This document shows, in pieces, positions 1-64,000 of a stretch of DNA of 64,000 nucleotides (positions are counted from its first letter, which is position 1; every line of letters starts with the position of its first letter). The stretch covers positions 1 to 64,000 of the forward strand of contig NZ_JMPI01000063.1 in assembly GCF_000735355.1 (NCBI RefSeq), given 5' to 3'. The stretch is from Buttiauxella agrestis ATCC 33320 (GTDB lineage: Bacteria; Pseudomonadota; Gammaproteobacteria; Enterobacterales; Enterobacteriaceae). The notes below the pieces were generated by a model. The model was not told the origin of the DNA. It did not search any database and saw nothing but the letters and a program-made list of their open reading frames with translations. Made by a program: the position numbers and the translations under genes.

Positions 1-32
1 TGCTTTATCCAACACCATCAAAAGAGTTACCC

Positions 33-1061
33 ATGTCTGAAGTCTCATTTCGCCGCCCGTTGCTCACCCTGGCCCAGGGATTGTTTACCCTGGGACTTAC
101 GCTTGTCGGTCTGCTGCTTATCACCTTTGCCCTTTCGGCACTTTCGCCTGTCGATCGCGTGCTGCAAATCGTCGGCGACCACGCAAGCCAGGCCACTTAC
201 GACCAGGTCCACCACCAGCTTGGCCTGGATAAACCGCTCCCGGTTCAGTTCTGGCATTACCTGACCCAACTCGCTCATGGCGATTTAGGCACCGCCAGCG
301 CCACCGGCCAGCCCGTATTACAAGATTTGCTCGCCGCCTTTCCGGCAACACTTGAGCTTGCCACCCTCGCGCTGATTATTGGCAGCGTGCTGGGCGTGTT
401 TTTTGGTGTGCTGTGTGCCCGTTTTGCAGGCTCGCCGTGGGATTTAGCGGTACGCACCTTCACCTTGCTGGGCAACTCCGTGCCCATCTTCTGGCTCGGT
501 TTATTGATGCTGGCGCTGTTTTACGCACGCCTGCAATGGAGCGCGGGGCCTGGGCGTCTGGATGATATTTACCAGTACAGCGTCGAAGCCAAAACCGGTT
601 TTGTGCTGATAGACACCTGGCTTTCTGGCGACCGTGATGCCTTCATGAATGCCATCAACCACCTGACTTTGCCGGTTTTGCTGCTGGCCTATTACTCGCT
701 GGCAAGCATTACGCGCCTCACGCGCACCGCCTGTTTAAGCGAAATGAACAAAGAGTACATTACGCTTGCCCGCGCCAAAGGTGCTGGCGACATGACGATT
801 CTGGTGCGCCACGTGCTGCCCAACATTCGCGGCACGCTGTTTACCGTTATCGCGCTGGCTTATACCGGCATGCTGGAAGGGGCGGTGCTCACTGAAACCG
901 TCTTTTCCTGGCCGGGAATCGGGCGTTACCTGACAACCGCGCTCTTCGCCGGAGATACCACCGCGATCATGGGCGGCACACTGCTGATTGGCGTGTCGTT
1001 TGTCATTATCAACAACCTGACTGACGTGCTGGTGCGTGTCACCGATCCGAGGGTGCATTGA
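33..1061 (+). CDS. ABC importer permease, DppB/NikB family
   Basis: A 342-residue inner-membrane permease of the binding-protein-dependent peptide/nickel/opine importer class. About six hydrophobic segments are visible, the first at residues 12-35. The EAA-type cytoplasmic loop (around residue 245, LARAKGAGD followed by HVLPN) is the usual contact with the ATPase. It is the first of four overlapping genes (permease, permease, ATPase, ATPase). Its stop shares one base with the next start. A substrate-binding protein is expected just left of the window but cannot be seen. The ATG at 33 follows an AAAGAG Shine-Dalgarno-like sequence. The substrate cannot be told from sequence. The patA gene downstream makes nitrogenous solutes or peptides plausible, but this is inference. 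Confidence 0.85.
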   Translation: MSEVSFRRPLLTLAQGLFTLGLTLVGLLLITFALSALSPVDRVLQIVGDHASQATYDQVHHQLGLDKPLPVQFWHYLTQLAHGDLGTASATGQPVLQDLLAAFPATLELATLALIIGSVLGVFFGVLCARFAGSPWDLAVRTFTLLGNSVPIFWLGLLMLALFYARLQWSAGPGRLDDIYQYSVEAKTGFVLIDTWLSGDRDAFMNAINHLTLPVLLLAYYSLASITRLTRTACLSEMNKEYITLARAKGAGDMTILVRHVLPNIRGTLFTVIALAYTGMLEGAVLTETVFSWPGIGRYLTTALFAGDTTAIMGGTLLIGVSFVIINNLTDVLVRVTDPRVH

Positions 1062-1894
1062 TGCCGTCTTACCTGTTTTTACGCCGTACATTGCGCTCAC
1101 CCGCCGCCCTTTGCGGCCTGGTGATTATCACCCTGCTGGTGCTGATTGCGGTTTTCGCCCCGCTTATCGCCCCCTTCGACCCGAACTGGCAAGACGCCGC
1201 CGCACGCCTGCAAGCGCCCAACGCTCACCACTGGCTGGGCACCGATAGCTACGGTCGTGACCTGCTTTCACGCCTGGTTTATGGCGCGCGTCCAGCAATC
1301 GGGCTGGTGCTGCTGGTGACGGTAATTACCCTGCCCGTCGGCTTGCTGATTGGCATTCTGTCTGGCTACTACGGCGGCTGGCTTGAGCGCGTGTTAATGC
1401 GTTTTACCGATGTGGTGATGTCGATGCCGCGCCTGATTCTGGCCTTCGCTTTTGTGGCGATGCTTGGCCCAGGGCTTGTGAATGGCGCTCTGGCGCTGGC
1501 GCTCACCACCTGGCCTGCGTATGCCCGCCAGGCGCGCAGTGAAATCCAACGCCTGCGCCACAGTGACTATCTCGCTGCCGCCGAAATGATGGGCATTCGC
1601 GGGCTGCGGTTATTGGTGGGGCATATTCTACCGCTCTGTTTGCCGTCGGCGATTGTGCGTCTGGCGCTGGATTTAGCAGGAATTATTCTCGCCGCCGCCG
1701 GGTTGGGTTTCTTAGGTTTGGGCGCAAGACCGCCGATGTCCGAATGGGGTTCAATGATTGCCGACGGTATGCAGGTCATTTTTGACCAGTGGTGGATTGC
1801 CGCCATTCCTGGCACCGCTATTTTAATTAGCAGCCTGGCATTTAACTTATTGGGCGATGGTTTACGCGACGTGCTGGAGCCGGGTCATGAGTGA
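1061..1894 (+). CDS. ABC importer permease, DppC/NikC family
   Basis: A 277-residue second permease subunit, the DppC/NikC type. It has an N-terminal membrane anchor, then a periplasmic stretch with the family-typical HWLGTDSYGRDLLSRL sequence (about residues 56-71), and later hydrophobic segments. I chose the ATG at 1061, which overlaps the upstream TGA by one base; a TTG at 1058 is possible but less likely. Its 3' end overlaps the next gene by 8 bases (ATGAGTGA). Such tight overlap implies translational coupling and a heteromeric transporter. Confidence 0.85.
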   Translation: MPSYLFLRRTLRSPAALCGLVIITLLVLIAVFAPLIAPFDPNWQDAAARLQAPNAHHWLGTDSYGRDLLSRLVYGARPAIGLVLLVTVITLPVGLLIGILSGYYGGWLERVLMRFTDVVMSMPRLILAFAFVAMLGPGLVNGALALALTTWPAYARQARSEIQRLRHSDYLAAAEMMGIRGLRLLVGHILPLCLPSAIVRLALDLAGIILAAAGLGFLGLGARPPMSEWGSMIADGMQVIFDQWWIAAIPGTAILISSLAFNLLGDGLRDVLEPGHE

Positions 1895-2723
1895 GAATCG
1901 TATTGAAGTTCGTGAGCTAAACATTGATTACCCCGGCGCACGCGTGGTGAATAATCTTTCGTTTACGCTGGGCAATGAACGCCTGGCGCTGGTCGGGGAA
2001 TCAGGCTCCGGTAAATCCATGACGGCGCGGGCGCTGATGGGGCTGGTGCGCAAACCGGGCAAAGTCAGCGCCACTCAGCTCAATGTGTTGGATAACGACC
2101 TGCTGACGATGCACAACCGTGGCTGGCAAAACCTGCGCGGGAATGACATCGCGATGGTGTTACAAGACCCGCGCTACGCGCTCAATCCGGTCAAAAATGT
2201 CGCCCAGCAGATTGACGAAGCCCTGCGACTGCATCAGAAACTCTCAGCGGCACAGCGCCGTGAACGGATTCGCGAAGTGATCAATTCAGTCGGGTTGCCG
2301 GAAAACGTGCTGCCACGCTATCCGGCTGAACTTTCCGGTGGCATGGGGCAACGCGTGATGATTGCTATCGCGCTGGTCAACAACCCGAAAGTGCTGATCG
2401 CCGATGAACCCACTTCCGCGCTGGATGCGCGTCTGCGTAACCAGATTCTGGAACTGTTGGTTGAACAATGCGAGCAACGCCAAATGGCGATGTTGCTGAT
2501 AAGCCACGATTTACCGCTGGTTGCCCAACATTGCCAACGCGTGCTGGTGATGTATCAGGGTCAAAAAGTCGATGAAATGGCCGCCGACCAACTTGCCAGC
2601 GCCACCCATCCGTACACCCGCACACTCTGGACATGCCGCCCCAATGCAACCACCTACGGCATGATGCTACCCACGTTAGACCGCAACCAGAATCTGCAAG
2701 GAGACAGCCATGGCTCTCGTTGA
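1887..2723 (+). CDS. ABC importer ATPase, DppD/NikD-like
   Basis: A 278-residue ATP-binding subunit. Walker A is GESGSGKS, the ABC signature is LSGGMGQR, and Walker B is VLIADEPTSALD, followed by the switch histidine in LLISHD. The signature has Gly where many family members have Arg (LSGGMRQR). The ATG at 1887 lies inside the upstream gene's last codons, matches the family's N-terminus, and replaces a longer non-homologous extension. It is shorter than DppD (about 330 residues) and nearer NikD in size. It probably pairs with the next ATPase as a heterodimer. Confidence 0.85.
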   Translation: MSENRIEVRELNIDYPGARVVNNLSFTLGNERLALVGESGSGKSMTARALMGLVRKPGKVSATQLNVLDNDLLTMHNRGWQNLRGNDIAMVLQDPRYALNPVKNVAQQIDEALRLHQKLSAAQRRERIREVINSVGLPENVLPRYPAELSGGMGQRVMIAIALVNNPKVLIADEPTSALDARLRNQILELLVEQCEQRQMAMLLISHDLPLVAQHCQRVLVMYQGQKVDEMAADQLASATHPYTRTLWTCRPNATTYGMMLPTLDRNQNLQGDSHGSR

Positions 2724-3432
2724 AGTCAATAATTTACGCGTGCAATTTCTGGCAAAAGGCCAGCTTAAAACCGCCGTACGCGATGCCAGTTTTACCCTTA
2801 ATCAGGGTGAAACGTTTAGTTTGATTGGCGCTTCAGGCTGCGGGAAATCCACCATTTTGCGCGTACTGGCGGGGTTACAACGCGAGTGGCAAGGCCATGT
2901 GAAATTACTGGATGGCGCGATTAAACCCGGCGTGCGGTTTCAGGGCGATTTGCGTCGCAACGTACAAATGGTGTTTCAGGATCCCTACGCCTCTTTGCAC
3001 CCAAACCATACTATTTACCGGACGCTGGCCGAACCGCTGAAAATTCATGGCGAGTCGCAAATTGTACTGCGCGTAGAAGAAGCATTGCAGCAAGTCGGTT
3101 TGCCCGCAGACGCCTTGCAGCGCTATCCGCATCAGCTTTCCGGCGGGCAACGCCAGCGTGTGGCTATTGCGCGTGCGCTGTTATTGCGCCCTAAAATTCT
3201 GCTGCTCGATGAACCCACTTCCGCGCTGGATATGTCGGTACAGGCGGAAATTCTCAATTTGCTCAACCGCCTGAAACAACAGTTTGGCATGACTTATTTG
3301 CTGGTCAGCCACGACGCGGACGTGATTGCACACATGTCAGACCGTGCGGCGTATATGGCGGACGGCGCGATACAGCATGAGTTCGACCGCGCCGCTCTGG
3401 TTCGCGGAGAACACCGCATGGACGCCGCGTAA
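2710..3432 (+). CDS. ABC importer ATPase, DppF/NikE-like
   Basis: A 240-residue second ATP-binding subunit. Walker A is GASGCGKS, the signature is LSGGQRQR, Walker B is ILLLDEPTSALD, and the H-loop is LLVSHD. It starts 14 bases before the stop of the preceding ATPase, after an AAGGAGA Shine-Dalgarno. It lacks most of the C-terminal oligopeptide-binding tail of long DppF proteins, so it resembles NikE-sized subunits. It is the last gene of the transporter operon; no strong terminator follows before the patA control region. Confidence 0.85.
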   Translation: MALVEVNNLRVQFLAKGQLKTAVRDASFTLNQGETFSLIGASGCGKSTILRVLAGLQREWQGHVKLLDGAIKPGVRFQGDLRRNVQMVFQDPYASLHPNHTIYRTLAEPLKIHGESQIVLRVEEALQQVGLPADALQRYPHQLSGGQRQRVAIARALLLRPKILLLDEPTSALDMSVQAEILNLLNRLKQQFGMTYLLVSHDADVIAHMSDRAAYMADGAIQHEFDRAALVRGEHRMDAA

Positions 3433-3451
3433 GCGGCAACATGGCGTAATC

Positions 3452-3487
3452 GCACCAATAAGCAGCATGACGCATGGTTATGGTGCA
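3452..3487 (+). promoter_or_regulatory. two NtrC-like enhancer sites upstream of patA
   Basis: GCATGGTTATGGTGCA (3472-3487) matches GCACTATTTTGGTGCA at 12 of 16 positions. A weaker site at 3452-3467 matches at 10 of 16. Start-to-start spacing is 20 bases, about two helical turns. They lie roughly 165-190 bases upstream of the predicted sigma-54 start, a normal enhancer distance. Inferred from motif only. Confidence 0.4.
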
Positions 3488-3549
3488 CAAAAACCAGATA
3501 TCCCATAGCAAAGCCGCTCCTGACCAGGATATTTGACCGCAAAACGTGA

Positions 3550-5085
<1,536 letters not shown>

Positions 5086-5636
5086 TCGGCGACGCCCCCA
5101 GGATGAGCTCTTTTAGTCATATCAATGTGAGCCAGGTGAAGGTTCCGTTCACTTAATTTTCAGTGGTTTATATAGCCACCGAACCGGTGAACGTGCAAAG
5201 GGTGCTACCGCAGCACCCTTTGCAATCCCGGCTCCCGGCGTTTAAATCGCCGGACTCAAAGGTCAACGTCAAAAGCTAAGGTCAAAAGCCGAACCGGCTT
5301 TGACCTTGTTCCCGGTATAAATTGCCCCAGCGTTACCCATAAGGCAGGGTTGAGCTGCCGGGAGCAGCGAAAGAGAGCGATCGCCGGGAGCGAGTCGCGA
5401 ACGACCCTGAACGTTGGGGATAAGCTGGGGTTTACCGCGCAGCGGCAATTTAATGGCCGGGCGCCAGGATTATCAAGGAGAGGGCGTTCTCTCCTTGATA
5501 CGGTCACCGTTAACAGTGGTTGCAGAGATAACCAGACGTTCGGGTGAACGGAAAAACATCTCATCTTCCAGATCTCACCCTGGCAAGATCGCCAGACTGA
5601 GATCTGTATAAGAGAAAGACCAGCCGGGTAATCCCC
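5086..5636. other. 551-bp hairpin-rich non-coding region
   Basis: The gap between the convergent patA and lsrG holds no recognisable gene. It contains at least five inverted repeats: 5194-5224 (13-bp perfect stem), 5235-5253 (CCGGCG/CGCCGG), 5278-5307 (12-bp stem with one bulge), 5471-5500 (12-bp perfect stem, 6-base loop) and 5569-5606 (8-bp outer plus 5-bp inner stem). The first can act as the patA terminator. The rest are more structure than termination needs. Short open frames at 5350-5547 (+) and 5256-5564 (-) lack a convincing start or family. Confidence 0.6.
5194..5224 (+). terminator. hairpin after patA
   Basis: A perfect 13-bp stem (TGCAAAGGGTGCT and its complement) around the 5-base loop ACCGC, 108 bases after the patA stop. 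There is no T-tract on the plus strand, so intrinsic termination would be weak; it could instead protect the 3' end. Confidence 0.4.
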
Positions 5637-5927
5637 CTATGGCAATAACCCCACAAAACTCCGTTTCTTACGCGGTTCCGACATCATCCCGTCCAGCTTC
5701 TCAACGCACGCTAAGTAATGCGGCGTCTGCTTATGCGCCAGCACTGCTTCGTCGTTTTGATACGCCTCGTAGATATAAAACCGTGTCGCTACATCCGGAT
5801 CCTGCAACACATCGAAACGCAGATTCCCCGGCTCGTTGATTGACCCTTCGTGATTGGCGCGGAACACATCCATAAACTCATCGACCCGTTCCGGTTTGAT
5901 ATTAATCTCCACCAGCGTCACATTCAT
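5637..5927 (-). CDS. lsrG: AI-2 degradation monooxygenase-fold protein LsrG
   Basis: A 96-residue dimeric alpha-beta barrel (ABM) fold protein that acts on phospho-AI-2 after LsrK, before thiolysis by LsrF. The sequence aligns with E. coli LsrG over its whole length, including the central FDVLQDPDV and FYIYEAY blocks and HY at the TPHYL motif. It is the last gene of lsrACDBFG here; no tam gene follows. The ATG at 5927 overlaps the lsrF stop by 4 bases, so translation is probably coupled. Confidence 0.92.
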
Positions 5928-6814
5928 GCCTTGCCTCCATGGTGTTTTTCATCGAGCCAGAACTGATACGCTTCCCGGGCCGAAACATTCTCATGCACCA
6001 CTTTTTTCACCGCTTTTAACATCGCAAGCGGTGCGTCTGACTGGAAGATATTGCGCCCCATATCCACGCCCGATGCACCCTGGTCAATCGCCCTGAAACA
6101 CATATCCAGTGCTTCTTGTTCCGGCAATTTTTTACCTCCGGCGATAACAATCGGCACCGGGCAACTGGCCGTCACTTTCTCGAACCCTTCTTCAACAAAA
6201 TAGGTTTTCACAAACTGCGCCCCGATTTCTGCGGCAATTCGGCTGGCAAGGGAGAAATAGCGCGCATCTCGCGCCATCTCTTTACCCACACCAGTGACGG
6301 CCAGGGTCGGGATCCCGTAGCGCGTGCCTTCGTCCACCAGCTTGATAATGTTGTTGATCGACTGATGCTCGTATTCGCTGCCGATATAAATTTGCGCTGC
6401 CACCGCGCAGGCGTTCAGGCGCAGCGCATCTTCCATCGTCACCGCTACACTTTCGCGCGACAGTTCGCTGAGAATTGAATTCCCGCCCGAGGCCCGCAAC
6501 ACCACGGGTTTGTTCGTGGCTGGCGGCACCACGCTGCGTAAAATACCGCGCGTGCACATCAGCACATCGGTTTCCGGGAACAGCGGCGCAATAGATAAAT
6601 CGATACGTTCAAGGCCGGTGGTCGGCCCCTGGAAATAGCCGTGATCGAAGGCCAACATGACGGTGCGCCCGGAGTCGGGGTTAAATATCCGCGCCAGGCG
6701 CGATTGCATCCCCCAATCCAGCGCCCCGCTGCCTTTCAGGTAGAACGCTTTGTTCTCCTGAGGGCGGCCAATGCCGTAATCTTTACCTTCTCTGATATCG
6801 TCAAGATCTGCCAT
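5924..6814 (-). CDS. lsrF: phospho-AI-2 thiolase LsrF
   Basis: A 296-residue class I aldolase-like TIM barrel that transfers an acetyl group from the LsrG-processed phospho-AI-2 intermediate to coenzyme A. The N-terminal [18 protein letters not shown] and the central [10 protein letters not shown] block match E. coli LsrF. The Schiff-base-type lysine region ([10 protein letters not shown]) is present. A strong GGAGGAAAA Shine-Dalgarno precedes the ATG at 6814. It lies 10 bases downstream of lsrB and overlaps lsrG. Confidence 0.92.
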
Positions 6815-6824
6815 TTTTCCTCCC

Positions 6825-7844
6825 TCAGAAATCGTATTTGCCGATGTTGTCTTTGGTGAATATTACGCGCTCCGGCAGCAGCACAATACCGTTGCCTTTG
6901 GCTTCATATTGATAACCCTGCACGCTATTAGGCTCGACTTTCAGACTGCCGATTTTCGCCACTTCCACGCTATCGCCCACGTTAAGATCGCCCTTTTTCA
7001 GCATGGTATTTGCGACGTTGACCGCAATTTCACCCTGCTGTACCACGTCCCACAGGCCGAAAGCTTTCACCGTTCCGCGCTCAACATACGGGCGCATCAC
7101 GTTTGGCGTACTGAAACCGACGATTGCCACATTAGTGCGTTTCAGGTTTTCAGCAGCCTGCGCGGCGGCAGGCAGTGCGTTCGCATCCGGGGCAATGATC
7201 GCATCCAGATCCGGGTACGCTTTTAGAATACCCTCGGCGGTTTGCAGCGATTTAGTCGCATCGTTATAGCCAAACTGAGTGGTGACGATTTCCCATTCTG
7301 GATGATCCTTCGCAATTTTGGCTTTCGCCTCTTTCACCCACTGGTTTTGATCCGTCACCGTCGGGCTTGAGTAGAAGAACGCCACTTTGGCGGCAGGTTT
7401 TGTTACCTGTTTAGCAGCCATATCCACCAGCATGCCGCCAAGCTGTTGCGGCGTGCCCTGGTTGATGTAAATACTGCGGCACTCAGGCTTGGTGTCAGAA
7501 TCCCAGGTCAGCACTTTTACCCCGCGCTGCATGGCGCGTTTCAGCGCCGGGCATAAACCATCTGGCGATACCGCCGAGACAATAATCGCGTTGTAGCCCT
7601 GGTTGACGAAGTTGTTGATGAGCTGCACCTGGCCGGAGACGCTCGGTTCAGTTGGGCCGTCATACGTCACCGGCACGCCGAGGTCTTTACCCGCCTGCAT
7701 CGCGCCATTACCCCCGCTGGTAAAGAAACCTACGCCGACCAGTTTTGGGATAAAGGCGATTCGGTCGGCGGCCTGCGCGCTCACCACACCAAAGGCTAAG
7801 GCCCATGCACTGAGTTGCAGGGCGCGTTTTGTTGTCTGCTTCAT
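6825..7844 (-). CDS. lsrB: AI-2 periplasmic binding protein LsrB
   Basis: A 339-residue periplasmic receptor for R-THMF (AI-2). It has a Sec signal peptide (basic MKQTTKRA, hydrophobic core, cleavage after AQA) and a sugar-binding type I periplasmic fold. The mature part is nearly collinear with E. coli/Salmonella LsrB, including [18 protein letters not shown] and the ligand-site segment [11 protein letters not shown] chose the ATG at 7844, preceded by GGGAG; an in-frame TTG at 7850 would overlap lsrD. It delivers AI-2 to the LsrC/LsrD channel. Confidence 0.93.
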
Positions 7845-7846
7845 AA

Positions 7847-8851
7847 TCAAACTCCCGTTAGTTTTCTGTTACCGCGCAAACGACGCCACGCCGCCTGTAA
7901 ATATTCGCGGTGCAAACTCACCGAACGACCAATGACCACCACAATCAACAGCGCACCGGACAACGCACTCGATACCTGATTAGGCACGCCAGCCATCTGT
8001 AAACCTTGTTGCAAATACCCCACTAATAACGCCGCCAGCGCGGTGCCTAAAATCGAACCGGAACCGCCATAAATATTCGCCCCGCCCAACACCGCCGCCG
8101 TTAAAGCAGGCATCAACAGGTCACGCCCTAAATCAGAGCGCGCCGAGCCGAAATATGACACCAGCACAATGGCGGCAATCGCCGACGCCAACCCCACCAT
8201 GCCGTACACGCCGTACAGCGAGCCGTTGACTGGCAACGCGGCATAACGCGCCGCACGCGGGTTTTGACCAATCAAGAAAATATGGCGACCAAAGCGGGCG
8301 CGGTGTGTCAGCAGCCAGAACAGCAGCGTGATCACCGCGAACATCACCAGCGGAATTGGCAGGCCGAAAAGTGTCAGGTTGGCGAAGTTGGTAAACGCAT
8401 CCGGGAAGCCACCGATGCCTTCATAACCCGTCGCCCCCGCCATGCCCGAAAGCAAAAGTGCCGCGCCGCCGTACAGATAAAGCGTGCCGAGCGTGATTAC
8501 CAGCGGGCTGATACCGGTGTAGTGAATGAGTGCGGCGTTAAACACTCCGCACAACAGGCCGACGGCGAGCGTGAGAATAATCGCCAGCGAGATTGGCAAG
8601 CCCGCCTGGAGCATCACGCCCAACGCAATGGCGCACAGGCCGATAGTGGAGCCAAGCGAAATATCAATGCCGCCGCTAATGATCACAAGTGTTAGCGGCA
8701 GCGCCACAATGCCTATGCAGATAAAATCGCTGGTGCTAAACAGCAGCATATTGACATCCAGCATGCGCGGATTAATGGCCCCGAACAGCAGAATTTCTGC
8801 CACCAGAATCAGCAATAGCGCCACTTCCCAGTTAAGTTTCAGCTTGCTCAT
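7847..8851 (-). CDS. lsrD: AI-2 ABC transporter permease LsrD
   Basis: A 334-residue inner-membrane permease of the ribose/AI-2 class, with about 8-10 hydrophobic segments and the family block [15 protein letters not shown] (about residues 59-73). It forms a heterodimeric channel with LsrC. Its ATG abuts the lsrC stop codon and its stop lies just before the lsrB ATG, so the operon is very compact. Confidence 0.92.
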
Positions 8852-9883
8852 TTACGCCACATCCTTCTTCTTGCGGGGAAAAGGCCGCACGTTTTTAGCC
8901 CCCGGCAGCGGCGGCACAAAGCGGCTGTATTTCTGCGCCCGCTGATGACGCGCCAGGGCCTGGCGTAAGCGCCCGTCCAGCACCAAAACGCCGAGCAAAA
9001 CCAGCCCAGCGATAAAGTCATTCCACCAGGCCGGGAGTTTGAACAGCACTAACACGGTGTCGATTTGCGTGAGGAAAAATGCGCCAAGAAACGCCCCAAT
9101 CACGGTGCCAGTGCCGCCGAGTAATGAAATCCCGCCCAGCACGCAGGCAGCGATGGCTTTCATTTCCAGCCCGCTGCCGGTTTGGTTGGGGACAAAACCA
9201 ATTTGCGCAGCAAAAATAATCCCGGCGATGGCCGCCAGCATGCCGTTGAAAGTGAAGGCTAAAAGACGGGTACGATTCACCGCGACCCCAAGCTGGCGGG
9301 CGGCGGCAAGATTATCGCCCACCGCGTAGAAATCGCGCCCGAAGGCCGTACGGGCGAACATCCAGGCGGCGACAGCGACCAAAAACAGCACCATAAAACC
9401 GAGCGGCGAAATCCCGATAGCGATGGGTTCGGAGAGCGATTTCAGGCTGGCGGGTAAACCTTCAATCCATTTGCCACCGGTCCACAACAACATGCCGCCG
9501 CGATACAGCCCGAGCGTCCCTAGTGTGGCGACGATCGCCGGAATGCGCAGCCAGACAACTAACACCCCGTTGAAGAAGCCCGCCACCGCGCCAATCCCCA
9601 GCGCAAAGAGCATCGACACCGGCAAGCTGTAACCACTGTTGAGCGCCACCCCAACGGCGACCGCACACAGGCCAACGGTCGATCCTACCGAGACGTCAAT
9701 ATTGCGCGTCAGCATCACCATCGACGCGCCCACCGCCAGCAGGATCAGGATCTGTGCGCTGGTGAAGATCATGCTTAAGGTTTGCAGACTGAAATAGCTG
9801 TGGTTGAGCGCCACCAGCACGCCAAACAAAATCACGATCGCCAGTAGCGCGCTCAGTTCGCGGTTACGCAGCAAGGTTTTCAT
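8852..9883 (-). CDS. lsrC: AI-2 ABC transporter permease LsrC
   Basis: A 343-residue permease homologous to LsrD, with the corresponding [16 protein letters not shown] block (about residues 59-74) and a basic C-terminal tail rich in Lys/Arg. It overlaps the end of lsrA by 4 bases (ATGA) and has an AGG-type Shine-Dalgarno. It makes the other half of the AI-2 channel energised by LsrA. Confidence 0.92.
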
Positions 9884-11379
9884 GCTTTACCTCCGCCAAA
9901 CGCCATGCTCATCATTCTCTCGACGGTGATCGACGGTTTGCGTAACTCGCCATTCATCGCGCCCTGATGCATCACCAGCACTCTGTCCGCCAGCCCGCTG
10001 AACTCATCGAGATCGGAGGAGATCATCAGCACCGCCACGTTTTGTGCCGCCACACTTTTGATCAGCTGATAGATATCTGCCCGGGCGGCGACATCAACGC
10101 CACGGGTTGGCTCATCAATGATCAGCAGCAGCGGGTTGGCTTCGAGACAGCGTGCCAGCAGGACTTTTTGCTGGTTGCCACCGGACAGCGTGCGCACGGT
10201 TTGCTCAGCGTTATTGAGTTTGATCCCCAACGCCCGGTGATAACGTTCCACCACCGCCGCTTCGCGTTTACTTTGTTGCCACACGCTCGGTTCGTTTAAT
10301 GCGACGGTGTTCCAGCGGATCGGCGCATCGAGAAATAATCCGGAAACCTGTCGGTCTTCGGGGAGATAAATTAGCCCGCGATCGAGCCGTGATTTGGTGC
10401 GATCGCCGCTGATTTCACGATTTTCTAAATAGATGCGGCCACCGCGCACCGGGCGCAAACCGTAAAGCGTTTCCGCCAGTTCGGTGCGCCCCGATCCTAC
10501 CAGGCCCGCCAGGCCGACGATCTCGCCTGCATACAACTCAAAACTAAGATCGATAAATCCTTCGCCGGTGAGTTCTTCTACGCGCAGCACCGGGAAATCC
10601 TGCGCTTCGGTGCGGCGGTTTCCCGGCAGCGCCAGCCACAGTTTTTGCGTATCACTGAGCTTGTGCTGTTTATCGCCAGGGGTCATGGCGTTGATCAACG
10701 GCTCATCAAGCAGCTCCGCCGTTTTACCCTGTAGCACCACGGCACCGTCGCGCATCACGGAAATGTGGCTGGCGATCTGGCGAATTTCAGGCAGCTTGTG
10801 GGAGATAAAAACGATGCCGACGCCCAGATTTTGCAGCGCGCGGATCTGGCGGAACAAGCGATCGGTTTCACCGGGAGTCAGGGATGCGGTAGGTTCATCG
10901 AGGATCAGGATCTTCGCTTCGTGCATCAAACCGCGCAGGATCTCGACCATTTGTTGATCGGCAACTTCCAGCGTGCTGGCGGCGGCATGAAGGGGGATCT
11001 GGCATTCCAGCTGCGTCATTTTCTCTTGCAGGCGTTTTTCGACATCGCGCGCCTTAGGCAGACGAAACAGAATGTTTTCGCGCACGGTGAGGTTAGGAAA
11101 CAGCATCGGCTCTTGCGGCACCAGATAAATTCCCTGTTCGTGCGCCTGGCCGGGTTTCAGTCGCCCAAATGCTTTGCCGTGGATATTCAGTTCACCGCTA
11201 TCCGGCGTTTCGACGCCAGCGAAAATCTTCATCAGGGTCGATTTCCCTGCCCCATTACCGCCCAACAATGCGTGGACTTGCCCGGCATACAGAGCAAAAT
11301 CAATACCTTTCAGAACATTCACGCCTGAAAACTGTTTGCTAATTTTGCGGGCTGCAAGCATTGCGGTGGTGTTGGGCAT
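9880..11379 (-). CDS. lsrA: AI-2 ABC transporter ATPase LsrA
   Basis: A 499-residue protein with two fused nucleotide-binding domains, as in RbsA/LsrA. The first has [22 protein letters not shown] (a degenerate signature) and ILDEPTAS. The second has [17 protein letters not shown] and [11 protein letters not shown] chose the ATG at 11379, preceded by GGAG, because the 16 extra residues of the longer frame run through the operator region and have no counterpart in E. coli. First gene of the lsrACDBFG operon, divergent from lsrR. Confidence 0.92.
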
Positions 11380-11392
11380 TTTCACTCCACAA

Positions 11393-11427
11393 TTGAACAA
11401 AAGAGATTTTGAATTAATAATGTTCAA
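11393..11427. promoter_or_regulatory. LsrR operator candidate
   Basis: TTGAACA (11393-11399) and TGTTCAA (11421-11427) form an inverted repeat 14-48 bases upstream of the lsrA start. LsrR is known to repress both divergent lsr promoters until phospho-AI-2 binds. A further GAACA half-site occurs at 11558-11562 near lsrR. Confidence 0.5.
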
Positions 11428-11592
11428 AAGCGTAGACGCCGGATAATTTTTACAACAGGGCAGAGATCACAAAATTTTTAAATAGATCAGCTAAACCATT
11501 TGCATCTGAAAATGATCTTTTTGCCGTGCGCTTCACATTTTCTTATCCCGCACTCTCGAACATATGATCTAAATTTTAATAAGAGTTCACTT

Positions 11593-12564
11593 ATGAGCGA
11601 TAAACGAGCAGCAGAAGAAGGCAAGTTAGCCGCCTTGCCGATGGCAGAAGAAGAGTTGCTGGCGCGTGTGGCCTGGTCTTATTACCACGATGGCCTGACG
11701 CAGAACGATATTGGTGAAAGGCTTGGGCTGCCTCGTTTGAAGATTTCACGCCTGCTGGAAAAGGGACGTCAGTCCGGCGTCATTCGGGTGCAGATTAACT
11801 CGCGTTTTGAGGGCTGTCTGGCGCTGGAAACGCAGTTGCAGCAGCGTTTTGGCCTCAAGATTGCGCGAGTGCTGCCGGCGCATAACACGCCGCCGATGAA
11901 TACACGTTTAGGCATTGGCGCTGCGCAATCGCTGATGGGGATTCTGGAACCGGGGCAATTACTGGCAGTGGGCTTTGGCGAAGCGACCATGAATTGCCTC
12001 CAGCATTTGAGCGGGTTTATCGGCTCGCAGCAGATTCGCCTGGTGACGCTTTCCGGCGGTGTTGGCCCATACATGACCGGCATCGGCCAGTTAGATGCGG
12101 CGTGTAGCGTGAGCATGATCCCTGCCCCGCTGCGGGTTTCATCGCCACAGGTGGCAGAGATTTTACGTATGGAATCGAGCGTGCGTGACGTGATCCTCGC
12201 GGCGACCGCCGCAGATGTTGCGGTTGTCGGCATTGGCGCTATCAACCAAAAACGCGATGCCACCATTTTGCGCTCGGGTTATATCAGCGAGGGCGAACAA
12301 CTGATGTACGCCCGCAAAGGTGCGGTGGGCGATATTCTGGGTTATTTCCTGCAAGCGGATGGCGAACTGGTGGAAGGTCTGGAAATCCATCGTGAATTGC
12401 TTGGCGTAACGCTCGACGACCTGGCGCATCTCCCGACGATTGTCGGTGTCGCGGGGGGCGTGGATAAAGCGGACGCTATTTATGCCGCACTTCGTGGCCT
12501 GCGTATTAACGGCCTGGTGACGGAAGAAGAGACTGCGCGGGCGGTGTTAGCGTTAGCTGATTAA
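11593..12564 (+). CDS. lsrR: lsr operon repressor LsrR
   Basis: A 323-residue DeoR/SorC-type regulator (E. coli LsrR has 317). An N-terminal helix-turn-helix spans about residues 22-60 ([19 protein letters not shown], then [12 protein letters not shown]). A C-terminal sugar-phosphate-isomerase-like domain binds phospho-AI-2 and releases the repressor. I chose the ATG at 11593 ([10 protein letters not shown]); the longer frame adds 31 residues of AT-rich promoter DNA. It is followed 30 bases later by lsrK, the kinase that makes its inducer. Confidence 0.92.
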
Positions 12565-12594
12565 CCCCGCGCCATAAGCTGCGGGGAAGTGTTC

Positions 12595-14184
12595 ATGAGT
12601 TATTTATTAGCGCTGGACGCCGGAACGGGGAGTATTCGCGCCGTTATCTTTGATACTTCAGGCCATCAGATTGCCGTCGGCCAGGCTGAATGGAAGCACT
12701 TAAGTGTTGCCGATGTTCCCGGCTCGATGGAGTTTGATCTCACCACCAACTGGCAGCTCGCCTGCCAGTGCATTCGCGATGCGCTGCAAAAAGCGCATCT
12801 TCCACCTGGTGCAATTAGCGCTGTTTCCTGCTGTTCAATGCGCGAAGGGATCGTGCTCTACGATCGTAACGGCGATCCTATTTGGGCATGTGCCAACGTG
12901 GATGCCCGCGCCAGCCGCGAAGTAAGCGAACTTAAAGAGATCCACGATTTCCAGTTTGAATCTGAGGTTTATCATGTTTCCGGCCAGACGCTGGCGTTAA
13001 GCGCTATGCCTCGCCTGCTGTGGCTTGCGCACCATCGGCCTGATATTTATCGCCAGGCGGCAACCGTCACGATGATCAGCGACTGGCTGGCGGCGAAACT
13101 GAGCGGCGAGCTGGCGGTAGATCCTTCTAACGCGGGTACGACTGGCATGTTGGATCTGGCGACGCGTGACTGGCAGCCTGCCTTAATGGATATGGCCGGA
13201 TTGCGCGCCGATATTCTCTCTCCGGTAAAAGAAACCGGCACCGTGCTCGGTGGCGTGACGCAGGAAGCTGCACAACAAAGTGGTTTGCTGGCAGGTACGC
13301 CGGTGGTGATGGGCGGCGGCGATGTGCAGCTCGGTTGTGTGGGACTGGGCGTGGTTCGCGCCGGGCAAGCGGCAGTTTTAGGCGGCACATTCTGGCAGCA
13401 GGTGGTGAATCTGCCCGCGATCAAAACCGATCCGGATATGAATATTCGCATTAATCCACACGTTATCAGCAACATGGTGCAAGCGGAGTCCATTAGCTTC
13501 TTTACCGGTCTGACGATGCGCTGGTTCCGGGATGCCTTTTGTGCCGAAGAAAAGCTGCTGGCAGAAAGGCTTGGCGTGGATACTTACGCCTTGCTCGAAG
13601 AGATGGCGGCACGGGTGCCTGCGGGCTCTCACGGCGTGATGCCGATTTTCTCCGACGCGATGCATTTCAAACAGTGGTATCACGCTGCACCGTCGTTTAT
13701 TAACCTCTCCATCGACCCGGAAAAATGCAATAAATCGACGCTGTTCAGGGCGCTGGAAGAGAATGCAGCAATTGTTTCGGCCTGCAACCTCGAGCAAATT
13801 TCTGGGTTTTCAGGCATTAAATTTGAATCACTGGTGTTTGCTGGCGGCGGATCTAAAGGCGCTTTGTGGAGCCAGATTCTGAGCGATGTGACCGGTTTGC
13901 CGGTGCGCGTGCCGGTAGTGAAAGAAGCGACAGCGCTGGGTTGTGCGATTGCGGCGGGTGTCGGTGCCGGGATATTCAATAATCTGGCAGATGCTGGCGA
14001 ACGGCTGGTGCAATGGCAGCGCGAGTTTACGCCGAATCTGGCGCATCGTGAGTTGTATGACGAGATGAAACGCAAGTGGATGAAGGTATATGCCGATCAG
14101 CTCACGCTGGTTGATAGCGGTTTGACGACGTCAATGTGGCAAGCGCCGGGGTTGGTGATGCCCTCTCCTCGACCCTCTCCCTGA
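12595..14184 (+). CDS. lsrK: autoinducer-2 kinase LsrK
   Basis: A 529-residue FGGY-family carbohydrate kinase that phosphorylates incoming AI-2, trapping it and generating the LsrR ligand. The N-terminal [15 protein letters not shown] phosphate-binding loop is clear, as is [15 protein letters not shown] near residue 420. It matches E. coli LsrK until [11 protein letters not shown], then ends in a short Pro/Ser tail (MPSPRPSP) read from the 5' half of a perfect palindrome. The stop codon lies at the palindrome centre. The ATG at 12595 follows GGGGAAG. Confidence 0.92.
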
Positions 14185-14195
14185 GGGAGAGGGTC
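14171..14195. terminator. palindrome containing the lsrK stop codon
   Basis: GACCCTCTCCCT and its exact complement flank a single G (12-bp stem). The lsrK TGA occupies 14182-14184, at the centre. AGTTTT follows on the plus strand, so it can act as a weak intrinsic terminator. A related C/T-rich palindrome lies at 27349-27370 after pepA. Confidence 0.55.
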
Positions 14196-14200
14196 AGTTT

Positions 14201-14232
14201 TGTCGGATGACGCGGCTGCTTATCCGACCTAC
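14201..14232. repeat. REP-type palindrome
   Basis: Imperfect palindrome beginning GTCGGATGACGC and ending TTATCCGACCTAC, the pattern of enterobacterial REP/PU elements. It lies between the convergent lsrK and porin genes. Sister copies are at 18121-18150, 18163-18194, 19975-20005 and 23320-23350. Confidence 0.75.
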
Positions 14233-14258
14233 GAAGAGCGTTGTGCTTAACATTCAAA

Positions 14259-15644
14259 TTAGAAGTAATATTTGAATCTCACACGCCCGCCATAGCGGGT
14301 GTTATCACTGTCATCGCTGGAGTCCTGATCCGCACTGACCCACGACACATAAGTCCCCAGATAAATATTAAAGTTCTTCATGCCCATCACGTTCGGGAAG
14401 AGATACGAAGAGTGAATAGTATGGATGTCATAAGTCCCGGCGTTGGTTATCCAGCAATCGCTGTCGCAGTTTTCCAGCGCATTGGTCACATCAAACTTAT
14501 CAATATCGTTGTGCGCATAGATATAACCCAACTCAAAGCGTTGCCATAAAGCGTTCACACCTGCGGTGAAGTCGGTTTCATCTTCAGCATCCAGGTAAGC
14601 CGTATTGAAGTTGGCGACAATGCCGTTGTCCGGATCGCTTTTCTGCCCGTTCCAGGTCATCGTCAGGCCGTAACCGGTACGGTTGGATTGATCGACCATC
14701 TGACCGTTAGCATCTTTATAACCATATGCGTTATCAACCACTTGTGCTTCCATGGCCGCTGCGGCAGAGAACGCGCCTTCAGACCAGGATATAACCGGGC
14801 GGATATAAGCCACGTTTTTGTCTTTTTGCATTTCGTTGCCGTGATAGGACTTGTCCTGATACAACGAGGTGCCATCTTCAAGCAGAGTGTTTAATTCGAA
14901 ATACCAGTTGTCGATATTTTTGCTCAGCATGAAATTGCCGCCAGTATCACTACGCCCACGCCCTTCTTTCATCATGTAGATGTAGCCGTAGCCATCGCCG
15001 TAGAGATCGTTCGCCGTATTACCGGAATATTCAACAAAGGTATCCTGATTTAACGGGAACATATCGTAGGCTTCAAAACGGCCCACTTTAATTTTCCAGT
15101 CGTTTTCATGGCCAAAGAAGAATGCTGCATCATCCAGATTCATATGGCCTGTTAGATCGGCTAATGGTTGTGCGGTAAATCCAGCAAAATGACCATCATC
15201 CATGCGGCGATAACCATCAAAGCCAAGCAGAATACGGCCATTAATATCCCAGCGCTCGTTAGTGCCATCGGCCCAATTAGTATTGGCACTGCGGCGAACA
15301 GATGTCAGGCCATTACTGTGGCTGGCGGCATCCATATTAAATTCCACATCACCATATATTTTAACGTCGCCATAGCCGCTTAAGCTTAATTTAGGCGATT
15401 GATTATCGGCTTTACTATTAACAGATTGTTCGCTCACGACAGCAACCGGTGCAGTTGCAGCAACTGGCGACGGCGCTTTCATTTTCTGGATTTCAGCCTC
15501 TGCACTGGCGGCGCGGTTTTCGGCTGCTATTAGGCGTTTCTCTAATTGGTTCAAACGTTGTTCTAAAGCAGATTCATTTGTTGAGGCGATTGTACTATTT
15601 GAAAAAAATGCGGCTATAAACAGTGCTAATGTTGTTATTTTCAT
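14259..15644 (-). CDS. RafY-like outer-membrane glycoporin
   Basis: A 461-residue secreted protein. A signal peptide (residues 1-20, cleavage near TIAS) is followed by a predicted coiled coil at about 24-56 (SALEQRLNQLEKRLIAAENR) and an Ala/Pro/Val linker. A beta-barrel rich in aromatic strands then ends in the outer-membrane signature FKYYF. The coiled-coil plus barrel arrangement is that of the ScrY/RafY sugar porins; the barrel looks closer to RafY, judged by eye. It stands alone: no sugar uptake genes adjoin it. The substrate is unknown, and an oligosaccharide is inferred. Confidence 0.65.
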   Translation of the reverse strand: MKITTLALFIAAFFSNSTIASTNESALEQRLNQLEKRLIAAENRAASAEAEIQKMKAPSPVAATAPVAVVSEQSVNSKADNQSPKLSLSGYGDVKIYGDVEFNMDAASHSNGLTSVRRSANTNWADGTNERWDINGRILLGFDGYRRMDDGHFAGFTAQPLADLTGHMNLDDAAFFFGHENDWKIKVGRFEAYDMFPLNQDTFVEYSGNTANDLYGDGYGYIYMMKEGRGRSDTGGNFMLSKNIDNWYFELNTLLEDGTSLYQDKSYHGNEMQKDKNVAYIRPVISWSEGAFSAAAAMEAQVVDNAYGYKDANGQMVDQSNRTGYGLTMTWNGQKSDPDNGIVANFNTAYLDAEDETDFTAGVNALWQRFELGYIYAHNDIDKFDVTNALENCDSDCWITNAGTYDIHTIHSSYLFPNVMGMKNFNIYLGTYVSWVSADQDSSDDSDNTRYGGRVRFKYYF

Positions 15645-18120
<2,476 letters not shown>

Positions 18121-18194
18121 GTCGGATGACACTGCGCTTATCCGACCTACAGGCCAGGTTTTGTAGGGTGGATAAGCAATAAGCGTCATCCACC
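18121..18194. repeat. two REP elements in opposite orientation (BIME-like)
   Basis: A GTCGGATGA...TCCGACCTAC element (18121-18150) is followed by an inverted GTAGGGTGGATAAG...CATCCACC element (18163-18194). Paired REPs of opposite orientation between the convergent fadH and rlmG genes match the bacterial interspersed mosaic element pattern. Confidence 0.75.
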
Positions 18195-18219
18195 ACTTTT
18201 AGCAGAAGTGACCAAACGT

Positions 18220-19356
18220 TTAGCGGAGACGGCCTAGTTTCACGGCTTTAAGCACCACAAATTTCTTATTGGTCGCAACAGTGTCGCAGTTACCGAAGAT
18301 CTTTTTCAGTTTGTGGTAGTAATCCAGATGGCGGTTAGCAACGATGTACAGCTCGCCGCCATTTTGCAGACAACGACGCGCATGGTGGAACATTTCCCAC
18401 GCCACCTGGTCGGTCAAAGAGTGCTGCTGATGGAACGGCGGGTTACACAGAATCGTGTTAAAGCGGTAAGGCTCCACACCAGACAATGCGTTGTTAATCA
18501 TAAACTCGCAGCGATCCAGGTTTTCCGGCATGTTGGTTTCAACATTCAGGCGGCTAGATGCAACGGCCATCGGTGATTCATCAACAAATACCACGTTCGC
18601 TTCTGGGTTTTGCTCAAGCAAGTGCAGGCCAATCACGCCATTACCACAACCTAAATCGACAATTTCACCTTCCAGATTGGTTGGCAGATTCTCGATAAAG
18701 AAGCGTGCGCCGATATCCAGACCGGTGCGGGAAAAGACGTTTGCGTGGTTGTGAATCGTCCACGGCGTGCCTTCCAGCTTCCAGCTCAGGGTTTCCGCAG
18801 TGTCTTTCAGAACCGGTGCGCTGAACGTTGCGTTGATCAAACGCGCTTTTTTCCACGCCAGAGTGGTGGTGGTCGGCCCGATGATTTTCTCAAACAACTC
18901 GATGGTGGAGTTGTGAATATCACGCGTTTTAGCACCCGCAATAATGCGAGTTTCAGGCGTCACGACTTCGTGCAGGGCACGCAATTGCTGTTCGAGCAAA
19001 GCTAAGGTTTTAGGGATCTTAATCAGAACCACGGCCGGAGCTTGCGGATATTTCGCGGTGCTATCGAGGAACGTGACGCTGGACTCAACGATGCCGTTCT
19101 CGCGCAGGTTCTCACGGATAGCCAGTTCGCTAAGATACGAGTCGCTGATGCTATACGGCTTGTGTTCAGCCAGCACGCAAGACAGCGCCCCGAAATTGTC
19201 ATTAAAAATCAGGACCGGGCCACTGATTTCGATTTCGTCCAGTTGCTGCAAAAGATAATCATCGGCAGCTTCCCACGCCTGTAGTGGGTTAACGTCGTCC
19301 GTTTCTGGAAAACGTTTTAGTGTCAGTGAACGGAAACCGTTGTCTAATTGGCTCAT
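18220..19356 (-). CDS. rlmG: 23S rRNA m2G1835 methyltransferase RlmG
   Basis: A 378-residue S-adenosylmethionine-dependent methyltransferase acting on G1835 of 23S rRNA. It has two tandem Rossmann-type domains. The C-terminal one carries the SAM motif [14 protein letters not shown] (about residues 231-244) and the catalytic NPPFHQ. Length and sequence match E. coli RlmG. AGGAGG precedes the ATG at 19356. It is divergent from ygjP, as in E. coli. Confidence 0.94.
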
Positions 19357-19462
19357 CGGCCCTCCTGGATGGTAAAATTTCGGCTAATCCCCGAATGGGG
19401 GCGTGAGTATACCCTTTTTTTTCCAAACTGCCTTTTGAAAGACGTCAAGCAAGAGAGAACTC

Positions 19463-19963
19463 ATGAGCAATTTAACTTATCTGCAGGGATATCCGGAACA
19501 TTTGCTCTCGCAGGTTCGTACCCTGATTGCGGAACAACGTCTGGGCGAAGTGCTGCAAAAACGCTACCCGGATACGCACAACATCACCACCGACAAAGCG
19601 CTGTATGCCTGGACGCAAGATTTGAAGAGCCAGTATCTGCGCAATGCGCCGCCGATTAATAAAGTGGCGTATGACAGCAAAATTCATGTGCTGAATAATG
19701 CGTTGGGTTTGCACACGGCAGTATCGCGCGTTCAGGGAAATAAGCTGAAAGCTAAAGCGGAGATTCGCGTGGCAACGGTGTTTAAAAATGGGCCAGAAGC
19801 CTTTTTACGCATGATTGTGGTTCACGAACTCGCGCACCTGAAAGAGAAGGATCACAACAAGGCGTTTTACTCGCTGTGCTGCCATATGGAGCCGCAATAT
19901 CATCAGCTTGAGTTTGATACGCGGCTTTGGTTGACGCAAATGGCGTTAAGCGGCCAGGCTTAA
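19463..19963 (+). CDS. ygjP: YgjP, M48-like metal-dependent hydrolase
   Basis: A 166-residue small zincin-like protein (DUF45/WLM-related). The metal-binding motif HELAHLKEKDH is at about residues 121-131. It aligns with E. coli YgjP over almost its full length, apart from the last few residues. Despite the protease-like motif, I recall that YgjP has been described as a UTP pyrophosphatase; that function is from memory and cannot be read from the sequence. ATG at 19463 follows AGAGAG. Located between rlmG and the dhaK gene. Confidence 0.88.
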   Translation: MSNLTYLQGYPEHLLSQVRTLIAEQRLGEVLQKRYPDTHNITTDKALYAWTQDLKSQYLRNAPPINKVAYDSKIHVLNNALGLHTAVSRVQGNKLKAKAEIRVATVFKNGPEAFLRMIVVHELAHLKEKDHNKAFYSLCCHMEPQYHQLEFDTRLWLTQMALSGQA

Positions 19964-19974
19964 CCGGGGAAAAT

Positions 19975-20005
19975 GGTGGATGACGCTAGCGCTTATCCAC
20001 CCTAC
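19975..20005. repeat. REP-type palindrome
   Basis: GGTGGATGACGC...GCGCTTATCCACC plus CCTAC, between the convergent ygjP and dhaK genes. Same family as the copies at 18163-18194 and 23320-23350. Confidence 0.75.
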
Positions 20006-20018
20006 AAAATCGACACAA

Positions 20019-21656
20019 TCACTTCATTCCTGCAAACACCGCCGCAATCGCCACCGCTCCTGGGTCTTTCACCCCGTTCAGGTTTTCGCTGTTCACATAT
20101 GATGAGCGCCCGGCGTTGGCTTTTTGCATCTGCGCGGTAGCTTCAGCCCCTTTATTCGCAGCTGTCACCGCAGCGCTCAGGTCGCTGTTTTTCAAGGCTT
20201 CGAGCGCAGGCTGCAACGCGTCGATTAAGGTACGATCGCCTAAATCAGCGCCGCCGTAGCGTTTCATCTGCTCAAGCCCAAACAGCAAGGCGTCTGCAAG
20301 AGGCTGCTTTTTAGCGACTTCCTGCCCGCTGGCGGTAAAGAAAATCGACATCAACACGCCGCTCGAACCGCCCATTACCGTTGCTAAACGCTCGCCTATT
20401 AATTCCAGCAGTGCCGCCGTGTCGTTTAATGGCAGCTTGCCGTCATCGTTAAGCTGCGCGATTTCCCTCGCCCCCAACGCGAACGTCGAGCCGGTATCGC
20501 CATCGCCCACTTTGGCATCCAGCGCATTCAATGCATCTTCCTGCTCGATAAGCGTGCGGGTAATGGTGGCGACCAGCGCTTTAACGGCGTCGTTTTCCGA
20601 CGGTTTCGCATGGGTTCCGCCGTGGATCACACGGTGCTTTTGCAGCGGCATTGGGTCGAGTATCACCAGCGGTTGCCAGCCCGCAGTTTCAACATCGGCC
20701 TGCAACGCTTCGATAAATGTCTCATTGAGCGCGATGGCAGAAAGCGAGAACCCTTTCATATCTAAAGCGGTCACCAGTGCGGCAGGGCCAATCAAATAGT
20801 CGATTTGCTCTTTGAGTTCTGAATGCACCAGCTCTTTCGTCAGCAGGGCCATTTCCAGCGCAGACGTTCCACCAAGGTTATTGATGAGCACCGCAAGCCG
20901 GGCTTCCGGCCCCGTAGCCTTGCGCAGGTGTGTAACCAACGCGGCAATCGTCTTCTGGCTGTTTTGGCTATCAATTGTGCTGGCTCCAGGCTCACCGTGA
21001 ATCCCGAGGCCCAACTCAACATGCCCCCTTTTGATGCGCCCTTCTTCATCATTCTGACCCGGAAGATTACAAGTTTGCATGGCGACACCCATGCTGGCAA
21101 TGCTGTCGCAAGCAAGTTGCGCGATGTCTCGAACATCGCTTAATGACTTGCCCTGCTCTGCGGCATAGCCCGCAATTTTGTGCACTAAAATCGTTCCGGC
21201 AATGCCTCGCGGCTGTTTATTGTCGGGCAGCGAAACATCATCGCCGACGATAACCATCTCGACTTTCAGCCCATGCTTTTTAGCGCGTTCAGCGGCGAGG
21301 CCGAAATTAAGACGATCGCCGGTGTAGTTTTTGACGATGAGTAGACAACCCCGGTCGCCAGTCACTGCCACAATCGCGTTCAACACAGCGTCTACACTCG
21401 GCGAGGCAAATAAATCGCCACACACTGCCGCAGTTAGCATCCCTGTACCGACAAATCCTGCATGTGCCGGTTCATGGCCAGAACCACCACCAGAAATTAT
21501 CGCGACTTTGCTTTTGTTCCAGTCTTTGCGCACGACGACGCGGATGGCGGGGTCAGTATCTAAGCGGGTCAGATTGCGAAAACGAGAACTGATAATGACG
21601 CCTTCAATGGCGTCGTCGACCATGTGCTTACGGTCGTTAAAGAAGAATCTGGACAT
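20019..21656 (-). CDS. dhaK: ATP-dependent dihydroxyacetone kinase
   Basis: A 545-residue single-chain dihydroxyacetone kinase of the Citrobacter freundii type, which phosphorylates dihydroxyacetone with ATP. The N-terminal DhaK domain has [15 protein letters not shown] and the substrate-binding H220 in [10 protein letters not shown]. The C-terminal DhaL ATP domain has [17 protein letters not shown] and the [12 protein letters not shown] block. E. coli K-12 instead has the PTS-coupled DhaKLM. I chose the ATG at 21656 (MSRFFFND). No glycerol dehydrogenase or regulator is adjacent, so it may serve dihydroxyacetone from other sources. Confidence 0.9.
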
Positions 21657-21791
21657 AGTTTCCCAATAATAAGTAATACATATGCAAAGCATAGCCTTTG
21701 CTGCGAGAGCTGCCGCAATCCTGGATTTTGGCTAATGACGAACGTCTGCCGCTTGCTATGCTTATGGAAATGTCGCCACAGGGAATTCATC

Positions 21792-23294
21792 ATGATTGCG
21801 CCGCTCCTGATTGCCAGAACCACCGAACAAGAACTGCATTTGCTGCCCAGTATGGCGAACCGTCATGGGCTGATAACCGGCGCTACGGGTACGGGTAAAA
21901 CTGTCACACTGCAAAAGTTGGCCGAATCGTTTTCCGAAATTGGTGTGCCGGTATTTATGGCGGATGTTAAGGGCGATCTCACCGGCGTTGCACAAGCTGG
22001 CGTCGAGTCTGAAAAGCTGCTCGCAAGGCTTGCAAAAATCGGTGTGAATGACTGGTCGCCACATGGTAATCCAGTGGTGCTGTGGGATATCTTCGGCGAG
22101 AAAGGCCACCCGGTGCGGGCAACGGTTTCTGACCTCGGGCCACTCCTGCTTTCACGGTTACTCAACCTCAACGACATTCAGGCCGGGGTGCTGCAAATCA
22201 TCTTCCGTATTGCTGACGATCAGGGCCTGTTACTCCTCGATTTCAAAGATCTACGCGCGGCGACTCAGTATATCGGCGATAACGCCAAATCGTTCCAGAA
22301 CCAGTACGGTAATATCAGCAGTGCGTCTGTCGGAGCCATTCAGCGTGGGTTGTTGCAGCTTGAACAACAAGGCGCCGAGTTTTTCTTTGGCGAGCCGATG
22401 CTGGATATCAAAGACTGGATGCGCACCGATGCAAACGGCAAAGGCATTATCAATATCTTATCCGCCGAAAAGCTCTATCAAATGCCAAAGCTATATGCTG
22501 CCAGTTTGCTCTGGATGTTGTCAGAAATCTATGAGCAATTGCCCGAAGCGGGGGATCTGGAGAAACCGAAGTTGGTGTTCTTCTTTGATGAAGCGCATCT
22601 GCTGTTTAACGATGCACCGCAAGTGCTGCTCGATAAAATCGAGCAGGTGATTCGCCTGATTCGTTCTAAAGGCGTTGGCGTTTACTTTGTTTCCCAAAAT
22701 CCATCAGATATTCCGGATACGGTGCTGGGGCAGCTTGGTAACCGCATTCAGCATGCGCTGCGCGCCTTTACTCCCAAAGATCAGAAAGCGGTGAAAGCAG
22801 CAGCGCAAACCATGCGTGCTAACCCTAAATTTGATACTGAAAAAGCGATTCAGGAGTTGGGTACCGGCGAAGCTCTCATCTCTTTGCTGGATGAAAAAGG
22901 CAGCCCGACGGTGGTCGAACGTGCGATGGTTATCGCCCCTTGTTCACGTATGGGGCCCGTGACTGATGATGAAAGAAATGGGCTGCTAAACCACTCGCCA
23001 TTGTACGGGAAATACGACGAAACCGTTGACCGTGAATCGGCTTATGAGCGCCTGCAACAAGGTGTTCAGGCCGCAGGTGAGCAACAAAATGCACCACCCG
23101 CGAAAGGCGAATCAGTAGCCGTTGATAACGGTATTCTTGGCGGGCTGAAGGATATTCTGTTTGGCACCACCGGGCCACGCGGCGGCAAGAAAGATGGCGT
23201 CGTGCAAACCATGGCGAAGAGCGCTGCGCGCCAGGTGACGAATCAAATAATACGCGGTGTGTTGGGGAGCATTATGGGCGGGCGTAAACGGTAA
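21792..23294 (+). CDS. yjgR: YjgR, HerA-like P-loop ATPase (DUF853)
   Basis: A 500-residue cytoplasmic ATPase of the HerA/FtsK-related DUF853 family. Walker A is [12 protein letters not shown] (about 28-39) and Walker B is [12 protein letters not shown]. The C-terminal part ends in a basic GRKR. Length equals E. coli YjgR. The in-vivo role is not established; the superfamily suggests DNA- or nucleotide-driven motor activity. The ATG at 21792 matches the family start; 56 upstream in-frame residues are promoter DNA shared with dhaK. Confidence 0.9.
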
Positions 23295-23319
23295 TCTTCC
23301 CGATAAATAAGAAAGAAGT

Positions 23320-23350
23320 GGTGGATGTCGCTGACGCTAATCCACCCTAC
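23320..23350. repeat. REP-type palindrome
   Basis: GGTGGATGTCGC...GCTAATCCACC plus CCTAC, between the convergent yjgR and lptG genes. One or two bases differ from the other copies. Confidence 0.7.
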
Positions 23351-23365
23351 AAAACCAATCAGTTA

Positions 23366-24445
23366 TTAGCCTGAGCGCTTCATCATCAGCCACAAACTGA
23401 TTAAGAAGAACGTCGCACTTGGCAACAACGCACCGAGAATCGGCGGAATGTTATACACCAGGCTCAGTGGGCCAAAGATTTGATCGAGCACGTAGAACAC
23501 GAAACCGAAGCTGATACCGGTGACGACACGCACACCCATTGGCACGCTACGCAGCGGCCCGAAGATGAACGACAAGGCCATTAACATCATCACCGCAACA
23601 GAAAGTGGTGCAAAGATTTTGCTCCACATGTTGAGCTGATAACGCCCGGCGTCTTGCCCGCTGGACTTCAGGTATTTCACGTAATTATGCAGGCCGCTTA
23701 TCGAGAGCGCATCCGGGTCAAGAGCAACGACACCTAGCTTGTCCGGCGTGAGCTTGGTTTTCCACTCACCGCTCACAGTCTGAGCACCGGTAATTTGTTT
23801 CTCATTGCTCAGGTTAGATTCATCAACCTGAGACAACCGCCATACTTTGTGTTCCGCGTCGTACTGTGCGGAGGCGGCATAGCGAACCGATTGCAACCGA
23901 CGATCCTGGTTAAAGCTGTAGATACTGATTCCCGCGAGGTCGTTGTCGCTTTTCACGCGTTCGATATAGACGAAGTTCTGGCCATCTTTCGCCCACAAAC
24001 CTTGCTGCGTGGTTAACAACGAACCGCCGTACATTTGTTGTGCACGGTAGTTACGCGCCATTTGTTCGCCTTGCGGGGCAACCCATTCACCAATCGCCAT
24101 CGTCAGCAATACTAGCGGAATCGCCGTTTTCATTACTGACAATGCAATTTGCAGACGCGTAAAACCCGATGCCTGCATGACAACCAGTTCACTACGTTGC
24201 GCCAGCATCCCCAACCCCAGCAATGCACCAAGCAGTGCAGCCATTGGGAAGAAGATTTGAATGTCTTTTGGCACACTCAGAACGGTATACACACCCGCGC
24301 CTAAAGCGGAATAACTGCCCTGCCCGGCTTTTTTGAGCTGGTCGACAAACTTAATAATGCCCGACAGCGACACCAGCATGAACAATGTCATCATGATGGT
24401 GGTGAAGATGGTTTTACCGATATAACGGTCGAGAACACCAAACAT
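23366..24445 (-). CDS. lptG: LPS export permease LptG
   Basis: A 359-residue inner-membrane subunit of the LptB2FG transporter that extracts lipopolysaccharide and passes it to LptC. The N-terminal half has three hydrophobic segments, a periplasmic beta-jellyroll domain fills the middle, and three C-terminal segments follow (YrbG/YjgQ family). E. coli LptG has 360 residues. Its ATG immediately follows the lptF stop. Essential for outer-membrane biogenesis. Confidence 0.95.
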   Translation of the reverse strand: MFGVLDRYIGKTIFTTIMMTLFMLVSLSGIIKFVDQLKKAGQGSYSALGAGVYTVLSVPKDIQIFFPMAALLGALLGLGMLAQRSELVVMQASGFTRLQIALSVMKTAIPLVLLTMAIGEWVAPQGEQMARNYRAQQMYGGSLLTTQQGLWAKDGQNFVYIERVKSDNDLAGISIYSFNQDRRLQSVRYAASAQYDAEHKVWRLSQVDESNLSNEKQITGAQTVSGEWKTKLTPDKLGVVALDPDALSISGLHNYVKYLKSSGQDAGRYQLNMWSKIFAPLSVAVMMLMALSFIFGPLRSVPMGVRVVTGISFGFVFYVLDQIFGPLSLVYNIPPILGALLPSATFFLISLWLMMKRSG

Positions 24446-25549
24446 TTATGCCGCTCCTCGTGTTTTGCTAAAGCGTGCACGTAGCTGGCGCATCGGCACC
24501 GTGTCCCACACGTTGAGCACCACTGCGATGGCAAAATAAACCAGGTTAACCAACCACATCCAAATCATCGGGTCGATTTTCCCCTTCGCTGCGTTAGATT
24601 TCAGCGAGGTCTGAAGCAGGAAGAAGACCAGATAGAGCAACATGGCAGGCAACATAGAAAGCACGCGACCCTGGCGCGGGTTGACCACGCTTAACGGAAC
24701 CACCATCAATGCCATAATAAATACGGTCACAATCAGCGTTAAACGCCAGTGCAGTTCGGCTCGCGCATTTGGCGCATCGCTTGCCCATAAAGTACGTAGG
24801 TACATCTGACTGGAATCATCAGGGTCAAGCGCTACGGTCTGGTGCCCCACAATTGCCTGGTAATCCTGGAAGTCGGTAATGCGGAAATCGCGCAATAATG
24901 CGGTCCCTTCAAAGCGTGTGCCGGTGTTTAGCGTGACAACCTGCGAGCCGTCCGGGCGTTGAGATAACTGGCCGGAATCTGCCACCACCACGGAAGGGCG
25001 CGCATTGCCTTTCGGGCGTAATTGCGCAAGGAACACATCTTTGAAGCTGGCGCCGTCTACGCTTTCAATAAACAGCACAGAGTTACCGTCAGTCGCTTGC
25101 TGGAACTGCCCCTGAGCGAGTGCCGCCATTCCAGGGTTAGCCTTGGCTTCCGCCAACACTTCGTCCTGGTGACGAGAGGACCATGGTCCTGCCCACATCA
25201 CGTTGACGGTTGCGACCACGCCGGTAAAGAGTGCGAGAATCATTGCAGCTTTGATAAGCACCGCTTTACTCAAGCCACAGGCATGCATTACCGTGATTTC
25301 ACTCTCGGTATACAAACGGCCAAGCGTCATGAGTAGCCCAAGGAAAAGGCTAAGAGGCAGGATAAGCTGCGCCATTTCAGGCACACCCAGTCCTAAAAGG
25401 GAAAATACGAGATTTGTCGGAATTTCGCCGTCAACCGCCGCACCCAGTATCCTGACCAGCTTCTGACAAAAAAAGATCAGCAGCAGGATGAAAAGGATCG
25501 CAAGTTGGCTTTTGAGCGTCTCCCGAACCAGATATCTTATGATAATCAC
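24446..25549 (-). CDS. lptF: LPS export permease LptF
   Basis: A 367-residue partner of LptG with the same six-helix plus periplasmic jellyroll plan. The N-terminus (MIIIRYLVRETLKSQLAIL) matches E. coli LptF. The start is GTG at 25549, also used in E. coli. It is divergent from pepA across about 275 bp. It forms a two-gene operon with lptG. Confidence 0.95.
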   Translation of the reverse strand: MIIIRYLVRETLKSQLAILFILLLIFFCQKLVRILGAAVDGEIPTNLVFSLLGLGVPEMAQLILPLSLFLGLLMTLGRLYTESEITVMHACGLSKAVLIKAAMILALFTGVVATVNVMWAGPWSSRHQDEVLAEAKANPGMAALAQGQFQQATDGNSVLFIESVDGASFKDVFLAQLRPKGNARPSVVVADSGQLSQRPDGSQVVTLNTGTRFEGTALLRDFRITDFQDYQAIVGHQTVALDPDDSSQMYLRTLWASDAPNARAELHWRLTLIVTVFIMALMVVPLSVVNPRQGRVLSMLPAMLLYLVFFLLQTSLKSNAAKGKIDPMIWMWLVNLVYFAIAVVLNVWDTVPMRQLRARFSKTRGAA

Positions 25550-25821
25550 ATTAAATACGCCTGTGAAAACGAGTCTTTTTGCAGGAAAATCGCTTGTTTC
25601 ATCGCTTATACGTCATTTATTCTCTTGAGTCGTCGAAAACATCGCTAAGATTAAAAAGCCCGGCATGATTCTGGTGCAGGGTGATTTAAATGACGTCGCC
25701 GAAACTGTAAAAACATACTCGTAAGATTAACACGAAGTCATCGCAACCGCGGAGATGAGTTACGAAAGCTTGCAATTCTAGCCGTAGCCACCGCCGTTGT
25801 CTTTAAGATTCAGGAGCGTAG

Positions 25822-27336
<1,515 letters not shown>

Positions 27337-27348
27337 TTTAGCGCCCTC

Positions 27349-27370
27349 CCCCTCTCCTCCGGGAGAGGGG
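27349..27370. repeat. C/T-rich palindrome between pepA and holC
   Basis: CCCCTCTCC and GGAGAGGGG arms around a 4-base loop. There is no T-tract. It is similar in composition to the lsrK-end palindrome (14171-14195), suggesting a dispersed intergenic repeat. Confidence 0.45.
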
Positions 27371-27400
27371 AAAACCCATTACCTGGAAAAAGCTGGCTCA

Positions 27401-27859
27401 ATGAAAAACGCGACGTTCTACCTGCTCGACAACGACACGCCTTCCGGTGAGTTGAGTGCCGTTGAAGCGTTGGTTTGTGAACTGGCGGCAGAAAGCTTTC
27501 GCGCAGGCAAGCGCCTGCTGATTGCTTGTGTTGATGAACAACAGGCTATCCGTCTGGATGAAGCACTCTGGCAGCGCGATGCGCATGCATTTGTCCCTCA
27601 TAATCTTGCCGGTGAAGGGCCACGCTACGGCGCCCCGGTGGAACTGGCCTGGCCGCAACGTCGTGGAAGTTCACCACGCGATGTGCTGATTAGCCTGTTG
27701 CCGCAGTTCGCAGATTTTGCCACCGCTTTCCATGAAGTGATAGACTTCGTACCTTACGAAGACACTCAAAAACAACTGGCCCGTGATCGCTACAAAGCCT
27801 ATCGCGTTGCTGGTTTCCACTTGACTACGGCGACTCATACCCCGCCGGGAACGACATAG
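27401..27859 (+). CDS. holC: DNA polymerase III chi subunit HolC
   Basis: A 152-residue chi subunit of the clamp-loader complex, which binds psi (HolD) and the C-terminal tail of SSB. It aligns with E. coli HolC (147 residues), including MKNATFYLLDND, FVPHNLAGEGPR and VDFVPYED-type blocks. Slightly longer C-terminus. It is 6 bases upstream of valS, as in E. coli. No strong Shine-Dalgarno was seen. Confidence 0.94.
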   Translation: MKNATFYLLDNDTPSGELSAVEALVCELAAESFRAGKRLLIACVDEQQAIRLDEALWQRDAHAFVPHNLAGEGPRYGAPVELAWPQRRGSSPRDVLISLLPQFADFATAFHEVIDFVPYEDTQKQLARDRYKAYRVAGFHLTTATHTPPGTT

Positions 27860-27865
27860 CAGACA

Positions 27866-30721
27866 ATGGAAAAGACATATAACCCGCAAGATATCGAACA
27901 GCCGCTTTACGAGCATTGGGAACAGCAGGGCTACTTTAAGCCAAATGGCGATACCAGCCAGGAAAGCTTCTGCATCATGATCCCGCCGCCGAACGTTACC
28001 GGCAGCTTGCATATGGGTCACGCCTTCCAGCAAACGATCATGGACACCATGATTCGTTACCAGCGCATGCAGGGTAAAAATACTCTGTGGCAGGCGGGGA
28101 CTGACCACGCCGGCATCGCGACGCAAATGGTCGTTGAGCGCAAAATTGCCGCCGAAGAAGGCAAAACACGCCATGATTATGGCCGTGACGCCTTTATCGA
28201 CAAAATCTGGCAATGGAAGGCTGAGTCTGGTGGCACTATCACCCGTCAGATGCGTCGTCTCGGCAACTCCGTAGACTGGGAGCGCGAACGCTTCACCATG
28301 GATGAAGGCCTGTCCAACGCGGTGAAAGAAGTGTTCGTCCGCCTGTACAAAGAAGATCTGATTTATCGTGGCAAACGCCTGGTAAACTGGGACCCGAAAC
28401 TGCGCACCGCAATTTCCGATCTGGAAGTTGAAAACCGCGAATCTAAAGGTTCTATGTGGCACCTGCGTTATCCGCTGGCTGACGGCGCAAAAACCGCTGA
28501 CGGCAAAGATTACCTGGTTGTCGCAACTACCCGTCCGGAAACCGTGCTCGGTGATACCGGCGTGGCAGTGAACCCAGAAGATCCGCGTTATAAAGATCTG
28601 ATCGGTAAATTTGTTGTGCTGCCGCTGGTTAACCGTCTTATTCCGATCGTGGGCGATGAACACGCCGATATGGAAAAAGGCACCGGCTGCGTGAAGATCA
28701 CGCCTGCTCACGACTTTAACGACTACGAAGTTGGCCGTCGTCACGCCCTGCCAATGATCAACATTCTGACCTTTGACGGTGATATCCGTGAGAGCGCAGA
28801 AGTGTTTGATACCAATGGCGAAGAAGCCGATGTGTATAGCAATGAGATCCCAGCTCAGTTCCAGAAATTAGAACGTTTCGCGGCGCGTAAAGCTGTGGTT
28901 GCTGCGTTCGATGAAATGGGTCTGCTTGAAGAGATCAAACCACACGATCTGACCGTTCCATACGGCGACCGTGGCGGCGTAGTTATCGAGCCAATGCTGA
29001 CCGACCAATGGTACGTGCGCACTGCACCGCTGGCGAAAGTCGCGGTAGAAGCGGTTGAGCAAGGCGACATTCAGTTCGTGCCGAAGCAGTACGAAAACAT
29101 GTACTTCTCCTGGATGCGTGATATTCAGGACTGGTGTATTTCTCGTCAACTGTGGTGGGGTCACCGCATCCCAGCCTGGTACGATGCCGAAGGCAACGTG
29201 TACGTTGGCCGCAATGAAGCGGAAGTTCGTGCTGAAAACAATCTGGGCGACGACGTTGCACTGAACCAGGACGAAGACGTTCTGGACACATGGTTCTCTT
29301 CCGGTCTGTGGACATTCTCCACGCTGGGCTGGCCTGAGAACACCGAAGCGCTGCGCACCTTCCACCCAACCAGCGTGATGGTCAGCGGCTTCGACATTAT
29401 CTTCTTCTGGATTGCGCGCATGATCATGCTGACCATGCACTTCATCAAAGATGAAGACGGCAAACCACAGGTTCCGTTTAAAACTGTCTATATGACCGGT
29501 CTTATCCGCGATGACGAAGGGCAGAAAATGTCCAAGTCCAAGGGTAACGTCATCGATCCACTGGATATGGTTGACGGTATCTCCCTGGAAGACCTGCTTG
29601 AGAAGCGTACCGGTAACATGATGCAGCCACAGCTGGCTGAGAAAATCCGTAAGCGCACCGAGAAGCAATTCCCGAACGGTATTGAACCGCACGGCACCGA
29701 TGCGCTGCGCTTTACGCTGGCAGCTCTGGCGTCAACCGGTCGCGACATCAACTGGGACATGAAGCGCCTGGAAGGTTATCGTAACTTCTGTAACAAGCTG
29801 TGGAACGCCAGCCGCTTCGTGATGATGAATACCGAAGACCAGGATTGCGGCTTTAACGGCGGCGAAATGGTTCTGTCTCTGGCAGACCGCTGGATTCTGG
29901 CGGAATTCAACCGCACGGTGAAAGCATATCGTGAAGCGCTTGATAGCTATCGCTTTGATATCGCTGCCAATATTCTGTATGAATTCACCTGGAACCAGTT
30001 CTGCGACTGGTATCTGGAGCTGACCAAACCGGTAATGAACAGCGGCACTGAAGCGGAACTGCGCGGTACGCGTAATACGCTGATTAACGTGCTGGAAGGC
30101 CTGCTGCGTCTTGCGCATCCGATCATTCCATTCATCACCGAAACCATCTGGCAGCGCGTGAAAACCTTCAAAGGCATCACCGAAGATACCATCATGTTGC
30201 AACCGTTCCCGGCGTATAACAGCGCACAGGACGATGAAGCTGCGTTTGCAGATACCGAGTGGCTGAAGCTGGCAATCACCGCAGTACGTAACGTTCGTGC
30301 TGAGATGAATATCTCTCCGGGCAAACCACTACCAGTATTGCTGCGCAACGTCAGTGCAGAGGCGGAACGTCGCGTTAACGCGAACCGTACCTTCCTGCAA
30401 AACCTGGCGCGTCTGGAAAGCATCACCCTGCTGCCTGCTGATGATAAAGGCCCGGTTTCCGTGACCAAAATCATCGAAGGTGCAGAGCTGCTGATTCCAA
30501 TGGCAGGCCTGGTCGACAAAGCCGCTGAGCTTGCGCGTCTGGATAAAGAGATGGCGAAGCTGGATGTTGAAATTACATCCATCGAAAACAAGCTGTCTAA
30601 CGAAGGTTTCGTGGCGCGCGCGCCAGAAGCTGTTGTCGCAAAAGAACGCGAACGTCTGGCTGCCTGTGGCGAAGCTAAAGTAAAACTGGCTGAGCAAAAA
30701 GAAACTATCGCTGCGCTGTAA
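27866..30721 (+). CDS. valS: valyl-tRNA synthetase
   Basis: A 951-residue class Ia aminoacyl-tRNA synthetase. The HIGH-type motif is [13 protein letters not shown] (about 42-54) and the KMSKS motif is [10 protein letters not shown] (about 553-562). An editing (CP1) domain contains [13 protein letters not shown]. The C-terminal coiled-coil arm (about 885-951, rich in Lys/Glu/Leu) contacts tRNA-Val. Full length compared with E. coli ValS. It probably shares transcripts with holC and pepA. Confidence 0.97.
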
Positions 30722-30740
30722 TTGAGTGCTTTGATGTGAA

Positions 30741-30766
30741 AAGGCCGGGAGATTCCCGGCCTTTTT
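30741..30766 (+). terminator. intrinsic terminator after valS
   Basis: AAGGCCGGGA and TCCCGGCCTT arms followed by a T-run, 20 bases after the valS stop. Confidence 0.9.
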
Positions 30767-30784
30767 TATGAGTATAAATATTGG

Positions 30785-31978
30785 TTAAAAACTAATGTTT
30801 GGAGTCAGGCCTCGAGAAAGACGGCTCACAATATCGTTGGCAATTTTTTCGTTATGATCCTGCAAATCTAATTCGTCCAGATCACCATCAACCCAGGTAT
30901 TTCGTGCCAAATATTTACAATAGCGTACTCGCGCCCATGGGTAGCCCACGCCTAAAGTACAACCTGTTATCAATGCATTGATTATTAACTGGCTTAAAAA
31001 ACCGGCTACCGTCAGCGTCGAGCGAAAGGTAAAATGCTCGCTAAGCGAGATGGTTTTATAATAATAATTACGCATTGTGACATAGAGATAGCTTGCCCAA
31101 AGTAATATGCCAAACATATAAATCAAATAGCCAATAAACATTGCTGTTCCTGATGACTGAAGTTCATTGGCAATAGCCTCGGGATCGCCCTGACTGGATA
31201 ATATTTTTATATAAGCAGGGACTTCCAACTTCAAGACTATCAAAAGAACAGGAATCAACATCAACATACTCATAAGGCTAATGCTGACGATTTTTTTGAT
31301 ACTAATTTTGGCAGTGAAATTGTTTTTACCAAAACTTAAATGGTTGAATAATAAATTTAACCAAAGTGCCGAGGAAACACCCTGCACAACGGCCATCCCC
31401 AAAACTCCCACAACTAAAGCGACAACACTGGTAATGATGATCCGATCAAATTCAAAAATCGAAGCCGACCGGCAAGTCAGCATGATAAGAGTACAAACCA
31501 GAAGAACACCCAGCATCATTATTAACGGACAACCCAGCATCACCCACCATGCTTTAAAGCCTGAACACCGAAAATTAAAACGCACATTATTGAGGGTAGT
31601 AGACTGCAACTGATAACGTAAACTTTGCACCAATAAATATGGCACAAATAGTATTAATGCGGCCCCCAAACACACGGCAACGAAAGTGTGTCTACCAATA
31701 ACAGCGCCTTCTAAAGCGAAAATATAAATCAACATACACAGCCAACTGGCAAATAGAGAACGACCTGTTGCATGGTAAGTAAAGCATGAGCCAGATAATT
31801 CTGTATGGCTATAAAGGTATTGCTTAGAACGCACCAGTGCCCATGCACCAAAAATGCCAAATGTAATTATTATTAATAATAAATTGACTATGCACACTCT
31901 AAAATAGCTACTACCTGTCCCATTAAAAACTAGATTTCTGGTTTGTTTTTCTTTTATTACAACTTGCTGATCTGTCAT
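30785..31978 (-). CDS. yjgN: YjgN, DUF898 membrane protein
   Basis: A 397-residue polytopic inner-membrane protein with about eight or nine hydrophobic segments and the DUF898 N-terminal block FNGTGSSYFRVCIVNLLL. E. coli YjgN has 398 residues, but identity by eye is much lower than for neighbouring genes. Its base composition is visibly A+T-richer, so it evolves fast or was replaced. The function is unknown. The ATG is at 31978. The C-terminus faces the valS terminator. Confidence 0.82.
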   Translation of the reverse strand: MTDQQVVIKEKQTRNLVFNGTGSSYFRVCIVNLLLIIITFGIFGAWALVRSKQYLYSHTELSGSCFTYHATGRSLFASWLCMLIYIFALEGAVIGRHTFVAVCLGAALILFVPYLLVQSLRYQLQSTTLNNVRFNFRCSGFKAWWVMLGCPLIMMLGVLLVCTLIMLTCRSASIFEFDRIIITSVVALVVGVLGMAVVQGVSSALWLNLLFNHLSFGKNNFTAKISIKKIVSISLMSMLMLIPVLLIVLKLEVPAYIKILSSQGDPEAIANELQSSGTAMFIGYLIYMFGILLWASYLYVTMRNYYYKTISLSEHFTFRSTLTVAGFLSQLIINALITGCTLGVGYPWARVRYCKYLARNTWVDGDLDELDLQDHNEKIANDIVSRLSRGLTPNISF

Positions 31979-32176
31979 ATATCTCCCTCAGGATTGCATC
32001 CCTGTCTCTTCGTGAACGATTTCTTTTCATACTCTTGCCGACTGTTATCTAACCACACCTCTTCGTGTTTAAATAATCCGAAACGGGAGTAACAAAACAG
32101 CTTAGAAACTTGCTTGTTAAGTTTCACAGTGGTATTAAAATGAGCTGTCTTTACCCCATCATTAATGAGTCACGCT

Positions 32177-32680
32177 ATGAATCTTGCTGCTCCGGTTGAA
32201 ATCGCTCTGCGCCGGATAACCGCCCACGACAATGCGGCTATCGCGGGTGTCATCCGCGAAGTCTCTGCTGAATATGGTTTAACTGCCGATAAAGGCTATA
32301 CCGTTGCAGACCCTAATCTGGATGAACTGTTTCAGGTTTACAGCCAGGCAGGGCACGCATTCTGGATTGTGGAACTGGACGGCAAAGTGGTTGGTGGCGG
32401 AGGCGTCGCGCCGTTAACCTGTAGCGAGCCGGATATTTGTGAATTGCAGAAGATGTATTTCCTGCCGGTCGTGCGTGGCAAAGGGCTGGCAAAAAGGCTG
32501 GCATTGCAGGCGATGGATTTCGCCCGCGAAGAAGGTTTCAAGCGCTGCTACCTCGAAACGACGGCATTCCTGACAGAAGCCATCGCGCTGTATGAACGCT
32601 TAGGGTTTGAACATATTACTGAGCCGCTGGGCTGCACCGGGCATGTTGATTGCGAAGTGAGAATGCTGAGAGCGCTTTAA
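32177..32680 (+). CDS. yjgM: YjgM, GNAT acetyltransferase
   Basis: A 167-residue GNAT-fold N-acetyltransferase. The acetyl-CoA loop is [13 protein letters not shown] (motif A, about 101-113) and is followed by a [20 protein letters not shown] motif B. I chose the ATG at 32177, which gives the length of E. coli YjgM; an ATG at 32165 adds four residues and neither has a strong Shine-Dalgarno. The substrate is unknown. The stop overlaps the convergent miaE stop by 3 bases. Confidence 0.88.
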
Positions 32681-33435
32681 GTCGGCACGCCACTATGAAA
32701 ACGGAATTCGCTATCAGGGCTGCTAATTAAAGCGGCCTCGACTTCCCCAAAGAAACGCACCCGATCGCTGATATCTCTCCCGGCAATTTGTTCGGCTAAC
32801 GCTAAATAATCCTGATAATGCCGGGCTTCTGAACGCAATAGCGACAAATAGAATTTCTGTAGATCTTCATCCAGATGCGGTGCCAGTGCGGCAAACCGCT
32901 CACAGGAACGCGCTTCGATATACGCCCCGCAAATCAGTTTATCCACCAGCATGACAGGCTCGTGCGTTCGTGTTTCGCTCAGCAAACTTTTGGCGTAACG
33001 GCTGGCGGTCATTTTCACGTAGGGAATGTTGCGGGCGAGCATAATCTCGCGTACCTGCCAGAAGTGATGCAGCTCTTCTTTAATCAACAAAACCATACTG
33101 TCGATAAGCTGCTGGCCCCAGGCGCTGTCCGTTTTGGGCATCACGCTTTTGCTCAGGGTTTTATGCAGTGCAATAAAATCAGGTTCTGCCCCCTCACGGA
33201 AAGCGAAGTCCTCGTAGGGTTTTAGCCAATCAAGTAAAAACTGCGCACTGCTTTTATCGGCAACGTGTTTGCGAATCAAAAACATCGCGGTTTGTGCAGC
33301 TTTGAGTTCACACACCAGATGGTCTGTCAGCAATAACGGTAAATGCTCCGGCTGGCGGGCTTTTTCAATCCAGGCTTCTGGCGTTGGACAATGCAGGAAA
33401 TTCAATACCGGGGAGAGGAGTTGCGGGTAGTTCAT
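32677..33435 (-). CDS. miaE: tRNA ms2i6A hydroxylase MiaE
   Basis: A 252-residue non-haem diiron monooxygenase that hydroxylates 2-methylthio-N6-isopentenyladenosine (ms2i6A37) in tRNA to ms2io6A, using O2. Ferritin-like Glu/His ligands are seen as [28 protein letters not shown] and RSEARHY. Salmonella has this gene at the same place; E. coli K-12 lacks it. I chose the ATG at 33435 (MNYPQLL). It sits between rraB and yjgM. Since the enzyme needs O2, ms2io6A level is linked to aerobic growth in Salmonella. Confidence 0.92.
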
Positions 33436-33458
33436 AAGGGTTGTTATTGATCCTTGAT

Positions 33459-33483
33459 GTGCAGCGGCATCACACCGCTGCAC
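33459..33483 (-). terminator. hairpin between rraB and miaE
   Basis: GTGCAGCGG and CCGCTGCAC (9-bp perfect stem, 7-base loop) in the 56-base gap downstream of rraB. No T-run follows on the minus strand, so it may attenuate or stabilise rather than terminate. Confidence 0.4.
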
Positions 33484-33491
33484 GGAAGATA

Positions 33492-33917
33492 TTAGTGGCG
33501 CACGCCGTCGTCGTCTTCGTCGACTTCATCCTCGTCATCGCCTTCTTCACCGTCTTCACCGTTCGGGTCTTCGAAGTAAGTGCCCCAACCGTCATATTCC
33601 ACACCGAATTTCTCGGCGAGGTTCAGCAGTTGTTCTACTTGCTCGTCCAGTAATTCAGCCTTCAGCGCAGATTCGCTCAGCACGTCACAGCAGATTACCG
33701 TTTCACCCTCTTCGACTTCCAGCTCTTCCGGGTCAGTAACTTCGTAACCCATTTTGAATGCTTCAACAGCGGCTTTCTCAAGAGTTTCGAAATCATCTGC
33801 GGAAAGGTGATGCTCGATAGTGTACAGCGCATCAGGATCGCTGCCGTCTTCCAGTAATTCTTCAATAATCAAACGCGTTTCTTCGCGTTGCTCTTCCAGC
33901 AGTTCTGGATTTGCCAT
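33492..33917 (-). CDS. rraB: RNase E inhibitor RraB
   Basis: A 141-residue acidic protein that binds RNase E and alters degradosome composition, inhibiting mRNA decay. It matches E. coli RraB (YjgD) from [15 protein letters not shown] and ends in a long Asp/Glu tract (about residues 120-138) before VRH. I chose the ATG at 33917, preceded by GGAAAGG; the longer frame runs into the argI control region. Divergent from argI. Confidence 0.94.
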
Positions 33918-34014
33918 GGCCCTTTCCTCAATTTGTAGGCAGATACTTCTATTTTCACACACGGCTGAGTTTGCCTCCACCTTTCCCGCTAAAGTTTTTA
34001 CGTGAGGGGTTGCA

Positions 34015-34053
34015 AATGAATAACCATACATATAAATTGAATTTATATTCAAT
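34015..34053. promoter_or_regulatory. tandem ARG boxes (ArgR operator) of argI
   Basis: AATGAATAACCATACATA (34015-34032) and ATTGAATTTATATTCAAT (34036-34053) are two 18-bp ARG boxes separated by 3 bp, the canonical spacing for one arginine-bound ArgR hexamer. The second is a near-perfect palindrome. They end 27 bases before the argI ATG. Confidence 0.9.
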
Positions 34054-34080
34054 AAATGGCGTGCGCCATGTGAGGAAAAT

Positions 34081-35088
34081 ATGAGTCACTTTTATCAAAA
34101 GCATTTTCTGAAATTACTGGATTTCACCCCTGCCCAACTTCACGAACTCCTCGCCCTTTCAGCCAGCCTGAAAAAAGATAAGAAAAAAGGCACTGAAGTT
34201 CAGCATCTTACTGGTAAAAACATAGCGCTCATCTTCGAAAAAGACTCGACTCGTACGAGGTGCTCTTTCGAAGTTGCCGCATTTGACCAGGGTGCGCGAG
34301 TGACTTATCTCGGCCCAAGCGGCAGCCAGATTGGGCATAAAGAATCAATTAAAGATACCGCGCGCGTTTTGGGCCGCATGTACGACGGCATTCAGTATCG
34401 TGGCTTTGGCCAGGAAATCGTTGAAACGCTGGCGCAGTTTGCCGGTGTACCGGTATGGAACGGACTGACCAATGAGTTTCATCCAACGCAGTTACTGGCC
34501 GATTTACTGACGATGCAAGAGCAATTGCCGGGCAAAACATTCCAGCAGATGACGATGGTTTACGCCGGTGATGCGCGTAATAACATGGGAAATTCAATGC
34601 TGGAGGCTGCCGCACTCACCGGGCTTAACCTTCGCCTGGTGGCCCCACAAGCCTGCTGGCCGGATGAAAAACTGGTAACGGAATGCCAGGCTCTGGCAGC
34701 TCACAATGGCGGGAACATTACGCTGACAGAAGATGTTGCGGCGGGCGTAAAAGGTGCCGACTTCATTTATACCGATGTGTGGGTGTCGATGGGCGAAGCC
34801 AAAGAAAAATGGGCTGAGCGTATCGATCTGTTAAGGGCATATCAGGTAAACAGCAAGATGCTGGCACTGACCGGCAATCCTGATGTGAAATTCATGCACT
34901 GTCTGCCTGCTTTTCACGATGACCAAACGACGCTGGGCAAGCAAATGGCGGAGCAGTACGGTATGCATGGCGGAATGGAAGTGACAGATGAAGTGTTTGA
35001 GTCGGCTAATAGCGTGGTATTTGACCAGGCTGAAAACCGGATGCACACCATTAAAGCGGTGATGGTCGCGACGCTGGCTGACCTTTAA
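34081..35088 (+). CDS. argI: ornithine carbamoyltransferase
   Basis: A 335-residue enzyme that makes citrulline from ornithine and carbamoyl phosphate, in arginine biosynthesis. The carbamoyl-phosphate motif STRTR (about 56-60) and the ornithine-binding HCLPAFHD (about 273-280) are present, as is HPTQ. It corresponds to E. coli ArgI by position. TGAGGAAAAT precedes the ATG. Repressed by ArgR through the two ARG boxes just upstream. It competes with PyrB for carbamoyl phosphate and with SpeF for ornithine. Confidence 0.96.
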
Positions 35089-35095
35089 TAGTTAA

Positions 35096-35121
35096 TGGCG
35101 GAGGGCGCTAGCCATCCGCCA
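35096..35121. repeat. degenerate REP-like palindrome
   Basis: TGGCGGA and TCCGCCA arms with an inner GGCGCTAGCC palindrome, between the convergent argI and tabA. On the minus strand it resembles the GGTGGATGACGCTAGCGC REPs elsewhere in the window, with substitutions. Confidence 0.45.
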
Positions 35122-35131
35122 CCATCATTGA

Positions 35132-36074
<943 letters not shown>

Positions 36075-36116
36075 AGTGACCGACATCACAGTTTTATAAA
36101 CCACTCTGATTACAAT
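36075..36116 (+). promoter_or_regulatory. CRP site and promoter of speFL-speF-potE
   Basis: AGTGACCGACATCACA (36075-36090) matches TGTGA-N6-TCACA at 9 of 10 defined bases. A -10 hexamer TACAAT lies at 36111-36116. A start near 36123 puts the CRP centre near -41, the class II activator position. No good -35 box exists, which fits an activated promoter. Confidence 0.55.
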
Positions 36117-36150
36117 AGCCCCGATTTCCAAAAATGAAGGGAAATAGAAA

Positions 36151-36255
36151 ATGGAAAATAATAATAAGGCCATGCCACACATCCGACGTATTACGCATAT
36201 TATGATGCTGATACATCGTAGCTGCTTTGACTTCCACCTTTTCAACTCTAAGTAA
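36151..36255 (+). CDS. speFL: SpeFL ornithine-sensing leader peptide
   Basis: A 34-codon frame, the same length as E. coli SpeFL. Shared blocks include the N-terminal MENN, then MPHIRR and THIM in the sensor half, and FDFH near the C-terminus. In E. coli this nascent peptide captures L-ornithine in the ribosome exit tunnel and stalls translation, which prevents Rho termination and allows speF expression. AGGG precedes the ATG. Differences from E. coli include Leu for Phe at position 30 and MLI for KFA at 19-21. Too short for usual gene callers. Confidence 0.9.
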   Translation: MENNNKAMPHIRRITHIMMLIHRSCFDFHLFNSK

Positions 36256-36581
36256 TCTCCCCCCTAACGGCATCTGCTTTTGCGGATACTCGTTCCTGCT
36301 TGTCACCAAACACTGATAAACCCAGTAAACCATTGAACAGGGTTACTATTATCCATTGTTTTGCGTGCGGCATTTGACTATCCAAATTAACAGACAAGCC
36401 TGACTGGTGAATCAATCACCTGGCATTTATCGACTCTTATCAATAATTCCATATTAATAATTATTGCGGGTAGCTATTGCCTTTAAAAAATAATAAAGCA
36501 TCGGAATCCCATCATGGAATATCTGACGGCTATGCCATATCTAAATTTTACGCATTACAAACATTAGAGAACATAAGCAAA
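36256..36581 (+). promoter_or_regulatory. speF leader, predicted Rho-dependent attenuation region
   Basis: The 326-base leader between speFL and speF starts with a C-rich run (TCTCCCCCCTAAC), a plausible rut segment exposed when SpeFL is not stalled. Known E. coli behaviour is Rho-dependent termination here unless ornithine arrests the ribosome at the speFL end. A second tiny frame (17 codons, 36514-36567) ends 14 bases before speF; whether it is translated is unknown. Confidence 0.55.
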
Positions 36582-38744
36582 ATGGAAAAATTAAAAATAG
36601 CGGTTAATACCAGCACAACTGAATGCTTTAGTACCGATCGCGAAATCGTCGATATTACTCATACTAATTTCACTGATGTGTCTGCTGCTGTTATTTCCGT
36701 GAAAGATGCTATCTCAGGGATGTTGAATACTATTGAACAAACGGGCTTCGGCATTCCAATTTTTGTCGCGGTTTGTTGTGAAGAAGAGTTGCCTGCTGAA
36801 GTGCTTCCACGCGTCACCGGGGTGTTTGAACTGTGCGATGGAAATGTGGATTTCTACGGTAAACAACTGGAAGCCGCAGCGGTTAAATATGAAAAAGAAG
36901 TGCTGCCGCCGTTCTTTGGCAGCCTGGTGGAATATGTGCAGCAAGGCAATGCCGCTTTTGACTGCCCAGGGCACCAGGGCGGCCAGTTCTTCCGCCGTCA
37001 CCCAGCCGGACGCCAATTCTTTGATTACTTTGGCGAAACGCTCTTCCGTTCTGACCTATGTAACGCTGACGTTTCGATGGGTGATTTACTGATTCACGAA
37101 GGCGCACCATGCACCGCACAAATGCATGCGGCGAAAGTGTTTAACGCCGATAAAACCTACTTCGTTTTAAACGGGACGTCTTCCTCAAACAAAGTGGTGC
37201 TCAATGCGCTGCTGGCACCGGGAGATTTGGTGCTGTTTGACCGTAACAACCATAAATCAAACCACCACGGCGCATTGATTCAGGCGGGTGCCACACCTGT
37301 TTATCTGGAAACAGCTCGCAACCCGTTTGGTTTTATTGGCGGTATTGATGCCCATTGTTTTGAAGAAAAATATTTGCGTGATTTAGTGCGCGAAGTGGCT
37401 CCAAATCGTGGCGCTGAAAAACGCCCGTTCCGCCTTGCGGTTATTCAGTTAGGCACCTACGACGGCACCATTTATAACGCGCGTCAGGTTGTCGATAAGA
37501 TTGGTCATCTGTGCGACTACATCTTGTTTGATTCTGCCTGGGTAGGTTACGAGCAATTCATTCCGATGATGAATGACTGCTCACCGCTGTTGCTCGAACT
37601 GAATGAAAACGATCCGGGGATTCTGGTGACGCAGTCTGTGCATAAGCAACAAGCGGGCTTCTCCCAAACCTCACAAATTCATAAAAAAGATAAACATATC
37701 AAAGGCCAGGATCGTTATGTGAATCATAAGCGGATGAACAACGCGTTTATGATGCACGCCTCCACCAGCCCGTTCTATCCGTTGTTCGCAGCCCTGGACG
37801 TCAACGCCAAAATGCATGAAGGCGAAAGCGGTAAACGCATGTGGATGGATTGCGTAAAAGTGGGGATTGAGACGCGTAAGCTGCTGTTAAAACTCTGTAA
37901 ACACATTCGTCCGTTTGTGCCAGAAACAGTCGAAGGCCGCAAATGGGAGGATTTTGATACTGAGGTGATGGCGAACGATCTGCGTTTCTTTAATTTCATC
38001 CCCGGCGATCGCTGGCACTCATTTGAAGGCTACGCAGAGCATCAATATTTCGTTGATCCTTGCAAACTGATGCTAACCACGCCAGGTATCAACGTTCAAA
38101 CCGGTGAGTACGACAAGTTCGGTGTCCCTGCAACTATCCTCGCCAACTTCCTGCGTGAGAACGGCATCGTGCCGGAAAAATGCGACCTGAACTCCATTCT
38201 ATTCCTGATGACGCCTGCGGAAGATATGGCAAAGATGCAGCATCTTGTTGCCCAAATTGCGCGTTTTGAACGCCTGATTGAAGAAGATGCGCCACTCTGC
38301 GACGTTCTGCCTTCCATCTACAAAACCTACGAAGAACGTTACCACGGCTACACCATCCGCCAGCTGTGCCAGGAAATGCACGATTTGTATGTCAGTCACG
38401 ACGTGAAGCAGCTGCAAAAAGAGATGTTCCGTAAAGCTCACTTCCCGAAAGTCGTCATGAATCCTCAACAGGCAAATATTGAGTTTGTGCGCGGAAACGT
38501 TGAATTAGTGGCGTTATCGCAAGTTGAAGGTCGCATCGCCGCTGAAGGTGCTCTGCCCTATCCTCCAGGCGTTTTATGCGTGGTTCCAGGGGAAATCTGG
38601 GGCGGCTCTGTGCAGCGTTATTTCCTGGCGCTGGAAGAAGGGATCAATTTGTTACCTGGCTTCGCGCCGGAGTTACAAGGGGTTTATATCAAGCTGGATG
38701 AGGACCGCAAAAAACGCGCGTATGGCTATGTTATTAAACAATAA
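36582..38744 (+). CDS. speF: inducible ornithine decarboxylase SpeF
   Basis: A 720-residue PLP enzyme of the bacterial (fold type I) Orn/Lys/Arg decarboxylase family, converting ornithine to putrescine and CO2 and consuming a proton. An N-terminal response-regulator-like wing domain is followed by the catalytic core with SVHKQQAGFSQ, whose Lys binds PLP, and the HEGAPCTAQ and NGTSSSNK blocks. The C-terminus is about ten residues shorter than in E. coli (ends YVIKQ). I chose the ATG at 36582 (MEKLKIAV); the Shine-Dalgarno is weak. In an operon with potE. Confidence 0.95.
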   Translation: MEKLKIAVNTSTTECFSTDREIVDITHTNFTDVSAAVISVKDAISGMLNTIEQTGFGIPIFVAVCCEEELPAEVLPRVTGVFELCDGNVDFYGKQLEAAAVKYEKEVLPPFFGSLVEYVQQGNAAFDCPGHQGGQFFRRHPAGRQFFDYFGETLFRSDLCNADVSMGDLLIHEGAPCTAQMHAAKVFNADKTYFVLNGTSSSNKVVLNALLAPGDLVLFDRNNHKSNHHGALIQAGATPVYLETARNPFGFIGGIDAHCFEEKYLRDLVREVAPNRGAEKRPFRLAVIQLGTYDGTIYNARQVVDKIGHLCDYILFDSAWVGYEQFIPMMNDCSPLLLELNENDPGILVTQSVHKQQAGFSQTSQIHKKDKHIKGQDRYVNHKRMNNAFMMHASTSPFYPLFAALDVNAKMHEGESGKRMWMDCVKVGIETRKLLLKLCKHIRPFVPETVEGRKWEDFDTEVMANDLRFFNFIPGDRWHSFEGYAEHQYFVDPCKLMLTTPGINVQTGEYDKFGVPATILANFLRENGIVPEKCDLNSILFLMTPAEDMAKMQHLVAQIARFERLIEEDAPLCDVLPSIYKTYEERYHGYTIRQLCQEMHDLYVSHDVKQLQKEMFRKAHFPKVVMNPQQANIEFVRGNVELVALSQVEGRIAAEGALPYPPGVLCVVPGEIWGGSVQRYFLALEEGINLLPGFAPELQGVYIKLDEDRKKRAYGYVIKQ

Positions 38745-38806
38745 ATCTGAAATCAAAAAGCGTCAGGGTTACTGGCAAAAATTGATTCTTCCATAAAAAA
38801 AGAAAC

Positions 38807-38839
38807 AGCGAAGAAGCGTGACGTTACCGGTTCTTCGCT
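38807..38839 (+). other. speF-potE intercistronic hairpin
   Basis: AGCGAAGAA and TTCTTCGCT arms around a 15-base loop, between the speF stop and the potE Shine-Dalgarno. No T-run follows, so it is more likely to modulate mRNA stability or the speF:potE ratio. Confidence 0.4.
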
Positions 38840-38865
38840 ACTCAAAATTATTAAAGGAACAGATT

Positions 38866-40182
38866 ATGAGTAAAACTAACAACAAAATGGGCGTCGTTCA
38901 GCTCACGATTTTAACCGCGGTAAATATGATGGGTTCAGGGATCATCATGCTGCCGACTAAATTAGCGGAAGTGGGCACGCTGTCGATAATTTCATGGTTA
39001 GTGACCGCTCTGGGTTCGATGGCCCTGGCTTACGCGTTCGCGAAATGCGGGATGTTTAGTCGTAAATCAGGCGGGATGGGCGGCTACGCAGAGTATGCCT
39101 TTGGCAAATCTGGCAACTTTATGGCGAACTACACCTACGGGGTTTCGCTGCTGATTGCCAACGTCGCGATTGCTATCTCAGCCGTGGGTTACGGCACCGA
39201 ATTACTCGATGCGACCTTATCCCCAATCGGGATTTGTGTCGCCACAATCGGGGTGTTGTGGCTCGCCACGGCGGCAAACTTTGGCGGCGCACGCATTACC
39301 GGACGTATCAGCGGCGTCACCGTCTGGGGCGTCATTATTCCGGTGCTGGGGATTTCAGTCATCGGCTGGTTCTGGTTTAGCCCGACTTTGTATATGGAGT
39401 CCTGGAACCCGCACCACCTTCCTGTTTTTGAAGCGGTCGGTTCTTCCATCGCCATGACGCTGTGGGCATTCTTAGGTTTGGAATCTGCCTGCGCAAATAC
39501 TGATGTGGTGGAAAATCCTGAGCGTAATGTGCCTATCGCGGTACTCGGCGGCACGTTGGGCGCAGCTGTTGTTTACATCATTTCTACCAACGTGATTGCC
39601 GGTATCGTGCCAAACATGGACCTGGCCAATTCAACCGCACCGTTTGGTTTAGCCTTTGCGCAGATGTTCACGCCTGGCGTAGGTAAAATCATCATGGCGT
39701 TGATGATTATGTCTTGCGTCGGTTCGCTGTTGGGCTGGCAGTTCACCATCGCTCAAGTGTTTAAATCCTCTGCTGACGAGGGATATTTCCCTAAAGTTTT
39801 CTCCAAACTGACCAAAGCCGATGCGCCTGTAAAAGGCATGATTGTTATCGTGCTTATCCAGACCGGGCTGTCGTTAATGACCATCAGCCCATCGCTGAAT
39901 AAACAGTTCAACGTGCTGGTTAACCTGGCGGTCGTCACCAATATTATCCCTTATATCCTGTCGATGGCGGCGTTGGTGATTATCCAGAAAGTGGCGAATG
40001 TGGCGCCGAACAAAGCGCGCATTGCTAATATCTTCGCGTTCATTGGTGCGATGTATAGCTTCTACGCCCTGTATTCATCTGGTGAAGAAGCGATGATGTA
40101 CGGTGCCATCGTGACGTTCCTGGGCTGGACGCTGTATGGCCTGATTTCACCGCGTTTTGAACTGCGCAATAAGAATGCCTGA
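38866..40182 (+). CDS. potE: putrescine/ornithine antiporter PotE
   Basis: A 438-residue APC-superfamily inner-membrane transporter with about 12 hydrophobic segments. It excretes putrescine in exchange for ornithine, so with SpeF it forms an acid-resistance and energy-yielding decarboxylation pair. The consensus GSGIIMLPTKLAEVG near residues 22-36 is the substrate-site loop of helix 1. I chose the ATG at 38866, preceded by AAAGGA. E. coli PotE has 439 residues. Confidence 0.95.
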   Translation: MSKTNNKMGVVQLTILTAVNMMGSGIIMLPTKLAEVGTLSIISWLVTALGSMALAYAFAKCGMFSRKSGGMGGYAEYAFGKSGNFMANYTYGVSLLIANVAIAISAVGYGTELLDATLSPIGICVATIGVLWLATAANFGGARITGRISGVTVWGVIIPVLGISVIGWFWFSPTLYMESWNPHHLPVFEAVGSSIAMTLWAFLGLESACANTDVVENPERNVPIAVLGGTLGAAVVYIISTNVIAGIVPNMDLANSTAPFGLAFAQMFTPGVGKIIMALMIMSCVGSLLGWQFTIAQVFKSSADEGYFPKVFSKLTKADAPVKGMIVIVLIQTGLSLMTISPSLNKQFNVLVNLAVVTNIIPYILSMAALVIIQKVANVAPNKARIANIFAFIGAMYSFYALYSSGEEAMMYGAIVTFLGWTLYGLISPRFELRNKNA

Positions 40183-40265
40183 GAGCAACGCCTTCGGCGG
40201 GATTGAATGCGGATAAGTATTCACAGCAACCGATTGCTAACAGGCAAAATATGTGAATTATTCGC

Positions 40266-40293
40266 TTGAAGTGTCCTCTTACATGCGTATAAT
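40266..40293 (+). promoter_or_regulatory. pyrLBI promoter
   Basis: TTGAAG (40266-40271) and TATAAT (40288-40293) with a 16-bp spacer, 25 bases before the pyrL ATG. Confidence 0.8.
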
Positions 40294-40317
40294 GCGCCAC
40301 AATTTGCCGGAGGAAAC

Positions 40318-40422
40318 ATGGTCCAGTGTGTTCAAAAAAATGCCACACAACGTCGTCTGAAAGACGACGCTAACCTGTTTTTCTTTCCGTTGCTTCAATC
40401 AATTCCAAAGGCCCCTCATTGA
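40318..40422 (+). CDS. pyrL: PyrL leader peptide of the pyrBI operon
   Basis: A 34-codon leader starting MVQCV, with GGAGG directly upstream. Its stop lies in the loop of the attenuator hairpin. The middle is encoded by a T-rich stretch (CTGTTTTTCTTTCCG). In E. coli, RNA polymerase pauses at such U-tracts when UTP is low, so the translating ribosome catches up and disrupts the terminator. It is shorter than E. coli PyrL (44 residues) and otherwise little conserved, as expected for a leader that acts by being translated. Confidence 0.88.
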   Translation: MVQCVQKNATQRRLKDDANLFFFPLLQSIPKAPH

Positions 40423-40436
40423 GGGGCTTTTTTTTT
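40408..40436 (+). terminator. pyrBI attenuator
   Basis: GCCCCTC and GAGGGGC arms around ATT, followed by nine T residues. The pyrL stop lies in the loop, so a ribosome finishing pyrL prevents hairpin formation. UTP-sensitive attenuation. Confidence 0.92.
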
Positions 40437-40464
40437 GCCCGACGCCCGAGAGCAGGAGATAAAC

Positions 40465-41397
40465 ATGGCTAACCCCCTATATCAGAAACATATCATTTCC
40501 ATAAACGATCTCAGTCGTGAAGAACTTGAACTGGTGTTGTCTACTGCGGCAAAACTGAAAGCGAATCCGCAACCTGAATTACTCAAACACATCGTTGTTG
40601 CCAGCTGTTTCTTTGAAGCATCAACGCGCACGCGCCTCTCTTTTGAAACCGCCATTCATCGCCTGGGGGCGTCGGTGGTCGGGTTCTCGGACAGCAGCAA
40701 TACTTCGCTGGGCAAAAAAGGCGAAACGCTGGCCGATACCATTTCGGTTATCAGCACGTATGTTGATGCCATTGTGATGCGCCATCCGCAAGAAGGTGCC
40801 GCCCGTCTGGCGACGGAATTCTCTGGCAATGTGCCGGTGCTCAATGCAGGTGATGGCGCGAACCAGCACCCAACACAAACGCTGCTGGATTTGTTCACCA
40901 TTCAGGAAACTCAGGGCCGCCTGGAAAACCTGAATATCGCCATGGTCGGTGACCTGAAATATGGCCGCACCGTGCATTCACTGGCGCAGGCGCTGGCGAA
41001 ATTCGAAGGCAACCGCTTCTACTTTATCGCACCAAATGCGCTGGCGATGCCGAAGTACATTCTCGATATGCTGGACGAAAAAGGCATCGAGTGGAGCTGC
41101 CACGAAGCCATCGACGATGTAGTCGGTGAACTGGATATTCTGTATATGACTCGCGTGCAGAAAGAGCGCCTGGACCCGTCGGAATATGCCAACGTAAAAG
41201 CTCAGTTTGTGCTGCGTGCCGCAGATTTGGTGGATGCCCGCACCAACATGAAAGTGCTGCACCCGCTGCCACGCGTTGATGAAATCACCACCGACGTTGA
41301 TAAAACCCCACACGCCTGGTATTTCCAGCAGGCAGGCAACGGTATTTATGCCCGCCAGGCTCTGCTGGCGTTAGTTTTGCAACCTGAACTGGTTTGA
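40465..41397 (+). CDS. pyrB: aspartate carbamoyltransferase catalytic chain
   Basis: A 310-residue catalytic subunit that joins carbamoyl phosphate and aspartate in the committed step of pyrimidine synthesis. The carbamoyl-phosphate motif ASTRTRLSF (about 51-59) and the HPLPRVDEI block near residue 265 are intact. Catalytic trimers pair with PyrI dimers. AGGAG precedes the ATG at 40465. It follows the attenuator and is 17 bases upstream of pyrI. Confidence 0.97.
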
Positions 41398-41414
41398 GTG
41401 AGAGGAAGATTAAG

Positions 41415-41876
41415 ATGACACACGACAACAAATTACAAGTTGAAGCGATTAAACGCGGCACCGTTATCGACCATATTCCTGCGCAGGTTGGTTTTAAATT
41501 GCTGACGCTGTTCCAGTTAACGGAAACCGACCAGCGCATCACCATCGGCCTGAACCTGCCTTCACGCGAACAGGGCCGTAAAGACCTGATTAAAATAGAA
41601 AATACCTTCCTGACAGACGAACAAGTCAACCAGTTGGCGCTGTATGCACCGCACGCCACGGTAAACCGGATTGATGAATATGAAGTGGTAGGTAAAAGCA
41701 AACCCAGTCTGCCTTCGCGCATTGATAAAGTTCTGGTTTGCCCAAATACCAACTGCATCAGCAGAAGTGAACCGGTTCATTCTTCATTTGCAGTGAAAAA
41801 GCGCGACGAGAACATTAGCCTCAAATGTAAATATTGTGAGAAGGAGTTCTCACATTACGTTGTGCTGGCAGATTAA
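41415..41876 (+). CDS. pyrI: aspartate carbamoyltransferase regulatory chain
   Basis: A 153-residue regulatory subunit that binds CTP, UTP or ATP in its N-terminal allosteric domain. Its C-terminal zinc domain has four cysteines (CPNTNC and CKYC) and holds the holoenzyme together. I chose the ATG at 41415 ([11 protein letters not shown]), with AGAGGAAG upstream. Same length as E. coli PyrI. Confidence 0.96.
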
Positions 41877-41879
41877 TCA

Positions 41880-41919
41880 TTGCTGCTTAAGCTCTCGGCC
41901 CTATAATGGACGCGAGCTT
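41880..41919 (+). promoter_or_regulatory. ridA promoter inside an inverted repeat
   Basis: TTGCTG (41880-41885) and TATAAT (41902-41907), 16-bp spacer. The AAGCTC/GAGCTT arms at 41889-41894 and 41914-41919 flank the -10 box and could also form a weak terminator for pyrI transcripts. Confidence 0.55.
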
Positions 41920-41943
41920 TATCACTTCTCATAAGGAATGAAA

Positions 41944-42333
41944 ATGTCTTCTCGTACCATTAGCACCGAAAACGCACCTGCAGCAATCGGCCCATATGTT
42001 CAGGGTGTTGATCTTGGCAGCATGATTATCACTTCCGGTCAGATTCCTGTTGACCCGAAAACGGGCAGCGTGCCGGAAGATGTGGCAGCACAAGCGCGCC
42101 AGTCTCTGGAAAACGTGCAGGCGATTGTTGAAGCGGCTGGCCTGAAAGTAGGCGATATCGTTAAAACGACCGTTTTCGTGAAAGATCTGAACGACTTTGC
42201 GACCGTAAATGCGACCTACGAAGCTTTCTTTAATGAGCACAAAGCAACCTTCCCTGCGCGTTCTTGCGTGGAAGTCGCCCGCCTGCCAAAAGATGTGAAG
42301 ATTGAAATCGAAGCGATTGCCATTCGCCGCTAA
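41944..42333 (+). CDS. ridA: enamine/imine deaminase RidA
   Basis: A 129-residue YjgF/YER057c/UK114 family trimer that hydrolyses reactive 2-aminoacrylate and other enamines made by PLP enzymes. The catalytic arginine is in the FPARSCVEV block (about residue 106), with GQIPVDP-type and NAPAAIGPY motifs intact. I chose the ATG at 41944; an ATG two codons upstream (41938) is also possible. Downstream of pyrI with its own promoter. Confidence 0.95.
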   Translation: MSSRTISTENAPAAIGPYVQGVDLGSMIITSGQIPVDPKTGSVPEDVAAQARQSLENVQAIVEAAGLKVGDIVKTTVFVKDLNDFATVNATYEAFFNEHKATFPARSCVEVARLPKDVKIEIEAIAIRR

Positions 42334-42345
42334 CGAGCCAATCAA

Positions 42346-42371
42346 AAGGCCGCATTTGCGGCCTTAAATTT
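42346..42371. terminator. bidirectional terminator, ridA / hexosaminidase
   Basis: AAGGCCGC and GCGGCCTT arms around ATTT, then AAATTTTT. It lies between convergent genes and can serve both. Confidence 0.8.
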
Positions 42372-42387
42372 TTATCACCGTTAAAAA

Positions 42388-44778
42388 TTACTTCACACTC
42401 GCCCGCAGCAATTTCTGCAATGGATACACTGCCGCGATCACCACTTCATCTTGCGTTTGTGCCGCATCGTCGAGCTGTTTTTGAATCCCCTGAACTTCGT
42501 CAGCGCTCAGGTTTCCCTGTTTAGCCACCAGATCCGTCAGACGCAGCCCAATTCCCGCCAGCTTATCGACGTTTTCCGCCACCGGTTTTAGCGCTTTGAG
42601 CTGATAATTACCGTTGATTAACTCCAGCACATCCGGCGTATTGCTCTGCCAGCGCGCAAAGGTATGGCGCAGGGAATCCGCGCTGTTGCCATCTTCCGGG
42701 TCAGCAATCAGTTTATCGACCCACGCATCCAGCGCGCGCACCTGGTTGCTTTCGGCACTCAGTGCATCTGCAAAACGGTTGAGTGGCTCGAAGTGATGGT
42801 AGTTTCCAGCCTGGAATTTCAAGTGTTGGCGCGTGTAATACTGCGCCGGTTCTACCGCCTGAGCGAGTATTTGCAACGGCATAATCTCTGTCGAACCTGC
42901 CAGACGCGTCATTTGCTCCGCCGCAGCAGCATGCTGTTGGAGACCGACGGAAACCGTCGACCAGGCGTCTATTGCCTGCAAGCGCTGGTACATGTTGTCG
43001 ATGTCTTTGACATCTTCTGCCGACCACAAACGCTCGGCTACCGCAAACGCACGCGGCCACAGTTTGATATCCAGCAGCGGCGATGCAACGTTTTCAGCCC
43101 ACAGAGCCGCTTCGCCACCGATAATATTGCTCATCTGCTCAGGCGTCGGCACCACCGGCTGGATGCCATCCGGCACAGCATCAAGCTTCTGCCCGGTCGT
43201 CGGGTAGCGGACGTTACCCACCAGCAAATAACCGCTCAGTTTGTCCTTATCCAGTGTTAAAACGGGGCGCGTTTCACCCATCCAGGTGTCGACGGTAAAC
43301 TTCACCTGCGTTGGGCTTAACCACTCAATATCACGCACCGCACGGCGGGATTTTCCTTTGAAATCGATAAATCCACGCCAGGTTGTTTTACCATTCACCA
43401 GCGTAAAACTTCCTTCCACGGCACTGCCTTTCAGGCGCGGCATACTGAAGAACCAGCTTTGCGCGCTATCGGCGTCCGCAATTTCATCAACGCCATTCAG
43501 CCCTTGCGGCAGGACTTCGTTGCGATAGTGGTAAGCGGTAGATTGCGGTTGATCCAGATAGAAACCTGTCGAGAGGATGCCTTTGTAACCGTTCGCTGCA
43601 ACGGCACCCAGCGCATCCTGACCCTGCCAGGATTGGATCAAAATGCTTTTTGGCAGGTCGGGATGGTAGATCTCATCCCAGCCCATCATCTGACGATGAT
43701 GTTTTTCGAGGATCTTCTCCAGGCGTTGGTTGAAGTAGGTCTGTAAGGCGTGGGTATCCGCCAGATTATGCTGCTTCATAAACGCCTGGATTTCTGTCGA
43801 TTTTTGCCAGTGCTCATCGTCAACCTCATCGCCCCCGATGTGCAAATAGCTGTCAGGGAAAATCGCGGTGAGTTCACCAATCAAGGTATCGACAAATTTA
43901 TAGGCCGCATCGTTGGTCGGGTTGAGTAACGGTTTTAACACACCCCAATGGCGCTCCATTTGGTATGGCCCCGGCGCACTCATCAACTCAGGATAGGCCA
44001 CCGCAATCGCCGAAGCATGTCCCGGCAAGTCCATTTCCGGTACTACGCGGATGCCGAGCGAAGCCGCATAGCGCACCACTTCTTTCATCTGCGCCTGCGT
44101 GTAAAAGTCACCATCGCTGGCCAGTTGCTGCAATTTTGGGTACGCAGTGGAAGCAAAACGCCAGCCCTGGTCGTCTGTTAAATGCCAGTGCAGCACGTTC
44201 ATTTTGGCCGCCGCCATTCCATCTAACTGGCGCAAAATATCTTTAATCGGCATGAAATGGCGGGCAGAGTCGATAAGCAAACCGCGCCACGGGAAACGGG
44301 GCTGGTCTTTGATTGATACAAACGGAATGGCTGTATTATCAGGCCCGTTCTGAATGAGCTGTAAGAGGGTTTCCATGCCGCGCATCGCGCCAAATCGGGT
44401 GTTTGCTGTGAGCTTCACGCCGTCTGCGGTGACGCTTAATTCGTAACTTTCATCGCTGTCGAGTTTAGGTAAGGGAGCAATAGCTTTTTTGATTTGGATA
44501 TCAATGGTGGGTTTTGCAGAATTGGCCTGCGCGGGTTGTAGCTGCCAGCCCGTTTGCTGGGAGATCCTCTGCCGCCAACGATCGATAGCACCAGGCAGCT
44601 TGTCGCCGCTTATTTTTATGGAAATGGCGTTGTCAATTTGCAGCGTGCCTTCTGCAGCCGGGCGATTAACTTCTTGCGGCCAGGGCATTAACGGTAGGTC
44701 GCCAGCCGGTGCAGCCCAAGCCTGACACGTTGCCGCGATGCAACCTGCCAGCAGGCTCAAACGAATGGATTTAAACAT
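42388..44778 (-). CDS. secreted GH20 beta-N-acetylhexosaminidase
   Basis: A 796-residue glycoside hydrolase family 20 enzyme that removes terminal N-acetylglucosamine or -galactosamine from chito-oligosaccharides or glycoconjugates. It has a signal peptide (residues 1-23), a GH20b-type N-domain (about 30-160) and the catalytic barrel with FPWRGLLIDSARHFMP. The catalytic pair D317-E318 sits in LHIGGDEVDD. A C-terminal extension follows. Probably periplasmic, or exported further. E. coli K-12 has no gene here; it stands alone, with its own strand and terminator. A dispersed palindromic repeat lies upstream. Confidence 0.88.
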   Translation of the reverse strand: MFKSIRLSLLAGCIAATCQAWAAPAGDLPLMPWPQEVNRPAAEGTLQIDNAISIKISGDKLPGAIDRWRQRISQQTGWQLQPAQANSAKPTIDIQIKKAIAPLPKLDSDESYELSVTADGVKLTANTRFGAMRGMETLLQLIQNGPDNTAIPFVSIKDQPRFPWRGLLIDSARHFMPIKDILRQLDGMAAAKMNVLHWHLTDDQGWRFASTAYPKLQQLASDGDFYTQAQMKEVVRYAASLGIRVVPEMDLPGHASAIAVAYPELMSAPGPYQMERHWGVLKPLLNPTNDAAYKFVDTLIGELTAIFPDSYLHIGGDEVDDEHWQKSTEIQAFMKQHNLADTHALQTYFNQRLEKILEKHHRQMMGWDEIYHPDLPKSILIQSWQGQDALGAVAANGYKGILSTGFYLDQPQSTAYHYRNEVLPQGLNGVDEIADADSAQSWFFSMPRLKGSAVEGSFTLVNGKTTWRGFIDFKGKSRRAVRDIEWLSPTQVKFTVDTWMGETRPVLTLDKDKLSGYLLVGNVRYPTTGQKLDAVPDGIQPVVPTPEQMSNIIGGEAALWAENVASPLLDIKLWPRAFAVAERLWSAEDVKDIDNMYQRLQAIDAWSTVSVGLQQHAAAAEQMTRLAGSTEIMPLQILAQAVEPAQYYTRQHLKFQAGNYHHFEPLNRFADALSAESNQVRALDAWVDKLIADPEDGNSADSLRHTFARWQSNTPDVLELINGNYQLKALKPVAENVDKLAGIGLRLTDLVAKQGNLSADEVQGIQKQLDDAAQTQDEVVIAAVYPLQKLLRASVK

Positions 44779-44916
44779 GAATATTCCTTTAACAGTGACG
44801 GGCCAGAAAAAAGCAAAAACAATCTGGTAACACGTGTAGAAATATTCATCAAGATTATGGGACGGAAACGCGGGATGTAGATCACATCCCGCTGATTTTT
44901 ACTCTACCCATTAGCA

Positions 44917-44954
44917 TTCGAGTTGCAGCCAACGCCGCTGCAGCTTGAAGGATG
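44917..44954. repeat. dispersed intergenic palindromic repeat, copy 1
   Basis: TTCGAGTTGCAGCCAACGC is identical to 50594-50612; the following GC-rich part and GATGA(C/T)GGG are similar. The arms TTCGAG/CTTGAA are slightly degenerate. Located just past the mgtA stop. Confidence 0.65.
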
Positions 44955-44963
44955 ATGGGTATA

Positions 44964-47678
44964 TTACTGCCAGCCGTAACGGCGGCTGTAGAACCCTTTC
45001 ACACACTGAGTCAGCGTCATGTATCCGGCAAGGATCGCAATCAGCCATGGGAAGTAGCTCAGCGGCAGCGCCTGAAGTTGCAGGTAACTTGCCAGCGGCG
45101 AGAACGGCAGGCCAATCCCAACCACCATCACGACCAGGGTCATGATCATCAACGGCCACGCAGCTCGGCTCTGAATGAACGGGATGCGGCGGGTGCGAAT
45201 CATATGCACAATTAATGTCTGCGACAGTAACCCCACCACGAACCAGCCAGACTGGAACAGGGTTTGCGCTTCTGGCACGTTGGCCTTGAACACCCACCAC
45301 ATCACGCAGAATGTCAGAATATCGAAGATGGAGCTTATCGGCCCGAAGAACACCATAAAGCGGCCTAAATCCGCCGGGTTCCAGCGCTGCGGTTTTTTGA
45401 TTTGCTCGTCATCGACGTTATCGAACGGAATCGCCACCTGGGAGACATCGTACAGCAGGTTCTGAATCAATAAGTGTAACGGCAGCATCGGCAAGAACGG
45501 CAGGAAAGCGCTGGCCACCAGCACGCTGAACACATTACCGAAGTTAGAACTGGCGGTCATTTTGATGTATTTGAGCATGTTGGCGAAGGTTCTGCGCCCT
45601 TCAATCACGCCCTGTTCCAGCACCATCAGGCTTTTTTCCAGCAGGATGATATCTGCGGCCTCACGCGCAATATCTACCGCGCCATCCACGGAAATCCCAA
45701 TATCTGCGGCACGTAATGCCGGAGCATCGTTAATGCCATCACCCATGAATCCAACCACATGACCTTCGCCACGCAGCAGGCGCACGATGCGCTCTTTGTG
45801 CATTGGCGTCAGGCGGGCAAACAGCGTGGTGCGCAAAGCCAACGCCGCAAGCTGTTCGTCAGGTATGTTTTCGATTTCGCTGCCTGTCACCAACTCGCCT
45901 ACTTCCAGACCCACTTCGCGGCACACTTTCGCGGCCACCAGCTCGCTATCGCCGGTGAGAATTTTCACCGTGATGCCACTTTCTTTCAGCGCTTTGAGTG
46001 CCGGAGCGGTGGTTTCTTTTGGTGGATCGAGGAACGCAATATAGCCTTCAAGGATCAGATCCGATTCATCCACGCGGCCATAATCTTCGCCACGCGCGGG
46101 TAAGAATTTGGTCGCAACGGCCACCACACGCAATCCCTGGCGATTCAGATCGTCAGTCACACGGCGAATACGCGCCAGCAAGGATTCGCTAAGCGGCACG
46201 ATCTCGTCACCGTAACGAACCTGAGAGCAGACGTTCAGGATCTCCTGCAATGCGCCTTTGCAGATCAACTGATGCACTTCCGGCTGTTCGGAGACCACTA
46301 CCGACATGCGGCGACGTTCAAAGTCGAACGGGATCTCATCCACTTTCTGCCAGCGTGTGGCAGCGTTACGCGCATGATCCTCGTCAACACCTTCCAGCAC
46401 CGCGACATCCAGCAGGTTTTTCAGGCCCGTCTGGTAATGGCTGTTCAGCCAGGCGGTATGCAGAACATGGTTGCTGACCGCACCGAGAATATCGGTGTGA
46501 GTTTCCAGAACAATACGATCCTGAGTCAGCGTGCCGGTTTTGTCGGTACAAAGGATATCCATCGCCCCGAAGTTTTGGATCGCGTCGAGGTGCTTGACGA
46601 TCACTTTTTGCTTCGACAGTTTTACCGCACCGCGAGCCAGCGTCGAAGTGACGATCATCGGCAGCATTTCAGGTGTTAAACCCACCGCTACAGAGAGCGA
46701 GAACAGCGCCGCTTCCCACCAGTCGCCTTTAGTGAAGCCGTTAATCAGCAGCACGACAGGCGTCATCACCAGCATGAAGCGGATGAGTACCCAGCTCACA
46801 CGGCTGATGCCTTTCTGGAACGCGTTCGGTTCACTTTCTTGCTGGGTTACGCGCCCGGCCAGTTGCCCAAACCAGGTATTGCCGCCTGTTGAGATGATCA
46901 TTGCCAGCGCCGTGCCGCTCACCACGTTGGTGCCCATAAAGCACAGCGTGTCGCATTCCAGCGGGTTGTTGTGCGACAGATCGCGGCTGACCGCGACTTT
47001 TTCTACCGGTAAGGATTCGCCAGTGAGCGAAGCCTGGCCGACGAAAAGATCGCGTGCCTGGATGACGCGCAGATCCGCCGGGATCATGTCGCCTGCCGCC
47101 AGTTTGACGATGTCGCCCGGCACCAGTTGGTCGAGCGGGATTTCGATAAACTCGTTTTCACCGCTTTCATGGACGACACGCAGCACGGTCGCGGTGTTGC
47201 TGACCATCGCTTTTAGCGTATCCGCCGCTTTGGTGGAACGCGCTTCCTGAACGAAATTCAGCAACGTGGCGATGACGACCATCAACGCAATGACGCCTGC
47301 GGCAAACAAGTCTTCAGTGGAATAGGAAACAATCCCGAGGATTGTCAGCAAGATATTGAAAGGGTTGCGATAGCACAGCCACAGATGAACCCACCATGGC
47401 GACGCTTTTTGCGCCGGGATTTGGTTCAGGCCATGTTGCTCTAGCGCACGTTCAACTTCACGCGCATTCAGCCCTTCCGGGTGGCTCTGGAAATCGCGGT
47501 ACAGTTGCTCTTCTGAGGCTCGCGCATATTTCAGGCAGGCTTCGCTTAATGAAGCCGGGACGTCCTGAGCATGAGCAACGGTATTGTCATCCGGCATCAG
47601 GTCGCGTTGGATCAAGCGACGTGGCAGGTGGCGGCTCAGTTGTGCAAACAACTGCCGGGTCAGATTTTTTAACAGCAT
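44964..47678 (-). CDS. mgtA: Mg2+-importing P-type ATPase MgtA
   Basis: A 904-residue type III P-ATPase that brings Mg2+ into the cytoplasm. It has about ten transmembrane helices, the TGES actuator motif (219-222), the phosphorylated aspartate D379 in DKTGTLT, and the GDGIND hinge. The C-terminus (GFYSRRYGWQ) is identical to E. coli. The N-terminal amphipathic segment (first 30 residues, basic) is present. GAGGGA precedes the ATG. Expressed from a PhoP-type promoter through a long leader with the mgtL frame. Confidence 0.96.
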   Translation of the reverse strand: MLLKNLTRQLFAQLSRHLPRRLIQRDLMPDDNTVAHAQDVPASLSEACLKYARASEEQLYRDFQSHPEGLNAREVERALEQHGLNQIPAQKASPWWVHLWLCYRNPFNILLTILGIVSYSTEDLFAAGVIALMVVIATLLNFVQEARSTKAADTLKAMVSNTATVLRVVHESGENEFIEIPLDQLVPGDIVKLAAGDMIPADLRVIQARDLFVGQASLTGESLPVEKVAVSRDLSHNNPLECDTLCFMGTNVVSGTALAMIISTGGNTWFGQLAGRVTQQESEPNAFQKGISRVSWVLIRFMLVMTPVVLLINGFTKGDWWEAALFSLSVAVGLTPEMLPMIVTSTLARGAVKLSKQKVIVKHLDAIQNFGAMDILCTDKTGTLTQDRIVLETHTDILGAVSNHVLHTAWLNSHYQTGLKNLLDVAVLEGVDEDHARNAATRWQKVDEIPFDFERRRMSVVVSEQPEVHQLICKGALQEILNVCSQVRYGDEIVPLSESLLARIRRVTDDLNRQGLRVVAVATKFLPARGEDYGRVDESDLILEGYIAFLDPPKETTAPALKALKESGITVKILTGDSELVAAKVCREVGLEVGELVTGSEIENIPDEQLAALALRTTLFARLTPMHKERIVRLLRGEGHVVGFMGDGINDAPALRAADIGISVDGAVDIAREAADIILLEKSLMVLEQGVIEGRRTFANMLKYIKMTASSNFGNVFSVLVASAFLPFLPMLPLHLLIQNLLYDVSQVAIPFDNVDDEQIKKPQRWNPADLGRFMVFFGPISSIFDILTFCVMWWVFKANVPEAQTLFQSGWFVVGLLSQTLIVHMIRTRRIPFIQSRAAWPLMIMTLVVMVVGIGLPFSPLASYLQLQALPLSYFPWLIAILAGYMTLTQCVKGFYSRRYGWQ

Positions 47679-47859
47679 AATAGTCCCTCGGCCCCACGTA
47701 ATGCGGAGCCTGGTGACATGCAGGCGCGGCTAATCCTTGCCTTGCAGGCCAAATAATTTTTTCAGCAGGGATATCGTTGATTGATACAAGATAGATCTCT
47801 GCCTTACGCAATCCGGTAAGGCAGTCGCTTCAAAGGCAGTTGCTTCAAAGAAGGGAGTC
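47679..47859 (-). promoter_or_regulatory. mgtA 5' leader downstream of mgtL
   Basis: About 180 bases of untranslated leader. The arms CTTACCGGATT (47859-47869) and AATCCGGTAAG (47810-47820, plus-strand reading) are perfect 11-base complements and can pair; the mgtL stop falls within the first arm. This fits a switch in which mgtL translation changes RNA folding. In E. coli/Salmonella the leader senses Mg2+ and proline and ends in Rho-dependent termination. Confidence 0.6.
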
Positions 47860-47910
47860 TTACCGGATTATTCCTGTCATTACAGGGTCTGGACTGGGAT
47901 CAGGTTCCAT
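47860..47910 (-). CDS. mgtL: MgtL leader peptide
   Basis: A 16-residue frame, MEPDPSPDPVMTGIIR, behind a good CCGGAGG Shine-Dalgarno, about 180 bases upstream of mgtA. E. coli MgtL also begins MEPDP and is 17 residues. The acidic/Pro repeat is the known cause of low-Mg2+ sensitivity (ribosome destabilisation and proline-codon sensing). Here the motif is extended to EPDPSPDP, and the basic tail of E. coli MgtL is missing. The stop overlaps the leader hairpin. Confidence 0.88.
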   Translation of the reverse strand: MEPDPSPDPVMTGIIR

Positions 47911-47954
47911 GTCGCCTCCGGTTAAAAGTAAAAGTCATTACACTAGTCGCGGGC

Positions 47955-47990
47955 ATTCTACGCCCGCAAACCTAAACCTGGCGTAAACCA
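47955..47990 (-). promoter_or_regulatory. PhoP box and -10 of mgtA
   Basis: Minus strand: two GTTTA repeats at 47984-47988 and 47973-47977, separated by 6 bases (11-bp period), then TAGAAT at 47955-47960, 12 bases on. This is the standard PhoP-activated promoter layout. Confidence 0.88.
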
Positions 47991-48061
47991 GATTTTTTCC
48001 ATTGTGGTATTGTTGGCTTGCCTTGATTCTAATGAGCAATTGACTGCCGGGAACCTACACG

Positions 48062-49009
48062 ATGCAAAGCCGCCTCACTATTAAAGACATCGCCCGTTTA
48101 AGCGGTGTCGGTAAATCTACTGTTTCTCGCGTGTTGAATAACGAAAGCGGCGTCAGCGCCCGCACGCGAGAACGCGTGGAAGCGGTGATGCAGCAAGAGG
48201 GTTTTTCCCCTTCCCGCTCGGCGCGGGCGATGCGTGGGCAAAGTGACAAAGTCGTCGCCATTATCGTGACGCGTCTGGACTCGTTATCAGAAAACCTGGC
48301 GGTACAAACCATGCTGCCGTCGCTCTATGAGCAGGGTTACGACCCGATCATGATGGAAAGCCAGTTCGATCCGGAACTGGTTGAAGAGCATCTGGGTATG
48401 CTCAAGCGGCGTAATATCGACGGCGTGATTCTGTTTGGTTTTACCGGCATCAATGAAAAAATGCTCGCCCCCTGGCAATCGACGCTGGTACTCATGGCGC
48501 GGGATGCCAAAGGGTTTGCCTCGGTTTGTTATGACGACGAAGGGGCAATTAATATTTTGATGTCACGCCTTTATGAGCAGGGCCATCGCCACATCAGTTT
48601 CCTCGGCGTGCCCCATAGCGATGTGACAACCGGCTTGCGCCGCCATGAAGCCTATCTCGCGTTTTGCAAACAACACCAACTGACGCCAAACGTGGCGCTA
48701 CCGGGGTTGGCGATGAAACAAGGTTACGAACACGTCGCTGAAGTTTTGTTACCAGAAACCACCGCCCTGCTTTGCGCGACCGATACCCTCGCTCTGGGCG
48801 CCAGCAAATATCTCCAGGAACACCAACGCACCACGCTGCAACTGGCGAGCGTCGGGAATACGCCGCTGATGAAGTTCCTGCACCCGGAAATCATCACGGT
48901 CGATCCAGGTTATGCTGAGGCAGGACGCCAGGCGGTTTTGCAGTTGATTGGGCAAGTCACGCAGGCTCGCGAACTGCGCCAGATCGTTATCCCCAGCACT
49001 CTCCAGTAA
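48062..49009 (+). CDS. treR: trehalose operon repressor TreR
   Basis: A 315-residue LacI-family repressor. The N-terminal helix-turn-helix (LTIKDIARLSGVGKSTVSRVLNN, about 4-26) is followed by a periplasmic-binding-like domain for trehalose-6-phosphate, the inducer. Same length as E. coli TreR. It is divergent from mgtA and upstream of treB. Confidence 0.95.
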   Translation: MQSRLTIKDIARLSGVGKSTVSRVLNNESGVSARTRERVEAVMQQEGFSPSRSARAMRGQSDKVVAIIVTRLDSLSENLAVQTMLPSLYEQGYDPIMMESQFDPELVEEHLGMLKRRNIDGVILFGFTGINEKMLAPWQSTLVLMARDAKGFASVCYDDEGAINILMSRLYEQGHRHISFLGVPHSDVTTGLRRHEAYLAFCKQHQLTPNVALPGLAMKQGYEHVAEVLLPETTALLCATDTLALGASKYLQEHQRTTLQLASVGNTPLMKFLHPEIITVDPGYAEAGRQAVLQLIGQVTQARELRQIVIPSTLQ

Positions 49010-49030
49010 CACCCCTCACTTCAGGTTTAT

Positions 49031-49062
49031 TGTGATCGTCGATTGATTTCGGGAACGTTCCC
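49031..49062. promoter_or_regulatory. CRP site and TreR operator of treBC
   Basis: TGTGATCGTCGATTGA (49031-49046) has a perfect left CRP half-site and a partial right one. GGGAACGTTCCC (49051-49062) is a perfect 12-bp palindrome with a central CG, as LacI-family operators have. Both lie 74-105 bases upstream of treB. Confidence 0.7.
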
Positions 49063-49135
49063 ATTTTCGAGGTGAAGATTAAAAGATAACCTTGCGGCAG
49101 ATAAAAAACCTCACTCCTTACTCTGGGACCTCATC

Positions 49136-50554
49136 ATGGCCAAAGTGAAACAACAGGATATAGATAAGCTGATAGAACTGGTCGGCGGGCGCGAGAATAT
49201 TGCCACCGTCAGTCACTGCATCACTCGCTTACGGTTCGTATTAAACAATACCGCGATTGCGAAGCCGAAAGAGATTGAAGAGCTGCCGATGGTTAAGGGC
49301 TGCTTTACAAACGCCGGGCAGTTCCAGGTGGTAATTGGCCCGGAAGTGGGCGATTACTACAAGGCATTGATCGCCGCGACAGGCCATAGCACTGCAGATA
49401 AAGAACAAGCGAAACTCGCTGCACGCCAGAATATGAAATGGCACGAGCAATTAATTTCCCACTTCGCCGAGATCTTCTTCCCACTTCTACCTGCATTAAT
49501 CAGCGGAGGTTTAATCCTCGGCTTCCGTAATGTGATTGGCGATTTGCCGATGAGCAACGGGCAGACTCTGGCGCAAATGCACCCGTCCCTACAATCGATT
49601 TACGATTTCTTGTGGCTGATTGGCGAAGCTATTTTCTTCTATTTGCCGGTCGGTATTTGCTGGTCAGCAGTGCGAAAAATGGGTGGGACACCTATCCTTG
49701 GTATTGTGCTTGGCGTCACGCTCGTGTCACCGCAGTTAATGAATGCCTATGAATTGGGTAGCAAAATTCCGGAAGTCTGGAACTTCGGCTGGTTCACCAT
49801 CGAAAAAGTGGGCTACCAGGCGCAGGTGATTCCAGCATTGCTGGCGGGGCTGGCTCTGGGCTTTATTGAGACGCGTCTGAAACGCATCGTGCCAGATTAC
49901 CTCTATCTTGTAATAGTGCCTGTGTGTTCGCTGATTCTGGCGGTGTTCCTGGCACATGCGTTTATCGGCCCGTTTGGACGCTGGATTGGTGATGGCGTGG
50001 CCTTTGCGGTTCGCCATTTGATGACGGGAAGTTTTGCCCCTATCGGTGCCGCGTTGTTTGGCTTCCTGTACGCACCGCTGGTGATTACCGGTGTGCATCA
50101 GACAACACTCGCTATCGACATGCAGATGATTCAGAGCATGGGCGGAACGCCGGTGTGGCCGCTGATTGCGCTGTCTAACATTGCGCAGGCATCTGCGGTT
50201 GTCGGCATCATTATTTGCAGCCGTAAACATAACGAACGTGAGATTTCAGTTCCGGCGGCGATTTCCGCCTACCTGGGTGTGACCGAACCAGCAATGTACG
50301 GCATCAACCTGAAATACCGCTTCCCGATGCTGTGCGCAATGGTTGGCTCAGGGCTTGCAGGCTTGTTGTGTGGCCTGAGCGGAGTGATGGCAAACGGGAT
50401 TGGCGTGGGTGGCTTGCCGGGAATTTTGTCCATTCAGCCGCGCTATTGGGAAGTTTATTCCCTCGCCATTCTGATTGCAGTCGTGATTCCAATCGTGCTG
50501 ACCAGTGTGATGTATAAGCGCAAATACCGTCAGGGCACGTTGTTAGTGGTTTAG
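49136..50554 (+). CDS. treB: trehalose PTS enzyme IIBC TreB
   Basis: A 472-residue phosphotransferase permease that imports trehalose as trehalose-6-phosphate. The N-terminal EIIB domain has the phosphorylated cysteine in SHCITRLRF (about residue 28). The EIIC domain has about ten hydrophobic segments. It lacks a IIA domain, so it depends on Crr. E. coli TreB has 473 residues. ATG at 49136; treC follows after about 98 bp that include a palindromic repeat. Confidence 0.95.
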   Translation: MAKVKQQDIDKLIELVGGRENIATVSHCITRLRFVLNNTAIAKPKEIEELPMVKGCFTNAGQFQVVIGPEVGDYYKALIAATGHSTADKEQAKLAARQNMKWHEQLISHFAEIFFPLLPALISGGLILGFRNVIGDLPMSNGQTLAQMHPSLQSIYDFLWLIGEAIFFYLPVGICWSAVRKMGGTPILGIVLGVTLVSPQLMNAYELGSKIPEVWNFGWFTIEKVGYQAQVIPALLAGLALGFIETRLKRIVPDYLYLVIVPVCSLILAVFLAHAFIGPFGRWIGDGVAFAVRHLMTGSFAPIGAALFGFLYAPLVITGVHQTTLAIDMQMIQSMGGTPVWPLIALSNIAQASAVVGIIICSRKHNEREISVPAAISAYLGVTEPAMYGINLKYRFPMLCAMVGSGLAGLLCGLSGVMANGIGVGGLPGILSIQPRYWEVYSLAILIAVVIPIVLTSVMYKRKYRQGTLLVV

Positions 50555-50591
50555 TTTTTTGGTGGTTCAATTTTTAACTTATGCCCTAAAG

Positions 50592-50640
50592 ATTTCGAGT
50601 TGCAGCCAACGCAGCGGCGGCTCGAAATATGACGGGCGTT
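50592..50640. repeat. dispersed intergenic palindromic repeat, copy 2
   Basis: Shares 19 identical bases (50594-50612) with 44917-44935. ATTTCGAG and CTCGAAAT (8-bp perfect arms) enclose a GC-rich centre. It lies inside the treB-treC intercistronic gap, so it is transcribed and may affect relative expression. Confidence 0.65.
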
Positions 50641-50652
50641 TAGGAATGATTT

Positions 50653-52308
50653 ATGAATACAACTCCTCCCTGGTGGCAACATGGTGTCATCTACCAAATC
50701 TACCCGAAGAGTTTTCAGGACACGACTGGCAGTGGCACGGGCGACCTGATTGGCGTCATTAAGCGTCTGGACTACCTTAAGCTGCTGGGTGTTGATGCCA
50801 TTTGGCTGACACCGTTTTATGTTTCACCGCAGGTGGATAACGGTTACGACGTGGCGAACTACTGCGCCATCGACCACACCTACGGCACGCTGGATGATTT
50901 CGATTTGTTAGTCGCCGGCGCCCACGAGCGCGGCATCCGTGTCATTCTGGATATGGTTTTTAACCATACGTCCACCCAGCACGCCTGGTTCCACGAAGCG
51001 CTGAACAAAGAAAGCCCATACCGCGAGTTTTATATCTGGCGCGACGGTACGCCTGATGTTCTGCCTAACAACTGGCGCTCTAAATTCGGTGGTAACGCCT
51101 GGCGTTGGCATGCAGAAAGTGGCCAGTATTACCTGCATTTATTTGCCCCAGAGCAGGCGGATCTCAACTGGGAAAACCCGCAGGTTCGCGCTGAATTGAA
51201 GAAGGTTTGCGAGTTCTGGGCCGATCGCGGCGTAGATGGATTGCGCCTTGATGTGATTAACCTGGTTTCGAAAGATCAAGATTTCCCAAGCGATATTGAA
51301 GGCGGTGACGGACGACGTTTCTACACCGACGGACCGCGTATTCACGAATATCTGCAAGAGCTGAGCCGTGACGTGTTTGTGCCACGCGAGCTGATGACGG
51401 TGGGCGAAATGTCGTCAACGACTCTCGATAACTGCCAGCAATATGCCGCGCTGAACAGCAATGAACTGTCGATGACGTTTAACTTCCATCACCTGAAAGT
51501 GGATTATCCCAACGGGCAAAAATGGGCGCTGGCGGCTCCGGATTACGTGGCGCTTAAAGCTATCTTCAGCCACTGGCAGCAAGGCATGCATAATGTGGCG
51601 TGGAATGCATTGTTTTGGTGTAACCACGACCAGCCGCGCATCGTGTCGCGTTTTGGTGATGAAGGCGAACTGCGTGTTCCGGCGGCAAAAATGCTGGCGA
51701 TGGTGCTGCATGGTATGCAGGGCACGCCGTACATTTATCAGGGCGAAGAGTTGGGGATGACCAATCCGCACTTCAAACGCATCATTGATTACCGTGATGT
51801 GGAAAGCCACAACATGTACGCAGAGCTACGCGCGCAAGGCCGTGACAGTGAAAACCTGTTGGCTATCCTTGCCAGTAAATCGCGTGATAACAGCCGCACG
51901 CCGATGCAGTGGAATGACGGCGAACACGCTGGATTCACTGACGGCACGCCGTGGATAAACCTGTGCGATAACTATCAATCTATTAATGCCAAAGCGGCTG
52001 TTGATGACCCGGACTCAGTGTTTTATGCCTATCAGAAACTGATTACGCTGCGTAAAGCGAATCCTGTTTTCACCTGGGGTAGCTATCAGGATTTGCTGCC
52101 TGAGCATCCGTATTTATGGTGCTATCGCCGCGAATGGCAAGGCCAGACGTTGGTGGTTGCGGCAAACCTCAGCCGTGAAAACCAATGGTGGGTGCCTGAA
52201 GCCTTCGAGGGTGACTGGGATGTGCTAATGAGTAATTACGCTGATGCGGCGGGCAAACCGGGTGAAATGAGTTTACGACCATTTGAAGCGGTTTATTGGT
52301 TGCAGTAA
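50653..52308 (+). CDS. treC: trehalose-6-phosphate hydrolase TreC
   Basis: A 551-residue GH13 enzyme that splits trehalose-6-phosphate to glucose and glucose-6-phosphate in the cytoplasm. Its beta-strand motifs are DMVFNHTS, GLRLDVINL (nucleophile Asp), TVGEMS (acid/base Glu) and NHDQPR. E. coli TreC has 551 residues. TAGGAA precedes the ATG. Cotranscribed with treB. Confidence 0.96.
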   Translation: MNTTPPWWQHGVIYQIYPKSFQDTTGSGTGDLIGVIKRLDYLKLLGVDAIWLTPFYVSPQVDNGYDVANYCAIDHTYGTLDDFDLLVAGAHERGIRVILDMVFNHTSTQHAWFHEALNKESPYREFYIWRDGTPDVLPNNWRSKFGGNAWRWHAESGQYYLHLFAPEQADLNWENPQVRAELKKVCEFWADRGVDGLRLDVINLVSKDQDFPSDIEGGDGRRFYTDGPRIHEYLQELSRDVFVPRELMTVGEMSSTTLDNCQQYAALNSNELSMTFNFHHLKVDYPNGQKWALAAPDYVALKAIFSHWQQGMHNVAWNALFWCNHDQPRIVSRFGDEGELRVPAAKMLAMVLHGMQGTPYIYQGEELGMTNPHFKRIIDYRDVESHNMYAELRAQGRDSENLLAILASKSRDNSRTPMQWNDGEHAGFTDGTPWINLCDNYQSINAKAAVDDPDSVFYAYQKLITLRKANPVFTWGSYQDLLPEHPYLWCYRREWQGQTLVVAANLSRENQWWVPEAFEGDWDVLMSNYADAAGKPGEMSLRPFEAVYWLQ

Positions 52309-52327
52309 AGATACTGAATTAATAAAT

Positions 52328-52349
52328 AAAAAGCCCAAATGGGCTTTTT
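52328..52349. terminator. terminator after treC
   Basis: AAAAAGCCC and GGGCTTTTT arms around AAAT, flanked by A- and T-tracts on both sides. It can serve treC and the convergent accessory operon. Confidence 0.88.
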
Positions 52350-52363
52350 ATTTATTCCAGAAA

Positions 52364-53023
52364 CTAATTAATTTTTACTGGCGCTGTAATTGTTATGTGT
52401 ATTTTATTGGACTCAACAAATAACTCGCCACTGCCAATCTTGTCTTTAAAATAAAATGGAGTTTCCGGAATAAAGATTTCATAGGCATGTACGCCAGGAA
52501 GGAAGTGATAATACCTCCCAAGTTTTACGATCGTTTCATATTTATGGTCAGATTCAATGGTGACATAATCATCAGGATATTGATATACACTTCCAAAATT
52601 AACTAGCTCCCCTACATAATCCAAATAAATACATCCGGAAGTTATAGAAAAGATTGGGTTGGATAAGCGCCCCTCAACCGCAGTATTTTTCTTAGGGATA
52701 ACTATCGATTTATCACTTTTATTCTCCACTGAAACATTAATATTACCTTCCAATTCCTCTGCCTTAATGACAATTTTGAGCGCATGGGATTGCAAAGAAT
52801 TTTCTTTATATATCCTGTTGTCATTTATGGGATCTGGTGCATTGTATGCTTGTTGCATTCTTAATGGATAAATTGCCTCATTTGTATGCGCAACTCCGTT
52901 ATAAAAAAGCTTTCCATAACCATATTGCTGTCCATCACTACAATCATTTGGAACTGCTAATGTGTAAAATGAACACAAAAGAGTTATACAAAAAAGTAGT
53001 AATTGATAATTTATTGTTTTCAT
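52364..53023 (-). CDS. exported protein, T6SS immunity candidate
   Basis: A 219-residue protein I do not recognise. A classical signal peptide (basic MKTINYQ, hydrophobic core, probable cleavage at TLA-V near residue 24) places it in the periplasm. The mature part has few cysteines (C28, then one in TSGCIYLD) and looks beta-rich, with alternating hydrophobic residues, as in small beta-sandwich inhibitors. It starts 3 bases after the stop of a metallopeptidase-like gene behind vgrG, the usual place for the immunity gene. Base composition is visibly A+T-rich compared with treC and nrdD. The role is inferred from position only. Confidence 0.6.
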   Translation of the reverse strand: MKTINYQLLLFCITLLCSFYTLAVPNDCSDGQQYGYGKLFYNGVAHTNEAIYPLRMQQAYNAPDPINDNRIYKENSLQSHALKIVIKAEELEGNINVSVENKSDKSIVIPKKNTAVEGRLSNPIFSITSGCIYLDYVGELVNFGSVYQYPDDYVTIESDHKYETIVKLGRYYHFLPGVHAYEIFIPETPFYFKDKIGSGELFVESNKIHITITAPVKIN

Positions 53024-53026
53024 GAT

Positions 53027-53587
53027 TTACACAAAATACATTTCAAAATTGTATGAGCTTTGCATCGTTCTTTCATCACATTTCCTTGCCAGTGAAACTG
53101 CATAACTTCTTGGGGAACCCTCACCTAAATCTTTAGTACCTAGAATATCATCGAAGTGTGACATTTCATGACATAAGGTTACCACTTGTGAATTCTCACC
53201 AGTCAAAGGCGCCTTCGAGAATTTCTCTCCAATATTAATATTATGTTCTAAATCAGAGGAATTTACGGATGCATAAACATTTTCTTTGGTCTTCTTAAAG
53301 TTAGATATTGGAATTTCATTATTTAATAAAATCTCTTTATTTATACCTTCCAGTATCCATTGTCGTGCCTTTTCATTAGTTAAACCAAACGCTTTTTTGA
53401 ACCTTTGCTGAGCACACCCATCCCATATTTCAAGTTCATTTTTTCTTTCCAATAAAATTATGCGCTGCTCTTTCATGGCATTTCTAATCATTTTTTTAAA
53501 GGGATCTGTTATTTTTTGGTGCACAACAACTCCCTTTTCTAAAGATGTAGTTCCTATTGTTATTTTTTCATCTTCACTGCTAAACAT
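53027..53587 (-). CDS. aspzincin-like metallopeptidase, putative T6SS effector
   Basis: A 186-residue protein. The zinc motif H140-E-M-S-H144 is followed by D147, then GTKD at 150-153, then S-Y162-A, and an end similar to the YEYF stretch of M35/aspzincin (deuterolysin, peptidyl-Lys metalloendopeptidase) enzymes. This order, HExxH then GTxD and Y with a C-terminal aromatic block, points to the aspzincin superfamily. It has no signal peptide, so it would need a secretion machine; the gene directly follows vgrG (16-base gap) behind a perfect AGGAGG. A+T-rich. Substrate unknown; a periplasmic target in rival cells is inferred from the exported partner. Confidence 0.65.
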   Translation of the reverse strand: MFSSEDEKITIGTTSLEKGVVVHQKITDPFKKMIRNAMKEQRIILLERKNELEIWDGCAQQRFKKAFGLTNEKARQWILEGINKEILLNNEIPISNFKKTKENVYASVNSSDLEHNINIGEKFSKAPLTGENSQVVTLCHEMSHFDDILGTKDLGEGSPRSYAVSLARKCDERTMQSSYNFEMYFV

Positions 53588-53603
53588 ATTTCCTCCTAAA
53601 ATC

Positions 53604-55976
53604 TCACCAAATATCGAACAAAACCTTAATTTTTATATCTTCTTTTTGTATCGAATTAAATGTCTCTGTAAATCCATTTTTATCGATCACTCCTTCTTTT
53701 TGTGTTCCATCAGAAAAACAAGCAACATATTTCATATCTGTATAGGGTGTATCGTCATCATCCGAAAAATGGAATTGGATATTGTACTGGTCAGATTCAT
53801 CCTCGCTACCATGTTCGTCCCCTTCCTCAGAATTACCTCCATCGCCAGAACTATCTGCATTCTCATCCTGCGGCGACTCAGTTGCTGCATCATCCACTTT
53901 ATCACCCAACGCACTCAGCACCGTCGGTTGCAGGGTCTGAACTGGTGTCCCCGCACTACCGCCACCATTGAAGTTGATTTTCAGCCCGGTGATGTCGATA
54001 CCGCCGGGATGGATGACCACAAACGAACTCCCCACTCGCAGCGTGATTTTGCTCCCGCTCTGCAACACGATGTCGCCCTGCGCATCCACACCCAGCGAAC
54101 CCGCCACTTTCTGTGCCAGGTCGCCTTTCACTTCCAGGCTGTGATGGCCCTTCACCAGGCTGATATAGTCTTTTGTGGTGTTGTGTTCCTGATTGCCTTT
54201 TACCGTCACTTTGCGGTCGCGCTCCACGTACAGGTTGTCATCGCGGCCAGCGTTTACCGTCCGGTCGCGGATGACTTTCAGCGTCTGGTCATTGCGTACG
54301 GTGATGCTGCGGTCGTGCGCCACGGTGATTTTCTGGTCATGTCCGGCAGCATTCTCCTTGCCGACTTTTACCGTCTGCCCCAGCCCGACCGTGACCTGCT
54401 GGTTATGGCCGATGGTTTCTGTATGGTCGACTTTCACGTGGGTATCGCGGTTATTCAGCACCACGGTCTTCATGTCCTTCTGGGCATGCATCAACAGCAG
54501 TTCCTGGCCGGTCTGATCGTCAAACATTAATTCGTTGTATCCATTACCCTTATACGTCTGCGAGCGTATCGCCATCTGGGTTTTAGTCCCCGGCAGGTCG
54601 CCCGGTGCGCGGTTGGCGGCGTGATACGTCCGTCCGGTGATAATCGGCTGGTCGGGGTCGCCATTCAGGAAATCGACAATCACTTCCTGGCCGACGCGCG
54701 GGATGGCGATGTTGCCGAATCCGGTGCCCGCCCACGCCTGAGAGACGCGCACCCAGCACGAGCTTTCTTCGTTGCTTTTGTTATACCGGTCCCAGGCAAA
54801 TTTCACCGTCACACGTCCGTGTTCGTCGCAGTATATTTCTTCCCCGGCCGGACCGGTGACAATGCCGATTTGCGGGCCGTCCACCAGCGGTTTCGGCAAC
54901 GGTGTCGGGCGCCAGGTCTGGGTGGCCGGAATAACATAAAAGCGGTTGGTGAGCGTGGTGCCCTGGCCTGAACTGCCGATTTGCGCCTGCGGCTGGTTGC
55001 CGGAAATCTCGCTCGACACCACCTGCCACGGGCTGTTTAAATCTTCCCGCGGATGGTCAGTGAGGGTGAACCAGCGCCCCGGCTGTAACTGCGGGCAATT
55101 ACTGGTGCCACTGGCAAAATCGACGTTATTGCGCCAGCCGTCCATCTGATATTTCGCAAAATCGGCACCGTGCTGTTCGTCTTTAAAACGCCCCGGATAG
55201 TCAAAGATTTCATAGTCCGGGCGCTGATACGACAGGTCTGCGCCTTCTTCCTGGTACTGCGCCTGCCAGTTCGGGGCGGTGAAGGTGTAGTCCTTTGTGG
55301 TGACTTTTGCCGGGCGGATTTGCGCGCTGCGACAAAAGGTGTTGATGCAGTAGGTGGACGATTCAGAGGCGGCATTCGGGTTGTAGGGGAACGCCCCGAG
55401 GCCGCGCAGGTTGCAGCGGTCATCGGTGAAAGTCAGCTTCTGGTCACGGTCGTCGAGATATTCATCCTCGAAGAAAAAAATCCCCTCTTCGGCGGCGAGG
55501 CGGGCGATGAAATCGTAATCCGATTCCATAAACTGCACGCAGAATTCCCGCGCCGGATGCGGGCGGCGAAACAGCGCGTCATGCGTGCGGATACGCATTT
55601 CTTTCAGCAGCTTGGCAAAAATATACTGGATGTCGTAATTCTGAAAGCTTCGGCAGTTCTGACGCTGGGAGCTGCGCCAGAACTCCGGGCGTACCGTCAT
55701 GCGGTACAAAGTCTGATGTTTGCCGGAATCGCCCTGCTCGCAGAAGGTGACGATACCGCGCACCCGGCGCTTGATCACATCGCCCTGCCAGATGGTGAGC
55801 AGCGCGAATTCATCGAGAATAGCTTTAAAGCCAATCGCCGGGTCATTGCAGGCGACGGTGATCTCCAGGCTGAACAGGGAAGAGAGGGACTGCTTTAGCT
55901 TAAAGTTCACCACCGCAAAGGTGTCGGCCGGAGTACGCCCGGCGGTGAAGGTAAAGCGGGTGCCGTCTGAGGCCAT
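53604..55976 (-). CDS. vgrG: type VI secretion spike protein VgrG with C-terminal adaptor domain
   Basis: A 790-residue VgrG. It has a gp27-like N-terminal part (about 1-370) and a gp5-like OB domain (ESSCWVRVSQAWAGTGFGN... RVGQEVIVDFLNGDPDQP, about 410-470). A beta-helix needle with repeated HxxTxxxNxxxxV-type units follows, through the DUF2345 region (about 650-690). An acidic low-complexity linker (about 700-730) then leads to a roughly 60-residue tail containing DTPYTDMKYV and GVIDKNGFTE, resembling transthyretin-like adaptor domains that carry effectors. The body is typical in composition; the tail and the following two genes are A+T-rich. No other T6SS genes are present, so it is an orphan vgrG. 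Confidence 0.92.
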   Translation of the reverse strand: MASDGTRFTFTAGRTPADTFAVVNFKLKQSLSSLFSLEITVACNDPAIGFKAILDEFALLTIWQGDVIKRRVRGIVTFCEQGDSGKHQTLYRMTVRPEFWRSSQRQNCRSFQNYDIQYIFAKLLKEMRIRTHDALFRRPHPAREFCVQFMESDYDFIARLAAEEGIFFFEDEYLDDRDQKLTFTDDRCNLRGLGAFPYNPNAASESSTYCINTFCRSAQIRPAKVTTKDYTFTAPNWQAQYQEEGADLSYQRPDYEIFDYPGRFKDEQHGADFAKYQMDGWRNNVDFASGTSNCPQLQPGRWFTLTDHPREDLNSPWQVVSSEISGNQPQAQIGSSGQGTTLTNRFYVIPATQTWRPTPLPKPLVDGPQIGIVTGPAGEEIYCDEHGRVTVKFAWDRYNKSNEESSCWVRVSQAWAGTGFGNIAIPRVGQEVIVDFLNGDPDQPIITGRTYHAANRAPGDLPGTKTQMAIRSQTYKGNGYNELMFDDQTGQELLLMHAQKDMKTVVLNNRDTHVKVDHTETIGHNQQVTVGLGQTVKVGKENAAGHDQKITVAHDRSITVRNDQTLKVIRDRTVNAGRDDNLYVERDRKVTVKGNQEHNTTKDYISLVKGHHSLEVKGDLAQKVAGSLGVDAQGDIVLQSGSKITLRVGSSFVVIHPGGIDITGLKINFNGGGSAGTPVQTLQPTVLSALGDKVDDAATESPQDENADSSGDGGNSEEGDEHGSEDESDQYNIQFHFSDDDDTPYTDMKYVACFSDGTQKEGVIDKNGFTETFNSIQKEDIKIKVLFDIW

Positions 55977-56255
55977 GATGGAAGTCCTTTCCTGTCCGTG
56001 GAATTATTGACCAGAGCCTATAGTTGAAACTTAACTATTAGCCTGATAAATATAATTAAATCAATAATATATATGACAAGCACAATAAGACTGACTCTGA
56101 AGAGTGACTGTGATTTTCATCACATAAAAAGAAATTAGAAACCATACAAAGTAATGAGGGAAAGGATTCTGGTTAACAAAATGCACGAACTGCATACTTT
56201 AAAAATTTTAAGATTTCTTCTTGTTGCCCATCCTTCCTACTACGCCCGATTTACC
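55977..56255. other. AT-rich gap upstream of vgrG
   Basis: About 280 bp of A+T-rich DNA between vgrG and the nrdD control region. There is no gene, tRNA or clear direct repeat. It should contain the vgrG promoter. With 52350-56000 it marks the probable boundary of the inserted cassette. Confidence 0.45.
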
Positions 56256-56300
56256 TTGTCCTGCATCAATAAAATCGCAAACTTGTTTGATGCAAATCAC
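56256..56300 (+). promoter_or_regulatory. two FNR boxes of nrdDG
   Basis: TTGTC-CTGC-ATCAA (56256-56269) and TTGAT-GCAA-ATCAC (56287-56300), each 9 of 10 against TTGAT-N4-ATCAA. Centre-to-centre distance is 31 bp, which as I recall is close to the spacing of the two E. coli nrdDG FNR sites. Confidence 0.8.
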
Positions 56301-56340
56301 TACATATAGACCTTAAAATGCACCCTGCCCCTACATCTTG
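56300..56340 (+). promoter_or_regulatory. two NrdR-like boxes of nrdDG
   Basis: CTACATATAG (56300-56309) and CTACATCTTG (56331-56340) resemble the core CWATATWG of the NrdR box and are 31 bp apart, three helical turns on the same face. NrdR represses nrd operons when dATP is high. Confidence 0.6.
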
Positions 56341-56392
56341 TATTAATCGACTATTATAGCAACAAGAGCCACAGCCACTTCTGGGGATTATC

Positions 56393-56480
56393 TGTGGATA
56401 AAGCCAGGGGCAAAAACAGAAAGCCTATGGCAATGCGAGCAAAACCCGGCTTGCAGACAATGACATCCCTTTGTGGATAA
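56393..56480 (-). promoter_or_regulatory. two perfect DnaA boxes in the nrdD leader
   Basis: TGTGGATAA occurs at 56393-56401 and 56472-56480, the exact complement of the strong DnaA box TTATCCACA, twice in the same orientation. They lie between the promoter elements and the nrdD ATG. Confidence 0.65.
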
Positions 56481-56501
56481 CCTTTTTTAAATGGAGAGAT
56501 C

Positions 56502-58637
56502 ATGACACCGCATGTGATGAAAAGAGACGGGTGCAAAGTACCTTTCACTTCAGAGCGCATTAAAGAAGCTATTCTTCGTGCAGCTAAAGCAGCGGGAGTC
56601 GATGACGCAGACTATTGCGGCCGCGTCGCAGATATTGTCCGTGCACAAATGGAAGGCCGCAGCCAGGTTGATATTGGTGAAATCCAGACTGCTGTAGAAA
56701 ACCAGCTGATGGCAGGCGACTATAAGCAACTTGCGCGTGCTTACATCGAATATCGCCATGACCGTGATATCGAGCGCGAAAAACGTGGCCGCCTGAATCA
56801 GGAAATCCGGGGTCTGGTAGAACAAACCAACTCCGCTTTGCTCAACGAAAACGCCAATAAAGACAGCAAAGTTATCCCGACTCAGCGTGACCTGTTAGCC
56901 GGTATCGTGGCAAAACACTACGCTTCTCAACATCTGTTGCCGCGTGATGTGGTGCTGGCGCACGAGCGTGGCGATATTCACTATCACGACCTCGATTACT
57001 CACCGTTCTTCCCGATGTTTAACTGCATGCTGATTGATCTGAAAGGCATGCTGACGCACGGCTTTAAGATGGGTAACGCGGAGATTGAGCCACCGAAATC
57101 CATCTCTACGGCAACCGCCGTCACTGCGCAAATCATCGCCCAGGTTGCCAGCCACATTTACGGCGGCACCACCATTAACCGTATTGATGAAGTGCTGGCA
57201 CCGTTCGTCACTGAAAGCTTTGAAAAACATCGCCAGACTGCTGAAAAGTGGCAGATCCCGGATGCCGAAGGCTATGCACTTTCTCGCACCGAGAAAGAGT
57301 GTTATGACGCTTTCCAGTCGCTGGAATATGAAGTGAATACGCTGCACACCGCTAACGGTCAGACACCGTTCGTGACCTTCGGTTTTGGTCTGGGGACCAG
57401 TTGGGAATCTCGCCTGATTCAGACTTCTATTCTGCGTAATCGCATCGCGGGTCTGGGCAAAAACCGTAAAACAGCGGTGTTCCCGAAACTGGTCTTTGCG
57501 ATTAAAGACGGCCTGAACCATAAAGCGGGCGACGCAAACTACGACATTAAACAGCTCGCGCTGGAGTGCGCCAGCAAGCGCATGTACCCGGACATTCTGA
57601 ACTACGACCAGGTTGTGAAAGTGACCGGTTCGTTCAAAACGCCAATGGGCTGCCGTAGTTTCCTCGGCGTGTATGAAGAAAATGGCGAGCAGATCCACGA
57701 TGGCCGTAACAATATCGGCGTTATCAGCCTGAACCTGCCGCGTATTGCGCTGGAAGCAAAGGGTGATGAATCTGCCTTCTGGAAACTGCTCGATGAGCGC
57801 CTGGAACTGGCATACAAGGCACTGATGACGCGCATTGCACGTCTGGATGGCGTTAAAGCTCGCGTGGCACCTATCCTGTATATGGAAGGAGCTTGCGGCG
57901 TGCGTCTGAAAGCAGACGACGACGTTTCTGAGATTTTCAAAAATGGCCGCGCGTCGATTTCCCTGGGTTACATCGGTATCCACGAAACGGTGAATGCGCT
58001 GTTTGGCAATCAACACGTTTACGATAGCGAAGAGCTGCGTGCTAAAGCCGTCGCAATTGTTGAGCGCCTGCGCCTGGCGACCGACACCTGGAAAGATGAA
58101 ACCGGCTACGGTTTCAGCCTTTACAGTACGCCAAGTGAAAATCTGTGTGACCGTTTCTGCCGTCTTGATACCGCCGAATTTGGCGTAGTTCCGGGCGTGA
58201 CCGACAAAGGTTACTACACCAACAGCTTCCACTTAGACGTTGAGAAGAAAGTTAACCCATACGACAAAATCGACTTTGAAGCGCCATACCCACCAGTGGC
58301 CAACGGCGGTTTCATCTGTTACGGCGAATATCCAAATATTCAGCACAACCTGCAAGCGCTGGAAGATGTCTGGGATTATAGCTACAAACACGTTCCGTAT
58401 TACGGCACCAACACGCCAATTGACGAATGCTACGAGTGCGGTTTTACCGGTGAATTTGAGTGCACTAGCAAAGGTTTCACCTGCCCTAAATGTGGCAACC
58501 ACGATGCCGCTCGAGTATCCGTAACGCGCCGCGTCTGCGGTTATCTGGGCAGCCCGGATGCACGTCCATTTAACGCCGGTAAGCAGGAAGAAGTGAAGCG
58601 CCGCGTGAAGCATTTGGGTAACGGGCAGATTGGTTAA
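56502..58637 (+). CDS. nrdD: anaerobic ribonucleoside-triphosphate reductase NrdD
   Basis: A 711-residue class III ribonucleotide reductase that makes deoxyribonucleotides without oxygen, with formate as reductant. The N-terminal ATP-cone (about 1-90, KRDGCKVPFTSERI) is the allosteric site. The C-terminus has four zinc cysteines (CYECG and CPKCG) and the glycyl radical site RVCGYLG. E. coli NrdD has 712 residues. GGAGAG precedes the ATG. The stop overlaps the first base of nrdG. Confidence 0.97.
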   Translation: MTPHVMKRDGCKVPFTSERIKEAILRAAKAAGVDDADYCGRVADIVRAQMEGRSQVDIGEIQTAVENQLMAGDYKQLARAYIEYRHDRDIEREKRGRLNQEIRGLVEQTNSALLNENANKDSKVIPTQRDLLAGIVAKHYASQHLLPRDVVLAHERGDIHYHDLDYSPFFPMFNCMLIDLKGMLTHGFKMGNAEIEPPKSISTATAVTAQIIAQVASHIYGGTTINRIDEVLAPFVTESFEKHRQTAEKWQIPDAEGYALSRTEKECYDAFQSLEYEVNTLHTANGQTPFVTFGFGLGTSWESRLIQTSILRNRIAGLGKNRKTAVFPKLVFAIKDGLNHKAGDANYDIKQLALECASKRMYPDILNYDQVVKVTGSFKTPMGCRSFLGVYEENGEQIHDGRNNIGVISLNLPRIALEAKGDESAFWKLLDERLELAYKALMTRIARLDGVKARVAPILYMEGACGVRLKADDDVSEIFKNGRASISLGYIGIHETVNALFGNQHVYDSEELRAKAVAIVERLRLATDTWKDETGYGFSLYSTPSENLCDRFCRLDTAEFGVVPGVTDKGYYTNSFHLDVEKKVNPYDKIDFEAPYPPVANGGFICYGEYPNIQHNLQALEDVWDYSYKHVPYYGTNTPIDECYECGFTGEFECTSKGFTCPKCGNHDAARVSVTRRVCGYLGSPDARPFNAGKQEEVKRRVKHLGNGQIG

Positions 58638-59101
58638 TGCGTTGTCATCAATACTACCCGGTAGATATCGTTAACGGGCCTGGGACACGCTGCACGCTGT
58701 TTGTTTCTGGCTGCGTGCATGAATGCCCCGGGTGTTACAACAAAAGCACCTGGCGGTTAAATTCAGGCACGGCGTTCACGCAGGAAATGGAAGATCGGAT
58801 AATCAACGATCTGAATGACACGCGTATTCGCCGCCAGGGATTGTCGCTTTCGGGCGGCGATCCGCTTCACCCGCAAAACATCGCGGATGTGCTGAAACTG
58901 GTGCAGCGAGTGCGGGCGGAATGCCCTGGCAAAGATATCTGGCTGTGGACGGGTTATAAGCTTGGTGAGTTAACGGCAGCTCAGCGCGAAGTGGTTGATT
59001 TAATCAATGTGCTGATCGACGGTAAATTTGTTCAGGATCTCAAAGATCCGGCGCTTATCTGGCGTGGTAGCAGCAACCAGGTTGTGCATCATTTACGGTA
59101 A
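58637..59101 (+). CDS. nrdG: anaerobic RNR activating enzyme NrdG
   Basis: A 154-residue radical-SAM activase. The 4Fe-4S ligands C26-x3-C30-x2-C33 are in SGCVHECPGCYN. It uses S-adenosylmethionine to install the glycyl radical on NrdD. Same length as E. coli NrdG. It overlaps nrdD by one base (TAATG). Confidence 0.97.
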   Translation: MRCHQYYPVDIVNGPGTRCTLFVSGCVHECPGCYNKSTWRLNSGTAFTQEMEDRIINDLNDTRIRRQGLSLSGGDPLHPQNIADVLKLVQRVRAECPGKDIWLWTGYKLGELTAAQREVVDLINVLIDGKFVQDLKDPALIWRGSSNQVVHHLR

Positions 59102-59120
59102 AGCCCCTTAAGGGGCTTTT
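59101..59120. terminator. terminator after nrdG
   Basis: AAGCCCCTTAAGGGGCTTTT, a perfect palindrome starting at the last base of nrdG. Its plus-strand T-run favours nrdG termination. It overlaps the 3' end of convergent yraR. Confidence 0.85.
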
Positions 59121-59749
59121 GCTATTTCCCGCAACTGCCGCGAGTCCAGAATGTTCACACCTTCGCGAGACGGATTCAGCGCTTCTCGCAACATCGCTTT
59201 TGCCACATCCCTCGCTTCAATTGACTTCCATTTCCCTGGCATGATTTTAAACAGCGGCGCAAACAGCGATTCATTAAAGCGTTGCGATTCACGGTGCCCA
59301 AGCAACATGGACGGGCGAGCAATGGTTAAACGTGGCCAGTCTTGCGCGATCAGCGCCTCTTCCATTTCGCCTTTCACACGATTGTAGAAAAACGGTGATT
59401 TACTATTAGCGCCAATCGCGCTCACCACCAGCATATGCTTCGCGCCAAGGCGTTGAGCGGTTATGGCGGTATCCACCACCAGCGTGTAATCCGCCAGCAC
59501 AAAAGCTTCTTTGCTGCCCGCTTCTTTCATCGTGGTGCCGAGACAACAAAACACAGTATCAAGCGGCTCGGTTAATTGTGTGAGTGCATCACTCAATTGA
59601 GGATCGTGGGGATTGGTGACTTTATTCATTGCAGGCAACGGACGCCGTGTCGCCGCAGTGATATGGCTGACTTGCGGCGCCTCGATCAACATGCGTAATA
59701 GATGTCCGCCAATGAGGCCCGTGGCCCCTGTTAACAAAACCCGGCTCAT
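59108..59749 (-). CDS. yraR: YraR, NAD(P)-binding SDR-like protein
   Basis: A 213-residue atypical short-chain dehydrogenase/epimerase fold. The dinucleotide loop is [14 protein letters not shown] (about 5-18), followed by FCCLGTT, and [12 protein letters not shown] contains the Tyr-x3-Lys pair. It is full length compared with E. coli YraR (211). The function is unknown. The 3' end overlaps the nrdG terminator. Confidence 0.9.
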
Positions 59750-59764
59750 AAGTTCTCCTGTCGC

Positions 59765-60208
59765 TTATTCACCAAGCTTAGTGTCATCTCGCAGCCAGTG
59801 CAGTTTTTTCCCAAAACCGAGTGTGTTATCTGTCATTTTCAGCTCATCGAGCCGAATTTCCCAGACCGGAGCAGACATCACTCTCGCTACAGGGAAGCGT
59901 TTGCAGTAAAGGTTACGAATATTTGCCGCTTCAGATTCTTCAATCAGCGTAATCTCCCCACGGAACTGCACGCCACGAATAAGTGCGACGGTTTTCGGCT
60001 GCCCGTTAACGGTTCCGGCCACACTGGCTTGTTTACCAATCAACTCGCCATGGCGGGTGTGGGATTCGCTTAACAGATAAAAAGCCACGCGCTGCGCATC
60101 GTATAAATAGAACGCATTAGCGCACCATAAATCACTATGACCGCCAGCGCAGTAAGTCAGTACATGCTGTTTGTTCAGCCAGCGACTGATGGCATTGAGA
60201 GTTTCCAT
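59765..60208 (-). CDS. yhbP: YhbP, FMN-binding split-barrel family protein
   Basis: A 147-residue UPF0306 protein with a pyridoxamine-5'-phosphate-oxidase-like split barrel, the same length as E. coli YhbP. The ATG at 60208 ([10 protein letters not shown]) follows AGGT. No catalytic role is known. Upstream of yraR by 15 bases on the same strand; probably one transcript. Confidence 0.9.
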
Positions 60209-60261
60209 GGACAACCTGAAGAGTGATATTCTGCGTAAAACGTTAATTATGCGCCTGACCT

Positions 60262-60570
60262 ATGTCTCCCTGGTATCTCTATTTAGTTCGCACTCTTGAT
60301 AACCGTTTATATACCGGTATAACCACCGATGTGGAACGCCGCTTCTCGCAGCATCAGGCTGGAAAAGGCGCTAAAGCATTACGCGGGAGAGGTGAATTGA
60401 CGCTGGCATTCAGCCATCTGGTTGGCGATCGTTCAAGCGCCTTGCGCCTGGAATATCGCATTAAGCAGCTAACTAAAGCGCAGAAAGAGATGTTGGTAAA
60501 AGGAGCGTTGTCGTTTGAAGACCTGCTGGCAAGCCTTCAAACGTCATCAGAGATCAAAACTCTCGGTTAA
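60262..60570 (+). CDS. yhbQ: YhbQ, GIY-YIG family nuclease-like protein
   Basis: A 102-residue single-domain GIY-YIG protein. The motif is seen as [18 protein letters not shown] (GIY-YIG variant LYLV...YTGI), then R of [15 protein letters not shown] and a late E in [10 protein letters not shown]. Similar small proteins are structure- or damage-selective nucleases; I recall nuclease activity being reported for E. coli YhbQ, which I cannot check here. It overlaps the convergent yhbS by 17 bases. Confidence 0.9.
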
Positions 60571-61060
60571 AATGCTCGTGATATTCCACTAATCCACTTA
60601 CGCCATTAAGCGCGTCATCGGCCAGCGGGTGAATCAGGAAATAGGCTTCGGTATCAGGCCACGCACAACGCAAATCGAATTGTGCAGCAGGAACAAAACC
60701 AAAACGCCCGTACAATGCCGGTTCGCCTAACGTGACAACCGCCGCGTAGCCAAACTCATTGAGTGAATCCAGCCCTTCATAGACCAGTTGTTTTGCCAGC
60801 CCCTGACCACGATAAGCTTCATCAACTGCCAGCGGCGCTAAACCAACCCACTGAAGCTCTTCACCTTCTACCGCAACCGGGCTAAAGGCGGCATAACCGA
60901 CAACCTGACCTTCGTCATCGGTCGCCACAACGCCAAGTGTTAACAGGCCGTCTTCTCGTAAATCCTTCACTAAATCTGCCTCACCATTGCCCTTAAAGGA
61001 ACGGCGAAGTAAAGCGTCGATGCCGGGAGCATCAATAGGTATTTCTACACGAATTAGCAT
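60554..61060 (-). CDS. yhbS: YhbS, GNAT acetyltransferase
   Basis: A 168-residue GNAT-fold protein with the acetyl-CoA loop [15 protein letters not shown] (about 78-92). It matches E. coli YhbS. Its ATG at 61060 overlaps the end of ubiT by 7 bases, so it is coupled to ubiT on the minus strand. The substrate is unknown. Confidence 0.9.
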
Positions 61061-61578
61061 GGCTCACCTACCGAGTTACTTTCTGGAACAGGTTTGTGTT
61101 TCATACCTGCTTCGACAAAATCAGCCAGTTGCAGCAGCAGTATGCGTAAAGGTTTCGGCATCGCATCCAGCTCAATGGCATCCATTAAATTTTTGACGTA
61201 CAGACCCAATTCGGTGTCCCCTTCAATAACCAGGCGACGTTGGAAAAACAGGGTATCGGGATCTTGTTTGCGTGCAGCGATCATCAACAAATCATTCGCC
61301 GTTGCGCTAAAGCTGACATCAGCAGGAGCGTCTTCACGAACCACCAGTTTATTATCTTGTACCGAAGTAAACCACTTCAGGCCGAGATCGCGGACTTCAA
61401 TGCTTAACCAACGATCCTCAAGAAATTCGAGCTCACCCTCTTCCATTGCCTGACGAAACTGCCAGCCCAGAACCTGTTCAAGTACCTGGCGCTTCAGAGT
61501 AAAGGGCGTCAGTTTAACCGGTGTTCTTAACAATGACGGGCCTAAATGGACCAGGCGTGAACGCAATTTATCCAACAC
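61054..61578 (-). CDS. ubiT: anaerobic ubiquinone biosynthesis accessory factor UbiT
   Basis: A 174-residue SCP2-domain lipid-binding protein (YhbT), needed with UbiU and UbiV for O2-independent ubiquinone synthesis. I chose the GTG at 61578, because the encoded start matches the E. coli N-terminus LDKLRSR and AAGGAGT lies 8 bases upstream. The longer ATG frame adds 22 residues of promoter DNA. The C-terminal [13 protein letters not shown] tail resembles E. coli. Divergent from ubiU-ubiV. Confidence 0.92.
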   Translation of the reverse strand: MLDKLRSRLVHLGPSLLRTPVKLTPFTLKRQVLEQVLGWQFRQAMEEGELEFLEDRWLSIEVRDLGLKWFTSVQDNKLVVREDAPADVSFSATANDLLMIAARKQDPDTLFFQRRLVIEGDTELGLYVKNLMDAIELDAMPKPLRILLLQLADFVEAGMKHKPVPESNSVGEPC

Positions 61579-61678
61579 GAGCTTTACTCCTTGAGAAATT
61601 TGAACGCTATTTTGCCACACCAGCCATTCTCCGTAGCGGTGCAAATCAACAATTACGCGGGTTATCGATACCTCTATA

Positions 61679-61691
61679 TTGATGTCATCAA
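61679..61691. promoter_or_regulatory. FNR-like palindrome between ubiT and ubiU
   Basis: TTGATGTCATCAA has perfect FNR half-sites but a 3-base, not 4-base, spacer. It lies in the divergent control region; Fnr is known to activate ubiUV/ubiT in E. coli, but the spacing makes this exact site uncertain. Confidence 0.35.
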
Positions 61692-61826
61692 TACGCCATT
61701 AACTGCCTTAAATCAAAATTTGTCGTGGACGGGTTAACTAAAATCCCAGTTCGTTAACAATTTTGTGGCCCTTGCCCTGGGCTGCATGGGGTGCCTCAAA
61801 GGTTACCCGATGATTCAGGATAAATT

Positions 61827-62822
61827 ATGGAGTTGCTTTGCCCAGCCGGAAACTTACCGGCGTTGAAAGCGGCCATCGATAATGGTGCCGATGCGGTTTA
61901 CATTGGTCTTAAAGATGACACCAACGCCCGCCATTTTGCTGGACTGAATTTCACGGAGAAGAAACTGCAAGAAGCGGTGAGTTACGTGCATCTACATGGC
62001 CGTAAATTGCATATCGCTATCAATACGTTTGCGCACCCTGACGGCTATGTGCGCTGGCAACGAGCAGTGGATATGGCAGCGCAACTCGGAGCCGATGCTT
62101 TAATTCTCGCCGATCTGGCGATGCTTGAGTACGCAGCAGAACGATATCCGCAGATTGAGCGCCATGTTTCGGTACAGGCCTCCGCCACCAATGAAGAAGC
62201 GATTCGTTTTTATCATCGCCATTTCGATGTCGCGCGAGTGGTTCTGCCGCGCGTGTTATCCATTCATCAGGTAAAACAGTTAGCCAGGGTAACTCCAGTG
62301 CCGCTGGAAGTCTTTGCTTTTGGCAGCCTGTGCATTATGGCTGAAGGCCGTTGCTACCTTTCTTCTTATCTGACTGGTGAATCGCCAAATACAGTTGGAG
62401 CCTGTTCTCCTGCACGGTTTGTGCGCTGGCAGCAAACGCCGCAAGGGCTTGAGTCTCGTCTCAACGATGTACTAATTGACCGTTATCAGGATGGCGAAAA
62501 CGCAGGTTATCCGACGCTGTGTAAAGGCCGCTATCTGGTAGATGACCAGAAATATCACGCGCTTGAAGAGCCAACCAGCCTGAACACGCTTGAACTGCTG
62601 CCTGAATTACTCGCGGCAAATATTGCTTCGGTGAAAATTGAAGGCCGCCAGCGCAGCCCGGCGTATGTCACCCAGGTCGCCAAAGTCTGGCGTCAGGCTA
62701 TCGACCGCTGCATGGCCGATCCGGAAAACTATCGCGCTCAACCCGCATGGATGGAAGCGCTAGGCGAGATGGCCGAAGGCACGCAAACCACACTCGGTGC
62801 CTATCACCGTAAATGGCAGTAG
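61827..62822 (+). CDS. ubiU: O2-independent ubiquinone hydroxylation protein UbiU
   Basis: A 331-residue U32-peptidase-family protein that carries a 4Fe-4S cluster. The four ligands C169, C176, C193 and C232 match those known in E. coli UbiU. With UbiV it hydroxylates ubiquinone precursors without oxygen, reportedly using prephenate as the oxygen donor. It is followed 8 bases later by ubiV. Confidence 0.95.
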   Translation: MELLCPAGNLPALKAAIDNGADAVYIGLKDDTNARHFAGLNFTEKKLQEAVSYVHLHGRKLHIAINTFAHPDGYVRWQRAVDMAAQLGADALILADLAMLEYAAERYPQIERHVSVQASATNEEAIRFYHRHFDVARVVLPRVLSIHQVKQLARVTPVPLEVFAFGSLCIMAEGRCYLSSYLTGESPNTVGACSPARFVRWQQTPQGLESRLNDVLIDRYQDGENAGYPTLCKGRYLVDDQKYHALEEPTSLNTLELLPELLAANIASVKIEGRQRSPAYVTQVAKVWRQAIDRCMADPENYRAQPAWMEALGEMAEGTQTTLGAYHRKWQ

Positions 62823-62830
62823 GAAAACCC

Positions 62831-63715
62831 ATGAAATATTCATTAGGGCCGGTGCTCTATTACTGGCCAAAAGAGACGCTGGAAAAATTTTATCAGGCTG
62901 CCGCAAACAGCAGTGCTGAGACTATTTATCTTGGCGAGTCAGTGTGTAGTAAGCGTCGTGCGACAAAAACTGGCGACTGGTTAGATATGGCGAAAAACCT
63001 CGCAGACCAGGGCAAACAAGTGGTGCTTTCGACCCTCGCACTAGTTCAGGCTCCGTCTGAACTCAACGAGCTAAAACGCTACGTTGAGAATGGCGATTTC
63101 CTGATTGAAGCCAATGACCTGGGTGCCGTGAATATGGCGGCAGAGCGCAAGCTGCCGTTTGTCGCCGGTCATGCGCTTAACTGCTATAATGCGGTGACTC
63201 TGCGTCTGTTACTCAAACAAGGCATGATTCGTTGGTGCATGCCTGTGGAGCTGTCACGCGACTGGCTGGCAAACATGCTGACTCAGTGTGATGAGCTGGG
63301 TATTCGCAACAAGTTTGAAGTGGAAGTCCTGAGCTACGGTCATTTACCGCTGGCCTATTCTGCGCGCTGCTTTACCGCTCGTTCTGAAGATAAGCCAAAA
63401 GATGAATGCGAGACCTGCTGCATTAAATATCCTGTAGGGCGCAATATGCTTTCGCAGGAAAACCAGCAAGTGTTTGTGCTCAACGGCATTCAGACCATGA
63501 GCGGCTATGTGTACAACCTCGGTAATGAACTGGCATCGATGAAAGGACTGGTCGATATGGTACGTTTATCGCCGATGGGGATGGAGACATTGCGCGTACT
63601 GGAAGCCTTCCGCAAAAATGAGAATGGCAATGCGCCTTTGACGCTAGCGCAGCAAAGTGATTGCAATGGTTACTGGCGACGCGTCGCTGGATTAGAACTG
63701 GTGACTCAGAGCTGA
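62831..63715 (+). CDS. ubiV: O2-independent ubiquinone hydroxylation protein UbiV
   Basis: A 294-residue partner of UbiU in the same U32 family, with cluster ligands C39, C180, C193 and C197, as in E. coli UbiV. I chose the ATG at 62831 (MKYSLGPVLYYW), preceded by TAGGAAAA. UbiUV-dependent ubiquinone is used for anaerobic denitrification-type respiration; NrdDG, another anaerobic function, is 4 kb away. Confidence 0.95.
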   Translation: MKYSLGPVLYYWPKETLEKFYQAAANSSAETIYLGESVCSKRRATKTGDWLDMAKNLADQGKQVVLSTLALVQAPSELNELKRYVENGDFLIEANDLGAVNMAAERKLPFVAGHALNCYNAVTLRLLLKQGMIRWCMPVELSRDWLANMLTQCDELGIRNKFEVEVLSYGHLPLAYSARCFTARSEDKPKDECETCCIKYPVGRNMLSQENQQVFVLNGIQTMSGYVYNLGNELASMKGLVDMVRLSPMGMETLRVLEAFRKNENGNAPLTLAQQSDCNGYWRRVAGLELVTQS

Positions 63716-63720
63716 GAAAA

Positions 63721-63815
63721 GGCTCACTTTGTTACTTAATTGTTGATGGTTCTGCGCAATACTAAGGCTAATTATCAGCAAACGAAGTTACCCACTTCGT
63801 CTAACAAAGTGAGCC
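63721..63815. repeat. 14-bp inverted repeat flanking the yhbW upstream region
   Basis: GGCTCACTTTGTTA (63721-63734) and its exact complement TAACAAAGTGAGCC (63802-63815) are separated by 67 bases. An inner ACGAAGT/ACTTCGT hairpin lies at 63782-63800. The right arm ends 3 bases before the yhbW ATG and contains its only Shine-Dalgarno-like sequence (GTGAG). Confidence 0.75.
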
Positions 63816-63818
63816 GTT

Positions 63819-64000
63819 ATGTCTGACATCACCCAAGTTCCTTTCTCTCTACTCGATTTAGCCCCGATTCCACAAGGCTCCCAGCCTCGTGATGCGTTCC
63901 ATCGTTCTCTTGATTTAGCCCGCCTTGCCGAAAAGCGCGGCTACCATCGCTATTGGCTGGCTGAACACCACAATATGACCGGTATCGCCAGTGCGGCGAC
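63819..64000 (+). CDS. yhbW: YhbW, luciferase-like monooxygenase (partial)
   Basis: The first 60 codons of a bacterial-luciferase-like flavin monooxygenase, cut by the window edge. It starts [20 protein letters not shown] and continues with [19 protein letters not shown], nearly the same as E. coli YhbW. The physiological substrate is unknown. The gene is in the same order as E. coli (ubiV then yhbW). Confidence 0.9.

Follow-up and report, generated by a model that had tools for sequence, protein, structure and literature searches.

The gap between patA and lsrG in Buttiauxella agrestis ATCC 33320 very probably holds a large MITE of the IS50/Tn5 type, a non-autonomous DNA transposon present here as an old, decayed copy. 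All coordinates refer to the window, the stretch of 64,000 nucleotides of contig NZ_JMPI01000063.1 that was analysed. The element is dispersed, its copies share ends, 9-bp duplications flank some of them and relatives carry element-free sites, the pairing within the copies is conserved, and the window copy has decayed. Rather than an RNA gene, it seems to be a new form of a well-known class of element, and a conspicuous non-coding island is explained as a mobile repeat. Among the matches listed in the literature searched, we found no published description of the Buttiauxella element family. The original prediction had named an RNA gene, a non-autonomous mobile element or a remnant as candidates. 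Mobility is upheld by the copies, shared ends, duplications and empty sites, and "remnant" fits the window copy, which has a decayed left end and an internal deletion in its left half; the RNA gene is the part that found no support.

The genes around the gap are listed below.

3556 to 5085, plus strand: patA, a class-III aminotransferase (Aminotran_3), the upstream neighbour; the listed open reading frame (ORF) may begin upstream of the true start.
5637 to 5927, minus strand: lsrG-like gene (ABM domain), the convergent neighbour.
5924 to 6814, minus strand: the next gene past the lsrG-like gene (DeoC domain).

We take the ORFs with Aminotran_3, ABM and DeoC domains to be patA, lsrG and lsrF. 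The patA stop lies at 5085 (plus strand) and that of lsrG at 5637 (minus strand), and the gap between them contains strong inverted repeats. Both the convergence of the neighbours (3556–5085 on the plus strand, 5637–5927 on the minus strand) and the absence of a gene had been read correctly. The longest ORF inside is 102 amino acids, and five scanned ORFs gave a single Pfam match (E 0.052), which is below the cut-off; no transposase gene was found in the window copy by this ORF list and Pfam scan.

The abundant structure ascribed to 5225–5636 is likewise real. This stretch folds at -180.7 kcal/mol, whereas 100 dinucleotide shuffles average -135.0 (sd 6.1) and never reach its value (z -7.5). 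For 5104–5621 z is -9.1 on the plus strand and -12.1 on the minus strand, and on neither strand did any of the 100 shuffles fold to so low an energy. The idea that the stretch is merely a decayed gene or chance structure was rejected owing to the dispersed homologous copies elsewhere in the genome, the lack of a Pfam match above the cut-off in the five ORFs, and three folding comparisons in which none of 100 shuffles equalled the real sequence. We found no point in its favor and give it practically no credence.

Four inverted repeats had been reported within 5225–5636, two of them with 12-bp stems. All four are present, and the stems differ from that description in that one is a perfect 12 bp and the other is 16 nt long with mismatches.

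5226–5239 with 5357–5370: inverted repeat, 86%.
5318–5332 with 5438–5452: inverted repeat, 87%.
5471–5482 with 5489–5500: inverted repeat, 12 bp, perfect.
5569–5584 with 5591–5606: inverted repeat, 16 nt, 88%.

The limits had to be redrawn. The unit extends from about 5106 to 5618 and so starts about 120 bp before 5225, and the perfect 13-bp hairpin at 5194–5224, earlier attributed to patA, is a helix of the repeat itself that lies inside the element. The parts of the window copy are as follows.

5106 to 5618, plus strand: the complete type A element of about 513 bp, oriented so that its short arm comes first; delimited from own-genome copies and by comparison of its arms with those of B. agrestis elements.
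5106 to 5142, plus strand: left arm with a decayed Tn5/IS50-like terminus (AGCTCTTTTAGTCATATCA versus CTGTCTCTTAGTCACATCT).
5143 to 5553, plus strand: inner palindromic module, TTCCGTTCAC...GTGAACGGAA, 411 bp in this copy.
5194 to 5224, no strand: module 5' hairpin (helix 4) with a perfect stem of 13 bp; both sides have changed in 8 of 12 consensus pairs.
5248 to 5249, no strand: approximate junction of the internal deletion, from alignment A1.
5278 to 5307, no strand: central hairpin, AAGGTCAAAAGCC...GGCTTTGACCTT.
5311 to 5461, no strand: right branched arm, outer stem CCCGGT/GCCGGG.
5471 to 5500, no strand: module 3' hairpin (helix 22) with a perfect stem of 12 bp; both sides have changed in 8 of 11 consensus pairs.
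5554 to 5618, plus strand: right arm, which contains a separate hairpin (5569–5606) and has a Tn5/IS50-like terminus (reverse complement CTTTCTCTTATACAGATCT).

The element ends at 5106 and 5618 were set by eye on the Tn5-like terminus. Compared with the arms of 15 B. agrestis elements, the left arm is identical at 24–29 of 37 positions and the right arm at 45–51 of 65. Against the arms of a single element (L178) the left arm scored 11 (best of 500 shuffles, 6) and the right arm 30 (best of 500 shuffles, 3). The window copy lacks columns 109–242 of alignment A1 (134 columns) and thus most of the left branched arm. A convincing target duplication was not seen at this copy, CCCAGGATG and ACCAGCCGG agreeing by eye at 5 of 9 positions.

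Copies elsewhere, for which a search had been recommended, are plentiful. The window's own genome contains the repeat at 8 distinct places, the window included, and the larger pieces (query 5086–5640) are 71–85% identical. When a full own-genome copy was used as query, matches at E 1e-4 were obtained in 10 of 11 genomes of the same genus, in 2 of 24 other genomes of the bacterial family and in none of 24 genomes from other families of the order. A 27-base core pattern matched 37 stretches in the named genome collection, a scan that may omit the window's own genome, and all 37 were Buttiauxella. Note that palindromic copies match themselves on both strands, so that match counts exceed the number of places.

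Module ends were paired in own-genome and named loci with at most one mismatch per end (15 of 44 loci gave no pair). The inner module is 539–550 bp long in 16 of the 30 end pairs, the rest spanning 54–623 bp. The module is nearly palindromic, as copy L032 shows by matching its reverse complement at 70% along the full length. Two kinds of arms, type A and type B, enclose the same module with the same ends. Type A copies, that in the window included, have outer arms of 37 or 51 bp and about 65 bp, most of which end on the left in CTGTCTCTTAGTCACATCT or close variants and on the right in CTGTCTCTTATACACAACT (reverse complement). Shared ends are seen both in the Tn5-like termini of type A copies and in the recurring module ends. 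A 16-base end pattern (at most one mismatch) was present in all 12 genus genomes, and a control pattern was found once in total. Type B arms read by eye as TATGNC...GGTGATT, for example at L032 2020-2048 and in L098 (CTATGGCGGAGCGGTGATT abutting TTCCG); no duplication could be read for this type. In four named species (L097, L099, L107 and L128) the module sits at apparently one shared locus beside GACATGTCATTTCG, which suggests that some copies are old and inherited.

Conserved pairing was assessed in alignment A1, which comprises the window copy and 23 others, namely all but L178 and L181 of the 25 copies that are 500–560 bp long (the 25 represent 23 distinct sequences). The consensus fold of the 24 aligned copies is multi-branched and has 151 pairs. 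Most of the measures of covariation, another check that had been proposed, exceeded the shuffles. Standard pairs filled 98.2% of cells versus 90.8% in shuffles and 31–45% with the partners slid, and both sides had changed in 44 of the 151 pairs and 300 cells (shuffles, 34.7 pairs and 101.4 cells), figures that come from related copies with non-independent cells and from a structure derived from the same alignment. The exception was the number of further standard pair types (87), which was reached by all 500 shuffles (mean 95.9) and argues against conserved pairing. An identical 28-nt hairpin occupies the left position in 2 of the 24 copies and the right position in 7, and since it recurs in both halves, whole-hairpin exchange may explain part of the covariation.

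This pairing with changes on both sides, together with the z values of -9 and -12, is what a structured RNA gene would display, the stretch being transcribed and the folded RNA acting in trans or in cis. On the plus-strand structure G-U pairs also outnumber C-A pairs (58 versus 11 cells), a count that is biased because G-U pairs had been permitted on that strand when the structure was selected. On the 157 pairs found from both strands the difference vanished (G-U 42, C-A 44 cells). This is a weak test, in that the RNase P control gave G-U:C-A ratios of 97:72 (22 rows) and 71:46 (30 rows), with a mean identity of 0.72 and some rows that were perhaps badly cut. The two strands of the element fold about equally (-393.3 and -391.9); those of RNase P differ more (-188.5 versus -173.5). 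No Rfam covariance model matched within 5040–5700 up to E 1, the single promoter-like match is on the minus strand where shuffles average 0.5, and the copies occupy unrelated loci. At the gathering score Rfam gave only one match in the whole window, Ysr276 at 26383–26577. That match to Yersinia sRNA 276 is full-length, on the minus strand, and scores 160.5 bits. We consider an RNA gene very improbable; strong pairing with changes on both sides can mark a mobile repeat instead.

The assignment to the IS50/Tn5 type comes from the ends. The IS50 subgroup of IS4 has the published end consensus CW------Y---CA-A--W-, with direct repeats of 8–9 bp (PMC2266710). By eye both ends of the Buttiauxella family fit this consensus, as does the right end of the window copy; its decayed left end does not. 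The family ends also resemble the mosaic end of Tn5, which serves as a sequencing adaptor. An adaptor artefact was rejected because the family ends differ from that sequence and have target duplications flanking them.

The Tn5-type transposase DNA-binding domain (PF14706) was found in none of the 12 genus genomes, and so no related autonomous element was found there. It was present in 12 of 198 genomes drawn from the bacterial family, a sample that took in Buttiauxella itself, and 11 of the 12 passed the cut-off. Another genome of that family has a 1,492-bp IS50-type element (L197) with ends CTGTCTCTTGATCAGATCT and CTGTCTCTTATACACAAAT, close to those of the Buttiauxella family, and a perfect 9-bp duplication. 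A 3.1 Mb genome of the same family (G181) gave 17 matches to PF14706. One locus of this genome (L198) has the exact 16-base left end of the element, CTGTCTCTTAGTCACA, be it the end of its IS or otherwise. Possible transposase partners thus exist in the bacterial family, but the search of the genus genomes revealed none. An autonomous partner in the same genome or genus is usual for a MITE and is not strictly required, as the partner can be lost.

Traces of transposition were sought in a B. agrestis genome (G008) with 18 forward and 23 reverse ends, 41 in all. By eye these form 16 inward-facing pairs 257–726 bp apart, none of them IS-sized, and leave 9 ends unpaired (2 forward, 7 reverse). Both inner-module ends are present in 15 of the 16 elements. 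Perfect target duplications flank 5 of the 16 (four of 9 bp and one of 11 bp), and in 11 of 16 the two flanks agree at 90% or more across 8–11 bp. The control, 240 mismatched flank pairs, gave 1 exact, 5 that were at least 90% alike and no exact 9-mers. A clear duplication is absent in 5 of the 16.

Sites without the element also exist. In 9 of 11 other genomes the two flanks of site L174 adjoin directly (the remaining 2 could not be read in this way). In 7 of the 9 the joined sequence forms a full hairpin, for example CTCCTCTCCTTTGGGAGAGGAG, and in the other 2 of 9 the sequence is visible in part; the hairpin is of the terminator-like kind CCCTCTCC...GGAGAGGG. Joined flanks had an inverted repeat with arms of at least 6 at 8 of the 16 B. 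agrestis sites versus 15 of 320 control stretches. The folding energy of joined sites gave a weak result, with z below -2 in 4 of 16 versus 7 of 80 controls.

The window site itself gave no clean empty allele. The patA–lsrG anchors are 551 bp apart in the window genome and 61 bp apart in G004, and in nine more genomes they enclose 1,027–1,243 bp of different sequence. Of these 11 genomes with both anchors, only the window genome has an element match at patA–lsrG; none was found in G004 and the nine others. In several of the nine longer gaps (L070–L078, L081) an ORF is visible by eye in sequence absent from both the window genome and G004. A further genome, G001, has no lsrG anchor on its locus. 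A short Tn5-ended relative can be seen there by eye directly after patA (L079, about 2010–2210), by shared ancestry or an independent hit.

A wider survey of gene context with a simple ORF finder placed 10 of 30 loci between convergent, 10 between tandem and 5 between divergent ORFs, with 5 unresolved; several are the same site in different species and the 30 loci are therefore not independent. The convergent loci, the window copy among them, and the conserved pairing would agree with a two-way terminator or cruciform between convergent genes that is kept by the host, whatever its origin. However, 5040–5700 contains no terminator-like site (stem plus T run) that a scan could find (shuffle mean 1.0), four of the five divergent loci seem to go back to a single ancestral site, and the element is present at patA–lsrG in just the one genome noted above. 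Moreover, the position would also follow from a preference for terminator hairpins. Retention by the host thus seems quite unlikely. A putative terminator or cruciform role is possible; most likely the element has no function beyond its own spread and is a selfish non-autonomous element.

Relatives of the module occur beyond the genus. Half-modules are found in E. coli, where an ECONIH4 half-module query matched 5,375 of 5,426 genomes, mostly over part of the query, at 1–9 places per genome (median 3). With the L032 query 4,106 of the 5,426 genomes matched, at 1–3 places each. The yegH–asmA gap of MG1655 has one half-module with the terminal motif. This motif, TTCCGTTCAC with one mismatch allowed, is found in the half-modules of L134, L135, L189, L190 and K-12 and is missing from the lysO–aqpZ copy (L191). 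By eye the motif is followed by GTGAACG and hairpin in that order, and the copies are mostly single halves. Half-modules or pieces lie in the yegH–asmA, lysO–aqpZ, proX–MFS and tauA–mmuM gaps of E. coli (L134, L135, L187–L191), with no annotated features under the match. Only CDS are annotated in the two stretches of the K-12 record that were examined. We presume that the repeat of yegH–asmA and the other gaps may be the "RSA" repeats of K-12. A Citrobacter freundii plasmid has two inverted halves by eye, and the window copy matches one C. freundii plasmid of the plasmid collection over 18%. L032 matched four E. coli records of the plasmid collection over 12%; at 4.8–4.9 Mb (three) and 1.4 Mb (one) these are not ordinary plasmids. 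No match to L032 was found among 50,697 phage records. That related half-modules are so widespread in E. coli (5,375 of 5,426 genomes) points to an old enterobacterial repeat.

Several points speak against the Tn5-type MITE: the decayed left end of the window copy with no convincing duplication, the want of a clean empty allele at its site, the failure to find PF14706 in the 12 genus genomes, the 5 B. agrestis elements with no clear duplication, the weak folding result for joined sites, and the occurrence of the same module with type B arms and in E. coli, which means that the module is not confined to Tn5-like arms. The true mobile unit could instead be the inner TTCCGTTCAC...GTGAACGGAA module, the Tn5-like element being one vehicle among other arms. 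The shared module and ends in type A and type B arms would fit, as would the diverged copies and half-copies in E. coli and the Citrobacter plasmid, in which we saw no Tn5-like ends or arms by eye. However, no duplication lies directly at the TTCCG/CGGAA junctions by eye, the flanks of type B are inverted (GGTGATT/AATCACC) as if they belonged to the repeat, and the measured duplications sit outside the Tn5-like arms. We therefore regard the module as a rather unlikely mobile unit. A related and still doubtful suggestion is that the palindromic module of about 540 bp is a portable cruciform unit that moves among unrelated transposon vehicles, its pairing being kept by hairpin exchange. The vehicles would be the Tn5-like arms, the type B arms and, in E. 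coli and Citrobacter, flanks of no recognised type, and whole hairpins would be exchanged between halves and between copies. The module may also help transposition, for example as a DNA cruciform.

The preferred reading, a Tn5-type MITE, would work as follows. In this family a near-palindromic, gene-free module, typically about 540 bp, is framed by two short arms that carry Tn5-like termini. An IS50-type transposase, to judge from the ends, would act in trans and cut the element at both ends. Movement would probably be by cut-and-paste with a 9-bp staggered cut at the target, and insertion would often be into the loop of GC-rich, terminator-like hairpins at gene ends. Owing to such insertion the element would often lie between convergent genes. 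The window copy is presumably no longer mobile. What emerges is a transposase-less Tn5-type element dispersed through a genus, often in terminator-like hairpins.

Among known systems, the E. coli yegH–asmA repeat resembles the Buttiauxella element in having half-modules with the TTCCGTTCAC terminal motif and differs in its mostly single halves and in having no Tn5-like arms by eye. ERIC/YPAL and other enterobacterial palindromic MITE-like repeats are similarly intergenic, dispersed, non-coding and able to fold (PMC2267715, PMC10969869). However, they are given as 127 and about 168 bp long with other copy numbers (PMC2267715), and the Buttiauxella structure is multi-branched. Copy numbers of 19–21, 22–32 and 301–485 are listed for ERIC, BoxC and PU-BIME in E. 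coli (PMC2267715). These lengths and copy numbers are not matched by the repeat described here, which has 1–3 (L032) or 1–9 places in E. coli, and the two are set apart by description. TIMEs and other prokaryotic MITEs are described as transposon-derived miniature elements (PMC4133298, PMC10969869), and the Buttiauxella element is non-autonomous in the same general sense; TIMEs are Tn3-derived in contrast to the Tn5-like ends found here, and the large palindromic module is an addition. ISPpu9, ISPsy8 and other REP-targeting IS also insert into extragenic palindromes (PMC1525189). Here the target is instead the terminator-like CCCTCTCC...GGAGAGGG hairpin and the ends are of the Tn5 type. The closest parallels in the ends are with IS50/Tn5 (IS4 family, IS50 subgroup). 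Unlike IS50/Tn5, the Buttiauxella element has no transposase gene, PF14706 was found in 0 of 12 genus genomes, many copies are in terminator-like hairpins, and the 16 B. agrestis elements measure 257–726 bp versus the 1.35–1.55 kb given for the IS50 subgroup (PMC2266710). The likeness lies in the end consensus, as judged by eye, in the 8–9 bp repeats (PMC2266710), and in the exact 9-bp duplications that flank 4 of the 16 B. agrestis elements.
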